Shown: positions 1-64,000 of the stretch, in pieces
Position numbering within the stretch: position 1 is the first letter of the stretch
Layout of the letters: every line of letters starts with the position of its first letter
Assembly: GCA_040183005.1 (NCBI GenBank)
Contig: JAMPIW010000007.1
Coordinates: 310,001 to 374,000, forward strand
DNA length: 64,000 nucleotides
From: Gammaproteobacteria bacterium
GTDB taxonomy: Bacteria > Pseudomonadota > Gammaproteobacteria > Ga0077554 > Ga007554
Reading direction: 5' to 3'
Position numbers and translations under genes: made by a program
Notes under the pieces: model-generated
Told to the model about the DNA's origin: nothing
Databases searched by the model: none
The model's input: the letters and a program-made list of their open reading frames with translations, nothing else

Positions 1-2531
1 CAGGCCTGGTGTTGATGTTGGAACATGCCAAAGCACGCACCGTGTTGCCCCTTGCGGTAGACAAGGATACGCTTCAGATTATTTCCGATTACTTCGCGGA
101 TGAAATTTTTCTGAAAGCAGACGCAGAGATGCAAGAGTTTCTATTGATGAGTGCGTGCTTTCAGGATATGACGGAAGACATGGTGGTGCAGCTCACTGGA
201 AGGCCCGATGCCGGTGACATTCTTTCCGAGTTTAGCCGCAAACATTACTTCACCGAGAAATTCAGCGGCACCGAAACCTTATATCAATATCACGGTTTGT
301 TTCGTGGATTCCTGTTGTCGCAGGCCAGAGCGTTCTTCTCCGCCGAGCGTTTGTTTGAGATTCAGCGCAGCGCAGCGCAGATTCTGGAGCGCGCGGGTCA
401 GATAGACGAGGCTATCATGCTGTACATCACACGGGCGGATTGGGAAGCAGCCGCGACAGTGATGTTGAAGCACGCGGCTACCCTGACTGCCCAAGGGCGC
501 TGTCAAACCCTTGAAGGCTGGATTCGCGCATTGCCTAGCAGTGTTATCGAACATACGGCGTGGCTGTTGTACTGGTTGGGTGTGTGCCGACTACCTTTTT
601 CCACAGAAGAGGCGCGAGGGCATCATGAAAAGGCCTATGCACTTTTCAAGGCAGAAAATAACGCCGTGGGTCAATATCTGGCGTGGGCTGGCGTGGTGGA
701 CACGTATCGCTATGAATGGGGAAATTTCACGCCACTGAACAAATGGATTGCTGAACTGAACATCCTGCTTGAAAGGAACCCTGGCTTCCCATCGCTTGAT
801 ATCGAGATTCGCGTGCTGTCGAGCATGTTCGGAACCTTGATCTATAACTGCCCTCAACATCACCTGCTGCCCGTGTGGGAAGAGCGGCTCAAGACGCTCA
901 TGGAAAGTTGCGCTGACAGAAATCAGCGGCTTATCATGGGTATCAACCTTCTGCCCTATTATTTCTGGATAGGCAATTTTGCCAAAGCGTGGATGATCTT
1001 CCGCTCATTGGAAAAAGAGGTTCGCGCGCCCGATGTACCCCCGCTAATACAAATTACCTGGCTGCTCCAGGAAGGCTTTTACAATTGGCTGGCGGGCTCC
1101 ACGGAGGCCTGCTGCAATGCAGTCGAGGAAGGATGGAGGGTCGCCATACAAACTGGCGTTCATGTCAGGGATTATCTGGTACTTGCCCAAGGAGCGGCGG
1201 GCGCACTAGTGGCGGGTAATTTACCATTGGCCGAGGAGTATCTACAACGCATGGCGCCGGTATTGAACGCTACCCGTATGCTGGATGTTGGCTACTATCA
1301 TTATCAGGCGGCCTGGCTGGCCTTGTTGAAGGGCAATCTGCCTCATGCGGTAGAGCACGCCGAAACATCTGTGCGCCTGGCGACGACGGCGGGTACGCCT
1401 TTTCCTTTGGCGCTGTGCTTGATAGGCCTGGCGCAAATCCTTTTCGAGCGCGGGCAAAACCGTCAGGCGCTAGTACATCTTGCTCATGGTCGACGCATTG
1501 GCCGCAGCATGCGTAGCGATCTTATCGAATACCACGCCTTGGCGCGTCTGTCGCTATACGCGCTGGATCAAGGAAAGCGGACAGCAGGTGTTTCCTTGCT
1601 GCGCCGGGTATGTGCCCTGAACAAGAAAATGGGTAACGTCAGCCTGCCTTACTGGAAGCCCTCCGATATCTCCAGGCTGTGTGCTTACGCCCTGGATGCA
1701 GAGATTGAAGTAGATCACGTCAAGGCCTACATCAGGCAGCGTTGTTTAGGCGTGGCGGATGATGTTGAGCTATTTTCCGATCAATGGCCCTGGCCTTTGA
1801 AAATTTACTCGCTGGGTCGTTTTCAGGTACTCAGGCAGGGTGAGCCGATTCTCTTCAGCGCCAAGGGGCAGCGCAAGCCGGTAGAGTTGCTGAAGGCGTT
1901 GCTGGCCTTTGGTGGGCGGGATGTCAGCGTCGAGCAGCTTGCCGAAGCGCTATGGCCAGAGGCCGAGGGTGACATAGCACGGCAGGCCTTCGATACCACA
2001 TTGCATCGCCTACGGAAATTTCTCGATTATGACAGAGCGCTGGTACTGCAAAATGGAAAACTATCGCTGGATGCGCGCCATTGTTGGGTGGATGCCTGGT
2101 CTCTGGCTCGCGCCATGGGTCAACTACAAGATTCACAGGTTAATAAAAACAATCCCCCGGAGTTGTTTGACAGAGTGTTCAGGCTTTACCAAGGCCCGTT
2201 TCTGCATCAGGAGGAATATTCCTGGGCCATGGCCCCGCGAGAACGCCTGAAGAGCAAATTCCTGCGTCAGTTGGGCGATTTGTGTTACCGCCTGGAGCAG
2301 TCCAAGCTATGGGATCGAGCAGTGGATTGCTACAACAAAGCTCTCGAAGTCGACCCGCTATCGGAGGCGATCTATCAAAGGCTGATGCGCTGCCACCAGC
2401 GCCAAGGGCGTCGCGCCGAAGCTCTTGCTGTTTATCAGCGCTGCCGGAAAACCTTCAGTACCGTTCTGGGGTTATCCCCCTCTGCCGAAACGGAAGCGAT
2501 TCGACAGAGCCTACAGCCTGATGGCGAATAG
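1..2531 (+). CDS. MalT/SARP-like transcriptional regulator with TPR and BTAD domains (5' partial)
   Basis: The frame is open to the left edge, so the N-terminus lies outside the window. The visible 840+ residues lack the P-loop (STAND) ATPase expected upstream. Residues about 1-130 look like the winged-helix end of such an ATPase, and about 130-590 form a long helical TPR-like region. From about residue 596 there is an OmpR/PhoB-type winged helix (motif LGRFQVLRQGEPI, then RKPVELLKALLA and LAEALWP). It is followed by a bacterial transcriptional activator domain (BTAD, about 700-838). This order is known from large signal-integrating regulators that combine MalT-like sensing with SARP-type DNA binding. 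The ligand and targets cannot be told from the sequence. The gene ends just before a strong hairpin and converges on mtgA. Confidence 0.85.
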   Translation, partial: GLVLMLEHAKARTVLPLAVDKDTLQIISDYFADEIFLKADAEMQEFLLMSACFQDMTEDMVVQLTGRPDAGDILSEFSRKHYFTEKFSGTETLYQYHGLFRGFLLSQARAFFSAERLFEIQRSAAQILERAGQIDEAIMLYITRADWEAAATVMLKHAATLTAQGRCQTLEGWIRALPSSVIEHTAWLLYWLGVCRLPFSTEEARGHHEKAYALFKAENNAVGQYLAWAGVVDTYRYEWGNFTPLNKWIAELNILLERNPGFPSLDIEIRVLSSMFGTLIYNCPQHHLLPVWEERLKTLMESCADRNQRLIMGINLLPYYFWIGNFAKAWMIFRSLEKEVRAPDVPPLIQITWLLQEGFYNWLAGSTEACCNAVEEGWRVAIQTGVHVRDYLVLAQGAAGALVAGNLPLAEEYLQRMAPVLNATRMLDVGYYHYQAAWLALLKGNLPHAVEHAETSVRLATTAGTPFPLALCLIGLAQILFERGQNRQALVHLAHGRRIGRSMRSDLIEYHALARLSLYALDQGKRTAGVSLLRRVCALNKKMGNVSLPYWKPSDISRLCAYALDAEIEVDHVKAYIRQRCLGVADDVELFSDQWPWPLKIYSLGRFQVLRQGEPILFSAKGQRKPVELLKALLAFGGRDVSVEQLAEALWPEAEGDIARQAFDTTLHRLRKFLDYDRALVLQNGKLSLDARHCWVDAWSLARAMGQLQDSQVNKNNPPELFDRVFRLYQGPFLHQEEYSWAMAPRERLKSKFLRQLGDLCYRLEQSKLWDRAVDCYNKALEVDPLSEAIYQRLMRCHQRQGRRAEALAVYQRCRKTFSTVLGLSPSAETEAIRQSLQPDGE

Positions 2532-2538
2532 CCCTGAT

Positions 2539-2600
2539 AAAAGGCAGTTAGCCACACAATTCGTTTTTTCTATGTGAACTTTGTGGCTAACTGCTTTTTA
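2539..2600. terminator. Bidirectional rho-independent terminator
   Basis: A perfect 13-bp stem pairs GCAGTTAGCCACA (2544-2556) with TGTGGCTAACTGC (2582-2594). It is flanked by T runs on both strands (TTTTTA on plus, TTTTATC on minus). It sits between the convergent BTAD regulator and mtgA and can serve both. Confidence 0.85.
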
Positions 2601-2605
2601 TAGGC

Positions 2606-3490
2606 TTATTGCGGCTCCATAGAAGGTGGCGCGCTATCGTCTGAGGGCGGTGCGGCTTGTGGCTGGCTTGATTCCATGTTGGTCGGAGGTGTGGGGGCCG
2701 TTTCCGGCTCCACCGAGGGCTCAGTTTCTTTCGGCATGTCGAGTTCCGGCGCGGGTTTCGCAGGTGGCGCGATGAGGCGTGGTGCGGCGTTGAAGTCACG
2801 GCCGTAACGTATTGCCATGCGCGCCAGGATGATCTTGGTCTTGCGTGTTGCTCGGCGCGCGTTGCGGTGGGTATCGTAATAGCGCGGATTGGGTACGATG
2901 GCGGCCAGCCACGCGGCTTCGCGGGGTGTCAGTTTCGCCGCTGATTTGCCGAAGTAGTGGTGGGCTGCGGCCTCTGCGCCGAATATGCCGTTACCCCATT
3001 CGATCACGTTCAGGTAGATCTCGAAGATGCGCTGTTTGCTCAGGCTTTTTTCCAGCATCACTGTGATGATGGCCTCTTCCCCTTTGCGCCACGGGGTGCG
3101 CTGGGTGGAGAGGAACAGGTTTTTGGCGAGCTGCTGGGTGATGGTGCTGCCGCCCGCGACGACCTTGCCCTGTTTTATGTTCTTTTCCGCGGCGACCTTG
3201 ATGCCTTCCCAGTCGAAGCCTTCGTGACTGTAAAAGGTGGCGTCTTCCGAGGCGATGATGGCACGTTGCAGATAGCGTGAGATGCGCGGCATCGGCACCC
3301 AGCGATAGTCGATGTGGGCCGGCTTTGATTCCGCTTCCATTTCCGCCAGACGCCCGCGCATTAGCGCGGTATCTTCAGGGGTGTGGGTGTCGAGGCGTGT
3401 TACTTGCCAGTAGATCCAGCCTTGGTAAAGCAGTGCTGCGAGCAGGGCGAGGATAAAGCCGCGCCAGAGCCATTTTGTAAGAAACTTCAT
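2606..3490 (-). CDS. mtgA: Monofunctional peptidoglycan transglycosylase MtgA
   Basis: This 294-residue glycosyltransferase family 51 enzyme polymerises lipid II into glycan strands at the inner membrane. One N-terminal membrane anchor is visible at about residues 9-30. The family motifs are intact: AIIASEDATFYSHEGFDW with the catalytic Glu, GGSTITQQLAKNLFLS, and EIYLNVIEWGNGIFGAEAAA. The protein is about 55-60 residues longer than usual. The extra part is a C-terminal tail rich in Pro, Glu, Ser and Ala that begins near residue 237 and has no recognisable domain. It is probably a single-gene unit, followed by the shared terminator and preceded by a palindromic repeat. Confidence 0.95.
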   Translation of the reverse strand: MKFLTKWLWRGFILALLAALLYQGWIYWQVTRLDTHTPEDTALMRGRLAEMEAESKPAHIDYRWVPMPRISRYLQRAIIASEDATFYSHEGFDWEGIKVAAEKNIKQGKVVAGGSTITQQLAKNLFLSTQRTPWRKGEEAIITVMLEKSLSKQRIFEIYLNVIEWGNGIFGAEAAAHHYFGKSAAKLTPREAAWLAAIVPNPRYYDTHRNARRATRKTKIILARMAIRYGRDFNAAPRLIAPPAKPAPELDMPKETEPSVEPETAPTPPTNMESSQPQAAPPSDDSAPPSMEPQ

Positions 3491-3539
3491 TGAATATTAT
3501 CTTTGCGCGTTTGCGTCTAAACGTAAAATCTTAACCCGA

Positions 3540-3645
3540 TTGTCCCACGCTCCAAAACCGTTCGCCCTGGGCCTGTCGAAGGGCCGTTCATGGTTCGACA
3601 AGCTCACCACGAACGGCGGTGTAGCTCTATTTCGCCGTGGGACAA
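3540..3645. repeat. Nested palindromic intergenic repeat
   Basis: Outer arms are TTGTCCCACG (3540-3549) and CGTGGGACAA (3636-3645). Inside lie CCGTTCG (3558-3564) and CGAACGG (3610-3616), then CCTGTCGAA and TTCGACAAG. The inner part resembles the widespread proteobacterial repeat containing CCTGTCGAAGGGC and GTTCGACAAGCTCACC. It fills the gap between mtgA and maf. Confidence 0.8.
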
Positions 3646-3652
3646 CCTGGGC

Positions 3653-4264
3653 TTAAATAACTCTTACACCCTCGTGCTCCAGCATCCGCACCAGGCTGAT
3701 CAATGGTAGGCCGATGAGTGCGGTAGGGTCTTCGCCTTCCAGCTTGTCGAAAAGCGCGATTCCCAGGCCTTCCGATTTGAATGAGCCCGCGCAATTATAC
3801 GGCTGCTCGTGCCGCAGATAATTTTCGATCTGCGCCGCGCTCAGCACACGAAACACAACGGCGAAGGGGATGACATCCACCTGCATGCGTCGGGTGGCGC
3901 TATTGAGCAGGCACAATCCGGTTAGAAATTCCACGCGTTTACCGGAGGCGTTGGCGAGTTGCTTTACCGCATTGTCATGATTGCCCGGTTTCCCCAGAGT
4001 TTCGCCATCCAGCACCGCCACCTGATCGGAGCCGATGATCAGCGCATCGGTGTGTTGTTGCGCGATCGCGTGTGCCTTCGCGCCGGCGAGCCGTGCCACA
4101 AGACTTTCCGGTGATTCGCCGGGCAGCGGTGTTTCATCGGCTTGCGGTGGGATGGCGTTGAATGGCAAGCCCAGCCGATGCAGCAACTCTTTTCTAAAAG
4201 GGGAGGATGAGGCCAGAATTAACTGCTGCCGCTTGTGCCCATTGTTATGATCAGCCGATTTCAA
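3653..4264 (-). CDS. Maf-family nucleotide pyrophosphatase (YceF-like, m7GTP type)
   Basis: This 203-residue Maf/HAM1-type pyrophosphatase has the N-terminal substrate motif LILASSSPFRKELL, the GSDQVAVLDGETLGKPG segment, and the C-terminal KSEGLGIALFDKLEGEDPTALIGLP. The last segment is closest to the YceF branch, which hydrolyses 7-methyl-GTP and removes modified nucleotides. The best start is a TTG at 4264, because no ATG lies in frame before the conserved region. A GAGG sits six bases upstream of that TTG. The gene overlaps the end of pycB by 14 nt, which suggests translational coupling downstream of pycAB. Confidence 0.9.
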   Translation of the reverse strand: MKSADHNNGHKRQQLILASSSPFRKELLHRLGLPFNAIPPQADETPLPGESPESLVARLAGAKAHAIAQQHTDALIIGSDQVAVLDGETLGKPGNHDNAVKQLANASGKRVEFLTGLCLLNSATRRMQVDVIPFAVVFRVLSAAQIENYLRHEQPYNCAGSFKSEGLGIALFDKLEGEDPTALIGLPLISLVRMLEHEGVRVI

Positions 4265-6077
4265 TCAGTGCCTCGTCGGGGTTAACGTTATCGCCTTTGC
4301 GCACATTCACGGAGATTACCTTTCCGGCAATCGGTGCCTGCACTTCAGTTTCCATCTTCATGGCTTCGGTCACCAGTACCGGGTCGCCCGCCTTCACGGT
4401 GTCTCCCAGTTTCACCAGGACTTCGACAATCGTACCCGGCATGGAGGTGGTGACATGGCCTGGTGCCTGGGCTCGCGGCCGCCTGCTGCCTTTGCCTGTG
4501 GCTTGTTTCGTAGGCTCGGATGCAGGGGTGAGTTCCTGCAACGTTTCAACAATAATCTCTTCGGGCAAACCGTCCACAGAGACATAGAAGGGCCGCCGGT
4601 TGCTCTCCTGGTGGCCGCTGCCTGTTACGTGGATGTGATAGCTCTCGCCATGCAGGGTGACGTTGAATTCCACAGGTGTTGCGCCACGTATGGCGGCGCC
4701 TTCGTGTGCTATCTCAAGCGGTTCGGGCACGAGCGTGCCCGTGGCGCGCTGTTCGAGAAATGTGCGGGCGATTTCAGGGAACATGGCGTAGCTCAATACG
4801 TCTTCTTCGGACGTTGCAAGAACGCCGATGTCGTTACGCAGTGTTTCCATCTCATCCTTGAGCAGGTCCGCAGGACGGCAATCAATGGCTTCTTCATTGC
4901 CGATAGCCTGTTGGCGCACGATGGTGTTTACTGTCCCCGGCGTCTTGCCGTATCGCCCTTGCAAATAAAATTTTACCTCATTGGTGATGGTCTTGTAACG
5001 TGCGCCCGCCAATACATTGAGCAGTGCTTGCGTGCCTACGATTTGCGACGTGGGTGTGACCAGGGGAGGGAATCCCAGGTCTTCGCGTACCTGCGGGATT
5101 TCCGCCAGCACCTCATTCATGCGGTCCAATGCCCCCTGTTCGCGCAACTGGTTGGCGAGATTGGAGATCATGCCGCCGGGAATCTGGTTGACTTGAACAC
5201 GCGTATCGATGCCCGTGTACTCGCTCTCGAAGCGTTGGTATTTTTTGCGCACATCGTAGAAATAAAAACCGATTTCTTGCAGCAGTTCGAGATTGAGGCC
5301 AGTGTCGTATTGTGTGCCGCGGAGCGCAGCGACCATGCTCTCGGTGGGCGGATGGCTGGTGCCACCGGAGAAGCTGGAAATTGCAGTGTCGATGTGGCGG
5401 CAGCCGTTTTCAACAGCCTTTAACTGACACATGCTTGCCAGGCCAGAGGTGGCATGGGAATGTAAATGAACCGGGATTTTAACCGCGTTGACCAGGTGAC
5501 GCACCAATTCCGCGGTGACCATCGGTGTGAGCAACCCGGCCATATCCTTGATGGCAATGCTGTCGCAGCCCATTGCTTGCAGCTCGCGCGCCATCTCAAC
5601 GAATTTGGGGATGCTGTGCATGGGGCTGGTGGTATAGCACATCGTACCTTGAGCGTGCTTGCCCGCAGCCTTAACGGACTCGATGGATACGCGCAGATTA
5701 CGGGTGTCGTTGAGCGCATCGAAAATACGGAATACGTCGATGCCATCGGCGGCGGCACGCTGCACGAAGGCGCGCACCACATCATCGGAATAATGGCGGT
5801 AACCGAGTAGATTTTGTCCGCGCAACAGCATTTGCAGTCGCGTGTTGGGCAGCGCCGTCCTGAGCTTTTTCAGGCGCTCCCATGGATCTTCCTTGAGAAA
5901 TCGCAGGCAGGCATCAAACGTTGCACCTCCCCAGACCTCCAGAGACCAGAAACCCACCTGATCCAGCTTGGCGCAGATCGGCAGCATATCCTCGGTGCGC
6001 ATCCGAGTGGCAATCAGCGATTGGTGTGCATCGCGCAATATGGTGTCGGTGATGTAGACGCGGGACATGTCAGGCAC
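4251..6077 (-). CDS. pycB: Pyruvate carboxylase subunit B / oxaloacetate decarboxylase alpha-type carboxyltransferase with biotinyl domain
   Basis: The 608-residue protein joins a DRE-TIM carboxyltransferase barrel (ITDTILRDAHQSLIATRM at the N-terminus, the metal-binding LHSHATSGLAS segment), a conserved carboxylase domain, a Pro/Ala/Lys linker, and a C-terminal biotinyl domain. Lys574 in EAMKMET is the expected biotin site. Alone it could be the alpha subunit of a sodium-pumping oxaloacetate decarboxylase, but no beta or gamma membrane subunits are present. The gene lies 11 nt after a biotin carboxylase gene. That pairing is the known two-subunit pyruvate carboxylase, which makes oxaloacetate from pyruvate and bicarbonate. 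Confidence 0.92.
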   Translation of the reverse strand: MPDMSRVYITDTILRDAHQSLIATRMRTEDMLPICAKLDQVGFWSLEVWGGATFDACLRFLKEDPWERLKKLRTALPNTRLQMLLRGQNLLGYRHYSDDVVRAFVQRAAADGIDVFRIFDALNDTRNLRVSIESVKAAGKHAQGTMCYTTSPMHSIPKFVEMARELQAMGCDSIAIKDMAGLLTPMVTAELVRHLVNAVKIPVHLHSHATSGLASMCQLKAVENGCRHIDTAISSFSGGTSHPPTESMVAALRGTQYDTGLNLELLQEIGFYFYDVRKKYQRFESEYTGIDTRVQVNQIPGGMISNLANQLREQGALDRMNEVLAEIPQVREDLGFPPLVTPTSQIVGTQALLNVLAGARYKTITNEVKFYLQGRYGKTPGTVNTIVRQQAIGNEEAIDCRPADLLKDEMETLRNDIGVLATSEEDVLSYAMFPEIARTFLEQRATGTLVPEPLEIAHEGAAIRGATPVEFNVTLHGESYHIHVTGSGHQESNRRPFYVSVDGLPEEIIVETLQELTPASEPTKQATGKGSRRPRAQAPGHVTTSMPGTIVEVLVKLGDTVKAGDPVLVTEAMKMETEVQAPIAGKVISVNVRKGDNVNPDEALIEIG

Positions 6078-6088
6078 TCGTTGCTGGG

Positions 6089-7522
6089 TTAAGAGTGGGC
6101 GTTGGCCGTAGCCATGTGCGCGTATATGGCAGCGGCAATCACGGCGGCCAATTCGCGCGGCGGGCGACGCACGGAATAGTTTATCAGTTCGGGATGGTTT
6201 TCCACGAAACTGGTATCAAATGTAGCATTCTGGAACTCTGGCGAGCGAATGATTTCCAGATGATAAGGGATGGTGGTCTTGATGCCGTACACGCCGATGT
6301 CCTGCAGGGCGCGATTGGCGCGGTCCAGCACCTCATCCCAGGTTAGCGCCCACACGGTCAGCTTCACACACAGTGAATCATAGTAGGGCGGTATGTCATA
6401 GCCGGTGTATATCGCGCCATCGGTGCGCACACCAGGGCCGCCGGGCGCAAAATAGCGGGTAATACGCCCGAAACTGGGCAGGAAGCCGTTTTTTGGGTCT
6501 TCCGCATTGATGCGGAATTCCATGGCGTAACCGCGGCGCTGCACCTCATCCTGCCGGTAGCGCAGGCGAAGTCCCGCCGCGATGCGGATCTGTTCGCGCA
6601 CAATATCGATGCCGGTGATCTGTTCCGTGACCGTGTGCTCCACCTGCAAGCGGGTATTCATTTCCATGAAATAGAAATTTCCCTCGGCATCCAGCAGAAA
6701 TTCCACGGTTCCGGCATTCTGGTAGCCGACGGCTTGCGCGGCGCGCACGGCAAGGTCACCCAAAAATGCGCGTTGCTGATCGGTAAGTTGTGGCGACGGT
6801 GCAATCTCAATCAATTTCTGGTGGCGGCGCTGGATCGAGCAGTCGCGCTCGAACAGGTGAATTACATTGCCGTGGTGGTCGCCCAGCACCTGCATTTCAA
6901 TGTGGCGCGGATTGACGATACACTTTTCCAGAAAGATCTCCGCGCTGCCGAACGCCTTGGTGGCCTCGGAGATCACGCGATCATAATTTTTCCTCAGATC
7001 CTCGGCGTTTTCGCAGCGCCGGATGCCGCGCCCCCCGCCCCCCGAGGTGGCCTTGAGCATTACCGGGTAGCCGAACTCAGCGGCACGTGCCAACGCCTCG
7101 TCAATACCGCTAAGATTGCCTTCGCTGCCCGGTATGACCGGAATGCCTGCGGCAATCATTGCCTGGCGTGCGGCGATTTTATCGCCCATGTGGCGAATTA
7201 CGTCGGCGGAGGGGCCGATGAAGCGGATGTTGCGGCGTGCGCAAATCTCGGCCAGTTCGGGGTTTTCCGACAAAAAACCATAGCCAGGATGCAGTGCATC
7301 GCAGCCGGTGGCCACTGCCAGATTGGTGATGCGGTGGGCATTCAAGTAGCCAGCGACCGACTCGGGGCCGATGTTATAGGCTTCGTCGGCCTTCTTGACG
7401 TGCAGGGCATGGCGGTCGGCATCGGTATAGATCGCTGCCGATTTGATGCCCATCTCCGCGCATGCACGCACAATGCGCACGGCGATTTCGCCACGGTTGG
7501 CGATCAAAACTTTCTTGATCAA
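6089..7522 (-). CDS. pycA: Pyruvate carboxylase subunit A (biotin carboxylase)
   Basis: This 477-residue ATP-grasp biotin carboxylase starts with the classic [19 protein letters not shown]. It has the glycine-rich ATP loop [14 protein letters not shown] and the [16 protein letters not shown] signature. It carboxylates the biotin carried on PycB. It closely resembles AccC, but the neighbour is pycB and not accB, so pyruvate carboxylase is the better reading. It is first in the minus-strand unit pycA-pycB-maf and divergent from yceD across 186 bp. Confidence 0.92.
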
Positions 7523-7669
7523 GCGGCTGCCCTCGCGGGTTGGTTGTGTTATCAGAGAATCGGCCTGCGCCTGTCTTTCTTTAATTGTCGAGTTCTACGG
7601 GAATCAATCGTTGCAGTCAAGGCCGCAACGAGCAATCTAAAATGGAAGAGTTGGATTTGTCAGGCATTT

Positions 7670-7708
7670 TTGACAGGAGGTGCCTGCAGATTGTAAAATG
7701 CCCGGCTT
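7670..7708 (+). promoter_or_regulatory. Candidate sigma-70 promoter for the yceD-rpmF-fab cluster
   Basis: A perfect -35 TTGACA (7670-7675) and a -10 TAAAAT (7694-7699) are separated by 18 bp. The expected transcription start falls at about 7706-7707. That is only two or three bases before the yceD ATG at 7709, so the message would be almost leaderless. Confidence 0.55.
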
Positions 7709-8227
7709 ATGCCCAGTCAGCCGCCCGAATATATAGATCCTATACGCCTTGCTGATGCCCGAGCGGTGTTGCAGGGGCAAGTAGCTGTGTCAGGCATGGT
7801 GCGGCTTGCGCCTTCATTGTGTTCGACGCAAGGTGCGGTGGATTTCGAGCTGGTGTTCGATGTGGATCTGGAGGGGATTCGTTGCGTTCACGGATCCCTG
7901 CGCACACAGTTGGATGTTATTTGCCAGCGATGCCTACAGCCAATGAAGCTACCACTGGAGGCGAATGTGGCATTGGGTGTGGTGGTTTCGATGCAGGAAG
8001 CCGAGACTTTGCCAAGCGCCTATGAACCGTTGGTTGTGGGCGTGGTGCCTGTTTCTCTAAAGGAGATGGTCGAGGACGAATTGCTGCTGGTCTTGCCGGT
8101 GGCACCGATGCACCCCGAGCAGCAGTGCCCGGCGTGGCAAGAGCGTGTTGTTGAAGTACAAGAGGAGCCAGCCCAGGAAGGCAAGAAAAACCCGTTTGCA
8201 GTGCTGGCTCAGCTGAAGAAGACGTAA
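7709..8227 (+). CDS. yceD: YceD (DUF177) 23S rRNA accumulation protein
   Basis: This 172-residue DUF177 protein is recognised by the CQRCLQP motif, the LPSAYEPL segment, MVEDELLLVLPVAPMHP and the C-terminal NPFAVLAQLKK. The family is linked to 23S rRNA accumulation and almost always sits before rpmF, as here. The start is fixed by similarity to YceD N-termini (PIRLADARAVLQGQV). No good ribosome-binding site lies upstream, which fits a leaderless message from the adjacent promoter. It opens the L32/fatty-acid cluster. Confidence 0.93.
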   Translation: MPSQPPEYIDPIRLADARAVLQGQVAVSGMVRLAPSLCSTQGAVDFELVFDVDLEGIRCVHGSLRTQLDVICQRCLQPMKLPLEANVALGVVVSMQEAETLPSAYEPLVVGVVPVSLKEMVEDELLLVLPVAPMHPEQQCPAWQERVVEVQEEPAQEGKKNPFAVLAQLKKT

Positions 8228-8291
8228 CAGCGACCATAGCTGGTTGCTTGGATAATTTATAAACGCTTTAAATATAGCAGGAGTATGAAAA

Positions 8292-8471
8292 ATGGCCGTA
8301 CAGCAGAATCGTAAAACCCCCTCCAAGCGTGGCATGCGCAGATCCCATGACGCGCTGACCTCGGCCACTCTGTCGGTTGAGCCCACCACGGGTGAAACCC
8401 ATCTGCGCCATCACATCAGCCCGGACGGTTATTACCGCGGCCGCAAGATTCTCAACACCAAGGGCGAGTAA
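8292..8471 (+). CDS. rpmF: 50S ribosomal protein L32
   Basis: The 59-residue protein begins [20 protein letters not shown] and ends [11 protein letters not shown], a typical L32 of the zinc-free kind without CxxC pairs. An AGGAG lies eight bases before the ATG. An earlier out-of-frame ATG at 8285 leads to a short dead frame. It is located between yceD and plsX, the standard gammaproteobacterial order, and links ribosome and membrane-lipid synthesis in one transcription unit. Confidence 0.97.
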
Positions 8472-8474
8472 GAC

Positions 8475-9497
8475 TTGGGTCTTACTCTCGCGCTGGATGC
8501 CATGGGGGGCGATCATGGCCCCCATGTGGTTGTACCCGCCGCCCTGAGTGTGCTTGCCGAGCAGCCTGATCTCACGCTGATTCTCGTGGGCGATCAGGAT
8601 ATCCTTGCCAAGGAACTGCTGGTGCATCATGCGCAGATCAGTGACAGGTTGCAGCTCCAACACGCCTCTCAATGTGTAGAAATGCATGAGTCGCCTTCCC
8701 AGGCATTGCGTGGGAAGAAGGATTCATCAATGCGTGTCGCCATTGATCTGGTCAAGGCTGGCCGCGCCCAGGCCTGTGTCAGCGCTGGCAACACGGGCGC
8801 ATTGATGGCCACCGCCCGTTATGTGTTGAAAACCTTGCCTGGCATCGACCGGCCCGCCATCATCTCCGCCTTGCCAACAATGACGGGGCACACCCATATG
8901 CTCGATCTGGGCGCGAACGTGGATTCGACCGCCGAGCATTTATTCCAGTTCGCCGTAATGGGGTCAGTGTTGACCAGCGCGGTTGATAACATCGAGCGAC
9001 CGCGGGTCGGCCTGCTCAATATCGGCGAGGAAGAGATCAAGGGCAACGAGACGGTCAAGGAGGCCGCGCGCATGCTCGCCGCCAGCGACATCCATTATGT
9101 GGGTTTCGTCGAGGGCGATGACATCTATAAAGGCAGCGTCGACGTCGTGGTGTGTGATGGTTTTATTGGGAATGTCGCGCTGAAAACCAGCGAAGGCGTG
9201 GCGAAAATGATCAGCCACTACATGAAGCAGGAATTCAAGCGCTCGATTTTTACCCGATCGGTGGCATTGGTGGCGATGCCGGTATTGAAGGCGTTTCGCG
9301 CCAAGATCGATCCCCGCCAGTATAACGGCGCAAGCCTGGTGGGATTGCAGGGGATCGTCATCAAAAGTCACGGCAGTGCAGATGCATTTTCGTTCGCCAA
9401 CGCCATCAAGGAGGCGGTGACCGAGGTCAAAAAGGACGTGCCGCAACGCATCAGAAAACAACTGGAAACCTTCCTGACAGAGAGGCATGCAAGTTGA
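8475..9497 (+). CDS. plsX: Phosphate acyltransferase PlsX
   Basis: The 340-residue enzyme makes acyl-phosphate from acyl-ACP, the first committed donor for phosphatidic acid synthesis. The N-terminal [16 protein letters not shown] motif and the [10 protein letters not shown] and [17 protein letters not shown] segments are diagnostic. The start is a TTG three bases after the rpmF stop. The next in-frame ATG would remove the conserved beta strand. The stop overlaps the fabH start by four bases. Confidence 0.96.
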
Positions 9498-10462
9498 AAT
9501 ATTCGCGCATCATCGGCACCGGTGGTTACCTGCCTGAGAAGGTGTTGACCAACGCCGATATTGAAAAGATGGTCGACACCACGGATCAGTGGATCGTGGA
9601 GCGTACCGGCATCCGCAAGCGTCACATCGCAGCCCCCGGTGAGACCACTTGCGACATGAGCGAAGTCGCTGCGCGGCGCGCCATCGAAGCGGCGGGCATC
9701 CAGGCCTCCGATATCGATCTCATTGTGGTGGCAACCACCACCCCGGACCGAGTGTTTCCCAGCACTGCCTGTCTGCTCCAGCGGCGTTTGAATATTCACG
9801 GCCCGGCGGCCTTTGATCTTCAGGCCGCCTGCACCGGCTTCATCTATGCCTTGGATATTGCGGACAAGTTTATCCGTTCCGGTAGTGCGCGCAATGTCCT
9901 GGTGGTGGGCGCGGAAACCATGTCGCGCGTCGTTGACTGGACCGACCGCGGCACCTGCGTGCTGTTCGGTGATGGCGCTGGCGCGGTAGTGCTTGGCGCC
10001 AGCGATACGCCGGGCATCCTGTCAACGCATTTACATTCCGATGGCATCTATGAAAACCTGCTGACCATCCCCTACGGCATCTCGCAAGGCTTTGAAAACA
10101 TTCAACAGGGCAGTACTTACGTTAAGATGCAGGGTAATGAGGTTTTCAAAGTCGCCGTGAATACCCTGGGGCGTATTGTTGATGAGACGCTGGCGGCTAA
10201 TCAGCTCGAAAAGTCCGATGTCGATTGGCTGGTGCCGCACCAGGCGAATATTCGCATCATCGAGGCCACCGCCAAAAAGCTGAAAATGCCCATGGAGCGG
10301 GTGGTTGTCACCGTAGGCGAACACGGCAACACCTCGGCGGCCTCGGTGCCGCTGGCGCTGGATGTCGCAGTACGGGATGGCCGCATCCAGCGTGGCGATA
10401 CGCTATTGCTGGAGGCCTTTGGTGCGGGGTTTACTTGGGGATCGGCATTAATTAAGTATTAA
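9494..10462 (+). CDS. fabH: 3-oxoacyl-ACP synthase III
   Basis: The 322-residue condensing enzyme starts fatty-acid synthesis by joining acetyl-CoA and malonyl-ACP. The Cys-His-Asn triad is visible: Cys113 in [10 protein letters not shown], His249 in [10 protein letters not shown] and Asn279 in [10 protein letters not shown]. The TTG start overlaps the plsX stop (TTGA), so the two genes are probably translationally coupled. Length and motifs are normal for the family. Confidence 0.97.
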
Positions 10463-10532
10463 TGCCTCCTAATATTCTATTGAAAGCCAAAAAGTAACGT
10501 CAATAATATCAAGTTTTTTCCAGGATACGCCG

Positions 10533-11492
10533 ATGTCGCTTGCTTTTGTCTTTCCCGGTCAAGGTTCGCAATCCGTGGGGATGCTCGCGGAACTGGCCGC
10601 TGCCTATCCAGAGGTGCGCCAGACCTTTGGTCAGGTCTCGGAGGTCCTGGGTTATGATCTGTGGGATCTGGTTCAGTCCGGCCCGGAAACGGAGCTGAAT
10701 CAGACCCATAAGACCCAGCCCGTCATGCTTGCTGCGGGGGTTGCAGTATGGCGCGTCTGGCAGACCCGGCAGGGCGCCAGGCCTATGATGATGGCCGGGC
10801 ATAGCCTGGGTGAGTACACGGCGCTGGTATGCGCTGGCGCGCTGGATTTTAACGACGCTGTGCGTCTCGTTGCGGAGCGTGGGCGCTACATGCAGGAGGC
10901 CGTGCCCGCAGGCGAGGGTGCGATGGCGGCGATTCTCGGCCTTGAGGATGCGCAGGTGATCCAGGTATGTGCGGAGGCGGCGGTCGCCCCCGGCGCGTCA
11001 TTGGCTGAGGTGGTGGCGGCGGTGAATTTCAATTCCCCCGGTCAGGTGGTGGTGGCAGGGACGGCGGCGGCGGTGGCGCGTGCCGTCGAGCTGGCCAAGC
11101 AGGCCGGTGCCAAGCGCGCTCTTATGCTGCCGGTGAGTGTGCCATCGCACTGCCTGTTGATGAAGCCCGCCGCCGATCGCCTCGCCGTACTGTTGCAAAC
11201 GGTTGCATTGAAAACACCCGAAATACCCGTCATTAACAATGCCGATGTGGCTGTTTGTGTCGAGGCGGATAAAATCCGCGATGCGCTGGTCAGGCAGTTG
11301 TACAACCCGGTGCGCTGGGTGGAAACTATTCGCGCCATGGCAAACGCGGGGGTGAAAAGTTTGGTAGAATGTGGCCCCGGCAAAGTGCTTGCCGGGCTTA
11401 ACAAGCGTATTGAACGTGACATGACGGCGCTGCCGGTGTTCGATCCGGTCACCCTGGATGAGGCGCTTCAGGCTTGGCCGCTCCCGGCATAG
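10533..11492 (+). CDS. fabD: Malonyl-CoA:ACP transacylase
   Basis: The 319-residue enzyme transfers malonyl from CoA to the carrier protein. The PGQGSQ motif is at the N-terminus, Ser91 lies in GHSLGEYTALVCAG, and His206 in SVPSHCLLM is the general base. The gene starts 70 bp after fabH and is followed by a copy of a short repeat and then fabG. Confidence 0.96.
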   Translation: MSLAFVFPGQGSQSVGMLAELAAAYPEVRQTFGQVSEVLGYDLWDLVQSGPETELNQTHKTQPVMLAAGVAVWRVWQTRQGARPMMMAGHSLGEYTALVCAGALDFNDAVRLVAERGRYMQEAVPAGEGAMAAILGLEDAQVIQVCAEAAVAPGASLAEVVAAVNFNSPGQVVVAGTAAAVARAVELAKQAGAKRALMLPVSVPSHCLLMKPAADRLAVLLQTVALKTPEIPVINNADVAVCVEADKIRDALVRQLYNPVRWVETIRAMANAGVKSLVECGPGKVLAGLNKRIERDMTALPVFDPVTLDEALQAWPLPA

Positions 11493-11498
11493 CGCCGA

Positions 11499-11540
11499 AG
11501 TGCATGGATGCACGAGTGTCGCCAGCAGCCGATACTGGCA
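11499..11540 (+). repeat. Short GGATG-type repeat, intergenic copy
   Basis: The core TGCATGGATGCACGAGTGTC followed by GC is nearly identical to sequences inside pabB (from about 14287) and pabC (from about 15887). This copy lies in the fabD-fabG gap. TGCATGGATGCA can form a small hairpin. Confidence 0.6.
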
Positions 11541-11589
11541 TAAACCTTGCCGGGTAACGTTGTAAACTGTTTTGGTAGGTGGGGGTCAA

Positions 11590-12333
11590 ATGTCTTTGAA
11601 TAACGAGATTGCTCTCGTGACCGGCGCGAGCCGCGGGATTGGGCGCGCGATAGCACTGGAGCTCGGGCGCCAGGGTGCTGTGGTGATCGGTACAGCAACC
11701 TCACCGGAAGCCGCAGAAAAGATTTCTAAGTATCTAGTCGATAACGAGTTAAAGGGTGTCGGATTGGTGTTGGACGTCACTAATCAGGTATCTATTGACG
11801 CCGCGCTGGAAAAGATCGAGAAAGATTTCGGTGCGCCGGGGATATTGGTCAATAATGCTGGCGTCACGCGCGATAACTTGCTGATTCGTATGAAGGACGA
11901 TGAATGGGATAGCATCATTAACACAAATCTCACGTCTGTTTTCCGTCTTTCCAAGGCCTGTTTGCGGGCCATGATGAAGGCACGTAAGGGGCGCATCATC
12001 AGTATTGCCTCAGTGGTGGGATGCACCGGCAATGCTGGCCAGACCAACTATGCCGCTGCCAAGGCGGGGATCATTGGCTTTAGCAAGGCCTTGGCGCGCG
12101 AGGCGGCGGCACGCAATATCACCGTCAACGTCGTAGCCCCCGGCTTTATCGATACCGATATGACGCGCGCCTTGCCCGAGGAGCAGAAAATGGCACTATT
12201 GCAGCAAATTCCGCTGACTCGTCTGGGCCGTGTCGAGGATATCGCGGCGGCGGTGGCTTTTCTGGCATCGCCCTCGGCTTCCTACATTACCGGTGAGACT
12301 TTGCATGTCAATGGCGGGATGTACATGAATTGA
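11590..12333 (+). CDS. fabG: 3-oxoacyl-ACP reductase
   Basis: The 247-residue short-chain dehydrogenase reduces 3-oxoacyl-ACP with NADPH. The cofactor motif TGASRGIG is followed by NNAG and the catalytic Ser141, Tyr154 and Lys158 (SVVGCTGNAGQTNYAAAKAG). I chose the ATG at 11590, which follows a GGTGGGGG ribosome-binding stretch. A frame opening at 11572 would add six residues that are not typical of the family. acpP follows 111 bp downstream. Confidence 0.96.
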   Translation: MSLNNEIALVTGASRGIGRAIALELGRQGAVVIGTATSPEAAEKISKYLVDNELKGVGLVLDVTNQVSIDAALEKIEKDFGAPGILVNNAGVTRDNLLIRMKDDEWDSIINTNLTSVFRLSKACLRAMMKARKGRIISIASVVGCTGNAGQTNYAAAKAGIIGFSKALAREAAARNITVNVVAPGFIDTDMTRALPEEQKMALLQQIPLTRLGRVEDIAAAVAFLASPSASYITGETLHVNGGMYMN

Positions 12334-12444
12334 TGCGCAGTAGCGCACGGTTTACAGCTAAACAACTAGCATCTGTAGTACTTTTTCAATAAAATACCGT
12401 TTGCAGTTAATCTGCTATTTACATACCTGGAGGATTTACCTGTC

Positions 12445-12684
12445 ATGAGCACTGTCGAAGAACGCGTCAAGAAGATCGTTGTAGAACAATTAGGGGTGAA
12501 GGATGAAGAGGTGAGCAATACGTCTTCATTCGTGGATGATCTTGGCGCTGATTCGCTTGACACTGTGGAGCTGGTCATGGCGCTTGAGGAAGAATTCGAG
12601 TGCGAAATACCCGATGAAGAAGCAGAAAAGATCACTACTGTTCAGCAGGCTATTGATTACGTCAATACCCATCTGAGCCACTGA
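12445..12684 (+). CDS. acpP: Acyl carrier protein
   Basis: The 79-residue acidic protein carries the phosphopantetheine attachment motif [20 protein letters not shown] with Ser37. It shuttles growing acyl chains between the fab enzymes around it. A GGAGG motif lies before the ATG. A hairpin with a short T run follows the gene, which could leave extra acpP message relative to fabF. Confidence 0.98.
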
Positions 12685-12720
12685 ATACTCGCCAAATTAA
12701 ATAAGAAGACTACCGGATGG

Positions 12721-12756
12721 GGGCCGCATACCACAGTTGTGGTGGCGGCCTTTTGT
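12721..12756 (+). terminator. Hairpin (partial terminator) between acpP and fabF
   Basis: GGCCGC (12722-12727) pairs with GCGGCC (12745-12750) around an inner CCAC/GTGG stem, and TTTTGTTT follows. It may end part of the transcription after the highly expressed acpP. Confidence 0.6.
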
Positions 12757-12803
12757 TTATGCCCCGCCGTATTTCTGATGTAACTTGAAGGGATAGAGCA
12801 AAC

Positions 12804-14049
12804 GTGAGTGCAAAAAGACGTGTCGTCATAACCGGGCTTGGCATGGTTGGACCTGTAGGCCTGACGGTCAAGGAATCCTGGGACAATATCCTGGCGGGCA
12901 AGAGCGGTATTGGCCCGATTACCCATTTTAATGTCTCGGATTTCCCGACGCGTTTTGGCGGCTCCGTATGGAATTTTGATCCTACGAATTATGTCCTTCC
13001 GAAAGATGTAAAAAAAAATGGACCCTTTCATCCACTACGGCGTCGCGGCGGCAAAAGAGGCGATTGCGGATGCCGGCCTGGAGGTTACTGAAGAGAATGC
13101 TGAGCGCATCGGGGTTGCGATAGGCTCTGGCATCGGTGGTCTGCCGGGCATTGAGAAGGGATACCAAAACTTCCTGGATGGCGGTCCACGCAAGATTTCG
13201 CCGTTCTTCGTCCCCAGCAATATCATCAACATGATCTCTGGTAATGTATCGATAATGTATGGCATGAAGGGGCCGAATATTGCGCTGGTGTCCGCCTGTT
13301 CTACGGGGGCGCACAATATCGGCGAGGCGGCGCGTATCATCATGTATGGTGATGCCGACGTGATGGTGGCGGGCGGCGCGGAGATGGCGACGTCCCCCAG
13401 CGGGCTGGGCGGGTTTTCTGCGGCGCGGGCATTGTCCACCCGCAACGATGACCCCCAGACCGCCAGCCGTCCCTGGGATAAAGACCGCGATGGCTTTGTG
13501 CTCAGCGATGGTGCGGGCGTGGTGGTGCTGGAAGAATACGAATTCGCCAAGAAACGCGGCGCCACAATTTATGCGGAACTGACTGGCTTCGGCATGAGCG
13601 GCGATGCCTATCACATGACCCTCCCTTCCGAGGGTGGTGACGGGGCGCGGCGCTGCATGGTCAACGCACTGCGCGATGCGCGCCTCAATTTTGATGATAT
13701 CAGCTATATCAATGCCCACGGCACGTCCACCCCTGCGGGTGACAAGATTGAAACCCAGGCGCTCAAGGCAGCCTTCGGTGAACATGCCTACCGTCTGGCT
13801 GTGAGTTCCACCAAGTCTATGACTGGCCATTTGCTGGGCGCAGCGGGTGGCATCGAGGCGATTTTCAGTGTGCTTGCGATACGCGATCAGGTTGCCCCGC
13901 CCACGATCAATATTATTACGCCGGATCCCGAATGCGATCTGGATTATGTGCCCAATACGGCGCGACAGATGAAGATTGACAATGTGCTGTCCAACTCGTT
14001 TGGGTTTGGCGGAACCAACGCGACGTTGGTAGTGAGCAAGCTGCGCTGA
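12804..14049 (+). CDS. fabF: 3-oxoacyl-ACP synthase II, interrupted by an apparent +1 frameshift
   Basis: The product elongates fatty acids by condensing malonyl-ACP with acyl-ACP. Residues 1-70 (GTG start at 12804, [15 protein letters not shown]) are in one frame. The rest, from [15 protein letters not shown] to the end at 14049, is in the next frame. The switch occurs at a run of nine A (13010-13018); eight A would restore a continuous protein reading [13 protein letters not shown], matching the family. The active-site Cys ([10 protein letters not shown]) and both His ([19 protein letters not shown]) are in the second part. No other damage is seen. The extra A may be a sequencing or assembly error, or be corrected by polymerase slippage. 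Confidence 0.9.
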
Positions 14050-14123
14050 GTGTGTTGATTGCCAGGAGAGTGTTTCGCTCTCCTGGCTATCGTTGTAGTT
14101 AAATATTACTTCTTTGCCCTGGG

Positions 14124-15587
14124 TTGACTGCAAAACTGATACGCCAGCTCGACATCTATCAAGATCTGCTAGGGTTACACCTGGCCCATCCGCAACGTTA
14201 TCCCTTCCTGCTGGAGAGCGTTGCTCACGGTACCCCGCATGCCCGTTATGACATCCTGTTTGCCTTTCCGGGGCAGTCACTCGCGCTGTGCATGGATGCA
14301 CAAGTGTCGCGGGAGGTACGATGCCGGGAGCGGCCGCTGACCGCTTTTCACACTCTCAACGGTGACGGCCTGCTTGTCAATGGGCTGGATTTTCTGGATA
14401 ACCTCGATGCCTGGTGGGCAAGAGAACGTATACCCACCACGGATGCTGAATCGAACCTGCCGTTTTCAGGCGGGTGGTTTGTCTATCTTGGTTATGAACT
14501 TGCCGGACAGGTTGAGCCCTGTCTTGATCTGTCCCTTGATTTGTCCAGGCTTACCTCATCCCTGCCCATCGCGTTCGCTACACGTATTCCTGCGGCTGTT
14601 ATCAGGGACCACTCGCTGAAACAGACCTTTCTCGTGGCTGAGGATTCTCATGCGTTATTACTGGATGAGATGATGCGCGATCTGGACGCTGTAACGATAG
14701 GTGCGGATGACGATCTGTCCCATATACAAACGGACGTGCGGGAGGACGAGCCGGAGCGGTATCTGAACGCGGTGCGGCGCATTAAAGACTACATTGTCGA
14801 TGGTGATGTGTTCCAGGTTAATTTGTCGCGTGCCTATTCCGGTGTGCTGACGGAAGGTATTACCTGTGCGCAACTTTACCGGAATCTCCGGTGGCATAAC
14901 CCGGCGCCATTCGCTGGACTGGTGACATACAATGGCAGCGCGATACTAAGCTCCTCGCCGGAGCGTTTGGTGCGGGTGCGCGACGATGTTGTCGAGACCC
15001 GCCCCATCGCAGGCACCCGGCCACGCGGTATCGGCGATGAAGATCGTGCGTTGTCGCAGACCTTGCTTGCCCACCCCAAGGAGCGTGCCGAACATGTGAT
15101 GCTGATCGACTTGGAGCGCAACGATCTGGGGCGTGTGTGTGTGCCCGGCAGCGTGGAAGTGGATGAGTTGATGGGTTTGGAGTCCTATGCCCATGTGCAC
15201 CACATCGTTTCCAATGTGCGCGGCACCAAGCGCACCGATGTAACGCCGGGGCAGGTGATCCGCGCAGTATTCCCCGGCGGCACCATCACCGGTTGCCCCA
15301 AGGTGCGCTGCATGGAAATCATTGCCGAGCTTGAGCAAGCGGCGCGCGGACCCTATACCGGCTCGATGGGCTATCTCAATCATGATGGGAGTTTGGATCT
15401 GAATATCCTGATTCGTACCATGTGGGTGGAAGACAACCACGTGCAGCTCCGCGTCGGTGCAGGTATCGTGGCCGACTCCATGCCGGAGGCCGAACTGGAG
15501 GAAACTCGCGCCAAGGCACGTGGGTTGTTATTGGCGCTGGGCGTGGAGTTTCCGCTTGGCCCTCCTGCTGCAAAGGAGGAAGGTTAA
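14124..15587 (+). CDS. pabB: Aminodeoxychorismate synthase component I
   Basis: The 487-residue chorismate-binding enzyme aminates chorismate to 4-amino-4-deoxychorismate for folate synthesis. The motifs PIAGTRPRG, HVMLIDLERNDLGRV and GTITGCPKVRCMEII place it in the TrpE/PabB family; the adjacent pabC settles it as PabB. The start is probably the TTG at 14124. Residues about 55-71 (CMDAQVSREVRCRERP) have no counterpart in the E. coli protein as I remember it. They are encoded by a short repeat also present in pabC. The stop TAA overlaps the pabC ATG. Confidence 0.93.
   Translation: MTAKLIRQLDIYQDLLGLHLAHPQRYPFLLESVAHGTPHARYDILFAFPGQSLALCMDAQVSREVRCRERPLTAFHTLNGDGLLVNGLDFLDNLDAWWARERIPTTDAESNLPFSGGWFVYLGYELAGQVEPCLDLSLDLSRLTSSLPIAFATRIPAAVIRDHSLKQTFLVAEDSHALLLDEMMRDLDAVTIGADDDLSHIQTDVREDEPERYLNAVRRIKDYIVDGDVFQVNLSRAYSGVLTEGITCAQLYRNLRWHNPAPFAGLVTYNGSAILSSSPERLVRVRDDVVETRPIAGTRPRGIGDEDRALSQTLLAHPKERAEHVMLIDLERNDLGRVCVPGSVEVDELMGLESYAHVHHIVSNVRGTKRTDVTPGQVIRAVFPGGTITGCPKVRCMEIIAELEQAARGPYTGSMGYLNHDGSLDLNILIRTMWVEDNHVQLRVGAGIVADSMPEAELEETRAKARGLLLALGVEFPLGPPAAKEEG
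14287..14337 (+). repeat. Short repeat inserted in frame in pabB
   Basis: TGCATGGATGCACAAGTGTC, then GCGGGAG and later GTCGGGAGCGGCC-like sequence (here GCCGGGAGCGGCC). The first 22 bases differ at one position from the intergenic copy near 11500. The second part matches the copy in pabC. Confidence 0.65.
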
Positions 15588-16471
15588 TGATGGGGATGCT
15601 GGTGAATGGTGTGCCGGGCACGAGCATCGACGCCAATGACCGTGGCCTGCATTACGGTGATGGTCTGTTTGAGACCATTGCCGTACGTGATGGTGCGCCT
15701 GCGCTATGGGACAGGCACATGCAGCGCCTTTTGCTTGGCTGTGAGCGACTTGGCATTGCCCCGATAGATGCCGCACAGCTCCTGCGCGAGTCATTGCAGT
15801 TGTGCGATGGTGTCGCCGAAGGTGTGCTCAAAATCATCATCACCCGTGGCAGCGGTGGCCGAGGGTATCGTGCGCCACCTTCGACGCACAGGGATGTGCT
15901 AGTGTCGCAAGAGACAGGAGGTCGGGAGCGACCCGGCGCGGTACAACCTACCCGGCTGGTTGCGCTTTATGCGTGGCCGGAATATCCCTCGGCGTTTTGG
16001 ATTGAGGGGGTGCCCGTGCGGCTATGCTCAATCCGCATGGGCAGCAATACCGCGCTAGCAGGCATTAAGCATCTCAATCGCCTGGAGCAGGTACTGGCGC
16101 GCAGTGAATGGGATGATTCGGCGATCCCGGAAGGGCTGATGCTGGATGGCGAAGGTCATGTCATCGAAGGCACGATGAGCAATTTCTTTATTGTGCGCAA
16201 TGGACGTCTGCTGACCCCGGACCTGAAGCGATGCGGCGTGGCGGGCGTGATGCGCGGATGTATCCTTGATGGCGCGCGAGACGCAGGTATTCCGGTCGAC
16301 ATCACACAAATCACACTTGATGATGTAAAGTCCTCCGATGAGGCGTTTCTATGCAACAGCCTGATTGGCGTGTGGCCAGTGAGGCACTGCGCGGGGATTG
16401 ATTTTCCGGCGCATCGTCCGATAACAGGCTATATTGCTGCGATGATCAGAGAGCGGGAGTTGCAGAAATAA
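15587..16471 (+). CDS. pabC: Aminodeoxychorismate lyase
   Basis: This 294-residue PLP enzyme of the branched-chain aminotransferase fold splits aminodeoxychorismate into p-aminobenzoate and pyruvate. The LAGIKHLNRLEQVLARS motif carries the expected PLP lysine, and DRGLHYGDGLFET is typical of the N-terminus. The ATG at 15587 follows AAAGGAGGAAGG and overlaps the pabB stop (TAATG); an upstream frame extension to 15422 only overlaps pabB. About 20 residues around 98-119 (HRDVLVSQETGGRERP) are extra compared with E. coli PabC and come from the short repeat shared with pabB. Confidence 0.94.
   Translation: MMGMLVNGVPGTSIDANDRGLHYGDGLFETIAVRDGAPALWDRHMQRLLLGCERLGIAPIDAAQLLRESLQLCDGVAEGVLKIIITRGSGGRGYRAPPSTHRDVLVSQETGGRERPGAVQPTRLVALYAWPEYPSAFWIEGVPVRLCSIRMGSNTALAGIKHLNRLEQVLARSEWDDSAIPEGLMLDGEGHVIEGTMSNFFIVRNGRLLTPDLKRCGVAGVMRGCILDGARDAGIPVDITQITLDDVKSSDEAFLCNSLIGVWPVRHCAGIDFPAHRPITGYIAAMIRERELQK
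15887..15940 (+). repeat. Short repeat inserted in frame in pabC
   Basis: GCACAGGGATGTGCTAGTGT followed by CGC, then GGAGGTCGGGAGCGACCCGG. It aligns with the pabB copy over most of its length and is read in the same phase, giving VSQETGGRERP here and VSREVRCRERP in PabB. Confidence 0.65.
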
Positions 16472-16535
16472 AGATACTTGTCATCGAATACTATTGGTGC
16501 TTTGGCGCTGATTTTTTTGCCTAAACCTGACCACC

Positions 16536-17540
16536 ATGCGAAACACTCTGTTCAAACTTACCGGCTTCCTCATACTGTTCGGCAGCTTTGCCTTCGGCTG
16601 GCTGTACATGGATATGACGCAATTCGTCGAAACTCCGTTGCACATTCCGGAAAAGAACGTCTCTTATACCGTCATGCCTGGCGCCGGTTTGAAGGAGGTT
16701 GCAAGAGATCTTGCGCGGCGCGGCATGATTGATCACCCAACCTACCTCGTATGGCTGGCGCGCTGGCAGGGCAAGGAGCACAGCATCAAAGCGGGCGAAT
16801 ACCGGTTGACCTCCGTGATGACGCCCGTGGAGTTGCTGGACAATCTCGTGACGGGTAAGGTGGTGGGATATGCGCTTACTGTCGTTGAAGGCTGGAACTT
16901 CCGTCAGGTGATGGCCGCCGTCAACAGCCATCCGAAGTTGATACACACCCTGTCTGGCCTGACGGATCAGCAGATCATGGCCAAGCTGGGCTGGCCGGAC
17001 CAACACCCGGAAGGGCGTTTTTACCCGGATACTTACCAGTTTTCCGGCAATTTCACTGATGTGGCATTTTTACAGCGCGCCTACCGTTTGATGGGCCAAC
17101 GCCTGGAGGAAGCCTGGCAAAAGCGTAGCCCGGACCTGCCCTATAAGACGCCTTATGAGGCGCTGATCATGGCCTCCATCGTCGAGAAAGAAACCGCCGC
17201 ACCTGCCGAGCGCCCTATGATCGCGGGCGTATTCATCCGCCGCCTGAAGATCGGCATGCCGCTGGCCACCGATCCCACCATTATTTACGGTCTGGGTGAT
17301 GCGTTTGACGGTAACCTGCGCAAGCATGACCTTACGGCGGATACCCCGTACAATACCTATCTGCGCCGTGGCCTGCCGCCCACGCCGATAGCCATGCCCG
17401 GTGGTGATGCCCTGCAAGCGGCAGTGCATCCGGCGCCAGGCAAGGCCTTGTATTTTGTGGCGCGAGGCGATGGCCGGCACTATTTTTCGGAAACACTGCA
17501 AGAGCATAATAATGCGGTGAGGAAGTATCAGTTGCACTGA
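16536..17540 (+). CDS. mltG: Endolytic murein transglycosylase MltG
   Basis: The 334-residue YceG-like enzyme cuts nascent glycan strands near the inner membrane and so ends their polymerisation. It has one N-terminal membrane segment (residues about 7-27), a LysM-like region, and the catalytic motif IMASIVEKETAAPAERP with its Glu. ATDPTIIYGLG and YNTYLRRGLPPTPIAMPG are also diagnostic. mltG is usually followed by tmk and holB; here a lipoprotein gene follows instead. Confidence 0.95.
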   Translation: MRNTLFKLTGFLILFGSFAFGWLYMDMTQFVETPLHIPEKNVSYTVMPGAGLKEVARDLARRGMIDHPTYLVWLARWQGKEHSIKAGEYRLTSVMTPVELLDNLVTGKVVGYALTVVEGWNFRQVMAAVNSHPKLIHTLSGLTDQQIMAKLGWPDQHPEGRFYPDTYQFSGNFTDVAFLQRAYRLMGQRLEEAWQKRSPDLPYKTPYEALIMASIVEKETAAPAERPMIAGVFIRRLKIGMPLATDPTIIYGLGDAFDGNLRKHDLTADTPYNTYLRRGLPPTPIAMPGGDALQAAVHPAPGKALYFVARGDGRHYFSETLQEHNNAVRKYQLH

Positions 17541-17552
17541 ACATTTCAATGG

Positions 17553-17581
17553 CAACGAAGCCGGACCGCCTGGTTTCGTTG
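17553..17581 (+). terminator. Stem-loop after mltG
   Basis: CAACGAAGCC (17553-17562) pairs with GGTTTCGTTG (17572-17581), with one G-U pair. No clear T run follows, so this is a weak terminator candidate closing the fab-pab-mltG unit. Confidence 0.4.
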
Positions 17582-17607
17582 AATAACTAATAAAATGGGG
17601 TATTGCT

Positions 17608-19635
17608 GTGCGGGATCACATTCGTTTTTGCCGGTCGTGGGTGGTGTTTTTTGTGGTGTTTTGGCTTGGCGCATGTGGTGGCGGGAATGAGCCTGACACC
17701 ACCCCGCCTAGGATCGTATCCGCGAACCCAGCGGACAAGGCGGTTAAAGTGAGCGTTACCACGGATATAAAGATTGTTTTTTCCGAGCCACTTGATCCAG
17801 CAACAGTGACAACATCGACGTTCAATATCGACGGCATAGTGGGTGCCAGGGTGAGCATTGATGACCGTACTCACACCGTCACTATCAGGCCGAGCAAACC
17901 CCTTTCGTTTGATGCCACCTATCAACTTACATGCGCGGGCGTGAAGGATAAGGCGGGGAATGAAATGCAGAAGACCGCGCTAACGTTTAGTACATACAAA
18001 ATGAGCGGGGCCAAGTCTGTTTTCTATAGGGACGGTTTGGTGAGTAGCTACGGGATGGCTACTTATGACATTGATGGTCGATTGATTCGGTGGGCTGATT
18101 ATAGAGGTCCTGGGCCGGATGGTGCCTGGTTTACCGCCGATGATGTGGCAGGAAGTCATTATTCGAACACATGGGACGGGCAGGGAAATCTCACCCGTCA
18201 GGTTGACTATGCTAACAATGGACCTGATGGTATTTCGTGGACCGCCGATGATGGGGTGGATGGTTATCAAGTCCGTCATTTTGACGAAAATAATAACCTC
18301 TCTGAAAGGCTGTCATATTTTGATCCAGGTCCAGATAATCTGTGGTTTACTCCTGATGACAAAAAAGGATCGGACTATAAGGTTTTTTACGATGCCAATG
18401 GCAAGTTAATTCGTGCGGTTGATGGAAGTGTCGGCAGTGACGGCGTCTATGCTGATATGTGGCATGCATCGTATGGCTACGATGCATGGGGCAATCGCAC
18501 CAGAGAGACCTTCCATACGCAGGCCGGGGCGGATAGTGCATGGTTTACTGATGATGACGAAGTATCACCCTATAAGGCGTATGTCTACGACGCGAACGGT
18601 AACATCATTCGAGAAATAAATTACAAGGGCTCTCGTGGCCTTGATGGCAAATTGTTTACCCCGGATGATGAGGTTTATGACCATACTTCCTTTATTTTTG
18701 ATGCCAAAAATAACCAGATAAAACAGATCTATTATCGCGCGGGGATTGATGGTGTAGCTCAGATCAGTGACGACACAATCACGGGATATATTTCCTATAT
18801 CTATGATAGTGGTGGCAAGTTGACGAGAGTCACAAGTTATGGGGGTCCGGGGACTGATAGTGTATGGTTTACCGCAGATGATGGGGTGAGGGGGTACACT
18901 TTCACTGTCTATGACAGTGCTGGCAAGCCGACGAGAACCACAAATTATCTGAATCCGGGGGCTGATAGTGTATGGTTTACCGCAGATGACGGGGTGGGAT
19001 GGTACACTTTCAATGCTTATGACAGTTATGGTAACAGGATTCTTAAAATTGATTTCAATGGCGCTGGGAAGGATGGTGTTTGGGTAACTGCTGACGATAC
19101 TGCATACGAGTACACAGCAAAAACCTTCGATGCGCACGGCAATATACTCCGTACGGTTGGCTATTATGATGCTGGTGCTGATGGTTTGTGGTTGACTCAG
19201 GATGACAAGGTGTTTGGTTATACCTCATACCTGAAAGATGCCGGGGGCGCAGACATTCGTATCCCCAAAATGTACTTTAACCCTGGTCCTGATGGCATCT
19301 GGTTTACCCGTGATGATGTGCCAGCGTATCCTTCTGGTTTCAATTATGAAATAGATTCGATTTGCAATGAAGACCGGACTGTTCTATGTACTCACTCATC
19401 GGATATTACGGATAGCAAAGGAAACATTACCCGGTCTGTCGGATACAAAAATGCCGGTGCGGATGGGATTAAACATACTGTTGATGACGAAGTGCTTGGT
19501 TACATTGAGACCATTTACGATGCGCAAGGTAATCCCGTTAAAACGACGCGCTATAAGGGCGCGGGTGGCGATGGGGTTTGGTTCACTGGCGACGATGTGC
19601 TGTTTTCCGCTTACGAAATAAATTTGGCATATTAA
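17608..19635 (+). CDS. Lipoprotein with SbsA-type Ig-like domain and about 14 tandem GxDGxWFTxDD/YD-like repeats
   Basis: I do not recognise a named gene. The 675-residue product starts at a GTG with a lipoprotein signal peptide ending in the lipobox LGAC (Cys about residue 23). Residues about 31-130 form an Ig-like domain of the Big_5/SbsA kind (PPRIVSANPADKAV through VKDKAGNEM). The remainder is about 14 repeats of 38-45 residues. Each has a GADSVWFTADDGV-like acidic turn, an aromatic ending, and a YDANGNIIREINY-like half that recalls RHS/YD repeats. The acidic turns could bind calcium, but that is inference. It is probably attached to the outer membrane and exposed. The lower-GC repeat region differs from the housekeeping genes on both sides. 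Confidence 0.75.
   Translation: MRDHIRFCRSWVVFFVVFWLGACGGGNEPDTTPPRIVSANPADKAVKVSVTTDIKIVFSEPLDPATVTTSTFNIDGIVGARVSIDDRTHTVTIRPSKPLSFDATYQLTCAGVKDKAGNEMQKTALTFSTYKMSGAKSVFYRDGLVSSYGMATYDIDGRLIRWADYRGPGPDGAWFTADDVAGSHYSNTWDGQGNLTRQVDYANNGPDGISWTADDGVDGYQVRHFDENNNLSERLSYFDPGPDNLWFTPDDKKGSDYKVFYDANGKLIRAVDGSVGSDGVYADMWHASYGYDAWGNRTRETFHTQAGADSAWFTDDDEVSPYKAYVYDANGNIIREINYKGSRGLDGKLFTPDDEVYDHTSFIFDAKNNQIKQIYYRAGIDGVAQISDDTITGYISYIYDSGGKLTRVTSYGGPGTDSVWFTADDGVRGYTFTVYDSAGKPTRTTNYLNPGADSVWFTADDGVGWYTFNAYDSYGNRILKIDFNGAGKDGVWVTADDTAYEYTAKTFDAHGNILRTVGYYDAGADGLWLTQDDKVFGYTSYLKDAGGADIRIPKMYFNPGPDGIWFTRDDVPAYPSGFNYEIDSICNEDRTVLCTHSSDITDSKGNITRSVGYKNAGADGIKHTVDDEVLGYIETIYDAQGNPVKTTRYKGAGGDGVWFTGDDVLFSAYEINLAY
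18106..19620 (+). repeat. Tandem protein-coding repeat array inside the lipoprotein gene
   Basis: About 14 units of roughly 115-135 bp, each coding a G-x-D-G-x-W-F-T-x-D-D turn followed by Y-D-x-x-G-N. Units 8 and 9 (near 18847 and 18961) are almost identical at the DNA level over GATAGTGTATGGTTTACCGC, suggesting a recent unit duplication or gene conversion. Other units are more diverged. Confidence 0.8.
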
Positions 19636-19660
19636 AATATTAACTGGAGTTCTTTTGATC

Positions 19661-20704
19661 ATGTCGTTAGGCCCTTTAATGCTCGGCGTGTCCGGGCTTG
19701 CGCTGACCCCCGAAGAACGCGAGATGCTCCAGCATCCGCTGGTTGGCGGCGTTATTTTATTCACCCGTAATTACGCAGATCCTGTGCAGGTTGAGGCGCT
19801 GGTTGCGGAGATTCATGCGTTGCGCGCGCCGCACCTGTTGGTGGCGGTGGATCACGAAGGGGGACGGGTGCAGCGCTTTCGTAATGGTTTTACGCGACTG
19901 CCGCCAATGCGCGATGTGGGTATGATTTATGAACATGATCCCAGGCGTGCCAAAGGGTTGACAGAGACCATAGGCTGGCTGATGGCGGTGGAGTTGCGTG
20001 CGGTGGGGGTGGATTTCAGTTTTGCGCCGGTGTTGGATCTGGATCATGGGGTGAGCGGGGTGATCGGTGATCGCGCCTTTCACCGCAGCCCTGAAATTGT
20101 CGCCGATCTCGCCCATGCCTATATGTCCGGCATGAACCGCGCTGGCATGGCGGCGACGGGCAAGCACTTTCCCGGCCATGGCGCAGTGGCGCCGGATTCG
20201 CATGTCGATATCGCGGTGGATGAGCGTAGTTACAACGACATCTATCTCGACGATATCGTGCCCTTCGAGCGCATGATTCATTATGGCCTGGCGGCGATCA
20301 TGCCCGCGCATATCATTTACCCGAACGTTGCCCCCGAGCCCGCGGGTTTTTCACGTTTCTGGATGCAGGACGTGTTGCGCAAACGCCTGGGTTTTCAGGG
20401 TGTGATCTTCAGTGACGACCTGGAGATGGAGGGCGCAAGTGTCGCCGGAGATATCGTGGATCGTGCCCATGCGGCACTGGATGCCGGGTGTGACATGGTG
20501 CTGGCGTGTAATGATTTCACCGCCATGGCGAAACTGCTGGATGGAATGCGTAGCCATGATGATCCGGCGTCCCACTTTCGCCTCGTGCGCATGCACGGAC
20601 GTAACCCCGTTAGCCGCACGCAACTGCGTAGCGATCCTGCCTGGAAGCAGGCGGTGATGGCGATGGAAGAGGGCATACAGCCGAAGACGCTGGATTTGCT
20701 GTGA
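19661..20704 (+). CDS. nagZ: Beta-N-acetylhexosaminidase NagZ
   Basis: The 347-residue family 3 glycoside hydrolase removes N-acetylglucosamine from muropeptides in the cytoplasm during peptidoglycan recycling. The signature KHFPGHGAVAPDSHVD carries the catalytic His, and FSDDLEMEGA carries the nucleophile Asp. GGVILFTRNY and VDHEGGRVQRF are also typical. Two starts are possible: TTG at 19655, five bases after a GGAG, or ATG at 19661. I prefer the ATG because SLGPLMLGVSG matches the family N-terminus. The gene follows the lipoprotein gene closely. Confidence 0.95.
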   Translation: MSLGPLMLGVSGLALTPEEREMLQHPLVGGVILFTRNYADPVQVEALVAEIHALRAPHLLVAVDHEGGRVQRFRNGFTRLPPMRDVGMIYEHDPRRAKGLTETIGWLMAVELRAVGVDFSFAPVLDLDHGVSGVIGDRAFHRSPEIVADLAHAYMSGMNRAGMAATGKHFPGHGAVAPDSHVDIAVDERSYNDIYLDDIVPFERMIHYGLAAIMPAHIIYPNVAPEPAGFSRFWMQDVLRKRLGFQGVIFSDDLEMEGASVAGDIVDRAHAALDAGCDMVLACNDFTAMAKLLDGMRSHDDPASHFRLVRMHGRNPVSRTQLRSDPAWKQAVMAMEEGIQPKTLDLL

Positions 20705-20722
20705 TCCTGCAACGGCTATAGC

Positions 20723-21781
20723 GTGTCAACCGATCTCACCGAACTTGCCGCCGACATCAAACGATGGGGTCGGGATCTGGGTTTTCAGCAGGTCGGCATT
20801 GCCGACACCCAGCTGGATGAGGCCGAAGTCCATCTTATGAATTGGCTGGATGCGGGCCATCACGGTGAGATGGAATATATGGCACGCCATGGCAGCAAGC
20901 GTAGCCGGCCCGAGGCGTTGCAGCCGGGCACATTGCGCATTATCTCGGCACGCATGGATTATCTGCCGCCCTTGGGTGCCGATCCTGAATCTGTCTTGGC
21001 AGATGCAAGCCTTGGCTACATTTCGCGTTATGCCTTGGGCCGCGATTATCACAACGTGTTGCGCAGCCGCCTGCAAAAACTTGCGCAGCGTATTAGCGAG
21101 ATAGCGGGGCCATTCAACTACCGCGCCTTCGCGGACAGCGCGCCGGTTCTTGAAAAGGCCCTCGCACAAAAGGCCGGGTTGGGATGGATTGGTAAACACA
21201 CTAACCTGATTAATCAAAATGCGGGCTCGTGGTTTTTTCTCGGTGAGCTATATACCGACCTGCCACTGCCGGTGGATACTCCAGCGCATAATCACTGCGG
21301 CACATGCCGGGCCTGTATCGACGTGTGCCCGACGCAGGCCATCATTGGCCCCTATCAACTCGACGCGCGCCGCTGTATTTCTTATCTCACCATTGAGCTG
21401 CGTGGCCCGATTCCTGTTGAGTTCCGGCCATTGATCGGGAACAGGATATATGGATGTGACGATTGTCAGCTTTTTTGTCCGTGGAACCGCTTTGCCCGGC
21501 CCACTGGCGAGAATGATTTCTCGCCCCGAGCCGGTCTGGATACGCCGCAGCTAGTAGAATTGTTCGCCTGGAGCGAAGAGGAATTTTTGCAGCGCACAGA
21601 AGGCTCGGCGATACGCCGCATCGGATACGAATGCTGGTTGCGCAACATCGCCGTGGCGCTCGGCAACGCGCCTGCCACCCCCTCCATAATCGCCGCCCTT
21701 CAGGCGCAGGCCAATCACGCTTCTGCATTGGTGCGCGAGCATGTGCAATGGGCGCTGGCGCAGCATGTGATTTTATGTTGA
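20723..21781 (+). CDS. queG: Epoxyqueuosine reductase QueG
   Basis: The 352-residue cobalamin- and iron-sulphur-dependent enzyme does the last step of queuosine synthesis in tRNA. Two 4Fe-4S motifs are visible, CGTCRACIDVCPT and CDDCQLFCPWN, together with the N-terminal GFQQVGIAD and the AQKAGLGWIGKHTNLI segment. The start is a GTG 18 bp after nagZ. The end overlaps the next gene by seven bases. Confidence 0.96.
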   Translation: MSTDLTELAADIKRWGRDLGFQQVGIADTQLDEAEVHLMNWLDAGHHGEMEYMARHGSKRSRPEALQPGTLRIISARMDYLPPLGADPESVLADASLGYISRYALGRDYHNVLRSRLQKLAQRISEIAGPFNYRAFADSAPVLEKALAQKAGLGWIGKHTNLINQNAGSWFFLGELYTDLPLPVDTPAHNHCGTCRACIDVCPTQAIIGPYQLDARRCISYLTIELRGPIPVEFRPLIGNRIYGCDDCQLFCPWNRFARPTGENDFSPRAGLDTPQLVELFAWSEEEFLQRTEGSAIRRIGYECWLRNIAVALGNAPATPSIIAALQAQANHASALVREHVQWALAQHVILC

Positions 21782-22728
21782 CCCTCCTACTTGATCGTGG
21801 TGCGATGGATTGCGGAGATCTGGATCTTGGCGCGCTTGAGCGTGCTCTGCCTGATTGGCGCTCATATGAGTCTACTCATGACGCAGAGGTGGCTGGGCGA
21901 ATCGTGGATGCTACGGCGGTGATCAGCAACAAGGTCCGGCTTGATGAAGCAGCATTGCGAAACGCGCAACAGTTGCGCCTGATCTGTATCGCCGCCACAG
22001 GCACCAACCACGTGGATCTGGAGGCGGCCAAGCGTCGCGGCATTGCCGTGTGTAACGTGCGTGGCTATGCCACGCCCTCCGTGGTGCAGCATGTCTTCGC
22101 TTTGATTCTGGCGCTTTCCATTCGTCTGCCGGATTATCAAAGGGCACTGCGTGAAGGCCGCTGGCAGGCGAGCGCGCAGTTTTGTCTGCTGGATTATCCG
22201 ATCCGCGAGATCGCCGGAAAGACGCTGGGCATTATCGGTTACGGCGAGCTGGGGCAGGCGGTGGCGCGGGTTGCCGAGGCATTTGGGATGACGGTGCTGG
22301 TAGCGCAACGCGCAGGCTCCCCCGCAGCGCCAGGACGGATGCCCCTGCATGAGATGCTGCCTCAACTCGATGTGCTTAGTCTGCACTGTCCGCTCGCGCC
22401 CGAAACGCGCGGTCTGATCGGCGTGCAGGAATTGGCTCTGATGAAACCCGATGCCCTGCTCATAAACACCGCGCGTGGCGGCATCGTGGACGAGGAAGCG
22501 CTGGCAGAGGCCCTGCATAACGGTAGACTCGGCGGGGCAGGGGTGGATGTGCTGCGCGAGGAACCGCCGGTGCATGGCAATCCGTTGTTGACGGACGACG
22601 TGCCGAACCTGATTGTTACACCGCATATCGCCTGGGCGAGCCGTGAATCGCGTCAGCGCCTGGTTAACGAAACAGCTGAAAATATCAGAGCATTTTTCTC
22701 GGGTATTGAGCGCAACAGGGTTGTATAA
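21775..22728 (+). CDS. D-2-hydroxyacid dehydrogenase (glycerate dehydrogenase-like)
   Basis: The 317-residue NAD-dependent enzyme has the GIIGYGELGQAVARVAEAFG dinucleotide loop. The catalytic Arg lies in LINTARGGIVDEEAL, the Glu in VLREEPP and the His in TPHIAWASRESRQ. The pattern is closest to hydroxypyruvate reductase/glycerate dehydrogenase (HprA), but substrate cannot be fixed from sequence. The ATG at 21775 overlaps the queG end by seven bases, so an upstream frame extension to 21631 is only overlap with queG. Confidence 0.9.
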   Translation: MLTLLLDRGAMDCGDLDLGALERALPDWRSYESTHDAEVAGRIVDATAVISNKVRLDEAALRNAQQLRLICIAATGTNHVDLEAAKRRGIAVCNVRGYATPSVVQHVFALILALSIRLPDYQRALREGRWQASAQFCLLDYPIREIAGKTLGIIGYGELGQAVARVAEAFGMTVLVAQRAGSPAAPGRMPLHEMLPQLDVLSLHCPLAPETRGLIGVQELALMKPDALLINTARGGIVDEEALAEALHNGRLGGAGVDVLREEPPVHGNPLLTDDVPNLIVTPHIAWASRESRQRLVNETAENIRAFFSGIERNRVV

Positions 22729-22737
22729 CACATTGCT

Positions 22738-22767
22738 GTTTATAGGAAATCCTTGCTTCCTGTAAAC
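22738..22767 (+). terminator. Stem-loop after the 2-hydroxyacid dehydrogenase gene
   Basis: GTTTATAGGAA (22738-22748) pairs with TTCCTGTAAAC (22757-22767), with one G-U pair. There is no strong T run. It may separate the nagZ-queG unit from the next gene. Confidence 0.35.
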
Positions 22768-22852
22768 GGGTTGGTATTATGGTGAACGTAGGTTTTTGAT
22801 GGTTGTTCCGCCACTGGTTGGAGAAGTGGAAAGACGCTAAAGGAAGTGCCAG

Positions 22853-24733
22853 ATGAAAGTTGTGAATCGTCGCATCGCCATTGTTGTGCATGACCTGTGT
22901 ATGGTCTTGCTGGCATGGAGTTCAGCCTATCTTGTCAGGCACAGCTTTTCTTTTCAGGCCATGGAGGGCACCGCCTTCATGGAGATGCTGGCGGTGGTTG
23001 TTGCCGCCCAGGGCCTGGTGTTGTGGTGGACCGGGCTGTACCGTGGGCTATGGCGTTTCGCCAGTGTCCCGGATCTTTGGAATATCCTGCGCGCTGCTGT
23101 GATAGGCGGCTTGGCGGTCAGCCTTGCGCTGTTTCTGTTTAACCGCCTTGATGGCGTGCCGCGCACCACGCTGGCCCTCTATCCCCTGTTTCTTGTGTTC
23201 CTGCTGGGTGCGCCGCGCCTGATCTATCGTGTTTGGAAAGACCGCGGCCTTAACCTGAGTTCCACCCGCGAGTGCAAGCGGGTGTTGATTCTGGGGGCAG
23301 GCCGGGCGGGCGAGATGCTGGCACGCGATATGCGGCGGGACAATGAATGCGTGCCCGTCGGCTTTCTGGATGATAATCCGCAGCTCAAGGGCGCCAAGGT
23401 GCATGGCATGCCGGTGTTTGGTACTCTCGATCAGGTGGCGCGGGTCGTCGATGATATGGGCGTGGATGTGGTGGTGATCGCCATCCCCTCGGCGAACAGT
23501 GCCCAGGTGCGGCGCGTGGTCGAGCTGTGCGAGCAGGCCGGCGTGGTATTCAGAATCCTGCCGCGTATGCAGGATCTGGTGTCCGGCATGGTAAGCGTGC
23601 GTGATTTGCGCGAGGTGGCTATCGATGATCTGCTGGGCCGTGAGCCGGTATCGCTGGATTGGCAGTCGATCAGTGACGGACTGGCGGGCAAGACCGTCCT
23701 GATAAGCGGCGCGGGAGGTTCTATCGGTTCCGAACTGTGCCGGCAGATCGCACGCCTGGGGCCGGCCTCGTTGGTGCTGTTTGAGCGTGGCGAGTTCAAT
23801 CTTTACAGCATCGAAATGGAATTGCGCCGCGAGTATCCGAATCTGGTGCTGCATGCCTGCCTGGGCGATGTCTGCGATAAGGTCGCCGTCGAATATGTAC
23901 TGAGCAAGCACCACCCCGAAATGATCTTCCACGCCGCCGCCTATAAGCATGTCCCCATGTTGCAGAGCCAGGCACGCGAGGGTGTGCGCAACAATGTGCT
24001 CGGCACCAAGACACTGGCGCTGGCGGCGGATAAATACGGTTGTGCCAATTTCGTGATGATTTCCACTGACAAGGCGGTCAATCCCACCAATGTGATGGGC
24101 GCCAGCAAGCGGGTCGCCGAGATTTTCTGCCAGATGCTGGACCGGCGTTCGAGCACACGTTTTATCACTGTGCGATTTGGCAATGTGTTGGGTTCGGCGG
24201 GCAGTGTTGTGCCGCTGTTCCAAAAGCAGATCGCGGCAGGTGGTCCGGTCACCGTCACCCATCCTGAGATCACCCGTTATTTCATGACTATCCCCGAGGC
24301 CTGTCAGCTCATTATGCAGGCGGGCGTGATAGGGCAGGGCGGGGAGATTTTTGTGCTGGACATGGGTGAGCCGGTCAAGATCGGCTATCTTGCCGAGCAG
24401 ATGATCCGCCTGTCTGGCAAGATCCCCGGCGAGGATGTGCAGGTTGTGTATACCGGGTTGCGGCCGGGCGAAAAGCTGTACGAGGAATTGTTTTATGCGC
24501 AGGAGGGGCTCACCGAAACCGGGCATGACAAAATCATGCTCGCGCAAAGCCGCGAAGTCGATTGGCGCTATTTAAATGAGACCGTCGACGCGATGGAGCG
24601 GGCTAGCAAGGACTATGACGAGGCGCAATTCATGCCTTTGCTAAAGCAACTTGTGCCTGAAATGGGCGAGTCGCCCGCACTCCCTGTGGTGCAGCCATCC
24701 AATGTGGTTGAGCTCAAGCGCGGCAAAAGGTAA
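22853..24733 (+). CDS. Membrane nucleotide-sugar 4,6-dehydratase (WbpM/CapD/PglF type)
   Basis: The 626-residue protein has four N-terminal membrane segments (residues about 8-115), a CoA-binding-like Rossmann region (VLILGAGRAGEMLARDM), and a C-terminal extended SDR domain (VLISGAGGSIGSELCRQI; ISTDKAVNPTNVMGASKR). This is the WbpM/PglF family, which makes UDP-4-keto-6-deoxy sugars for surface glycans. In the usual SxxxYxxxK site, Tyr is replaced by Met (NVMGASK), as known for this family. No polysaccharide cluster surrounds it. Its last 20 bases overlap the convergent kinase gene. Confidence 0.9.
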   Translation: MKVVNRRIAIVVHDLCMVLLAWSSAYLVRHSFSFQAMEGTAFMEMLAVVVAAQGLVLWWTGLYRGLWRFASVPDLWNILRAAVIGGLAVSLALFLFNRLDGVPRTTLALYPLFLVFLLGAPRLIYRVWKDRGLNLSSTRECKRVLILGAGRAGEMLARDMRRDNECVPVGFLDDNPQLKGAKVHGMPVFGTLDQVARVVDDMGVDVVVIAIPSANSAQVRRVVELCEQAGVVFRILPRMQDLVSGMVSVRDLREVAIDDLLGREPVSLDWQSISDGLAGKTVLISGAGGSIGSELCRQIARLGPASLVLFERGEFNLYSIEMELRREYPNLVLHACLGDVCDKVAVEYVLSKHHPEMIFHAAAYKHVPMLQSQAREGVRNNVLGTKTLALAADKYGCANFVMISTDKAVNPTNVMGASKRVAEIFCQMLDRRSSTRFITVRFGNVLGSAGSVVPLFQKQIAAGGPVTVTHPEITRYFMTIPEACQLIMQAGVIGQGGEIFVLDMGEPVKIGYLAEQMIRLSGKIPGEDVQVVYTGLRPGEKLYEELFYAQEGLTETGHDKIMLAQSREVDWRYLNETVDAMERASKDYDEAQFMPLLKQLVPEMGESPALPVVQPSNVVELKRGKR

Positions 24734-27518
24734 GCAAACGCTCGATTTCCTTCTTGACCGATTCCACATGTGCCCGGACAGCAGAAGCGGACACTAGCCC
24801 CGCTTCTGTTTTTATCGCTCTTTCAAGCCGCGCTACGGCGGCCCGCAATGCGGGCACCCCGCACTGGCATGCCGATCCATGTAGTCTATGAGTATGTTCC
24901 AGGAGCTCCCCCATATTCCCGCTGGCATAGGCGTCATCTAGCCTGCTTCGTTGTCCGGGCAAATCATCCAGCAGCATGGCCAGCAGGTCTGCGGCAAGCG
25001 CGGCATTGCCTCCCGCCACATGTAACCCTAATGTCTCATCGAACACCGTAGCATTGCTCGCCTGACTCATGTTCGTGGCGGGTGCCGTTTCCGGTGCCGT
25101 GCGGTGTACCCACTTTTCAATCATGCGCCACAACTGTTCTTCCTGAACCGGCTTGATCAGCAAATCGTCCATCCCTGCGGCGCCAATGTCGTTGCGTTCT
25201 GCGATGAGGGCATCGGCGGTGAGGGCGATGATGGGTACGCGTTGCCCCCCCGATTCCCGCGCCCGGATACGGGAGGATGCCTCCATGCCGTTCATCACAG
25301 GCATATGAATATCCATTAGAATGACGTCGAAGCACTGTGTGGCTGCAGCATTGATGGCGTGCTGGCCGTCTTCGGCCTCGGTTGTTTTGGCGCCTTGTTG
25401 CCGTAACAATGTGGTCATGAATTTGCGGTTGATTGGGTTGTCATCCGCCACCAATATCCGCAGGCCCGCAAACCGCTGCATGGCAGCCGCAGAAGTTGGC
25501 GATGTTGGCAAGGAGAAAGCATCTTCTTCGGCAGGTGCGTTACTGGTGGCAGCGAACCGGCATAGCACCCGATAGAGATCCTTTTGCCGGCACGGCTTGA
25601 CCAGGCAGGCATCCGCGCCGCTGGCAGAGATGCGGCTCACAGTCTCTTGTCTGTTGTCGCTCATAAGTACGGCGACCTTGCAGTCATAATCGGCCTTGAT
25701 CGCCTTGACTGTTGCATAAAGCGTGTCTGATTCGAGATCATGTTGCGAGGTGCCAATCATCACCATCGGGCAGTGGATACGCTGGACGACGGCATCGTGC
25801 AACATCGGATTTAGGGCTGATGGGTCCTCGGCCTCCATAACTGACATACCCCATCCTGTGAGGGTGTGATAGGCCGCCAGCCGTGCCAGAGGATGTGGCT
25901 CATACAGCAAGACCGTATAACCTGCTAGCGGAGTGGCGGCGGGCTGGGCATGGTGTGGGGTGGCGAGGTTTTTTCCGTGCAAGGTGAACCAGAAGGTTGA
26001 TCCCTTGCCGGGCTCGCTTTCCAGTCCGATTTTGCCACCCATCTGTTCGACCAGTTTTTTACAGATGGTAAGCCCAAGCCCTGTCCCACCATATTTGCGT
26101 GTGTCCGAGGTGTCTATCTGGGTGAAGGTCGAGAACAGCCGTCGCTGATCCTTTGAAGCAATGCCGATACCGGTATCGGTGACGCTGATGCGCAGCGCGG
26201 TCTGCTCGGCATCTTCTTCATCATCTAGCATAACGCGGACCACTATGCTGCCCGTATGGGTGAACTTGATGGCATTGTCCACCAGGTTGGTGATGAGCTG
26301 TTTTACTCTTAGAGGGTCACCACCAAGATGAGATGGCACATCGGAATAGACAAGCGGCACCAATTCCAAGTTTTTCTCATGGGCGATGGGCGCGAGCAAG
26401 GCCAGCACTTCATCGAGGCATTCGCGCAGATCACACGCGACATTTTTCAGTACCAGTTTACCTGACTCGATTTTCGACAAATCAAGAATGTCATTGATGA
26501 TGGCAAGGAGATTTTCAGAGGATTTGCGGATAGTTTCGATGTAGTCACGCTGTTCATCATCCAGTTTTGTTTTTAGGATAAGGCTCGTGAATCCGGCAAT
26601 TGCGTTCATCGGGGTGTGAATCTCGTGACTCATATTGGCAAGGAATTCTGATTTCACCTTACTTGCTTCAAGTGCATTGTGACGTGCGCTATCCAGTTCT
26701 GCGTTTTGCAGCTCCATCATGTCCAGTGTTTTGCGCAAATCCATTGTGGCTTGGGCTATTTTCCCTTGCAGGCCCTCTTGAGCGGCTTTAAGTGCGGAGG
26801 TCGTTGAATTAATGCCTATTTCAAGGGCGCGCAATTCATCACCGGATGTGGGTGCGACATGAATTTCAAGATCACCCTGTTCCAGTCGTTTCATCGCCTG
26901 GATTACATTCAAGATCGGTTGGGTAACACCTCGCGCCATGCGTAGCGCGATTAATGCGCTCACTATCAATCCTGCAAGAATCATAAGCAGCGCGGTGACA
27001 AGTGCCTGTTTTTGTCTTACCACGGTGCTTGCCCGTGACAGCGCGATGGTGACATGCCCAAGTAGCCGGTGTTGCGCGCTTCTTGTTGTGTCTGCGTAGT
27101 CATCGATGGCGATGCCGGTGAGAAGGATCGGCGAACGGAACACCAGGAATTGTTTATCCGCTGAGAGTGTTGTGAAGATGTTTGATCCCGTCTTTATTGG
27201 CAAACCCGCAAGTGCCGGGGACGCGCCTGATTTGACAAGTGACACACCCTGGGTGTCGGTGATAACGGCCGAGACGACATCGGGCTCCTTGAGCGCAGCA
27301 TCCACCAGGCCATGCAGAATGCCATGGTTGCCGGAGAAAACTGCGTATTCGCTAGACTGGGTTATATGTGTTGTTATGGCATTGCCGCGATTCAGCAATG
27401 TCTGCTCAAGGTCTGCGATGCGCATGCTGGTAAAGTAGGCGGTGATCAGCAGGGCGATAACCGTGGCGGGCAGCAGCGCCAGAAGCAGGATTTTCCTTTT
27501 GATGCTCCAGTGCTTCAT
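24714..27518 (-). CDS. Hybrid sensor histidine kinase (BarA-like: HAMP-HisKA-HATPase-REC-REC-Hpt)
   Basis: The 934-residue inner-membrane kinase has two membrane segments (about 10-30 and 172-192) bounding a periplasmic domain, a HAMP linker, a HisKA domain with His298 in [10 protein letters not shown], and an HATPase domain ([28 protein letters not shown]). A first receiver-like domain (about 535-650) has lost its phosphate-accepting Asp. The second (about 660-780) is complete ([23 protein letters not shown]). A C-terminal Hpt domain has HTHRLHGSA. It is the last gene of a TonB receptor/solute-binding protein/kinase operon and overlaps its neighbour by four bases. No partner response regulator is adjacent. 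Confidence 0.93.
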
Positions 27519-28510
27519 AAGGATGGTTTATCTGTTTGTTGTAACCGAAGCTGGAGTTCGTTCTCGTTGGGTAGGCGCAATTCAAGAGAGCGTGCCACCT
27601 GACGGTTGATCGTGATGGTGTAATAACGCGGATACTGTGGCGCCGGTAGTTTCCAGTTTCTGGTGGCGGCCAGGCGCAGCACTTCCGCGACTTGTTGTCC
27701 GATCTGTGCGGGTGTGGAATAGACCGCCATAAGCGCTCCTGCCCGGACATAGGCCTGCGAAAACCCGATGACGGGAATTTTCTGGCGATAGGTTGTCAAT
27801 AACAGATTCTGCACCGTGTAACGATTGAATATCAATGGGTCAGGGATAGCCAGTATCATGTCGCTTTCTGCTAGTACATCGTTGAGTGTTGCTATCAGCG
27901 AACTGTCATTTTTTGCAATGCGGCTGTAGATGCGTAAACCTTCCTTTTCTGCGGCGTTTTCCATGTCTGGAAGAAGTGTTTGTGAAGCCGTACCCAGCAC
28001 TACCCCAAGCCGTTTGCATTGCGGAAGTGCCAGGCGTAACAGATTGATCTGTCGCGGTAGCGGCTGATCAAGATAGATAGCGGACAAATCGCGCACAGGA
28101 TTAGCTTCCGACCGCCGCTGCTGAGTGACGCCATCAAAATTTATTTTTGGGATGAGGGCGTGAAGCAACGGTGTTTTGGAGATCGCCGGGATATTCAGTT
28201 GTCCAACTTGCTGTGCGGCTGTCGTGCCCAGTGTGACGACAAGATCAGTATCCAAAAAGTCCCGCTCTCGAACGTTGTTGTTATCCAGCGATGCCAGAGG
28301 AACGATATTGATATTGAATCCGTTGTCAGAGTATCGCGCAAGCGCGGCTTTCATGCTCTCTATCAATTCTGCGTGGGAATCATCTTGCGGATTGGCGATT
28401 ATTGTAATATTCGCCGCGCTGGCAATAATGGCCGGCGACATGATGAGCAGGAGAAGGCCAAGCAGCAAGTGCATTTTTCCAAAAACACAATTGATCACGA
28501 AACGAGACAT
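27515..28510 (-). CDS. ABC-type solute-binding protein without permease (ABC_sub_bind-like)
   Basis: The 331-residue exported protein begins with a signal peptide ending near SAANI (about residue 33). It has the two-lobed periplasmic binding fold of the uncharacterised ABC_sub_bind family: LVVTLGTTAAQQV, QINLLRLALPQCKRLGVV, DMILAIPDPLIFN, PVIGFSQAYVRAGALMAVYS. No ATPase or permease gene is near. It overlaps the hybrid kinase start by four bases (ATGA), so the two are coupled. A role presenting a ligand to the kinase sensor domain is inference. The ligand is unknown. Confidence 0.82.
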   Translation of the reverse strand: MSRFVINCVFGKMHLLLGLLLLIMSPAIIASAANITIIANPQDDSHAELIESMKAALARYSDNGFNINIVPLASLDNNNVRERDFLDTDLVVTLGTTAAQQVGQLNIPAISKTPLLHALIPKINFDGVTQQRRSEANPVRDLSAIYLDQPLPRQINLLRLALPQCKRLGVVLGTASQTLLPDMENAAEKEGLRIYSRIAKNDSSLIATLNDVLAESDMILAIPDPLIFNRYTVQNLLLTTYRQKIPVIGFSQAYVRAGALMAVYSTPAQIGQQVAEVLRLAATRNWKLPAPQYPRYYTITINRQVARSLELRLPNENELQLRLQQTDKPSL

Positions 28511-28550
28511 TTCTCTTGCTTCATTTCACGATCACACTCAAGCGCGGTGA

Positions 28551-30545
28551 TCATTGCAGGTCCAGTGTCAGTGTTGCATACCAGCGCGAGTCGAAGATAT
28601 TCTGGTATCGGTATTCCTGATAGCCATCCAGGACATTTTGAGCGACCACTGCAATTTCACCACGATGGAACGGGCGGGCAAGACGCAGGTCGAGTCGTTT
28701 CATTGCGCCGGCACTCTCCGCTGTAACCATGCCTATGTAATAGACCTTGTCGGTTTGATAATACCCAAGGCTGCCCCGTAAATTGCTCGGCAAGTTTTGC
28801 ATAGCCAGCAGGCTGAGCGAATTGGTGGGGGCTGTCGTCGAATAGCGAATCCAGTAGTTGCTGCTGTTGATGTCGGTATAGGCATAACTCAATATCACTT
28901 GTGTGCTTTTGTGGGGAGCGTATTTTATCTGGGTTTCCGCGCCACGGATGGTGGCGTTGTCGCCATTCAGGAATTGCCGGGTCTTTCCGTCAACATTGTC
29001 GGCGGCATAAGAGGTTTGGCCCGCACTGATAAGGCTCTTTATTTCGTCCTGAAAAATCTTGATATCCAATGAGAGGTTCGCCGCTGGGAAATTGCCGATA
29101 TAGCCCAGTTCGCGCGAGACGATGGTTTCCGGCATCAGATTTTTACTGCCAAGATAAAGGTGGTTTCGTAACGGCCCGAAGGTTGCCTTATAGTCGGCGC
29201 GGTCTTCGTATATCACTGGCGTGCGTAGCGCTTTTGAAACACTGGCGCGTAACGAATGGTGTTCGTTGATCAGGTAGTTCACCGCTACACGTGGTGCAAT
29301 ATCCGTGTTGGTGATATCGTTATTTTCCAGCATTGCACCCATGTTCAAAAGCCATGCCGGGGTGATACGCCACTCACTGGAGGCAAACAAGCGATGCAGC
29401 CTATGGTTAAGTGTTTGTGTCGTGCCCAGAAACGTGGGTGAAGTGACCTGGTCGACGCGGGTGCTCGCGCCCCATACGAAACGCCAGTTTTCAAAGGGAC
29501 TCAGGTTGTGTTGCAGTTCCAGGTCATAACGCTCCGCTGTCACGTCCTCGTTCATGGGGAGTTGCGCGCCGCCGATGACTTTCAGTGGTGGGGTGAGCCA
29601 TGCCTCACTGGCCTTGTGGTAATTGTGAAAGAATTGAATGCTGATTTCCTGGTTGGCATTCATGCTGCGTTGCCAGCGGAGCTGTTCATAGCGGCTGTTT
29701 ACGGTTCTTGTGTGTTCGTTATTGGTGGGCGTGGGGTTGTCCTGTGTCGGCGGCTCGCCCATACCGCGCGGGCCGGTGTTGAGTCCGAATTGAAACATGA
29801 CAGTGTCATTCGTATTGGGACGGTAATCGGCGCGCAGTGTGGCCAGAGAAACACGTTTACTGTCATTGCGGTTATCAAAGCCCTCATCCTGGCGATGGCC
29901 CAGGGTAAGCCGGTAGTCGAGGTTGCCGCTTGTGCCGCCATGGCGCAAAAAGCCCTCCGCCACGCCTTTGGAGCCACCTATCGCCTTGATGCGTGTGCCT
30001 GCATCCTGTGATGCGTGGCGTGTGATGATATTGATAACACCCTGAAAGGCGTTGGCGCCATAACTCGCCATGTTCGGGCCGCGTATCACCTCGATGCGCT
30101 CGATGTCGTCCAGTGCGAGCGGCAGGTCACTCCATTGCACGCCGCCGAAGGCCGGGGTGTACACCGAACGTCCGTCAACCAGGACTTGCAGGCGTTTTGC
30201 ATAGGTATCCGCCAGGCCATGGTAGGTCACGGTTTGCCAGTGGCCGCTCGCATACCCTACCTGAAAGCCCGGCACCAGCCTGAAGAGGTCGGCCAGCTCG
30301 CGCGCTCCCGAGGCGCTGATCATGTCCCGATCAATGACCGTGGTTGCGGCGGGCGCTTCAACCGGGGGTTGAGAGAGGCGTGAGGCAGAGAGTATGACAG
30401 GCATTTTCCCAAGAAAATCCTCGTCCGCGAGCCATTTTGTGCCGGCGTCCTTGGTATTTTCCGCATGTGTCTTGTCTGCCATTAATAGCATGATTTCCAA
30501 ACACGTCAGTACTGCCACTTTCAGGGCGTGGCTGTTTTTATACAT
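28551..30545 (-). CDS. TonB-dependent outer-membrane receptor
   Basis: The 664-residue protein has a signal peptide (cleavage near THAEN), a plug domain (VILSASRLSQPPVEAPAAT, IERIEVIRGPNMASYGANAF, GVINIITRHA) and a 22-strand-type barrel ending in an aromatic terminal strand (RWYATLTLDLQ). It is closest to the catecholate/cobalamin-type receptors, but the substrate is unclear. It is first in the three-gene operon with the binding protein and hybrid kinase; 40 bp separate it from the binding protein. Confidence 0.9.
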   Translation of the reverse strand: MYKNSHALKVAVLTCLEIMLLMADKTHAENTKDAGTKWLADEDFLGKMPVILSASRLSQPPVEAPAATTVIDRDMISASGARELADLFRLVPGFQVGYASGHWQTVTYHGLADTYAKRLQVLVDGRSVYTPAFGGVQWSDLPLALDDIERIEVIRGPNMASYGANAFQGVINIITRHASQDAGTRIKAIGGSKGVAEGFLRHGGTSGNLDYRLTLGHRQDEGFDNRNDSKRVSLATLRADYRPNTNDTVMFQFGLNTGPRGMGEPPTQDNPTPTNNEHTRTVNSRYEQLRWQRSMNANQEISIQFFHNYHKASEAWLTPPLKVIGGAQLPMNEDVTAERYDLELQHNLSPFENWRFVWGASTRVDQVTSPTFLGTTQTLNHRLHRLFASSEWRITPAWLLNMGAMLENNDITNTDIAPRVAVNYLINEHHSLRASVSKALRTPVIYEDRADYKATFGPLRNHLYLGSKNLMPETIVSRELGYIGNFPAANLSLDIKIFQDEIKSLISAGQTSYAADNVDGKTRQFLNGDNATIRGAETQIKYAPHKSTQVILSYAYTDINSSNYWIRYSTTAPTNSLSLLAMQNLPSNLRGSLGYYQTDKVYYIGMVTAESAGAMKRLDLRLARPFHRGEIAVVAQNVLDGYQEYRYQNIFDSRWYATLTLDLQ

Positions 30546-30687
30546 AGAAGGGATTCCGAGATTAGAATGTATTTTTCGGGGGGTGTCAGTCGGGGGATAG
30601 CCAGGTACGCTGTAAGAGAATAACTATCGGCTTTATTCTAAAGAAAAGGGCGTTTGTCTGCAAAAATTGAGATAAAATTAGCCGTAT

Positions 30688-30924
30688 CCTAGAAACGGCA
30701 GTTGACCGCTTCTTTGGACGCTTAGCAATATGTTTTGAATTAGGCTTTATCATGCCCTGCGAATGCACCTGTTTGGTGAGCCCGCTACGGGGCGGATTGC
30801 ACGGTTTTCAGTGCGCATAGCAGCGTTGCAACTCCTTGGAATGGAACAACCATTTCGCGTCGTTGCGCCTTGCCCTGCACCCCGAAAACCGCACACTCCA
30901 CCCCGTCCAACTGCCGTTTCTAGG
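30688..30924. mobile_element. MITE copy 1, abutting cysM
   Basis: This 237-bp element has terminal inverted repeats CCTAGAAACGGCAGTTG (left) and CAACTGCCGTTTCTAGG (right). It is about 85-90% identical by eye to the element at 54117-54355. No transposase is encoded. The right end lies three bases before the cysM ATG. A short frame inside (from 30763) runs without a stop into cysM. No clean target duplication is seen for this copy; only AT lies on each side. Confidence 0.85.
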
Positions 30925-30927
30925 ATT

Positions 30928-31818
30928 ATGAACTTCTCAACACTTGAAACATTTGTCGGCAACACCCCGCTGGTCAGGTTAAAGCGTCTGCCCGGCGCGA
31001 CCAGCAACACCGTTCTGGTGAAGCTGGAGGGTAACAATCCCGCCGGTTCGGTGAAAGACCGGGCAGCCCTGAGCATGATACGTCATGCCGAGGCGCGCGG
31101 TGAGATTGCGCCTGGCGATACCTTGATCGAGGCCACCAGCGGCAATACCGGGATCGCCCTGGCGATGGCCGCCGCCATCAAGGGTTATCGTATGGTGCTG
31201 ATCATGCCCGAACACATGAGCGTGGAGCGTCGCGCGGTGATGAAGGCCTTCGGTGCGGAGCTGGTGCTTGTTCCGCGAGAAGGGGGCATGGAGGCGGCCC
31301 GTGATCTGGCTGTGCATATGGAGCAGGCAGGGCAGGGTAAGCGGCTCGATCAGTTTTCCAATCCTGACAATCCCTGCGCCCACTACGAGGGGACCGGCCC
31401 GGAGATCTGGCGCGACACCGGCGGCAAGATCACCCATTTTGTCAGCGCCATGGGCACCACCGGTACCATCATGGGCGTATCGCGCTATCTCAAGGAACAA
31501 AACCCCGCTATCCAGATTGTTGGCGTACACCCAGAAGAAGGTGCCAATATCCCGGGCATCCGCCGCTGGCCCAAGGAATACCTGCCGAAGATTTATGACG
31601 CCTCACGGGTGGATCGCGTCATGGAAGTGGGGCAGATGGAGGCGGAGGAAACTACGCGGCTGCTCGCGGCACGCGAGGGGATTTTTGCCGGCATTTCCTC
31701 CGGCGGCGCGCTGTATGCGGCGCTGCGTCTGTCACAAGAAGTGGAGAACGCCGTTATCGTCAGCATTGCCTGCGACCGGGGTGACCGCTATCTGTCTACT
31801 GGGGTATTTCCTGAATGA
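30928..31818 (+). CDS. cysM: Cysteine synthase B
   Basis: The 296-residue PLP enzyme makes cysteine (or S-sulfocysteine) from O-acetylserine. It has NNPAGSVKDRAALSM with the PLP lysine, EATSGNTGIALAMAA, the phosphate loop, and a C-terminal SSGGAL motif. The ATG at 30928 gives the normal N-terminus NFSTLETFVGNTPLVRL. Only three bases separate it from the MITE, so its leader and ribosome-binding site lie inside the element. TAGG in the MITE tip is the only SD-like sequence. An in-frame start at 30763 would add 55 MITE-coded residues. The stop overlaps the next start by four bases. Confidence 0.95.
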   Translation: MNFSTLETFVGNTPLVRLKRLPGATSNTVLVKLEGNNPAGSVKDRAALSMIRHAEARGEIAPGDTLIEATSGNTGIALAMAAAIKGYRMVLIMPEHMSVERRAVMKAFGAELVLVPREGGMEAARDLAVHMEQAGQGKRLDQFSNPDNPCAHYEGTGPEIWRDTGGKITHFVSAMGTTGTIMGVSRYLKEQNPAIQIVGVHPEEGANIPGIRRWPKEYLPKIYDASRVDRVMEVGQMEAEETTRLLAAREGIFAGISSGGALYAALRLSQEVENAVIVSIACDRGDRYLSTGVFPE

Positions 31819-32588
31819 ACGTATTTGTCTTCGATATTGAAACGGTGCCCGATGTCGAGGCAGGCCGGCGGCTGCATGCGCTGGAGGGCTTGAGCGACAA
31901 AGATGTTGCCGAAGTGATGTATCACCTGCGCCGCCAGGAGACCGGCGGTTCGGATTTTCTCCGCCTGCACCTGCAAAAGATCGTTGCAATCTCCGCAGTG
32001 TTGCGCACCCGCGATACAGTCAAGGTGTGGTCGCTGGGTGAGCCGGAGGCCCCGGAGCAGGAGTTGATCCAGCGCTTCTACGACGGCATCGACAGATTCA
32101 CCCCTACCCTGGTGACATGGAATGGCGGAGGATTTGATCTCCCCGTGTTGCACTATCGCGCCTTGCTGCACGGCATCGCCGCGCCGCGTTACTGGGATAC
32201 CGGCGATGATAATCGCGAGTTTCGCTGGAACAATTACCTGAACCGCTATCATGACCGGCATACCGACCTGATGGATGTGCTGTCGGGTTTTCAGGCGCGC
32301 GCCACCGCACCACTGGACGACATCGCCACCCTGTTGGGCTTTCCCGGTAAGATGGGCATGCACGGTGCGCAGGTGTGGGATAGCTACCAGCGCGGCGATA
32401 TTATTGGCATCCGCAACTATTGCGAGACGGATGTGCTCAATACCTATCTCGTCTATTTGCGATTTGAGTTGATCAGGGGGCGCCTTACTGCTGAGGCCTA
32501 TGCCAGCGAATGCCAGCGCCTGCGCGATGCGTTGATCAAAGAGAACAAGATCCACCTTGGTGAATTTCTACAGGCGTGGCAGCAATAA
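31815..32588 (+). CDS. PolB-like 3'-5' exonuclease (PF10108-type)
   Basis: The 257-residue DEDD-type nuclease has the first acidic motif VFDIETVPD at residues 4-12, TWNGGGFDLPVL as Exo II, and NYCETDVLNTYLVYLRF as Exo III. This matches the stand-alone exonuclease family related to the proofreading domain of DNA polymerase B. Its in vivo role is not settled. It overlaps cysM by four bases (ATGA). Confidence 0.88.
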   Translation: MNVFVFDIETVPDVEAGRRLHALEGLSDKDVAEVMYHLRRQETGGSDFLRLHLQKIVAISAVLRTRDTVKVWSLGEPEAPEQELIQRFYDGIDRFTPTLVTWNGGGFDLPVLHYRALLHGIAAPRYWDTGDDNREFRWNNYLNRYHDRHTDLMDVLSGFQARATAPLDDIATLLGFPGKMGMHGAQVWDSYQRGDIIGIRNYCETDVLNTYLVYLRFELIRGRLTAEAYASECQRLRDALIKENKIHLGEFLQAWQQ

Positions 32589-32599
32589 AAAAAACGATT

Positions 32600-32784
32600 G
32601 AACCGCAGAGAACGCAGAGGACGCAAATGCCAGGCAGGACGCCCAAATGCGGTGGGTGCAGGGATGCACAGGAACCGCGAAACTCAGAGAGTTAGCATAA
32701 CTAGCACACCCACCCGGCGGGTGACTCGGAACACCTTGCCAAGGCCTTGTTTTTACCCTGCGTTCTCTGCGCACTCAGCGGTGA
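32600..32784. repeat. Palindromic intergenic repeat before rlmD
   Basis: CGCAGAGAACGCAG (32604-32617) and CTGCGTTCTCTGCG (32758-32771) form a perfect 14-bp inverted pair, flanked by AACCG and CGGTGA-like ends. It belongs to the common CGCAGAGAACGCAGAGG kind of intergenic repeat. A weak GGATG-type repeat (TGCAGGGATGCACAGG, 32658-32673) sits inside it. Confidence 0.65.
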
Positions 32785-32813
32785 ATAGCCGTTTTCAGGA
32801 TAAACTCTCAAGC

Positions 32814-34136
32814 ATGACAAGACGTAATCTCAAAAAAATGCCGGTCGAACCGGTGCGGGCCGATGTTGAATCTCTTACTCAGGACGCCCGTGGCGTGGCT
32901 CATATCGGCGGCAAGGCGGTGTTTATCGAAGGGGCGTTGCCGGGCGAGGAGGTGATGTTTACCTATGTCGCCCGCCACAGGCGTTATGACGAAGGCCAAG
33001 CGGTGCAGATACTCAAAGCCTCCCCGCACCGTGTCGAACCACGCTGCCCGCATTTCAATGTATGCGGCGGCTGCAGCCTGCAGCACATGGCGGTCGAGGC
33101 GCAGATTTTGGCTAAGCAGCAGGTGCTGCTCGACAGCCTCGCGCACATCGGCAAGGTGGCCCCTGAATCCCTGCTGCCCCCGCTCACCGGGCTGCACTGG
33201 GGATATCGGCGCAAGGCGCGTCTGAGCGCGAAATATGTGATGAAAAAACCGGCGATGCTGGTGGGCTTCTGCGAAAAACGCAGCAACCTGCTCGCAGACC
33301 TGACGCGCTGCGATGTGCTTGATCCCTCCGTGGGTGAGCGCATTGTGGAACTGCGGGCTTTGCTCAATGGCATGGACGCACGTGACCGCATACCACAGAT
33401 TGAGATTGCAGTAGGCGACCACCAAGCCGCCTTGGTGTTTCGCACGCTTGCCGATCTTGATGGCGATGATCAAAACAGGCTGCGTGGGTTTGGCGAGCGT
33501 CACGGTTTTCAGATCTATCTGCAACCGGGCGGACCGGAGACAGCGAAACTGCTATGGCCGGAGTCTGCCACGCTTAGCTATCGCCTGCCGGATTACGATC
33601 TCGAGTTGTTCTTCCTGCCCACCGATTTTACACAGGTGAATGCCGAGCTCAACCGCCCGATGATTAATCGTGCGCTGGAGCTGTTGGACCCACAGCCCGG
33701 CGAGCGGATACTCGATCTGTTTTGTGGCTTGGGCAATTTTACACTGCCACTGGCGCGGCGCGCGGGTAGCGTGGTGGGTGTGGAGGGGAGCGAGGCGTTG
33801 GTGCAGCGTGCGCGCGACAATGCGCAACGCAACGGCATCGCCAATGTTGAATTCCATGCCGCTGATTTGAATCTTACCGTGGACTATTCGTGGGTCGGCC
33901 CCGGTTTTGACAAGATACTGCTCGATCCGCCCCGCACAGGTGCCTTTGAGGCCGTAAAACACCTGCCTGCGTTTGGCGCCTCGCGCCTGGTGTATGTCTC
34001 ATGCAATCCCGCCACCCTGGCGCGTGATGCCGCCGAGCTGGTGCATAATCACGGCTACCGCATGGTCAGCGCAGGCGTCATGGACATGTTCCCGCATACC
34101 ACGCATGTAGAATCAATCGCATTATTCGAGCGGTGA
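32814..34136 (+). CDS. rlmD: 23S rRNA (uracil-1939-C5)-methyltransferase RlmD
   Basis: The 440-residue SAM-dependent enzyme has an N-terminal TRAM domain, the 4Fe-4S cysteine set (CPHFNVCGGCSLQHM plus a later RCDV), the SAM loop LDLFCGLGNFTLPLA, and the catalytic YVSCNPATLARD with the nucleophilic Cys. The ATG at 32814 gives the usual basic start (TRRNLKKMPVEPVRA). A longer frame to 32598 is only the intergenic repeat. It converges on, and overlaps by 15 bases, the next gene. Confidence 0.95.
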   Translation: MTRRNLKKMPVEPVRADVESLTQDARGVAHIGGKAVFIEGALPGEEVMFTYVARHRRYDEGQAVQILKASPHRVEPRCPHFNVCGGCSLQHMAVEAQILAKQQVLLDSLAHIGKVAPESLLPPLTGLHWGYRRKARLSAKYVMKKPAMLVGFCEKRSNLLADLTRCDVLDPSVGERIVELRALLNGMDARDRIPQIEIAVGDHQAALVFRTLADLDGDDQNRLRGFGERHGFQIYLQPGGPETAKLLWPESATLSYRLPDYDLELFFLPTDFTQVNAELNRPMINRALELLDPQPGERILDLFCGLGNFTLPLARRAGSVVGVEGSEALVQRARDNAQRNGIANVEFHAADLNLTVDYSWVGPGFDKILLDPPRTGAFEAVKHLPAFGASRLVYVSCNPATLARDAAELVHNHGYRMVSAGVMDMFPHTTHVESIALFER

Positions 34137-35186
34137 TTCACGAATAGGCTCTTGATCCGCAAGCTCCACGACATTCTGTGGTTGTCCGGCAAAGAATCCG
34201 CCTATATTTTCAATCGTTGTTGATAGGCTGCGGTCTAACGTCTCGACGGTGTTGAAGGCATTGTGGGGCGTCAGGATAATATTTTCACCCAACTGTAACT
34301 GAAAACTGTGCAGTGCCTGCTCAAGTTGCGTTGATGCCAGGTCACGCGGCAGGGGGGCCTGGGCATGGAGCCACACCATTTCTCCCTCGAAGCGATCCAG
34401 TGCCAGACCGCCAAAGTGTCCCTCCGCCTGCAGTCGCGCCAATGCCCGGCTGTCGATCAGTCCGCCGCGCGCGGTGTTGACCAGCACCGCCCCCGCCTTC
34501 AGTGATCGCAGCCGCGTTTCATCGAGCAGGTGATGCAGGGTGCCGGTATAAGGCAGGTGCAGACTGAGGGCATCCACCTGTGGCAACAAGGTGTCAAGGT
34601 CCAGATAAACCACACCATAATCCTGGCTGAATTGTTCATTGGGCTGGGGATCCCAGGCCAGGATGCGCATGCCGAAGGCGTGGGCGAAGCGCACCACCCG
34701 CGCCCCGACCGGGCCAGTGCCGATTATCCCCAATGTCTTGCCGTGCAAATTCTGCCCCGTGAGGCCGATGCGAGAAAAGTTGCCATTGGAACATCGCTTC
34801 AACGTGGGCGTCAGGCGCCGCATCAAGGCGATGAGCAGGCCGAAGGCATATTCCGCTTTTGCGATTTCACCGTAGTGCGGCACATTGCACACGGTTACCC
34901 GGTGCTGCGCTGCCGCTGCCAGATCGATATGATCGAAACCAGAAGAACGTGTTGCCACGAGGCGCAACGCTGGAAGCCGTTCGCATATATCCATGGTAAT
35001 CGGGCTGTCAGTGAAGATTGAGATCGCTGCGCTCTTTTCCGCAAGCGCAGTATTTTTCAGACTCAGCGGTTCCTCCACCAGCCGGGCGTCCCAAAACGGA
35101 TAATTATGAAGCGCCTTGCGCAGCAGCGGGTGCTGATCTTCCGAGACATCATAAAAGGTGATATCGGCAACCATATAGATTCGCAT
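34122..35186 (-). CDS. D-2-hydroxyacid dehydrogenase (D-lactate dehydrogenase-like)
   Basis: The 354-residue NAD-dependent enzyme has GIIGTGPVGARVVRFAHAFG as nucleotide loop. The catalytic Arg lies in LVNTARGGLIDSRAL, the Glu in RFEGE, and the His in LTPHNAFNTVETL. The long loop near residue 250 and the FDHIDLAAAAQH segment fit the D-lactate dehydrogenase branch of this superfamily better than glycerate dehydrogenase. Substrate remains inferred. The start faces hsp20 across 144 bp that hold a perfect FNR-type box 65 bp upstream, so a role under low oxygen is plausible. Confidence 0.85.
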   Translation of the reverse strand: MRIYMVADITFYDVSEDQHPLLRKALHNYPFWDARLVEEPLSLKNTALAEKSAAISIFTDSPITMDICERLPALRLVATRSSGFDHIDLAAAAQHRVTVCNVPHYGEIAKAEYAFGLLIALMRRLTPTLKRCSNGNFSRIGLTGQNLHGKTLGIIGTGPVGARVVRFAHAFGMRILAWDPQPNEQFSQDYGVVYLDLDTLLPQVDALSLHLPYTGTLHHLLDETRLRSLKAGAVLVNTARGGLIDSRALARLQAEGHFGGLALDRFEGEMVWLHAQAPLPRDLASTQLEQALHSFQLQLGENIILTPHNAFNTVETLDRSLSTTIENIGGFFAGQPQNVVELADQEPIRESPLE

Positions 35187-35250
35187 CCGTTAAAAGCATT
35201 TTACTAACCGTCTACACTGCGCAGTATGAGTGGAAATAACCACATTTTCC

Positions 35251-35264
35251 TTGATCTAGATCAA
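35251..35264. promoter_or_regulatory. Perfect FNR/ANR-type operator
   Basis: TTGATCTAGATCAA matches the FNR consensus TTGAT-N4-ATCAA exactly. Its centre (35257.5) is about 40 bp upstream of the start expected from the TATATA at 35285-35290, the class II activation position for hsp20. It could also act on the divergent dehydrogenase gene. Confidence 0.75.
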
Positions 35265-35300
35265 TGTTTTTTGAGTTGACTGGATATATATTGGTTTCGT
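35265..35300 (+). promoter_or_regulatory. Candidate hsp20 promoter (FNR-dependent)
   Basis: A TATATA -10 element (35285-35290) lies downstream of the FNR-type box, without a good -35 hexamer at the right distance except a weak TTGACT (35275-35280, too close). This fits an activator-dependent promoter. AAGGAG before the hsp20 ATG is the ribosome-binding site. Confidence 0.5.
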
Positions 35301-35330
35301 AGTTCCCACTTAAGGAAAAGGAGATATGTC

Positions 35331-35765
35331 ATGACCAATCTTGTGAGATTTAATCCCTTTGATATCAGTGCCTTTGACAACAGGCTTGAGGAGTTGATGC
35401 GGGATTTTGTCAGGCCGTTGCGCCATGAAATGCTGGGCAAGCCGACGGTCACACTTGACATTTCCGAGAATGACAAGGCCTACACCGTGCGTGCCGAGAT
35501 GCCAGGCGTGAACAAAGAGGATATTAATGTAACGATCAATGGCAACCAGGTTGCCATCAGCGCCGAAGTGAAAAAAGAGAAGGAAGAAAAGGAAGGCGAG
35601 AAGGTGCTGCGTAGCGAACGCTATTATGGCAGCATGTACCGCAGCTTTACGCTGGCGCAGGAAGTGGATGAGACCGAAAGCCAGGCAAAATATGCTGACG
35701 GCGTGTTGACGCTGACGCTGCCGAAAAAGGCGGTGACCGCAGCCAAGAAGCTTGCGATAAAGTAA
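35331..35765 (+). CDS. Small heat-shock protein Hsp20/alpha-crystallin
   Basis: The 144-residue chaperone has an N-terminal arm (FNPFDISAFDNRLEELMRDF), an alpha-crystallin domain at about 38-135 (VTLDISENDKAYTVRAEMPG; YGSMYRSFTLAQEVD; YADGVLTLTLPKK), and a short C-terminal tail. The Lys/Glu-rich loop (about 82-95) is typical of the class A bacterial proteins. It binds unfolding proteins. It has a strong AAGGAG site, an FNR-type box upstream, and a hairpin downstream that was split by an insertion element. Confidence 0.93.
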   Translation: MTNLVRFNPFDISAFDNRLEELMRDFVRPLRHEMLGKPTVTLDISENDKAYTVRAEMPGVNKEDINVTINGNQVAISAEVKKEKEEKEGEKVLRSERYYGSMYRSFTLAQEVDETESQAKYADGVLTLTLPKKAVTAAKKLAIK

Positions 35766-35774
35766 GGGTGCTGT

Positions 35775-35804
35775 GGCGGTATTGCAACTGGTTTAGTTGC
35801 AATA
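35775..35804 (+). terminator. Left part of a disrupted hairpin behind hsp20
   Basis: GGCGGTATTGCAAC (35775-35788), a TGGTTTA loop, and GTTGCAATA (35796-35804) form most of a stem. Its full right arm, GTTGCAATACCGCC, is now at 38896-38909 beyond the insertion. Restored, it would be a perfect 14-bp stem with a 7-nt loop. It has no T run, so terminator function is inferred only from position. Confidence 0.5.
35787..35804 (+). repeat. Target-site duplication, left copy (18 bp)
   Basis: ACTGGTTTAGTTGCAATA is repeated exactly at 38887-38904, on the other side of the ISNCY-like element. Bases beyond the 18 differ on both sides. Confidence 0.8.
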
Positions 35805-36018
35805 TGTAGCGAGTAAGTAAACTGTCCTGAGTTGTAGCACATGATCTGTTCGGTTTTATAGTGGCCTTCCACGGGGGGGCAGACTATGAACCGGGCAGAA
35901 TTCATGCAGGAACTACGTAAGATGCGATTTGAAGAGGCGTATAAAGGCTGGACAGAGAAGCGCTTAAGCCAGCGCGAAGCGGTAGTTGTCAAGCTAGTTG
36001 TCGCCTGAATGCTTGAAT

Positions 36019-37098
36019 TTATGCTGCCTTTTTGAGTTCTAAATTTTCCTCCTTTGGATCGGTTTTTTCGGCGACTTGTTGATCGGGATTCAAGTGAACT
36101 ACGCGGACTGGCCGCCAGTTTCGAGTAACGCCACTCCAACGCTCTGGATGCCTTTTCTTCGCTGCTTCATAGACGTCGACGCGCTTCTGTAGCAACGCGG
36201 TGTCCAGGCCCGCATGGCGCTCTGCGGGGGTAACGAATCTGATGGCACTGTGACGATGTTCATGGTTGTACCAATGAACAAACATGCTGACCCACTGCCT
36301 GGCGGCAATGAGACTTTCAAACGGTCGGAGGGGATAGACTGGCCGGTATTTCAACGTCTTGAATAGCGACTCCGAAAAAGGATTGTCGTTGCTGACCGCC
36401 GGGCGACTGAACGATGGCATCACGCCCAGCGCTTGCAGGGTGGCCAGCATCGTGGCGCCTTTCATCGGGCTGCCATTGTCAGAATGCAACACCACCTGAT
36501 TCAGTGCGATGTTTTCCCGCTTGCAAATATCGCGCATAACTTCGCTTGCCAAGTCACTACTTTCTGCATCATAGATCTGCCAGCCAACGATTTTTCGGCT
36601 AAAAATATCCATGAACAAATACAGATAAAAATAGATTCCCTTCACCTGCGTTCGCAGATAAGTGATGTCCCAGCTAAATAACGCATTGGGCGCCGTTGCA
36701 CAGAGCGCACGCGGCTTGTGGCGCTGTTGCGCGGGTCGTTCTGCGCCACGATGCCTGAGCTGATTTTCTTCTCTCAGAGCGCGGTAAATGGTTGACTCGG
36801 AAGCGATATATTGCCCACGGTCGGCCAGCCGTGGAACGATTTGACCTAGCGGAAGATCCCCAAATTCGTCTGAATTTACGACTGCCAGCAGGCGTTCGCG
36901 TTCCAGCACACTGAGCTTGTTTTTGGGCGCCTGCAACCGCATGGGTCGCTGATCGCCGCGTAATGGGTCGAGCTGCCAGCGTTGCAAAGTGCGTTCGCTG
37001 AGAGAGATCGCCGCACAGGCGCGATCCTGGTGCGCACCTGCAGCGATTGCTTCCGCCACCAGTGCCATGACTTGGCCGCGCTCTGCGAGGGAGGTCAT
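36019..37098 (-). CDS. IS3-family transposase, orfB (DDE integrase)
   Basis: The 359-residue transposase has an N-terminal helix-turn-helix/HTH_21-like region (LSERTLQRWQLDP) and an rve integrase core. The catalytic residues are in ALFSWDITYLRT (D), VVLHSDNGSPMKG (D) and NDNPFSESLFKTLKYRP (E). All three are present, and the frame is intact. The start overlaps orfA by four bases, so it may be expressed by translational coupling and not by the frameshift used by many IS3 members. Confidence 0.92.
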   Translation of the reverse strand: MTSLAERGQVMALVAEAIAAGAHQDRACAAISLSERTLQRWQLDPLRGDQRPMRLQAPKNKLSVLERERLLAVVNSDEFGDLPLGQIVPRLADRGQYIASESTIYRALREENQLRHRGAERPAQQRHKPRALCATAPNALFSWDITYLRTQVKGIYFYLYLFMDIFSRKIVGWQIYDAESSDLASEVMRDICKRENIALNQVVLHSDNGSPMKGATMLATLQALGVMPSFSRPAVSNDNPFSESLFKTLKYRPVYPLRPFESLIAARQWVSMFVHWYNHEHRHSAIRFVTPAERHAGLDTALLQKRVDVYEAAKKRHPERWSGVTRNWRPVRVVHLNPDQQVAEKTDPKEENLELKKAA

Positions 37099-37580
37099 TT
37101 GACCTCGTCCTCCCAGAGTGCGCGGAACTTTTTTTGCAGGATCAGCAAGGCTGCCGCCTCCGCCAATGCCTTCTCTTTTCGCACTAACTCACGCTTGAGT
37201 TTCTCATTTTCATCTTTCAATGTCCGAAATTCACGGGTGCCTGGTACCGCTTTCACCTCGGTACAAAAAGCCGTTTTCCAGCTTGTCAGATGATGGGCAA
37301 ATAAACCTTTTTCACGACACCACGCATGCAAGGTCTCGCCTGACAAGCCATGGGTTTCATGCAATGCCACCAGTTGCTCCTCCGTACTCCAGTCCTGGGG
37401 CCGTTTCTCTTTTGTCACCGATACACTGAGCTTGCCCATCGATTTCCTTTTCATCCAATTCTTTAAAGTATGGAAACTAACGCTCAGGTCTTCCGCCACC
37501 GACCGGACTGTCCGATCTCCACGAGAAAATACCTTGACCAGTGCTTGTTCTATAAATGCCTCAGAATACGTTATTTTCAT
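37095..37580 (-). CDS. IS3-family transposase, orfA
   Basis: The 161-residue DNA-binding subunit has an N-terminal helix-turn-helix (VRSVAEDLSVSFHTLKNWMK). A second HTH-like part (LSGETLHAWCREKGLFAHHL) follows, and then a C-terminal leucine-zipper-like coiled coil (DENEKLKRELVRKEKALAEAA, about 125-150). It lies directly upstream of orfB within the same IS. Confidence 0.88.
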   Translation of the reverse strand: MKITYSEAFIEQALVKVFSRGDRTVRSVAEDLSVSFHTLKNWMKRKSMGKLSVSVTKEKRPQDWSTEEQLVALHETHGLSGETLHAWCREKGLFAHHLTSWKTAFCTEVKAVPGTREFRTLKDENEKLKRELVRKEKALAEAAALLILQKKFRALWEDEVK

Positions 37581-38886
37581 CGTCGCCTCTATTTTAGAAA
37601 ATTAAAATTTAGAGGCGACAACTAGCCTGACACAGGGGGGAAGCGGCAGAGATACTCGGCGTGTGTGACCGCACCTTTCGGCGTTATGTGCAGCGCTTTG
37701 AGGGCGACGGCGTGGAGGGCTTGATTGACTATCGTTTAGGGCAAGTCTCCCACCGACGGGCACCGGTAGACGAAGTCATTGCGTTGACCACCCTGTATAC
37801 CACACGGTATAGCGGCTGGAATACGCGGCACTTTCATGAGCGCTATCAACAAGGTGGCGGTAAGCGCAGTTACACTTGGGTGAAGAGTGCCTTGCAAAAA
37901 GAAGGCGCTGTAAAACGCGGGCAGGGCAAAGGCAAACACCGCAAACAGCGCGCCCGGCGCGCCCTGCCGGGCATGATGATTCATCAGGACGGCAGCACCC
38001 ATCAGTGGGTACCAGGGGTGTACTGGGATTTGATCGTGACGATGGATGATGCCACCAACGTGCACTACTCGATGTTTTTTGTCGAGCAGGAAGGCACCGC
38101 CTCGAGTTTTCGGGGGGTGCGTGAAGTGATTGAGCAGAACGGCCTGTTTTGCTCGTTTTATAGTGATCGGGGCAGCCATTATTGGACCACCCCGGCGGCG
38201 GGAGGAAAGGTTGATAAGGTGAATCTGACCCAGGTTGGTCGTGCCCTCAAGTAGTTAGGCATCGAGCAGATCGCGGCGTATTCGCCGGAAGCGCGGGGGC
38301 GATCTGAACGCATGTTCCGCACCCATCAGGAACGTCTGGTGAAGGAGCTGGCGCTCCACGGTATCACCACCATGGAGGCCGCCAATCGCTACCTGAAAGG
38401 AGGTCTATCAACCGGCCTTCAATCAGCGCTTTACGGTGCCTGCGGCGGAAACGGGCCGTGCCTTTGTGCCGGTCGTGGGCGTTATCCTGGATAACATTTT
38501 GTGTGAGCACTTTGAACGAACCGTGGGCAAGGATAACTGCGTGCAGTTTGAAACCCTGCGCTTACAGATCCCCCCGGATCAGCACCGGATGCATTACGTC
38601 AAAGCCACTGTCCAGGTGCAGCGTTATACGGATGGGCGTCTGGGGGTATTTCATGGGCCGCGCTGTTTAGCCCGTTATGCCGCTAATGGGCAAGTACAAC
38701 ACGATGCCAGGGTGCAAGCGGCTTAACACCCCTCAGTGGCTCTATTTTGAGGTTAATGAGAGTAAAAACCAACACGTTTACGCCACGATCCGCTGCGTGA
38801 ACGGCCTCCCGAGCCAGGGGGTTGTTTAAAACCAAAAGCGGACGGTTGATGTGCTACAAAACCGGACAGGTCTATTTGTTGCTAAC

Positions 38887-38904
38887 ACTGGTTTAGTTGC
38901 AATA
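38887..38904 (+). repeat. Target-site duplication, right copy (18 bp)
   Basis: ACTGGTTTAGTTGCAATA, identical to 35787-35804. The following CCGCC completes the right arm of the hairpin that stood behind hsp20 before insertion. Confidence 0.8.
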
Positions 38905-39025
38905 CCGCCATGCAGGCTGGGTTTCGGCAACCTGCTCCGTGCGTTGCTCTACCTCTTGGCGCCCCATCGCGCTGTAAAAAGCCCCGTGTGTGCCGGGTAA
39001 TAGTAAAAGGGTGGGGTACGTGGCG

Positions 39026-40195
39026 CTAATCTAAACTTACTCCGCATTTATAAGGCGAATGCTCCGCGAGTTCCTGCATGTATCTTCCCATGACGATTTT
39101 CTCCCGGGTCAGAAAATCTTCGATGGCGTTACGGAAGCCTTCGTGGGCGATCCAGTGTGCGGAATAGGTAGGTGTGGGTAAAAAACCGCGACTGATTTTG
39201 TGTTCGCCCTGCGCGCCGGCCTCGAAACGCTTGATGCCGTGTTCGATGCAGTAGTCGATGGCGCGGTAATAACAGGCCTCGAAATGCAGGCTGTGGAAGT
39301 GTTCAGTGCAGCCCCAGTGGCGGCCATACAAGGTATCCCGACCGCGCAGAAAAAAGGCCCCGGCTACATGGCGCCCGTCGTGGCGGGCCATGATGAGCAG
39401 GGTCTGATCGGGCATCGTCCGCCCTAGTTCCTTAAAAAATTCTGGTGTCAGTGAGGCTATACCGCCTTTTTCATCGAAGGTGGATGCGTAGAAAGCATGG
39501 AAGATGTCCCATTGTTCATCGCTGATCTGGTGGCCATTCAAAAGCTCCAGTGCCACGCCTGATTCCCGCACCTGGCGGCGCTCGCGCTTGACCTTTTTGC
39601 GCTTCTCTGCGGAAAAATCACTCAAGAAATCATCAAAATCGCGGTATCCCTGGTTCGTCCAGTGGTACTGGCAGCCGACGCGCCGCATCAGGCCGTGTCG
39701 TTCCAGTCGTTGCGTGTCGGCATCATCGGTGAACAGCCAGTGCATGCTTGAGAGGTTTAGATTGCGGGCATGGTTCAGCGCACCTTCGATCAGCAGATCG
39801 GCGACGGCTTCGCGATTGGGCGTGTCGGCCAGCAGCAGGCGTGATCCGGTGGCGGGAGTGTAGGGGATGGAAACCACCAACTTAGGATAGTAGTGTAACC
39901 CGCTGCGCTGATAGGCTTCGGCCCATGCCCAATCAAATACGAATTCTCCATAGGAGTTGTTCTTGAGATACATCGGCACCGCGCCGAGCAGTTGGCCGTT
40001 ATCTTCGACGATAAGGTGCTGGGGCCACCAGCCCGCTTCCGCACCGACACAGTGGTGGCGCTCCAGTGCGGCGAGGAATTCATGGCGCAGAAAAGGGTTT
40101 TCATCGCCAGCCAGGCTGTTCCATTGGGCGGCGGGGAGGGTGTTGAGACTGTCGAGGAGGGTAAGTTGCATACCAGAGAAAGCGTCTGTTACCAC
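39026..40195 (-). CDS. FemAB/GNAT-like protein (DUF482, PF04339-type)
   Basis: The 389-residue protein has the DUF482 hallmarks: NPFLRHEFLAALE, the GAVPMYLKNNSYGEFVFDW segment, SAEKRKKVKRERR, GRHWGCTEHFHSLHFEACYY and the C-terminal FEAGAQGEHKISRGF. The fold is related to FemAB peptidoglycan aminoacyltransferases; the real substrate is unknown. The first ATG is used here, but the ATG at 40171 (MQLTLLDSLNTLP) is an equally good start. It lies downstream of trxB on the same strand with 27 bp between. Confidence 0.85.
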   Translation of the reverse strand: MVTDAFSGMQLTLLDSLNTLPAAQWNSLAGDENPFLRHEFLAALERHHCVGAEAGWWPQHLIVEDNGQLLGAVPMYLKNNSYGEFVFDWAWAEAYQRSGLHYYPKLVVSIPYTPATGSRLLLADTPNREAVADLLIEGALNHARNLNLSSMHWLFTDDADTQRLERHGLMRRVGCQYHWTNQGYRDFDDFLSDFSAEKRKKVKRERRQVRESGVALELLNGHQISDEQWDIFHAFYASTFDEKGGIASLTPEFFKELGRTMPDQTLLIMARHDGRHVAGAFFLRGRDTLYGRHWGCTEHFHSLHFEACYYRAIDYCIEHGIKRFEAGAQGEHKISRGFLPTPTYSAHWIAHEGFRNAIEDFLTREKIVMGRYMQELAEHSPYKCGVSLD

Positions 40196-40222
40196 TGTGC
40201 GGCAACAGACGAGGCAGTGGAA

Positions 40223-41239
<1,017 letters not shown>

Positions 41240-41269
41240 TTATCAGTAAACAGGCTAGCATGTTTTTTG

Positions 41270-41384
41270 CCGCGGAGGGCGCAGAGTTTTCTTTTGGGTG
41301 CGTGGCGCAGAGCGTTGTGATGTGGCAACGTCAAACCGACATGAACCAGATGTATTTCTTTGATTTCATTGTGATCTCTGCGCC
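41270..41384. repeat. Inverted repeat in the trxB-ftsK gap
   Basis: GGCGCAGAG (41278-41286) and CTCTGCGCC (41376-41384) face each other. The outer context (CCGCGGAGG; CTTCATGGCTAA) resembles the CGCAGAG repeat before rlmD. No gene is seen in this gap. Confidence 0.5.
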
Positions 41385-41422
41385 TTCATGGCTAAATAAA
41401 TCTTATTTTAAGGGTTCGATTC

Positions 41423-43729
41423 TTGGCGCAAGCAACACGTAAAAAAGACGGCGGATCGCCATTGATCGGAGCCGTCAGCCGCGGTCTGCGCGAAGGCGCG
41501 CTCCTGGTGCTTGGTGCGATTGCGGTATATCTGCTGATATCGCTGGTAACCTATCACCCCTCTGATCCGGGCTGGTCGCATACCGGCATGACTGACAAGA
41601 TTGAAAACAGCGGCGGCGTGGCGGGCGCGTGGTTCGCCGATGTTTTCCTTTATCTGTTCGGCTATTTCGCCTACCTTTTTCCAGTAATGGTCGGTATTGG
41701 CGGCTGGCTTCTGTACAAGGAACAGGCCGAGGACAGGGCGGAGGCGCTGCAGCATCTGGGGTTGCAGGTGGCGGGGTTTGTGCTGACGATGATGGCGGGC
41801 AGCGGGCTGGCCACGCTGCGCTTCAGCTCGAAAGTACCCGATCTGCCGCTCAATTCCGGTGGCATCCTCGGCGACGTGGTGGGGGGTACACTGGCGGGCG
41901 CATTCAGCCCCATCGGGGCCACGCTGTTCCTGCTGGCGCTGTTTCTCACCGGTGTCACACTATTTACCGGACTGTCCTGGTTTCGCCTGATGGACGCCAC
42001 CGGGCGAATGACCCTGCGGGCGCTGGATAGCGCACGACTGAGTTTGTTGCGATTCAAGGAATACCTGGCCGGGCGGCGCGCGAGCCAGGTGCGTGGCGAG
42101 GCGCTGGTGGCCGATAAAGTCATGCGCGAGCAGCGCCCACCGCCGCGCATCGAACCTGTGATCAAAAAGGTCGAGCCCAGCCCACGGGTGGAGAAGGAAC
42201 GCCAGATCACGATCCCGATGTTTGAGCATTCCGCAAATACCGAGTTGCCGCCGCTTGCACTGCTCGACGCTCCCGATGCGCACAAGGAGTCGGTGTCCCC
42301 TGCTGCGCTTGAGGCCATGTCGAGGCAAGTTGAAATGAAGCTCAAGGATTTTGGTATCGATGCCATCGTGGTGGAGGTGCATCCCGGGCCGGTCATCACC
42401 CGCTTCGAGTTGCAGCCCGCAGCGGGGGTGAAGGTCAGCCAGATCACGGGGCTCGCCAAGGACTTGGCGCGCTCCCTCTCTGTGATCAGTGTGCGCGTGG
42501 TGGAAATCATTCCCGGCAAATCTGTGGTTGGTTTGGAGATCCCCAATGAGCACCGCGAGATTGTGCGCTTGAGTGAAATGTTGCGCTCAAAAGAATACGA
42601 CAACGCCTCCTCGCCGCTGAGTCTGGCGCTGGGCAAGAATATCGCCGGACATCCGGTGGTGGTGGATCTGGCCAAAATGCCGCACTTGCTGGTGGCGGGT
42701 ACCACCGGCTCGGGTAAATCGGTGGCGGTTAATGCCATGATCCTCAGCCTGCTTTACAATGCTACGCCCAAAGAGGTGCGGTTGATCATGATCGACCCCA
42801 AGATGCTGGAGCTGTCGATCTACGAGGGCATCCCCCACCTGCTGACGCCCGTGGTGACAGACATGAAGGAAGCTGCCCACGCCCTGCGCTGGTGCGTGGC
42901 AGAAATGGACAAGCGTTACCGCCTGATGGCCGCCATGGGTGTGCGTAATATCGGCGGCTATAATAAAAAGGTGCAGGATGCCATTGACGCAGGCCAGCCG
43001 ATTTCTGACCCTCTCTTTAAGCCAGCGCAGGGCATGGTAGCCCAAGAGCTAGCTCCGTTGCCCTACATCGTGGTGGTGGTCGATGAGCTGGCCGACATGA
43101 TGATGGTCGTTGGCAAAAAAGTTGAGGAGCTGATCGCGCGTCTCGCCCAAAAGGCGCGTGCCTCGGGCATACACTTGATTCTGGCAACCCAGCGCCCCTC
43201 GGTGGATGTCATCACCGGTCTCATCAAGGCCAACATCCCGACGCGCATCGCCTTCCAGGTTTCCTCCAAGATTGATTCGCGCACCATCCTTGATCAGATG
43301 GGGGCGGAGCAACTGTTGGGGCACGGCGACATGCTGTACCTCGCACCCGGCACCGGCTTGCCAGTGCGAGTGCATGGCGCGTTTGTCGCCGACCATGAGG
43401 TGCATAAAGTCGTGGACCACCTCAAGCGTCTTGGCGAGCCCCAGTATCTTGATGAGATTCTTCAGGGTGACGATGCGGGCGGTGGGGGAGAGTATATGGG
43501 CGAGGATCAGCCGCCCGGTGGCGAGGCCGATCACCTTTACGATCAGGCGCTGCGTATTGTCACTGAATCACGCCGCGCCTCGATATCTGGCGTGCAGCGT
43601 CGTCTCAAAATTGGCTACAACCGTGCCGCGCGCCTCATCGAAGAAATGGAGCGTTCCGGTGTCGTCGGCCCCCTGCAATCCAATGGCGCGCGCGAAGTGC
43701 TCGCGCCGCCACCACCTTCAAGCGATTAG
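41423..43729 (+). CDS. ftsK: DNA translocase FtsK
   Basis: The 768-residue septal translocase moves the chromosome termini during division. It has four N-terminal membrane segments (residues about 20-185) and a short linker. The RecA-like motor follows: [19 protein letters not shown] as Walker [15 protein letters not shown] as Walker [21 protein letters not shown]. The C-terminal gamma winged helix ([27 protein letters not shown]) recognises the KOPS sequence. The start is a TTG at 41423 preceded by AAGGG. Confidence 0.95.
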
Positions 43730-43737
43730 TAGGTATC

Positions 43738-44400
43738 ATGCAATTACGAAACGAAACATTATTTCAGTCCTTGTGCAAGACGGCTGTCCTTATGGTTAGC
43801 CTTGCAGTATGCGTGTTGTCGGCGTCCGGGACGTACGCTGCGGACGCTAATGGCGAGCGCTTGCAGCGCTTTTTCACCGAGGTGAAAAGCCTGCGCGCCG
43901 ACTTCGAGCAGACAGTCACCGACGCCAAAGGCAAGGTCATACAGGAGGCAAAAGGCACCTTTGCCCTGCAGCGCCCCGGAAAATTTCGCTGGGATTACCG
44001 CGCGCCCTACCAGCAGGTGATCGTTGCGGACGGGCGCAAGATCTGGGTTTACGACACCGATCTGGAGCAGGTGACAGTCAAACCCCTGGACTCCGCGCTC
44101 GGCGGCACCCCTGCACAACTGCTCAGTGGCATCCGGCCCTTGGAACAGGATTTCGTCATCACCGGCCTGGGGCCGCGCGACGGCCTTGAGTGGGTTGAGC
44201 TGGTTTCGAAGGCAAAGGAAAAGGAGTTTGAGCGGGTACGGTTAGGATTCGATCAGCGCGACCTGCGCATGATGGAGATAGCCGACAGCTTTGGCCAAAG
44301 CACCCGATTGAAATTCAGTAACTTACAGCGCAACCCTGCTATCGATGCAAAGACATTCGTGTTTGTCCCGCCTAAAGGGGTCGATGTGGTGAGCGATTGA
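43738..44400 (+). CDS. lolA: Outer-membrane lipoprotein carrier LolA
   Basis: The 220-residue periplasmic chaperone takes lipoproteins from LolCDE to LolB. A signal peptide ends at about residue 34 (GTYA|AD). Family features are LRADFEQTVTDAKGK, GTFALQRPGKFRWDY and IWVYDTDLEQVTVKP. It follows ftsK by eight bases, the common gammaproteobacterial order. Confidence 0.96.
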   Translation: MQLRNETLFQSLCKTAVLMVSLAVCVLSASGTYAADANGERLQRFFTEVKSLRADFEQTVTDAKGKVIQEAKGTFALQRPGKFRWDYRAPYQQVIVADGRKIWVYDTDLEQVTVKPLDSALGGTPAQLLSGIRPLEQDFVITGLGPRDGLEWVELVSKAKEKEFERVRLGFDQRDLRMMEIADSFGQSTRLKFSNLQRNPAIDAKTFVFVPPKGVDVVSD

Positions 44401-44428
44401 GGAAGAGGGTATCCTGAAAAGTGGAATC

Positions 44429-44479
44429 GTAGGGTGCGTCCCACGCACCACAATCATTGGTGCGTGGGACGCACCCTAC
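44429..44479. repeat. Perfect palindromic repeat behind lolA (GTAGGGTGCG type)
   Basis: Two perfect 21-bp arms (44429-44449 and 44459-44479) begin and end with GTAGGGTGCG and CGCACCCTAC around a 9-nt loop. This is a widespread intergenic repeat. A shorter relative lies at 60447-60471. It may also act as a transcription stop, though no T run follows. Confidence 0.85.
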
Positions 44480-44542
44480 ATAACTGAGCGTCAGCCATCG
44501 CTAGCTTCTATGGCTGACGCCTTTGATGCACTGAAAGGCCAA

Positions 44543-44564
44543 GGCTTGCCATCCTTGGCAAGCC
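44543..44564 (-). terminator. Small hairpin behind the DUF2892 gene
   Basis: GGCTTGCC (44543-44550) pairs with GGCAAGCC (44557-44564). On the minus strand it lies just past the end of the small membrane protein gene. No T run is seen. Confidence 0.35.
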
Positions 44565-44583
44565 CCCTCGAAGGGTAAGTTAC

Positions 44584-44799
44584 TTAACTGGCCTTGGGGT
44601 GCCCGGCATCTTTATGTGCCGGGCATGTATTGATTCCCAGCAGCGTGTAAGCAGGGCACCAGCCGATCAGTGCCGTTGCGATTGGGATGATCCCGAGCCA
44701 CCCCCAGGGTGTCTGGGGTCCGACAAACACCATGCTGATAAAGCCCAGCCCAGCAACAACACGAGCTATGCGGTCAATGTTTCCGACATTGTGTTTCAT
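44584..44799 (-). CDS. DUF2892-type small inner-membrane protein
   Basis: The 71-residue protein has the MKHNVGNIDRIARVVAGLG start of the DUF2892 family and two hydrophobic segments (about 12-28 and 33-50), with WCPAYTLLGINTCPA at the end. Members occur alone or fused to rhodanese domains (YgaP). The two cysteines are family-typical. Function is unknown. It stands alone between lolA and the DAHP synthase gene. Confidence 0.88.
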   Translation of the reverse strand: MKHNVGNIDRIARVVAGLGFISMVFVGPQTPWGWLGIIPIATALIGWCPAYTLLGINTCPAHKDAGHPKAS

Positions 44800-44868
44800 G
44801 GCGCGCCTCCATTATATAAGAATTACATTAAATACTAATATTATATTCCCGTATTTGTCAAGTGGCAT

Positions 44869-45987
44869 TTACGTCGCCTGAAATTTTCCAGCAAGCGCGG
44901 CGCGTGCCTCGTAGGCCTGCCGTGCAATGCTGATATCCTCCAGAAAGTAAGGCAGCTCCTCCAGCAGAAGCGCCTGAGGGCCATCTACCAGCGCCTTGGC
45001 GGGGGCGGGGTGAAAATCCACCAGTATCATGTTTGCCCCGGCCATGACGCCTTGTGCCGTCGCATGCATGATGTCGAGTATCTTGTCGGGCGCACGGTCG
45101 CGCGTGCCGACGGAGTGTGAGGGGTCGATGCATACCGGCATGCGTGTCAGGCGTTTGACCACGGGTACATGGGCGAAGTCCACGAAGTTGCGGTGCGGGT
45201 CGCCCGCATTGGTCTTCATGCCGCGCAGGCCGAACACCACCTTGCGATTGCCCTCGCTGGCCAGATACTCGGCGGCATTCAGCGATTCTTCGAGCGTAAT
45301 GCCGAAGCCGCGCTTGAGCAGCACAGGGAATTCCAGTTGCCGCCCGACGATTTTGAGCAGCTCGAAATTCTGGGTGTTGCGCGTACCGATTTGCAGCATG
45401 ACGCCAGTGGGGTTGCCGGTTTGCTCCAGGGCGTCACGGATTTCATTGACGTGCGATTCGTGCGTCACTTCCATCGCGATGACCTTGATGCCGTATTTGC
45501 CCGCGAGCTCGAACACATAGGGCAGGCAGGCTTTGCCGTGGCCCTGGAAGGAGTAGGGGTTAGTGCGCGGCTTGTAAGCGCCCATGCGCGTGCAGACCTG
45601 GCCGTTGTCGCGCAGCGCCTTCAGCATTAATTCGACATGCTGCGGATTATCGACGGCGCACAGGCCGGCGAAGACATTGAGCGTGTCTTGTCCGAAACGC
45701 ACGCCATTGTAATCAAAGTGCGTGGATCGCCCGTCGTCCTTGTGTCTTCCCAGAATCCGGTATTCTTCGGAAATGCGCACCACGCGCTCCACGCCCGGCA
45801 GGGCCTGAATGTCTTCCTTTGAGAGCACCGAGGTGTTGCCGATCAGGTAGAGTTCAGTCAGCACCTGCTGCGCGCCTGTTTCCTCATGCAGCCGGATCTG
45901 GATGTTCGGCAGATTGCTGAGGGATTCCATCAGCGTGAGATATTCCGCGCCGGATTTGTCTATGTTCGGTTTAAGTATGACGATCAT
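44869..45987 (-). CDS. aroF: 3-deoxy-7-phosphoheptulonate synthase, type I-beta
   Basis: The 372-residue enzyme starts the shikimate pathway from phosphoenolpyruvate and erythrose 4-phosphate. An N-terminal ferredoxin-like regulatory domain (residues about 1-75) precedes the barrel, as in the Thermotoga enzyme. Catalytic segments: GAYKPRTNPYSFQGHG, LLKRGFGITLEESLNAAEY, VFGLRGMKTNAG, PVCIDPSHSVGTRD and ILVDFHP. It differs from the E. coli AroF/G/H type I-alpha enzymes, so the symbol is a loose one. Its product feeds chorismate to PabBC elsewhere in the window. Confidence 0.92.
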   Translation of the reverse strand: MIVILKPNIDKSGAEYLTLMESLSNLPNIQIRLHEETGAQQVLTELYLIGNTSVLSKEDIQALPGVERVVRISEEYRILGRHKDDGRSTHFDYNGVRFGQDTLNVFAGLCAVDNPQHVELMLKALRDNGQVCTRMGAYKPRTNPYSFQGHGKACLPYVFELAGKYGIKVIAMEVTHESHVNEIRDALEQTGNPTGVMLQIGTRNTQNFELLKIVGRQLEFPVLLKRGFGITLEESLNAAEYLASEGNRKVVFGLRGMKTNAGDPHRNFVDFAHVPVVKRLTRMPVCIDPSHSVGTRDRAPDKILDIMHATAQGVMAGANMILVDFHPAPAKALVDGPQALLLEELPYFLEDISIARQAYEARAALAGKFQAT

Positions 45988-46120
45988 TGGGTTTTCCCAT
46001 GCATGTTCATTTGATGATGGAATTTTTGCATAAATATCACAGCATGTCGCGTCTTGCGGTTATGTCGCCACTGTGTAGTCCGTGCTCCCTTCTTCGTGTG
46101 GCCCAAATTTTCGTGGCTAA

Positions 46121-48916
46121 TCACGCTGATTTACAGGCTGGCGCAACCGCATCAGGACAACCTGCCAAACTGGCTGGCTGCTCATTGATCAGCCACTCTT
46201 CGGGAAATGCGACACCATACCCCTGGGCATAATCGACACCGATCAGCTTGAGTTGATTCTTGATGCTCTCGTTTTCAACAGACTCGGCAATGGTCTTGAT
46301 GCCCATCACCCGGCCCACCTGGGCGATGCAGGTTACCATGGCCAGATCGACTGGATCATCTATCATGTCCTTGACAAAGCTACCGTCGATTTTCAGATAG
46401 TCGACCGGCAGGTTTTTGAGATAGGCAAAGGAGCTCAGACCGCTACCAAAATCATCCAGGGCAAAGCTGCACCCCATCTTGCGCAGGCTGTTCATAAAGC
46501 TGCGCGCTGATGAGAGGTTGGCGATTGCCGCAGTCTCTGTTATCTCAAAACAGATGCGCTGGGTATCTACGCCACTGCTTTCAATTTCACTGACAACAAA
46601 CGCCAGAAAGTTCTCGTCATTGAGTGATTTCCCCGAGAGGTTGAGGTTGTAAACCACTCTGCCATCATGCTCCATTGACATCATGGCTAGCGCATTTTTT
46701 ACCACCCAGCGATCCACGTCCGACATGATGTTGTAGCGCTCCGCAGCAGGGATGAACGCCATCGGCAAGACCACCGCCCCGCCGTTGTCGTCACGCATTC
46801 TGAGCAGAACCTCGTAATGTATTGGGGCTTGCTCATGATTTAGTGGCACTACCTGCTGACGATAGAGTACAAACCGGCTATTTGCAAATGCTTCATGGAT
46901 CTTGTGCACCCACTGCATCTCGCCCTGGCGGTTCATCAATTCACTGTCATTCAGTGTATAAGCAAAGATCCTGTTGCGTCCCTTGTCCTTGGCAACATAA
47001 CAGGCGGAGTCCGCCGCGCTCATCACCTCGTGGATCGAGCCGATTTCCGGAGTGATCTCCACTAACCCCATGCTGGCACCAATATCAAAGGTTTTGCCCT
47101 GCCAGACAAATCGGTACTCACGAATCAGCTGGTGAAGAACCGCGGCAATTTCCTTAGCCTTTTCGATCGAGCACCCTAGCATGATCAAGCCAAACTCATC
47201 GCCACCAAGGCGGGCCAACAGATCGGAGTCACGGATATTCTCGCGCAACAGGTGTGTCACCTGCCTTAAAAGCTCATCTCCCGCAATGTGGCCGCAGGTG
47301 TCATTCACAACCTTAAACTGGTCGAGATCAAGATAGCAGAGCACATCAGCTTTACCTCCCTGTCTGACCCGCTCGAGTGAACGTCCGAGTTGCAGCTCGA
47401 ATTCACGACGGTTGTAGAGACCGGTCAGTTCGTCATGGCGCGCCTGGTATGCCAGCTGCATCGCCATGGCCTGCTCGGTGCTGACATCGCGAAAGACAAT
47501 GACCGAGCCCATGACTTCATCGCTGCGATCGCGGATACGCGCCACGGAACACTTGATTGCGTATTCATGGCCGTCATTGCTTCTCAAAAGAAACTCGCGC
47601 CTGATACCGGCCGCGGCATGCTCCAGCGTCTCATCTTCGAGAATGGCAGTCTCGGGCCTGCCGTTCTCCTGGTCGTAGGTAAGAAACACTGTGCCCAACA
47701 GCTCTCCGGTGGCGCTCCCATTCCTCCAGCCGGTCAGCTTCTGGGCAACCTCATTCATGTGCTCAATACGGTTGTTGTTGTCAGTCGTGATTACGCCATC
47801 GGCGATGGAGTACAGCGTCACCTCGGCCCGTTCCTTCTCCCGGAAGAGTTCGTCCTTGGAGATTTCAGTGGCGATACTGTGCTTAAGATCGCCCTTGAGT
47901 GAATGCCTGATAAAAAGGATAGTCGCCAGATAGGCCAGGAAAATCGCGGTGGGCAGTGCCGGGTTGATGTCGCTCAGGCTCATGTCGCGACAGAACTCGA
48001 TAATAAGCGGCCTGCCGATACTGTTCATGTCAACAACCTGCCTGAACTCCGGCAGCAGCCATTCAAATCGGTCCGAATGCGAGGGGGCATTGTAATTTAG
48101 GAGGTGTCCGGCCACATCATACTTGTCAAAGCTGCTGTGATAGAGCGTGACACTGGTTGTTGTTGCATCCAACGAGTCCAGTACATAGGATTGCAGCATC
48201 TCAGGGGAGACCACCACGGCAAACAGGCCATCGACATGCTCAATCCGCTCTTTGATATCTTCAGGAACGATGTTGCCTTTATAGACGGCCTTGAAGAGGA
48301 TGAACATCGGTTTTCCGGCAAAGAGTGTGACCGGTTTTGAGCTCACCGTCTCACCACTTTCAATGGCCGCGCGGATGGATTTCGCCAACTCCGCATCGGA
48401 AGAGAAATCGACCCCGATCAGATGAGAGTTTGCCGGCTCGAGCGGCTCGACAAAGGTGAGCGGAAAATAGAGCTGCCGCATTTTGGCTGGGATGAAATCA
48501 GCCTCGCCTGTTCTGTCGAGGATATTGAAGGCGGCATAGCCTTCCTCCCGCATCTGCGTCTCAAAGGCGGGGCGTTCCTGTTCATTAACCTTCCTCAGAT
48601 ACTGGATGGAGTAGACATGGGGATGGTTGGCCAGCATAGCCCTCGTGAAGATGGAGAACTCACTGTGGCTTTTTTCGATGTGCGAGCGATGCCAGCCCGA
48701 CAGTGCTGAGATAACGGCCTGGCTGTCGTTGATTTTGTTCTGCAACTGCGCGTAGGCAGCCTCGGTACGATCCCGGAAGTTGCTCTCGGCGGTCTTCACA
48801 TCTATTTTGAAAGCGATCGCCAGCATCAGCGCTGCGATTAAGGTGCAGGTCAATATCGCCACACTCATGCGCATGCGATAGGTATGGATGAATTTTGTCT
48901 GCTGGCTACTTTGCAC
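46121..48916 (-). CDS. Membrane sensor with CHASE, PAS, GGDEF and EAL domains
   Basis: The 931-residue cyclic-di-GMP enzyme has two membrane segments (about 17-37 and near 335-350) around a periplasmic CHASE domain (about 75-265). A PAS domain with PAC end (IADGVITTDNNNRIEHMNEVA) follows. A GGDEF domain has an intact RLGGDEFG and an upstream RDSD inhibitory site. A C-terminal EAL domain has EVL in place of EAL but keeps the Glu, DDFGSGLSSFAYL and PVDYLKIDGSFV. It could both make and degrade the messenger. It overlaps the upstream binding-protein gene by 11 bases. Confidence 0.93.
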   Translation of the reverse strand: MQSSQQTKFIHTYRMRMSVAILTCTLIAALMLAIAFKIDVKTAESNFRDRTEAAYAQLQNKINDSQAVISALSGWHRSHIEKSHSEFSIFTRAMLANHPHVYSIQYLRKVNEQERPAFETQMREEGYAAFNILDRTGEADFIPAKMRQLYFPLTFVEPLEPANSHLIGVDFSSDAELAKSIRAAIESGETVSSKPVTLFAGKPMFILFKAVYKGNIVPEDIKERIEHVDGLFAVVVSPEMLQSYVLDSLDATTTSVTLYHSSFDKYDVAGHLLNYNAPSHSDRFEWLLPEFRQVVDMNSIGRPLIIEFCRDMSLSDINPALPTAIFLAYLATILFIRHSLKGDLKHSIATEISKDELFREKERAEVTLYSIADGVITTDNNNRIEHMNEVAQKLTGWRNGSATGELLGTVFLTYDQENGRPETAILEDETLEHAAAGIRREFLLRSNDGHEYAIKCSVARIRDRSDEVMGSVIVFRDVSTEQAMAMQLAYQARHDELTGLYNRREFELQLGRSLERVRQGGKADVLCYLDLDQFKVVNDTCGHIAGDELLRQVTHLLRENIRDSDLLARLGGDEFGLIMLGCSIEKAKEIAAVLHQLIREYRFVWQGKTFDIGASMGLVEITPEIGSIHEVMSAADSACYVAKDKGRNRIFAYTLNDSELMNRQGEMQWVHKIHEAFANSRFVLYRQQVVPLNHEQAPIHYEVLLRMRDDNGGAVVLPMAFIPAAERYNIMSDVDRWVVKNALAMMSMEHDGRVVYNLNLSGKSLNDENFLAFVVSEIESSGVDTQRICFEITETAAIANLSSARSFMNSLRKMGCSFALDDFGSGLSSFAYLKNLPVDYLKIDGSFVKDMIDDPVDLAMVTCIAQVGRVMGIKTIAESVENESIKNQLKLIGVDYAQGYGVAFPEEWLINEQPASLAGCPDAVAPACKSA

Positions 48917-49877
48917 GGAATTTCTTGCTTTTCAACATGATGAAATCAGGAAGCTTGACCCCCATCCTGGCTGCAAGCTCGGGATTCACATACATATCCC
49001 AGCGCTGGCTCGGGATGATCTGGATCTTCACAGGTGGGGTGCCTGCCAGTATCTCAAGGGCGCTTTTGGCCGCCCACTCGCCATGCTCACGGGCAATCTT
49101 GGTCATGCCGAGGGCGGCATAGCGCATCATCCAGTCATAGTTGGTCAGACTCAGCTTGACGCCATGCCGTGAAACTAGCTGATGCGCGTGAGTTTCATTC
49201 CAGTCAGCGATACCTGAATCGGTCCCCAGAATGACGAAGTCACTCTTCTGGGCCTCAAGGTAGGCTCTGTCCCACTCTGCCTGGCTGTTGGCAAGGCGTT
49301 TGAAGAGTTTCAGATCATAGCGCTGCGCCACCTCCTGAAAGCGGACATAGCTCTTCTGTTCCGTCTCGGTATCTGCACCGATGTAGAAGCCTAGGCGGGC
49401 GGTGGGCACTATCTGCCGAATCATTTCGTACATCTCGTGCAGCGGCGAGACCTCGATCATGCCGGTGACGTTGCGAAAGGGATAGCCATACTCGGCAACA
49501 GTCAAGTTGATACCACAGAATACAAACGGAATGGCGCTCTCTTTGAAGTAAGGAACCACCACGTATTTTGAGGCGTTGTCATCAGCAACGATCACCACAT
49601 CGGGGCGCCACTCTTCGATGTAGTTTTTTACCTCAAGCCCTTTGGCAATCTTGTACGCTTCATTTTTGTGGCGTTTAGTGTCCATGTTGAGCTGTTGCAG
49701 CTCACACCGGCCCTTGAGAACATCGCGAACCCCAGCTTCGATGCCATCGGCCCAGGCATAACCCTGATGATAGGATGAGACAAACAGGCAGCGTGCCGCT
49801 TGAGCCGATGTTATGCTGCCCATGCCCAGCAGTAGCGCCGCAATGAGCATGATGCGGGAATGGTGAATGCCGACCAT
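48906..49877 (-). CDS. ABC-type solute-binding protein without permease (second locus)
   Basis: The 323-residue exported protein has a signal peptide ending near AQAAR (residue about 28) and the ABC_sub_bind-type fold: CLFVSSYHQGYAWADGIEAG, PDVVIVADDNASKYVVVPYF, FVFCGINLTVAEYGYP, VTGMIEVSPLHEMYEMI. No ATPase or permease is nearby. Coupling to the CHASE-GGDEF-EAL gene (11-base overlap) suggests that it presents a ligand to that sensor. This role is inference. It is a distant relative of the product at 27515-28510. Confidence 0.83.
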   Translation of the reverse strand: MVGIHHSRIMLIAALLLGMGSITSAQAARCLFVSSYHQGYAWADGIEAGVRDVLKGRCELQQLNMDTKRHKNEAYKIAKGLEVKNYIEEWRPDVVIVADDNASKYVVVPYFKESAIPFVFCGINLTVAEYGYPFRNVTGMIEVSPLHEMYEMIRQIVPTARLGFYIGADTETEQKSYVRFQEVAQRYDLKLFKRLANSQAEWDRAYLEAQKSDFVILGTDSGIADWNETHAHQLVSRHGVKLSLTNYDWMMRYAALGMTKIAREHGEWAAKSALEILAGTPPVKIQIIPSQRWDMYVNPELAARMGVKLPDFIMLKSKKFRAK

Positions 49878-50228
49878 AGAGCCTCTTGTCTTAATCTTGC
49901 TTGATGCCTATTCCACATATGGAGAGTGCTGTCTTGCGCCTGCAACGTTCCCCCGGCATAAATACCACATTTCTTTTTGATAAAGTACCGCGACCCAATT
50001 AATCAATACAAGCTAACCACTTGGCCTTGTTTCCCTTTTCTATGGGGTGAAGACAAAAGGCATTGTATAAACAGTATCTTATCCGTGAGATTGAATGTAT
50101 CGAAAAGCCATCAATCCCTCCATTCGGCGCCGCTGCCAGAAATGACTCTTGGGAGGTTCCCTGGAACGGCCCGATCGGTTCAATTAGGTTGAGTGGATAT
50201 CAGTTTTCCCCGGAGGAATTGTAATTTG
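49878..50228. other. Intergenic stretch, no gene seen
   Basis: About 350 bp between the binding-protein gene and a MITE. It should hold the promoter for the minus-strand signalling pair. No conserved frame or clear hairpin was found. Confidence 0.5.
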
Positions 50229-50396
50229 CTAGCAGCCTGTCGGACTTAGGGGATCGTAGCGAAAAAGTGGGGGAGCGAGGACAGTTTTTTGCTATTTTGA
50301 GGAGAATAGCTGGCACTATTTAACGAAAAATAGCGGAAAAATGGACCGCTCTCCCGCTTTTGCAGTAGATTCGACCTAAGTCCGACAGGCTGCTAG
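50229..50396. mobile_element. Second kind of MITE (CAGCCTGTCGGACTTAGG ends)
   Basis: A 168-bp element with perfect 22-bp ends: CTAG plus CAGCCTGTCGGACTTAGG at 50229-50250 and its reverse complement at 50375-50396. Further imperfect pairing continues inward (GTGGGGGAGCG with CGCTCTCCCGC). It codes nothing. The CTAG at both edges may be a 4-bp target duplication. The end sequence recalls IS1182-type terminal repeats, from memory. Confidence 0.8.
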
Positions 50397-50580
50397 GCCG
50401 AGGCGGTGAGGACTTTTCTAATCGCCAGTCACAAGGATGCGCAGGAGAGGTGATTTTGAGTGGGCTCTGCAGTTGGGAAGGTTTCAATTTCGATATTAAA
50501 CACCACCGGCTAACCTGTGCAGCGTAAGAGACAAGCGAAGGCTAGGCGAGCACCATGGATGAGATTTCCCGGCGGGATCA
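50397..50580. other. Intergenic stretch, no gene seen
   Basis: About 180 bp between the MITE and the end of polX. No conserved frame or clear terminator was found. Confidence 0.4.
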
Positions 50581-52305
50581 TCACATTGTGCGCCTGAGCA
50601 GGGGCCGCAATTCCTTGAGCGTGCGCGTGTTCAGCACATCCTTTTTCTCCAGCCAACCACGCCGTGCCTGCCCCACACCAAAGCGCAGGTTGTCCAGGTC
50701 CAGGGTGCTGTGGGCGTCGGAGTTAATGCTTACCAGCACGCCTTCCTCCTTGGCCATCTGGCACTGGGTGTCCAGCAGATCAAGGCGCTCCGGGTGGGCG
50801 TTCAGCTCCAGATAACAGCCCCGGCTCTTGGTCTTGCGGATGATGCGTAGCATGTCTACGTCGTAAGGTTCGCGCTGTTCGAGCAGCCGTCCGGTGGGGT
50901 GGGCCAAAATGGTGAAGTGGGGGTGATCCATGGCGCGCAGGATGCGCTCGGTCTGTTTGGCTCGGGGCAGATCGAACTTGCTGTGCACCGCGCCGATCAC
51001 CAGGTCCAGCCGTTCCAGCACGGAATCCGGCAGATCCAGGCTGCCGTCTTCCAGGATGTCCACCTCGATGCCTTTCAGTACCGTGATGCCTTTCAATTCG
51101 GAATTTAGGCGGTCAATTTCGTCGATCTGTTTCAATAATCGTTGCGGGTCGAGGCCGTGCGCCACGGTCAGGCGGCGCGAGTGTTCGGTAATGGCAAGGT
51201 ATTCAAAACCCCGTAACTTGGCCGCCAGCGCCATGTCCTTGATCGTGTTGTGGCCATCGGTAGCCTTGGTGTGGGCGTGCAGATCGCCTTTCAGATCGCG
51301 CAGCTCAACCAGATGCGGCAGGCGTCCTGCGCGGGCTGCCTCGATCTCGCCGCGATCCTCACGCAGCTCCGGTGGGATATACGGTAACCCTACCGCCCGA
51401 TATACCGCTTCCTCGGTTTCCCCGGTGATGCGCTCCTCGCCCTTGAACACCCCGTATTCGTTGACTTTCAGGCCTCGTTCCTGCCCCAGTCGGCGGATGG
51501 CGATGTTGTGCGCCTTGGATCCGGTAAAATACTGCAATGCGGCGCCGTAACTTCCCTCATCGACCCGCCGGAGGTCCACCTGGAGACCGCTGCGCAGCAC
51601 GACGCTACTGCGGGTGGTGCCGCTGGAGAGCACGGTTTTTACTTCATCGTAGGCGGCGAATCGCTCCATGACGGGGCTGTCGGGGCCAGCGGTGACCAGG
51701 ATATCCAGATCTCCCACCGTCTCCTTCATGCGCCTGAAGCTGCCCGCTACCACCACCTGCCCGACGCCCTTGACCTTTTTCAGGTAGGCCGCCAGCGCAT
51801 TGGCATACTGGCTTGCGACGGCCAGCTTAAAGCGCCGCGCCTGGGTTACGTGTGTTTTCACTGACTCAAGGATGCGCTGCTCAGTCTTTACACCAAAACC
51901 CGCTAGTTGCCGAATGCGCCCATCATGTGCGGCGCGATAGAGCTGCTCCAGTGTTTGCACGTCCAGGTCGTGGTAAAGCGCCTTGACCCGCTTCGGGCCA
52001 AGCCCAGAAACTTTCAACAGTTCAGTGATGGCGGGTGGCAGCTCCTTGTGCAGTTTGTCGAGCATGGAGCATTTTCCGGTTTCGACAATTTCACGGATCT
52101 TGGCCGCAAGATCATCGCCAACTCCTGGCAGTTGCGTTAAATCTTCTCCTTTTTCCAGCAGCGTCTTGATGTCGCGTCCCAGCTCGCCCACTGTGCGGGC
52201 GGCATTGCGGTAGGCGCGGATGCGGAAGGGGTTGGCACCCTGAATCTCCAATAAATTGGCGATCTCCTCAAAAATCGCGGCGACATCGGCGTTGTGAATG
52301 GGCAT
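50581..52305 (-). CDS. polX: PolX family DNA polymerase/3'-5' exonuclease (PHP domain)
   Basis: The 574-residue protein has an N-terminal helix-hairpin-helix region (IQGANPFRIRAYRNAARTV; LPGVGDDLAAKIREI), a family X nucleotidyltransferase domain (VVVAGSFRRMKETVGDLDILV with catalytic Asp pair), and a C-terminal PHP domain (DLKGDLHAHTKATDGHNTI; YLAITEHSRR; ILAHPTGRLL; LVSINSDAHS). It fills gaps in base-excision repair. The start at 52305 (MPIHNADVAAIFEEIANLL) matches the family; an upstream extension to 52353 is not conserved. Confidence 0.94.
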   Translation of the reverse strand: MPIHNADVAAIFEEIANLLEIQGANPFRIRAYRNAARTVGELGRDIKTLLEKGEDLTQLPGVGDDLAAKIREIVETGKCSMLDKLHKELPPAITELLKVSGLGPKRVKALYHDLDVQTLEQLYRAAHDGRIRQLAGFGVKTEQRILESVKTHVTQARRFKLAVASQYANALAAYLKKVKGVGQVVVAGSFRRMKETVGDLDILVTAGPDSPVMERFAAYDEVKTVLSSGTTRSSVVLRSGLQVDLRRVDEGSYGAALQYFTGSKAHNIAIRRLGQERGLKVNEYGVFKGEERITGETEEAVYRAVGLPYIPPELREDRGEIEAARAGRLPHLVELRDLKGDLHAHTKATDGHNTIKDMALAAKLRGFEYLAITEHSRRLTVAHGLDPQRLLKQIDEIDRLNSELKGITVLKGIEVDILEDGSLDLPDSVLERLDLVIGAVHSKFDLPRAKQTERILRAMDHPHFTILAHPTGRLLEQREPYDVDMLRIIRKTKSRGCYLELNAHPERLDLLDTQCQMAKEEGVLVSINSDAHSTLDLDNLRFGVGQARRGWLEKKDVLNTRTLKELRPLLRRTM

Positions 52306-52445
52306 GGCTGGGGTGTTTGTTCTTCGCGTGGTTTGAGGGAAAACATAACACAAGAAATCTGCATGACTTTTGATCTATATCAAGGAAACCGTATGGCGAA
52401 GCAGTAACAATAAGCCCATAGGATTGTTTATCAAAGGACACGGCC

Positions 52446-53549
52446 ATGAAAATCACCCTCAGCGTTATCAAAGCGGATATCGGCTCCATCGGCGGGCATA
52501 TCGCGCCATCGCGGCGTTTGCTTGAAACTGTGCGGGCTTATGTGCAGGAACATGGGAGCGGCCTGATAATTGATAATTATGTCAGCCACACCGGCGATGA
52601 CATTGCCATATTAATGACTCATACCCACGGCACAGGGAATGAACAGATTCATAAACTGGCCTGGGATGCCTTCATCACTGGCACGGCGGTTGCCAAGGAG
52701 CAGGGTCTGTACGGCGCGGGGCAAGATCTGCTGAAGGATGCGTTTTCGGGCAACGTCAAGGGCATGGGTCCGGCGGTGGCGGAAATGGAGATCGAAGAGC
52801 GGCCCAATGAGCCCTTCCTGTTTTTCGCCGCTGACAAGACCGATCCCGGCGCCTTTAATCTGCCGCTTTACCTGGCGTTCGCCGATGTCATGAACACGCC
52901 AGGCCTGATCCTCTCGCCTAATATGTCCAAGGGTTTCCGGTTCGTGATCATGGATGTCAACAACACTGAAGGCGACCGCGTCATAGAGCTGAATGCCCCA
53001 GAGGAACTCTACGATATCGCCGCTTTATTACGTGATGCCGAGCGTTATGTGGTGGAGTCCGTCTGGTCTCGCGCCAGTGGCGAACAGGCGGTGGCAGTGG
53101 CGACTTCGCGCCTGCACAACATCGCCGGCAAATACACCGGCAAGGACGATCCGGTGATGCTTGTGCGCGTGCAAATGAATTTTCCCGCCACCGGCGAGGT
53201 GCTGGCTCCGTACTCCATTGGCCATTTCGTCGCCGGTTGCATGCGCGGCTCACACCAGATGCCGCTGATGCCCGTCGCACTCAATACCGGCACCAGTTAT
53301 TTCGACGGCCCACCACTGGTGAGCTGTGCGGCCTTCGCGGAGCACAACGGCAAGCTGACCGAGGCATGGGATGCGTTCGCCCATCCCTTCTGGAATACGG
53401 TGCGCAACCGCGTCGCCGACAAGGCGCAAGAGATGCGCCGTCAAGGTTTCTTCGGCGCGGCCATGCTGCCGATGTCCGAACTGGAATACACCGGCATCAT
53501 GGAAACACTCAAGGTATTGGATGCGCGCTTTACGGTGCGTGGCGATTGA
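52446..53549 (+). CDS. Archaeal-type bifunctional fructose-1,6-bisphosphate aldolase/phosphatase
   Basis: The 367-residue enzyme of the class V FBPase family joins triose phosphates and removes the 1-phosphate, giving one-way gluconeogenesis. Typical segments are MKITLSVIKADIGSIGGHI, DDIAILMTHTHG, GNVKGMGPAVAEMEIEERP, FFAADKTDPGAFNLPLY and the C-terminal EYTGIMETLKVLDARF. The family is found mainly in archaea and deep-branching bacteria. In proteobacteria it occurs in some chemolithoautotrophs, so horizontal origin is likely. Codon use looks like its neighbours, so any transfer is old. An AAAGGA lies upstream. Confidence 0.93.
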   Translation: MKITLSVIKADIGSIGGHIAPSRRLLETVRAYVQEHGSGLIIDNYVSHTGDDIAILMTHTHGTGNEQIHKLAWDAFITGTAVAKEQGLYGAGQDLLKDAFSGNVKGMGPAVAEMEIEERPNEPFLFFAADKTDPGAFNLPLYLAFADVMNTPGLILSPNMSKGFRFVIMDVNNTEGDRVIELNAPEELYDIAALLRDAERYVVESVWSRASGEQAVAVATSRLHNIAGKYTGKDDPVMLVRVQMNFPATGEVLAPYSIGHFVAGCMRGSHQMPLMPVALNTGTSYFDGPPLVSCAAFAEHNGKLTEAWDAFAHPFWNTVRNRVADKAQEMRRQGFFGAAMLPMSELEYTGIMETLKVLDARFTVRGD

Positions 53550-53565
53550 AACAGTGAGGGTGGCG

Positions 53566-54036
53566 ATGGTAATCACATCAACCGCATTCAGTCACAATGG
53601 CACCATCCCGCGGCTATATACTTGCGATGGCAATGATGTCTCGCCACCCCTTGCCTGGTTCGGCATTCCCAGCGAAACGAAAAGCCTGGCACTGATAGTG
53701 GATGATCCCGATGCGCCGGATCCTGCCGCGCCAAAAATGACTTGGGTGCACTGGGTTCTGTATAACATTCCACCCACCGTTACGGGGCTTGCTGAAGGGG
53801 TTCCCCCCAAAGAGTTGCCTGCCGGGACGCTGCAGGGTATCAATGACTGGAAGCGCACCGGATACGGTGGTCCGTGCCCACCCATTGGCCGCCACCGCTA
53901 TTTTCATACGCTTTATGCATTGGACGTGATTCTTCCTGCCTTGGGGAGTCCAGGCAAGATGGCTCTGGAAAAGGTAATGCAAGGGCACATTTTAGCCAAG
54001 GCGGAATTGGTGGGCACTTATCAGAGGGGTAGATAA
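53566..54036 (+). CDS. YbhB/YbcL-type PEBP (Raf kinase inhibitor-like) protein
   Basis: The 156-residue phosphatidylethanolamine-binding-protein fold has IPRLYTCDGNDVSPPLAW, LALIVDDPDAPDPA, WVHWVLYNIPP and GPCPPIGRHRYFHTLYALD. The function of the bacterial members is unclear. The ATG at 53566 gives the usual start (VITSTAFSHNG). It follows the aldolase/phosphatase gene by 16 bases, so they may be cotranscribed. A longer frame to 53371 is only overlap. Confidence 0.92.
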   Translation: MVITSTAFSHNGTIPRLYTCDGNDVSPPLAWFGIPSETKSLALIVDDPDAPDPAAPKMTWVHWVLYNIPPTVTGLAEGVPPKELPAGTLQGINDWKRTGYGGPCPPIGRHRYFHTLYALDVILPALGSPGKMALEKVMQGHILAKAELVGTYQRGR

Positions 54037-54116
54037 TAGCTTGTCATGAAGGAGGGCGATATCGTTGGTCAGGTTGGCGCGCAAGTGGCTATCTGGCATG
54101 ATTCCCCAACATTAAA

Positions 54117-54355
54117 CCTAAAAACGGCAGTTGACCGCTTCTCTGGACGGCTAGAAATATGTTTTCAATAGACTTTATCATGCCCTGTGGGTTCACCTGT
54201 TTGGTGAAGCCCGCTACGGGGCGGATTGCACGATTTTCAGTGTGCATGGCAGCGTTGCAACTCCTTGGAATGGAACAACCATTCCGCGTCGTTGCGCCTT
54301 GCTCTGCACCCCGAAAACCGCACACTCTGCCCCCCGTCCAACTGCCGTTTTTAGG
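54117..54355. mobile_element. MITE copy 2 with TTAAA target duplication
   Basis: A 239-bp element matching 30688-30924 throughout. Its ends are CCTAAAAACGGCAGTTG and CAACTGCCGTTTTTAGG. A direct TTAAA lies at 54112-54116 and 54356-54360. Both strands have short open frames, but no transposase is present. Confidence 0.88.
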
Positions 54356-54394
54356 TTAAACCGATCACGAACTCTCATTACTAAGGAGGCATAA

Positions 54395-54853
54395 ATGTAC
54401 AACCATATCCTGGTTCCTGTCGATGGCAGCAGTACATCCGATCTTGCCGTGCAAGAGGCGATCAAGCTGGCGAAGGATCAGCAACAAACTCAACTACGCT
54501 TTGTTCATGTAGTAGAGGAGGCGCGCGTTTTTTGGTACGGAGAAGGGTATAGTGATATCGTCAGCCTCCAGACTTCCTTGCGTGAAGCAGGCAAAAATAT
54601 ACTGGGTAAGGCTGAAACACTAGCCCAACAGGCTGGGGTCACATCTCAAACAAAGCTGCTTGATGCCGATGGTGAACGGACCGCCAGGGTGATCGTGGAG
54701 GAGGCCCAAAGCTGGCCCGCCGATGTTGTCGTCATGGGTACCCATGGCCGGCGTGGTTTTGATCACCTGATTTTTGGCAGCGTGGCGGAAGGCGTGGTGC
54801 GTATCGCGCCAATGCCGATTTTGTTGATTCGCGGAGCTAAGAAAGTAGGGTGA
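54395..54853 (+). CDS. Universal stress protein UspA family
   Basis: The 152-residue single-domain protein begins MYNHILVPVDGSSTSDLAVQ and has the ATP-binding GTHGRRGFDHLIFGSVAEGV. Such proteins help survival under stress; the partner here is unknown. AAGGAGG precedes the ATG, predicting strong translation. The upstream promoter region is reduced to 39 bp between the MITE and the start, so the promoter may lie in the element. Confidence 0.94.
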   Translation: MYNHILVPVDGSSTSDLAVQEAIKLAKDQQQTQLRFVHVVEEARVFWYGEGYSDIVSLQTSLREAGKNILGKAETLAQQAGVTSQTKLLDADGERTARVIVEEAQSWPADVVVMGTHGRRGFDHLIFGSVAEGVVRIAPMPILLIRGAKKVG

Positions 54854-54894
54854 AACCCTACTGGAAGAGACCCTAAGCAGGCTGAATGAAAACA

Positions 54895-54938
54895 CGCCAT
54901 CCGCCTGATGTTGTATCTCCCTCGTTAGGCGGATGGCG
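54895..54938 (-). terminator. Terminator for the HU-like gene
   Basis: CGCCATCCGCCT (54895-54906) pairs perfectly with AGGCGGATGGCG (54927-54938). On the minus strand the stem is followed by TGTTTTC. It lies nine bases past the HU-like stop and may also end uspA transcription. Confidence 0.7.
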
Positions 54939-54946
54939 CGGCAATG

Positions 54947-55363
54947 TCAGACCATATCCTTCAATGCTTTCAATGGCTGAATCTTGACCGCAGTGCTGGC
55001 CGGTTTGGCCTTGAACACCATCTCTTCGCCGGTGAAAGGGTTGACGCCCTTGCGTGCCTTGCGGGCCGGTTTGGTGACGGTTTTGATCTTCACCAGCCCT
55101 GGCAGTGTGAACACCCCGGCAGCACCTTTTTTGATGTGGCGCGCAATCAGGGAGGACAATTCATCCAGCACAGCAGTGGTTTGCTTCTTGGTCAATCCGG
55201 TGTTTTCCGAAATCGTCAACAGCAACTGGGATTTGGTCAAAGGCGCGCGGATAGCGCTTGTGCGGCTGGGGGATGCTGCTACGGTTTTTGTCTTTACGGG
55301 AGCTTTGGCGGCAGGTGCGGCTTTTTTCACTGTCTTGGCGATGCTCTTTTTCTTTACGGCCAT
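54947..55363 (-). CDS. HU/IHF-family DNA-binding protein with Lys/Ala-rich N-terminal tail
   Basis: The 138-residue protein has a basic, low-complexity tail (residues about 1-40, rich in Lys, Ala, Thr and Val). An HU-type domain follows (LTKSQLLLTISENTGLTKKQ; FTLPGLVKIKTVTKPARKARKGVNPFTGE). Usual HU is about 90 residues. Tailed HU proteins resemble histone H1-like tails and may compact the nucleoid more strongly. It has its own terminator. Confidence 0.88.
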   Translation of the reverse strand: MAVKKKSIAKTVKKAAPAAKAPVKTKTVAASPSRTSAIRAPLTKSQLLLTISENTGLTKKQTTAVLDELSSLIARHIKKGAAGVFTLPGLVKIKTVTKPARKARKGVNPFTGEEMVFKAKPASTAVKIQPLKALKDMV

Positions 55364-55581
55364 GTAGTAACCTCAGTCATGTTGTAGAGTTTTACGTTAA
55401 TCAACGCGCGGTTTTGCTGCGAGTTGCGCGCATCGCATGGTAACTGACTCATTTGCGGAAGATCAAGCGGCTTGCAACCTGTTTAAGGGTGGCGCAGATA
55501 ATCGTCCCGGCCATATTGTGATAGGATTGCAGTAACCCTGAAGGAATCTCCCCATGAAGGGGACAATGGCAGCGTCCCACA

Positions 55582-56664
55582 ATGATTGAAACCGACCGTC
55601 TGATTACACCCGCGAATCTTCGTGAAGACGATGTAATTGACCGCGCCATCCGCCCCGCGCGCCTGGCTGATTATGCCGGCCAGCCCGCCGTGCGCGAACA
55701 GATGGAGATCTTTATCGACGCAGCAAGGCGCCGCGGCGAGGCTCTTGATCATACCTTGATTTTCGGGCCACCTGGATTGGGCAAGACCACGCTGGCGAAT
55801 ATCATCGCCAATGAGATGGGCGTCAATGTCCGGCACACGTCCGGCCCGGTGCTGGAACGCGCAGGTGATCTGGCGGCGATACTGACCAACCTTGAGCCGC
55901 GTGATGTGCTGTTTATTGATGAAATCCATCGCCTCAGCCCGCTCATCGAAGAGACACTGTACCCCGCCATGGAGGATTACCAGCTCGATATCATGATCGG
56001 CGAGGGGCCTGCGGCACGTTCCATCAAGCTTGATCTGCCACCCTTCACATTGGTGGGGGCGACGACACGCGCGGGTTTACTGACATCCCCCTTGCGCGAC
56101 CGTTTTGGCATCGTGCAGCGCCTGGAGTTTTACTCCACGGTTGATCTTGCCTCAATTGTGGGGCGCTCTGCCCGAATTCTTGGCGTGACGTTAGAGGAAG
56201 AGGGTGGGCATGAAATCGCGCGCCGCGCGCGCGGCACACCACGTATCGCCAACCGTTTGCTGCGCCGGGTGCGGGATTTTGCCGAGGTTAAGGCAAATGG
56301 CGCCATTTGCCGCGATGTGGCTGATCGGGCGCTGAATTTGCTCGGGGTAGACGCCAATGGTTTTGACGCGATGGATCGCAGATTGTTGTTGGCCATTCTT
56401 CAGAAGTTTGATGGCGGGCCAGTGGGTGTTGACAGTCTGGCGGCGGCAATTGGCGAGGAACGTGGCACGATAGAGGATGTTGTTGAGCCTTTTCTGATCC
56501 AGCAAGGCTTTATGATGCGCACGCCGCGTGGACGGGTGGCAACCCGCAACGCATATCTGCATTTCGGCTTGGTGCCGCCGCAACGGGACATCGTCGCTTT
56601 GTGCGGGGATGACCGGTCGACACAGGACAGGCTTGATCTATCGGAAGAAGGTGGAGCGAGATAA
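55582..56664 (+). CDS. ruvB: Holliday junction branch-migration ATPase RuvB
   Basis: The 360-residue AAA+ motor drives branch migration with RuvA. It has [21 protein letters not shown] as Walker [13 protein letters not shown] as Walker B, the sensor [18 protein letters not shown], and the C-terminal winged helix ([20 protein letters not shown]). ruvA and ruvC, often adjacent, are absent here. The start follows a GGACAATGG region; AGGGGACA serves as a possible binding site. Confidence 0.96.
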
Positions 56665-56687
56665 GTGTGCTTATAACATTGAACACA

Positions 56688-56710
56688 GGGGCGGAGTTTT
56701 ATGCCGCCCC
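56688..56710 (+). terminator. Hairpin between ruvB and glrK
   Basis: GGGGCGG (56688-56694) pairs with CCGCCCC (56704-56710). A short, GC-rich stem without a T run, 24 bases past ruvB. A weak stop is possible. Confidence 0.35.
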
Positions 56711-56751
56711 CATGACCGCTCGTGCCGAAACCATGTTTGCCAGATGATATT

Positions 56752-58257
56752 ATGAGTTTTTATCGTCCAAAATCAATTTTAAAACTTATCCTTATAGGGT
56801 TTGTCTTCGTTTCTCTTCCTCTTGTTGTTGCTCTTGTTATCGCGGGGACCTACGTTGACCAGCTGGTTAAGCAAAGCCAGCAGGCGGTGCAGCAGACGGC
56901 TCAAGTCACTAGTGGAAGCAGAATGCTGGTTGAACAGGTTACTACCATGGAGCGAAGCGCCAGGCAGTTCCTGGTATTGGATGATGAGGCCATGTTTGGC
57001 GTATATACCAGCACCCATCAGGATTTTTTGCTAACGGTTGCTAAATTATCACAATTGCCTTTCGATCAAGCGCTCAAGGCAAAGTTGAAAGAATTGGAGA
57101 CAAAAGCGCAAGATTTATTTGCCAAGTTAAGTATCCAGGTTGGCGATAAGACGCAAAGCAAGACGGAAGCGGTGATGGAGTTTGTCACCCTCTCGGAAAT
57201 GGCGCAGGCGTTTTTTACGGAAAGCAGCCGGTTAGTGGATCGCGAAGTGGAGATTCTGCAGGAGACGGCGGGCACCGCTCAGCGCACCCTGTTCTGGCTG
57301 GGCATCGCGCTGGTGCCTCTGGTGGGTGGGCTGATTGGCGTGTTCGCCGTGCTTATTACTAGGCCAATCAATCGTATAGATCAGGCAATCCGCCAGCTGG
57401 GCAATGCCGAATTTTCTACTGCAATTGCCGTGACGGGGCCGCGCGATCTGGAGTCCCTTGGCGAGAGGCTGGATTGGCTGCGGCTACGCCTGATTGAACT
57501 GGAGGAGGAGAAAAACAAATTTTTGAGAAACATTTCACATGATCTAAAGACACCGCTGGCGGCGATTCGCGAAGGCAGTGAATTGCTTGTGGATGAGGTG
57601 GTGGGAAAGCTGACCGATGAGCAGCGTGAAATCGCGCGGATCTTGCGGCAAAACGGCATCCAGCTGCAAATCTTGATCGAGGGCTTGTTGAATTTCAATA
57701 TCGCTAGCGCACGCAGTGCGCAGGTTCAATTCAGCCAGGTGAAATTGCATGAGCTGATTGATAAAGTAATTGAGGACCACAGGCCGGCATTCATGGCAAA
57801 AAGTATCCGCCTGGATAAGAGTTGTGCTGAGTTGGCGGTGGCGGGGGACAGGGAAAGATTGAGGATGATTATCGATAATCTGTTGTCTAACGCTGTCAAC
57901 TATACTCCGCACCAGGGAACAATAATGATACGTCTGAGGAGAATGGAGAGCGCAGGCAAGCAATGCAAGACAGACAATCAGCATGAGGGAGCAGTAAAGC
58001 CGGGCGCCGATGTTGCGGTGCTAGACGTGGCGGATAGCGGTCCCGGTATCAACCCCAGTGAGCGACACAAGGTCTTCGAAACATTTTATCGCGGCAGTAT
58101 CCCCCATGATGGCTATATCAAGGGCACCGGGCTGGGGCTGTCGATTGCAAAAGAATATGTCATGGCACATGGGGGTAGTATTGAACTGGTTGAAGATGGC
58201 ACGCTTGCTAGCGGGGCGCACTTCCGGGTTACATTGCCGGTGGGTGGGGTATCCTGA
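56752..58257 (+). CDS. glrK: Sensor histidine kinase GlrK/QseE-like
   Basis: The 501-residue inner-membrane kinase has segments at about 9-31 and 181-203. They bound a helical periplasmic domain. A HAMP linker (ITRPINRIDQAIRQLG), His263 in NISHDLKTPLAAIREG, and an ATPase domain (NLLSNAVNYTP, DSGPGI, GTGLGLSIAKEY) follow. The downstream lipoprotein and sigma-54 regulator give the glrK-qseG-glrR order known from enterobacteria. The ATG at 56752 is preferred to an upstream frame at 56722. Its stop overlaps the lipoprotein ATG by one base. Confidence 0.9.
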   Translation: MSFYRPKSILKLILIGFVFVSLPLVVALVIAGTYVDQLVKQSQQAVQQTAQVTSGSRMLVEQVTTMERSARQFLVLDDEAMFGVYTSTHQDFLLTVAKLSQLPFDQALKAKLKELETKAQDLFAKLSIQVGDKTQSKTEAVMEFVTLSEMAQAFFTESSRLVDREVEILQETAGTAQRTLFWLGIALVPLVGGLIGVFAVLITRPINRIDQAIRQLGNAEFSTAIAVTGPRDLESLGERLDWLRLRLIELEEEKNKFLRNISHDLKTPLAAIREGSELLVDEVVGKLTDEQREIARILRQNGIQLQILIEGLLNFNIASARSAQVQFSQVKLHELIDKVIEDHRPAFMAKSIRLDKSCAELAVAGDRERLRMIIDNLLSNAVNYTPHQGTIMIRLRRMESAGKQCKTDNQHEGAVKPGADVAVLDVADSGPGINPSERHKVFETFYRGSIPHDGYIKGTGLGLSIAKEYVMAHGGSIELVEDGTLASGAHFRVTLPVGGVS

Positions 58258-58895
58258 TGCGTAGGGTAGGTTTATTCTTGTTGATGACCTTCACGGTTGG
58301 CATTATTCTTGCTGGATGTGAGGCGATAGGGTGGAAACTGGTTAAACAGGAGCATATTGCAAAGCCAGCAGCTCCTGTACCAAAAGATCCTGGCCTTGAA
58401 ATCGCGCCTTTGCTGGCATATTTTCGTTATGCTGCGGGGCTTCCTTCCGATGCGCTTAATAAAGAGAGCGCCCAGGCGGAAAGCGCTTTTAAAGCGAGCC
58501 AGGGTGTTGTCGAGCGGGTTAAGCTCACCATGTTGCTCGGTTTGCTGGGGCCTACCGAAAAACGCGACGAGGCGCGCGCGCAACGGTTGCTGGAAGGTTA
58601 TCTGAATGACGACACGGCAACAAGCAGCGAAACGCTCAAGGATTATGCCGCTTTCCTGCGTGGCGTTATTATTGAGCAAAAAGGCCTTAGAGAGCGTAAT
58701 AATGTGCTTGAGACAGAGAGGCGGGGGCTTAGGGAGCGTAACAGCGTGCTTGAGACCGAGCAAAAGGGTTTGAAAGAACGTTATAACGCCCTCGAAGATA
58801 AACTGCGCGAGGAAACCGCGCGCGCGGACAATTTGCAGGGTAAGCTTGACACTCTCAAGGCGATTGAATCAAGTATCCTTAAACGGAAGAGATAG
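58257..58895 (+). CDS. QseG/GlrF-like outer-membrane lipoprotein with coiled coil
   Basis: The 212-residue product has a lipoprotein signal with lipobox LAGC (Cys about residue 21), a helical central domain, and a C-terminal coiled coil from about 140 to 205. There, a near-perfect repeat (LRERNNVLETERRG, LRERNSVLETEQKG, LKERYNALEDKLRE) appears three times. In E. coli the gene between glrK and glrR encodes QseG, a lipoprotein that activates the kinase. Position, not strong sequence likeness, is the main support. Confidence 0.75.
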   Translation: MRRVGLFLLMTFTVGIILAGCEAIGWKLVKQEHIAKPAAPVPKDPGLEIAPLLAYFRYAAGLPSDALNKESAQAESAFKASQGVVERVKLTMLLGLLGPTEKRDEARAQRLLEGYLNDDTATSSETLKDYAAFLRGVIIEQKGLRERNNVLETERRGLRERNSVLETEQKGLKERYNALEDKLREETARADNLQGKLDTLKAIESSILKRKR

Positions 58896-58905
58896 CACGG
58901 TACAT

Positions 58906-60306
58906 ATGAATACGGCAAAGAAAAAAGTAATGGTAGTGGATGACGATCCTGGCTTGCTGCGGCTGATCGATATTCGCCTTAAAACGGCGGGCTACGATGT
59001 GATTACCGCCGAAAGCGGCGAGCAGGCGCTTGCCAAAATGACGGTGTCCCGCCCCGGCGTAGTCATTACCGATCTGCGTATGGGCGGGATGAGCGGAATG
59101 GAGCTTTTTGAAAAACTCCATGACCGCGATCCTACCCTGCCGGTTATCATTCTCACTGCTCACGGCTCCATCCCGGATGCGGTCGATGCGATGAAAAGCG
59201 GTGCCTACAGTTTTCTCACCAAGCCCTATGACAGCAAAACCCTGCTTGATCATGTTGAGCGCGCATCGAGGCTGAGCGGAGATCACCCCCATGCCGAGCC
59301 TTCTTACAATCGCGATACCGCCTGGCGGGCGGAGATCATCACCCGCAGCGCCCTGATGGAAGACTTGTTAAGCCAGGCATGGTTGGTGGCAAACAGTGAT
59401 GCCAGTGTATTTATTCACGGGGATAGTGGTACGGGAAAGGAGCTGCTGGCCAAGGCGATTCATAAGGCCAGCCCCCGTAACACCAGGCCTTTTGTTGCGA
59501 TCAATTGCGCCGCGATGCCTGAAACATTGCTGGAGTCGGAGCTATTCGGATACGCCAAGGGCGCATTCTCGGGCGCGGTTAAAAATCACAAGGGCTTGTT
59601 TGAAGCGGCGCATCAAGGGACGTTGTTCCTGGATGAAATAGGGGACATGCCGCTCGCATTTCAGGCAAAGCTTCTCAGGGTGTTGCAGGAAAGGGTCGTG
59701 CGTCCCGTCGGCGCCACTCAGGGCGTGGAGGTGGATGTCAGGGTCATTTCGGCTTCGCACCGCAATCTGGATGAACAGATGGCGAAGGGCGATTTCCGTG
59801 AGGATTTGTACTACCGTTTGAATGTGGTCACCCTGGATTTGCCGACACTGGCGCTGCGGCGTGAGGATATCCCCTTGCTGGCTTCCCGGTTTCTGGCGCA
59901 GCTTGCTGAAAAAAACAAGAAAAAACTGGATGGATTCGCCCCTGATGCGATGGAGCTGCTGGTCACTGCGCCTTGGCCAGGCAATGTGAGGCAGCTATAC
60001 AACGTCGTGGAACAAACTGTCGCGTTGTCCGCCACGCCGATCATCCCGGCAAAGCTCGTGCAGAAAGCGCTCCGTGACAAACCGGCCGATATTCCTTCCC
60101 TGGTGGAGGCGAAAAGCCGCTTTGAGCGCGAATATCTTGCGCAATTGCTGCAAATCACTAACGGTAGCGTCACCCAGGCGGCGCGCCTGGCTAAACGCAA
60201 TCGCACGGAATTTTACAAGCTACTGCATCGCCACCATCTTGACCCCTCCCTTTTTAAGCCCGCCGCTGTATCAGCCACGGAGCTTCCGGAAAAGCTCCAT
60301 ACTTGA
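58906..60306 (+). CDS. glrR: Sigma-54-dependent response regulator GlrR
   Basis: The 466-residue NtrC-family activator has a receiver domain with Asp56 (VITDLRMGGMSG), an AAA+ domain with GDSGTGKELLAKAI, GAFSGA in place of the usual GAFTGA sigma-54 contact loop, and LFLDEIGDMPL. A C-terminal Fis-type helix-turn-helix follows (GSVTQAARLAKRNRTEFYKLL). The unusual NRTEFYKLL ending is typical of GlrR. The ATG at 58906 is used; a frame to 58846 overlaps the lipoprotein gene. A candidate target promoter lies at 60808. Confidence 0.92.
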   Translation: MNTAKKKVMVVDDDPGLLRLIDIRLKTAGYDVITAESGEQALAKMTVSRPGVVITDLRMGGMSGMELFEKLHDRDPTLPVIILTAHGSIPDAVDAMKSGAYSFLTKPYDSKTLLDHVERASRLSGDHPHAEPSYNRDTAWRAEIITRSALMEDLLSQAWLVANSDASVFIHGDSGTGKELLAKAIHKASPRNTRPFVAINCAAMPETLLESELFGYAKGAFSGAVKNHKGLFEAAHQGTLFLDEIGDMPLAFQAKLLRVLQERVVRPVGATQGVEVDVRVISASHRNLDEQMAKGDFREDLYYRLNVVTLDLPTLALRREDIPLLASRFLAQLAEKNKKKLDGFAPDAMELLVTAPWPGNVRQLYNVVEQTVALSATPIIPAKLVQKALRDKPADIPSLVEAKSRFEREYLAQLLQITNGSVTQAARLAKRNRTEFYKLLHRHHLDPSLFKPAAVSATELPEKLHT

Positions 60307-60333
60307 GTTGTTCCGGGAAATACCCGGAACAAC
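60307..60333 (+). terminator. Hairpin after glrR
   Basis: GTTGTTCCGGG (60307-60317) and CCCGGAACAAC (60323-60333) form a perfect 11-bp stem with a 5-nt loop directly at the glrR stop. The following GTTTCG is a poor T run. Confidence 0.6.
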
Positions 60334-60446
60334 GTTTCGATAGTGTGGACCCCCTATCTCCCTCGGGGATGGGGGCGCCCAGGCTATTCCTGACTCGTCA
60401 TACAGATTTATCCCATCTCATATTTCACAATAAAAAGTGAAGTATC

Positions 60447-60471
60447 GTAGGGTGCGTTCCACGTACCCTAC
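60447..60471. repeat. Short palindromic repeat (GTAGGGTGCG type)
   Basis: GTAGGGTGCGTTCCACGTAC followed by CCTAC: a shortened relative of the perfect palindrome behind lolA (44429-44479), with GTAGGGT/ACCCTAC arms intact. Confidence 0.6.
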
Positions 60472-60617
60472 AACATCATTGTCGTTTTTAACGCAAATTG
60501 GAATTAGATACCGACCCAAGTGTTGCTGAAAGCATCCTTCGGCAATGGTTTCGATCTCCCCAGACGGTTCAGTATCCCAGCCCTTTGAGAAACCGCAATT
60601 ATTCAAAAAACGTTTGC

Positions 60618-60635
60618 CGTCTCTATCCTGAGACA
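60618..60635 (+). promoter_or_regulatory. Candidate GlrR upstream activating site
   Basis: CGTC-N10-GACA, one mismatch from the GlrR motif TGTC-N10-GACA known from glmY regulation. It lies about 175 bp upstream of the sigma-54 promoter at 60808, a normal distance for an enhancer site. An AT-rich tract (about 60760-60806) lies between, suited to DNA bending. Confidence 0.5.
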
Positions 60636-60807
60636 GTCTAACGTATTGTAAGTAAATGCCTTTATATAATTCCTGACAATGCTGTAGCTGTATAACAACG
60701 CATCACCCCCGACTTTGCGAGTGCCTCATGGATTGGACCTGATTAAGTCGTGGCGGACATTTATTAACACATTGATATTTATATTAAATAATATTTTATA
60801 TAATACA

Positions 60808-60823
60808 TGGCATGACGATTGCT
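60808..60823 (+). promoter_or_regulatory. Sigma-54 promoter
   Basis: TGGCATGACGATTGCT fits the TGGCAC-N5-TTGCA consensus, with GG (60809-60810) and GC (60821-60822) exactly ten bases apart. Transcription would begin near 60834, about 124 bp before the EF-hand gene. It lies downstream of the sigma-54 activator gene glrR. Confidence 0.7.
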
Positions 60824-60833
60824 TTAGCTTCAT

Positions 60834-60957
60834 TGCAGGGTGAAAATTCCCAGGGACGGGCCAAGGATGGAGCCTGATAATATGCTGGAAAAAAGTTGCT
60901 TCGCGGCTTTTTTCAGCAAGGTTACCAAGATGTCGATGAGTAATGGAGGGGTTGATG
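60834..60957 (+). ncRNA. Structured leader or possible small RNA under sigma-54 control
   Basis: The predicted transcript contains a stem TGCTGGAAAAAAG (60882-60894) with CTTTTTTCAGCA (60906-60917), bulged by one G, and an inner GC pair. TTTTTT lies within the stem, so this could end a short RNA or fold a leader before the EF-hand gene. Homology to GlmY is not claimed. Confidence 0.3.
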
Positions 60958-61239
60958 ATGTACAACAGGGAAAATATGCTGCTGAATGTGGCGCTGGCAG
61001 GGCTGCTTGCTTTGTCGGGTGCTGCGTTTGCTCAAGGAATGCTTGGTGAGGCAGAGAATGCCGCACCGGATCTTGTCAAGGTCGATACGGATGCCGATGG
61101 TTTTGTCACTCTAAATGAGGCGAAACAAGTGAAAGGTCTGCCGGAGGCTTTTGGCCAGGCAGACAAGAATTCGGATGGAAAACTTGATGGCTCAGAGTTC
61201 GAGGCGGCAGTCAAGGCAATGCAAAGCTCGGGTAGTTAA
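60958..61239 (+). CDS. Exported EF-hand protein
   Basis: The 93-residue protein has a signal peptide cleaved near AAFA|QG (about residue 25) and two EF-hand loops, DTDADGFVTLNEA and DKNSDGKLDGSEF, with the expected acidic ligands. It probably binds calcium in the periplasm. Of two adjacent ATGs, 60958 is best placed after GGAGGGG (60945-60951). It lies under the sigma-54 promoter and ends before a strong terminator. Confidence 0.85.
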   Translation: MYNRENMLLNVALAGLLALSGAAFAQGMLGEAENAAPDLVKVDTDADGFVTLNEAKQVKGLPEAFGQADKNSDGKLDGSEFEAAVKAMQSSGS

Positions 61240-61340
61240 TTGAGATGATGCCGGACATTACAGTCGGCATTAATTGAATAGCAGCGCAGGACTTTCAACG
61301 GATTCTAACATCCTGCGGGCAACAGTGTTTTACCCCCCTT

Positions 61341-61369
61341 AACGCGGCTGCGAGGCCGCGTTTTTTTTT
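61341..61369 (+). terminator. Rho-independent terminator after the EF-hand gene
   Basis: AACGCGGC (61341-61348), loop TGCGAG, GCCGCGTT, then nine T (61361-61369 overlapping the arm). This is the clearest terminator in the window. Confidence 0.9.
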
Positions 61370-61557
61370 GCACAGAAAAAAGCCTTGGAAAAGCACCTGT
61401 TTTCTCCCTGAACGCTAAAGTACTTGTGAATAAATGCCGATGTTTAGCGATGAGGTAAAACCTCCGTCTGGATGCTGAATCAACATCGCAAGGTATTCGG
61501 CTAACCTGTAATCATTGGTGAGCACCTTTCACTTACATAGCACATCAGGCCAAGGAA

Positions 61558-63504
61558 ATGACGCACAATAGCCATTCAACCCAATCACATGATTACACTG
61601 ATCCCGCAGGGAAGCGCGCATTTCAGCGTTATCCTGTAGATCTGCATGCGTTTATCAGAGCTTCAGGCGATTTACGTATACCATGCGTCATACGTAATTT
61701 CTGCATCGGCGGCATGTTTATAAGTTATCGGCACTCGGCTGGTATTGAGGCGTTGTCGCAAGGATGTTTTCCTGCTGCCGGCGATGTTATTGCCATCCAT
61801 TGCGTTGTCCCAACAACAAACCAAAGTAACCGGCTGCAATTCCAGGCACGTGTCGTCCGTGTTTTTGAAGGTGGCGTGGGTATAGCGTTCATTAATCCTA
61901 ACCCGGCTGCTTTGCGGGTTATGCAAGACTTTTCCTTACAGTCAGGCAATGAGGTGTTGAGCGGACAACCGAAGCCTGATGAGATTATAAAGGAATGTAA
62001 TCGTGTGATTGAAGATACGCTTGGTGTCATCACCAAAAGCGTGAACTCAAAAATGTCGAATCGCATGTTTGAGCTATCCCGTGATACAAGAAATCATAAG
62101 GAACAGAATGCATATTTTAATGCGTGCGACATTTTGAGTCGATCATCCGAAATTTTGGCGGGCCTTTTTCGCGCTGCCGTTCATGAGAGACTGATAAAAC
62201 TTGGGCCCGATAAAATGAGGGTGAAACTGAGTGCGAAATCTGATAAGAACGGTCTTTCCACGCCCGAATTGTCCCTTATCGGAGATGAAGCGCTGACCGA
62301 ATGGTTGTCTGTTTCTGATATTAATTATAGCGTTACATCTAAGCACAAGAAATTGCTCGTTGCGATAGAACAACGCATTTCCATAGTGTTGAATGTACGC
62401 ATCGGTGAAGATAACAACCCTTATGCCCCCGGACTCTTTACAGAGTCTTTCTTGATAGCTATTAAAAGCCTTGACCTGGATCCTATAGTCAACACAGCCT
62501 GTCTCGCGATTTTCAAGGATGTGTTTATCGAAAAATCATCCGATCTTTACGCGAGTCTCGACACTGTCCTGGTGGATTTCGGCGTATTGCCCGATCTAAA
62601 GCTAAAGCACAAGGTGCTTTGGGGAAGTACGTCATCGCGAGCTGGTGTGCAGTCTCCGAATGCCCGTGGAGATGCCGACACGGCAGGGCGCAATCTATAC
62701 CAGGTCGCTCACGAGATACGCAAACTCCGAGAAGAAATCGCTCAACAGATTTCTCGTCAAGCTGAAACTCCGCCTGTAACACAGGGTGACGCATCGCGAT
62801 CAACGCAGATGCCTGATCAAGTGTACACAGCCTCTGATGTAATATCGGCTTTGGCCCGCTTGCAGGCGGATCACAGTGTACGTATCGCAGGCAGTAACGA
62901 GCCCACAAATATCAAGGATCGCGTCCTCTCCATTCTGGAAGGCATTAATCCAGAAAGCGCCCATAAAGAGATCAGTGCACACGACAGCAGTATCATGAAT
63001 GTCGCTGGCGACCTGTTTCGTGCTGTTCAGAGTGATTCGCTCGTGGCTGACAGCGTTAGGCCTTGGCTCAAGCGTCTTGAATTGCCCATTCTCAGGCTTA
63101 CGCTTGAGGACAATGCGGTGTTTCTTGACAGGACTCATGTCGCACGCCAAGTACTAAACAAGATTGCCCAACTGGAAATTCATGACGACGAACTTGCGAG
63201 CTCCAGCCAAAGCGCCATTAGGAGCACGATTGATCGCCTGATAGACCGGATCAACAATGAGTTCGATGGGACCACTGATGTATTTGAGAAAATCCTTATA
63301 CAGCTGGACAGGCTAACTGAAATCCAGGATAAGGCCTATGCAGAAAATTTGAAGGATGTGATCACGGCGTGTGAACAAAACATCGTGGCTGCGGAATCGG
63401 GAGATGAGCCTGAAAGAGAGGAAGCAGGTTGTAATGTGGGAAAAATGGTTGAAGCAAGCACGCCGCCTCAAGGAGGGCGACTGGGTATTGTTTTTGACCA
63501 GTGA
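61558..63504 (+). CDS. PilZ and DUF1631 protein
   Basis: The 648-residue protein starts with a PilZ domain (RAFQRYPVDLHAFIRASG; IRNFCIGGMFISY, residues about 18-130). A long helical DUF1631 region follows (about 145-620), with MSNRMFELSRDTRNHKEQ and NVAGDLFRAVQSDSLVADSV. PilZ domains bind cyclic-di-GMP; DUF1631 has no known activity. The last 24 residues (from about 63434) are read in a different frame from a stretch that looks like the DUF1631 C-terminus (LKEGDWVLF), so the gene may have been split by a frameshift. No ribosome-binding site is obvious. Confidence 0.82.
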   Translation: MTHNSHSTQSHDYTDPAGKRAFQRYPVDLHAFIRASGDLRIPCVIRNFCIGGMFISYRHSAGIEALSQGCFPAAGDVIAIHCVVPTTNQSNRLQFQARVVRVFEGGVGIAFINPNPAALRVMQDFSLQSGNEVLSGQPKPDEIIKECNRVIEDTLGVITKSVNSKMSNRMFELSRDTRNHKEQNAYFNACDILSRSSEILAGLFRAAVHERLIKLGPDKMRVKLSAKSDKNGLSTPELSLIGDEALTEWLSVSDINYSVTSKHKKLLVAIEQRISIVLNVRIGEDNNPYAPGLFTESFLIAIKSLDLDPIVNTACLAIFKDVFIEKSSDLYASLDTVLVDFGVLPDLKLKHKVLWGSTSSRAGVQSPNARGDADTAGRNLYQVAHEIRKLREEIAQQISRQAETPPVTQGDASRSTQMPDQVYTASDVISALARLQADHSVRIAGSNEPTNIKDRVLSILEGINPESAHKEISAHDSSIMNVAGDLFRAVQSDSLVADSVRPWLKRLELPILRLTLEDNAVFLDRTHVARQVLNKIAQLEIHDDELASSSQSAIRSTIDRLIDRINNEFDGTTDVFEKILIQLDRLTEIQDKAYAENLKDVITACEQNIVAAESGDEPEREEAGCNVGKMVEASTPPQGGRLGIVFDQ

Positions 63505-64000
63505 CGACAAGGCGCAGCGGCTCCGGGTTGCATGGCTCAGCGAGCTCAATGGCATATATGTGTTCGTGAATTCTCGGGGTTTGAAGGAGAAGGCAGTCGA
63601 CATCAAGGACCTTGCCAGAAAGATGCATCGAGGCACGGCCATACCGCTGGATAATACCGATGACCCGGCGATGGATCGCGCTCAGTATGCGGCATTGCAA
63701 GAATTGCACGAGCAATTGCTCTATGAAACCACTCATGATCAGTTGACTGGCCTGATCAGCCGACGGGAGTTTGAGTCCATGCTTGGCAAGGCAGTGGCAA
63801 GCTCCCAGCAGTCAGGATTGCGACATGTGTTATGTCTTGTCGACGTGGACAAGTTCAGCGCAGTCAACAACAGCTGCGGGTATGCGGGCGGTGACAAACT
63901 GCTCAAGGAATTGGCCGCCTTGCTTCAGAAAGAGTTGGATGGTCGAGGTGTGCTGGCGCGATTTGGTAGTGATGAGTTCGGCATGCTTGTGGAGAACTCT
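63434..64000 (+). CDS. GGDEF-domain protein, 3' partial, with DUF1631-like N-terminus
   Basis: The frame opens at ATG 63434 and is still open at the window edge (189 codons seen). Residues 1-70 (ARRLKEGDWVLFLTSDDKAQ; LNGIYVFVNSRGLKEKAVD) resemble the C-terminal part of DUF1631 proteins. A short linker and a GGDEF domain follow (ETTHDQLTGLISRREFESML; FSAVNNSCGYAGGDKLLKEL; RFGSDEFGMLV). The signature is GSDEF and not GGDEF, so cyclase activity is uncertain. It overlaps the PilZ-DUF1631 gene by 71 bases. A downstream EAL domain is possible but outside the window. Confidence 0.8.
   Translation, partial: MWEKWLKQARRLKEGDWVLFLTSDDKAQRLRVAWLSELNGIYVFVNSRGLKEKAVDIKDLARKMHRGTAIPLDNTDDPAMDRAQYAALQELHEQLLYETTHDQLTGLISRREFESMLGKAVASSQQSGLRHVLCLVDVDKFSAVNNSCGYAGGDKLLKELAALLQKELDGRGVLARFGSDEFGMLVENS

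Follow-up and report, generated by a model that had tools for sequence, protein, structure and literature searches.

A GlrR/sigma-54-type promoter behind a glrK–glrR-like operon is likely to serve the gene of an exported EF-hand protein

The question raised by this locus is which product a GlrK/GlrR-type two-component system controls from the promoter-like DNA directly behind its own operon. To our knowledge, work on GlrR (QseF) has been confined almost entirely to enterobacteria, in which two outputs are established, rpoE and the small RNA GlmY; in E. coli, glmY lies upstream of glrK. The E. coli regulator binds TGTN12ACA sites with the help of IHF, activating the sigma-54 promoters of glmY and rpoE, and QseG activates the kinase QseE (PMC6075780). 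For the window, i.e., the whole stretch of 64,000 nucleotides analysed here, a sequence-only reading had proposed that the local target is a small RNA, an EF-hand protein, or both. Our analysis favours the protein: we consider it likely that the promoter is the cognate output of the adjacent glrK-(QseG-like)-glrR system and yields the mRNA of an exported EF-hand protein, with a leader that is probably controlled by CsrA as well. The operon itself consists of the following genes:

56752 to 58257, plus strand: glrK/qseE-like sensor histidine kinase with HAMP, HisKA and HATPase_c domains; start at the ATG of MSFYRPKS, set by sequence
58257 to 58895, plus strand: putative QseG-like lipoprotein with lipobox LAGC and a coiled-coil-like C-terminus
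58906 to 60306, plus strand: glrR/qseF-like response regulator with a sigma-54 activation domain (NF011695 and Pfam domains)

Among 113 families, the response regulator matched NF011695 best, with 619.6 bits over nearly its full length (residues 4–451) compared to 402 bits for the runner-up; this score is below the equivalog cut-off of 763 (NCBI), which was passed in only one of 369 genomes of the class. The protein contains a receiver and a sigma-54 interaction domain (Pfam), and its kinase is encoded within the same operon; a kinase match was found at 92 of 96 glrR loci. The lipoprotein ORF showed no family match in Pfam, NCBIfam or PDB and is tentatively assigned as QseG-like from its operon position and lipobox. 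The genome also carries genes for RpoN, CsrA and RapZ. Elsewhere in the window, a gene upstream of ruvB (54947–55363, minus strand) codes for an HU/IHF-like protein, named by eye, whose N-terminal tail is rich in Lys and Ala. A DUF1631 protein that carries a PilZ domain at its N-terminus is encoded at 61558–63504 (plus strand) and is followed by an ORF with a GGDEF-like sequence recognised by eye (from about 63434 onward, plus strand).

Behind glrR, the intergenic DNA contains the following elements:

60618 to 60635, no strand assigned: GlrR-type upstream activating site CGTCTCTATCCTGAGACA
60687 to 60699, no strand assigned: near-palindrome GCTGTATAACAAC, genus-conserved in the alignment, between activator site and promoter
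60765 to 60777, plus strand: consensus match for IHF, TAACACATTGATA, lying between the activator site and the promoter
60808 to 60823, plus strand: sigma-54 −24/−12 promoter TGGCATGACGATTGCT with full consensus

The sigma-54 promoter with exact spacing that had been proposed earlier was borne out, and it is kept in all same-family relatives having the module. It represents the single match of TGGCNYRNNNNTTGCW within the 64 kb; because shuffling expects 0.70 such matches and the pattern occurs 24 times genome-wide vs. 20 times for the reversed control, the motif by itself is not significant. The GlrR-like site was likewise recovered as CGTC-N10-GACA, with one mismatch to TGTC-N10-GACA, and forms the palindrome GTCTC-N6-GAGAC with perfect 5-bp arms; such a one-mismatch site is expected by chance once per few kb. 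Its start lies 190 bp upstream of the promoter, which roughly agrees with the previous estimate of about 175 bp. No second, proximal activator site was found in the window, where the lone site occupies the distal position, while most other loci have two. The near-palindrome, which is perfect as GTTGTATAACAAC in the relatives L003 and L007, was rejected as a second activator site because it does not match the consensus. The IHF site is the sole match in 64 kb, which equals the shuffled expectation, and the consensus is also matched in L003, L007, L010 and L011. The region originally delimited (60447–61239) starts too early, as we found nothing conserved in 60447–60617, whereas the remainder was confirmed.

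Since the single motifs are near chance level, the strength of the case comes from their conservation in relatives and from class-wide statistics. Palindrome, promoter and EF-hand gene are kept in five relatives (L003, which continues the broken contig L008, L007, L010, L009 and L011) within intergenic DNA that has largely diverged, L009 and L011 aligning with little else upstream. Orthologues of the EF-hand protein are present in seven of the eight family genomes. In genome G004, the closest EF-hand gene (L240) and glrR are located on different contigs; L240 nonetheless keeps activator site and promoter, with its own CGTCTCCAAAAAGAGACA and TGGCACGCCCTTTGCT, together with a leader containing three CsrA-consensus sites. 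Judged from these sequences, the module travels with the EF-hand gene even away from glrR. Site and promoter stay with the gene in the relatives, a check suggested by the sequence-only reading, except for a second, more distant paralogue in G004 (L241), which is without activator site.

The predicted transcript comprises the following features:

60834 to 60957, plus strand: predicted mRNA 5′ leader of 124 nt, its putative start placed 12 bases past the −12 C
60851 to 60858, plus strand: CsrA/RsmE consensus site CAGGGACG, invariant in five genomes, with a possible CCC-AGGGAC-GGG hexaloop
60862 to 60869, plus strand: CsrA/RsmE consensus site CAAGGATG
60884 to 60917, plus strand: leader hairpin GCTGGAAAAAAGTTGC-TTC-GCGGCTTTTTTCAGC, genus-conserved with compensatory changes
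60945 to 60951, plus strand: Shine-Dalgarno sequence GGAGGGG, which includes a GGA
60958 to 61239, plus strand: exported 93-aa protein with two EF loops (PF00036, 36.3 bits vs. cut-off 25.4)
61341 to 61370, plus strand: intrinsic terminator AACGCGGC-TGCGAG-GCCGCGTT with T-run from the terminator scan, predicted transcript end

The ORF most likely starts at the ATG at 60958 (MYNRENM, common to the orthologues) and not at 60943. The protein carries a signal peptide (AFA|Q) and the canonical EF loops DTDADGFVTLNE and DKNSDGKLDGSE, which predict calcium binding and nothing beyond it; a link between envelope sensing and calcium, as suggested in the sequence-only reading, is putative. Like lanmodulin and further exported EF-hand proteins of bacteria, the protein has a signal peptide and EF loops, but membership in the lanmodulin family was rejected, as only two loops are present and the NF053806 score of 30.4 bits compares to a cut-off of 135.

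We propose that phosphorylated GlrR would bind the palindrome about 190 bp upstream of the promoter, that IHF would bend the DNA between activator site and promoter, and that sigma-54 RNA polymerase would start at about 60834 and produce a monocistronic mRNA, about 540 nt long, that encodes the two-EF-hand protein and ends at the terminator near 61370. With CsrA binding at the two tandem GGA sites, the response to the envelope signal would be overlaid by control according to growth phase. Transcription of the EF-hand gene via GlrR and sigma-54 appears very likely from the comparative data; the lone activator site with its mismatch and the score of GlrR below the NF011695 cut-off speak against it. 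We rate the promoter as a variation on the known GlrR/QseF regulon that would work like that of glmY with a different product. It shares with the enterobacterial GlrK/QseG/GlrR (QseE/QseG/QseF)-glmY system the three-gene order (here with a putative QseG-like gene), a TGTN12ACA-type site, a predicted role of IHF and an adjoining sigma-54 promoter (PMC6075780). It differs by an activator site that is one base off and by its predicted output, the mRNA of an exported EF-hand protein downstream of glrR, where enterobacteria have a small RNA gene in front of glrK. Similarly, the GlrR-dependent P2 promoter of E. coli rpoE combines a sigma-54 promoter and GlrR sites before the gene of an envelope-relevant protein (PMC6075780), although its target is different and it does not adjoin glrKR.

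The leader contains two CANGGANG sites with starts 11 nt apart, which are kept in the window, L003, L007, L010 and L009; at the second site, the free positions differ (CAAGGATG in the window, CAAGGACG in L003 and L007, CATGGATG in L009); the leader of L011 has ANGGA matches only. The pair has a shuffle P of about 7e-4, and nine such pairs occur genome-wide vs. one for the reversed pattern. The number of sites yielded dinucleotide-shuffle P values of ≤ 0.004 in each of five leaders (window, L007, L010, L009 and L240), which are related sequences with P values that are not independent. The core of the sites could fold into CC-ANGGAN-GG hexaloops, which RsmE is known to bind (PMC7652899), but the minimum-energy folds do not show both GGA hexaloops; in L240, the GGA of the second site is 79% unpaired. 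The strong stem expected ahead of the exported EF-hand ORF is indeed present. Among four sequences, its lower stem shows changes on both sides at three pairs (C-G/U-A, U-A/C-G, G-U/C-G) and its top one compensatory pair (C-G/U-A); as the MAFFT alignment misplaced the lower stem, the base pairs were matched manually using the structure of each sequence, which biases the result towards structure. A translated upstream ORF spanning the leader was rejected because the reading frame is lost between the window and L010. In L003, an inverted-repeat insertion of about 140 bp (MITE/REP-like, about 558–698) separates the leader hairpin from the Shine-Dalgarno sequence that precedes the EF-hand gene.

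Because of the two tandem CsrA-type GGA sites and the conserved hairpin, CsrA probably also sets translation or stability of the mRNA; taken by itself, the prediction that the leader is under CsrA control at either level has about even chances. The arrangement resembles CsrA-repressed leaders such as that of glgC, with GGA motifs in short upstream hairpins and in the Shine-Dalgarno sequence (PMC7652899), although here it is predicted and combined with a GlrR/sigma-54 promoter. In leaders of other families, five CsrA sites were found in 4200 nt, and the EF-hand leaders of most other families have none; the sites were rejected as a common feature.

Alternatively, the actual product might be a small RNA of about 85 nt that ends at the stem at 60884–60917 and either sequesters CsrA in the manner of RsmX/RsmY or works as GlmY does, with expression of the EF-hand gene by read-through; we regard this as unlikely. 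The combination of two or three CsrA sites and, behind them, a strong U-run-bearing stem does resemble Rsm/Csr decoy RNAs, and terminator-ended non-coding stretches exist behind the same promoter in other lineages. A weak Rfam match to rsmX at 60823–60913 (E 0.57) reached 15.1 bits vs. a gathering score of 56 for RF02144 and is missing from the relatives, so the rsmX identity was rejected. The stem was also rejected as a terminator, as the terminator scan was negative and the U-run is lost in L003; in L009, the stem itself is absent. RF00128 (GlmY/GlmZ) gave no match in the window and at best 11.8 bits vs. a gathering score of 33 in the genome, so that no GlmY/GlmZ-like RNA offered a candidate region for pairing with glmS. 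Moreover, all same-family members having the module retain the EF-hand gene downstream of the promoter, and no convincing separate promoter for it was found. Of the targets originally considered, the EF-hand protein is supported by comparative sequence, and the GlmY-like small RNA is not. We hold it similarly improbable that the transcript is dual, with a GlrR-induced leader titrating enough CsrA to couple the envelope signal with the global Csr network and an EF-hand protein encoded on the same RNA, and with a stand-alone small RNA made from the same promoter in related lineages; RNA and protein could then replace or accompany each other as the output of a single, ancient GlrR slot.

The preferred reading, an mRNA controlled by GlrR, was further assessed with 77 glrR loci and 19 from named records, of which 91 were left after duplicate removal; their selection was based on GlrR similarity, and they are not entirely independent. 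In the 730 bases that surround and follow the glrR end, exact TGTC-N10-GACA occurred 40 times in 30 of the 91 loci, whereas the other spacers (N4–N9 and N11–N16) gave zero to three occurrences each in the same regions. The sites are often paired at a distance of 63–70 bp, with a sigma-54 element 68–113 bp past the proximal one. Among the 39 loci that have both site and promoter, 18 are followed by an EF-hand gene, compared to 2 of the 52 others (Fisher P 1.3e-6). In a search of 369 genomes that was blind to glrR, a composite pattern combining two sites with a sigma-54 core gave 15 matches vs. none for the reversed pattern, six of them preceding EF-hand genes (L245, L251, L253, L254, L255 and L257). 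The EF-hand protein is the commonest recognisable local GlrR output, occurring in about ten GTDB families. The GlrR system thereby gains a likely widespread protein output, which in L255 and L257 is encoded directly upstream of glrK, exactly at the position of E. coli glmY, and its envelope signal becomes testable through one gene. Other local outputs, named by eye from sequence, are glycine-zipper proteins (L014, L015, L017, L021, L022), glucan-biosynthesis-type proteins (L179, L186) and acyltransferases (L149, L175). QseF-like activators have been listed among sigma-54 regulators of the bacterial exterior by Francke et al. (2011), in a text containing neither "calcium" nor "EF hand" (PMC3162934). 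In the open-access literature searched, which leaves subscription journals mostly uncovered, we found no paper tying GlrR, or sigma-54 with a response regulator, to EF-hand proteins; the pairing, recurring in many bacteria, provisionally seems undescribed.

The promoter could also be real but mainly driven by another sigma-54 activator using the same site, e.g., a PrsR-type regulator of PEP-CTERM systems, which might use similar sites. Consistent with this, composite-pattern matches also precede acyltransferase-like genes, and the same genome, whose own GlrR regulon was sampled by pattern searches only, has a second pair of TGTC-N10-GACA and, 85 bp behind it, a sigma-54 element (L103; G000:C7:490381-490396, minus strand) in an apparent polysaccharide cluster. 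This pair precedes the gene of an exported repeat-type protein; a glycosyltransferase gene of WecG/TagA-like type is nearby. Sites clustered beside a regulator gene are the usual sign of the cognate regulator, and in many GTDB families the sites do cluster beside glrR or glrK, which makes a different activator very improbable. Chance motifs in front of a gene transcribed from an ordinary sigma-70 promoter can be practically dismissed: each motif singly is near expectation and a sigma-70-like pair exists at 60764–60792, itself at chance level, but the conservation within diverged intergenic DNA and the class-wide statistics contradict this explanation.

The sequence-only reading is extended here by the IHF site, the two CsrA-consensus sites in tandem, the double-site architecture seen across the class and the terminator-ended non-coding stretches elsewhere. 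The latter occur downstream of glrR in L150, L157, L193 and L196, where GlrR sites and a sigma-54 promoter are followed by a strong intrinsic terminator 108–175 nt past the start, and in the similar locus L144, with the terminator at 313 nt; these five stretches contain no convincing ORF before the terminator and gave no Rfam match, and they represent candidates for GlrR-driven small RNAs. In L013, L016, L156 and L165, the EF-hand targets carry a fused, longer C-terminal part resembling a BON domain by eye. In L245 (G315), one double-site GlrR/sigma-54 promoter precedes two different exported EF-hand genes in tandem.
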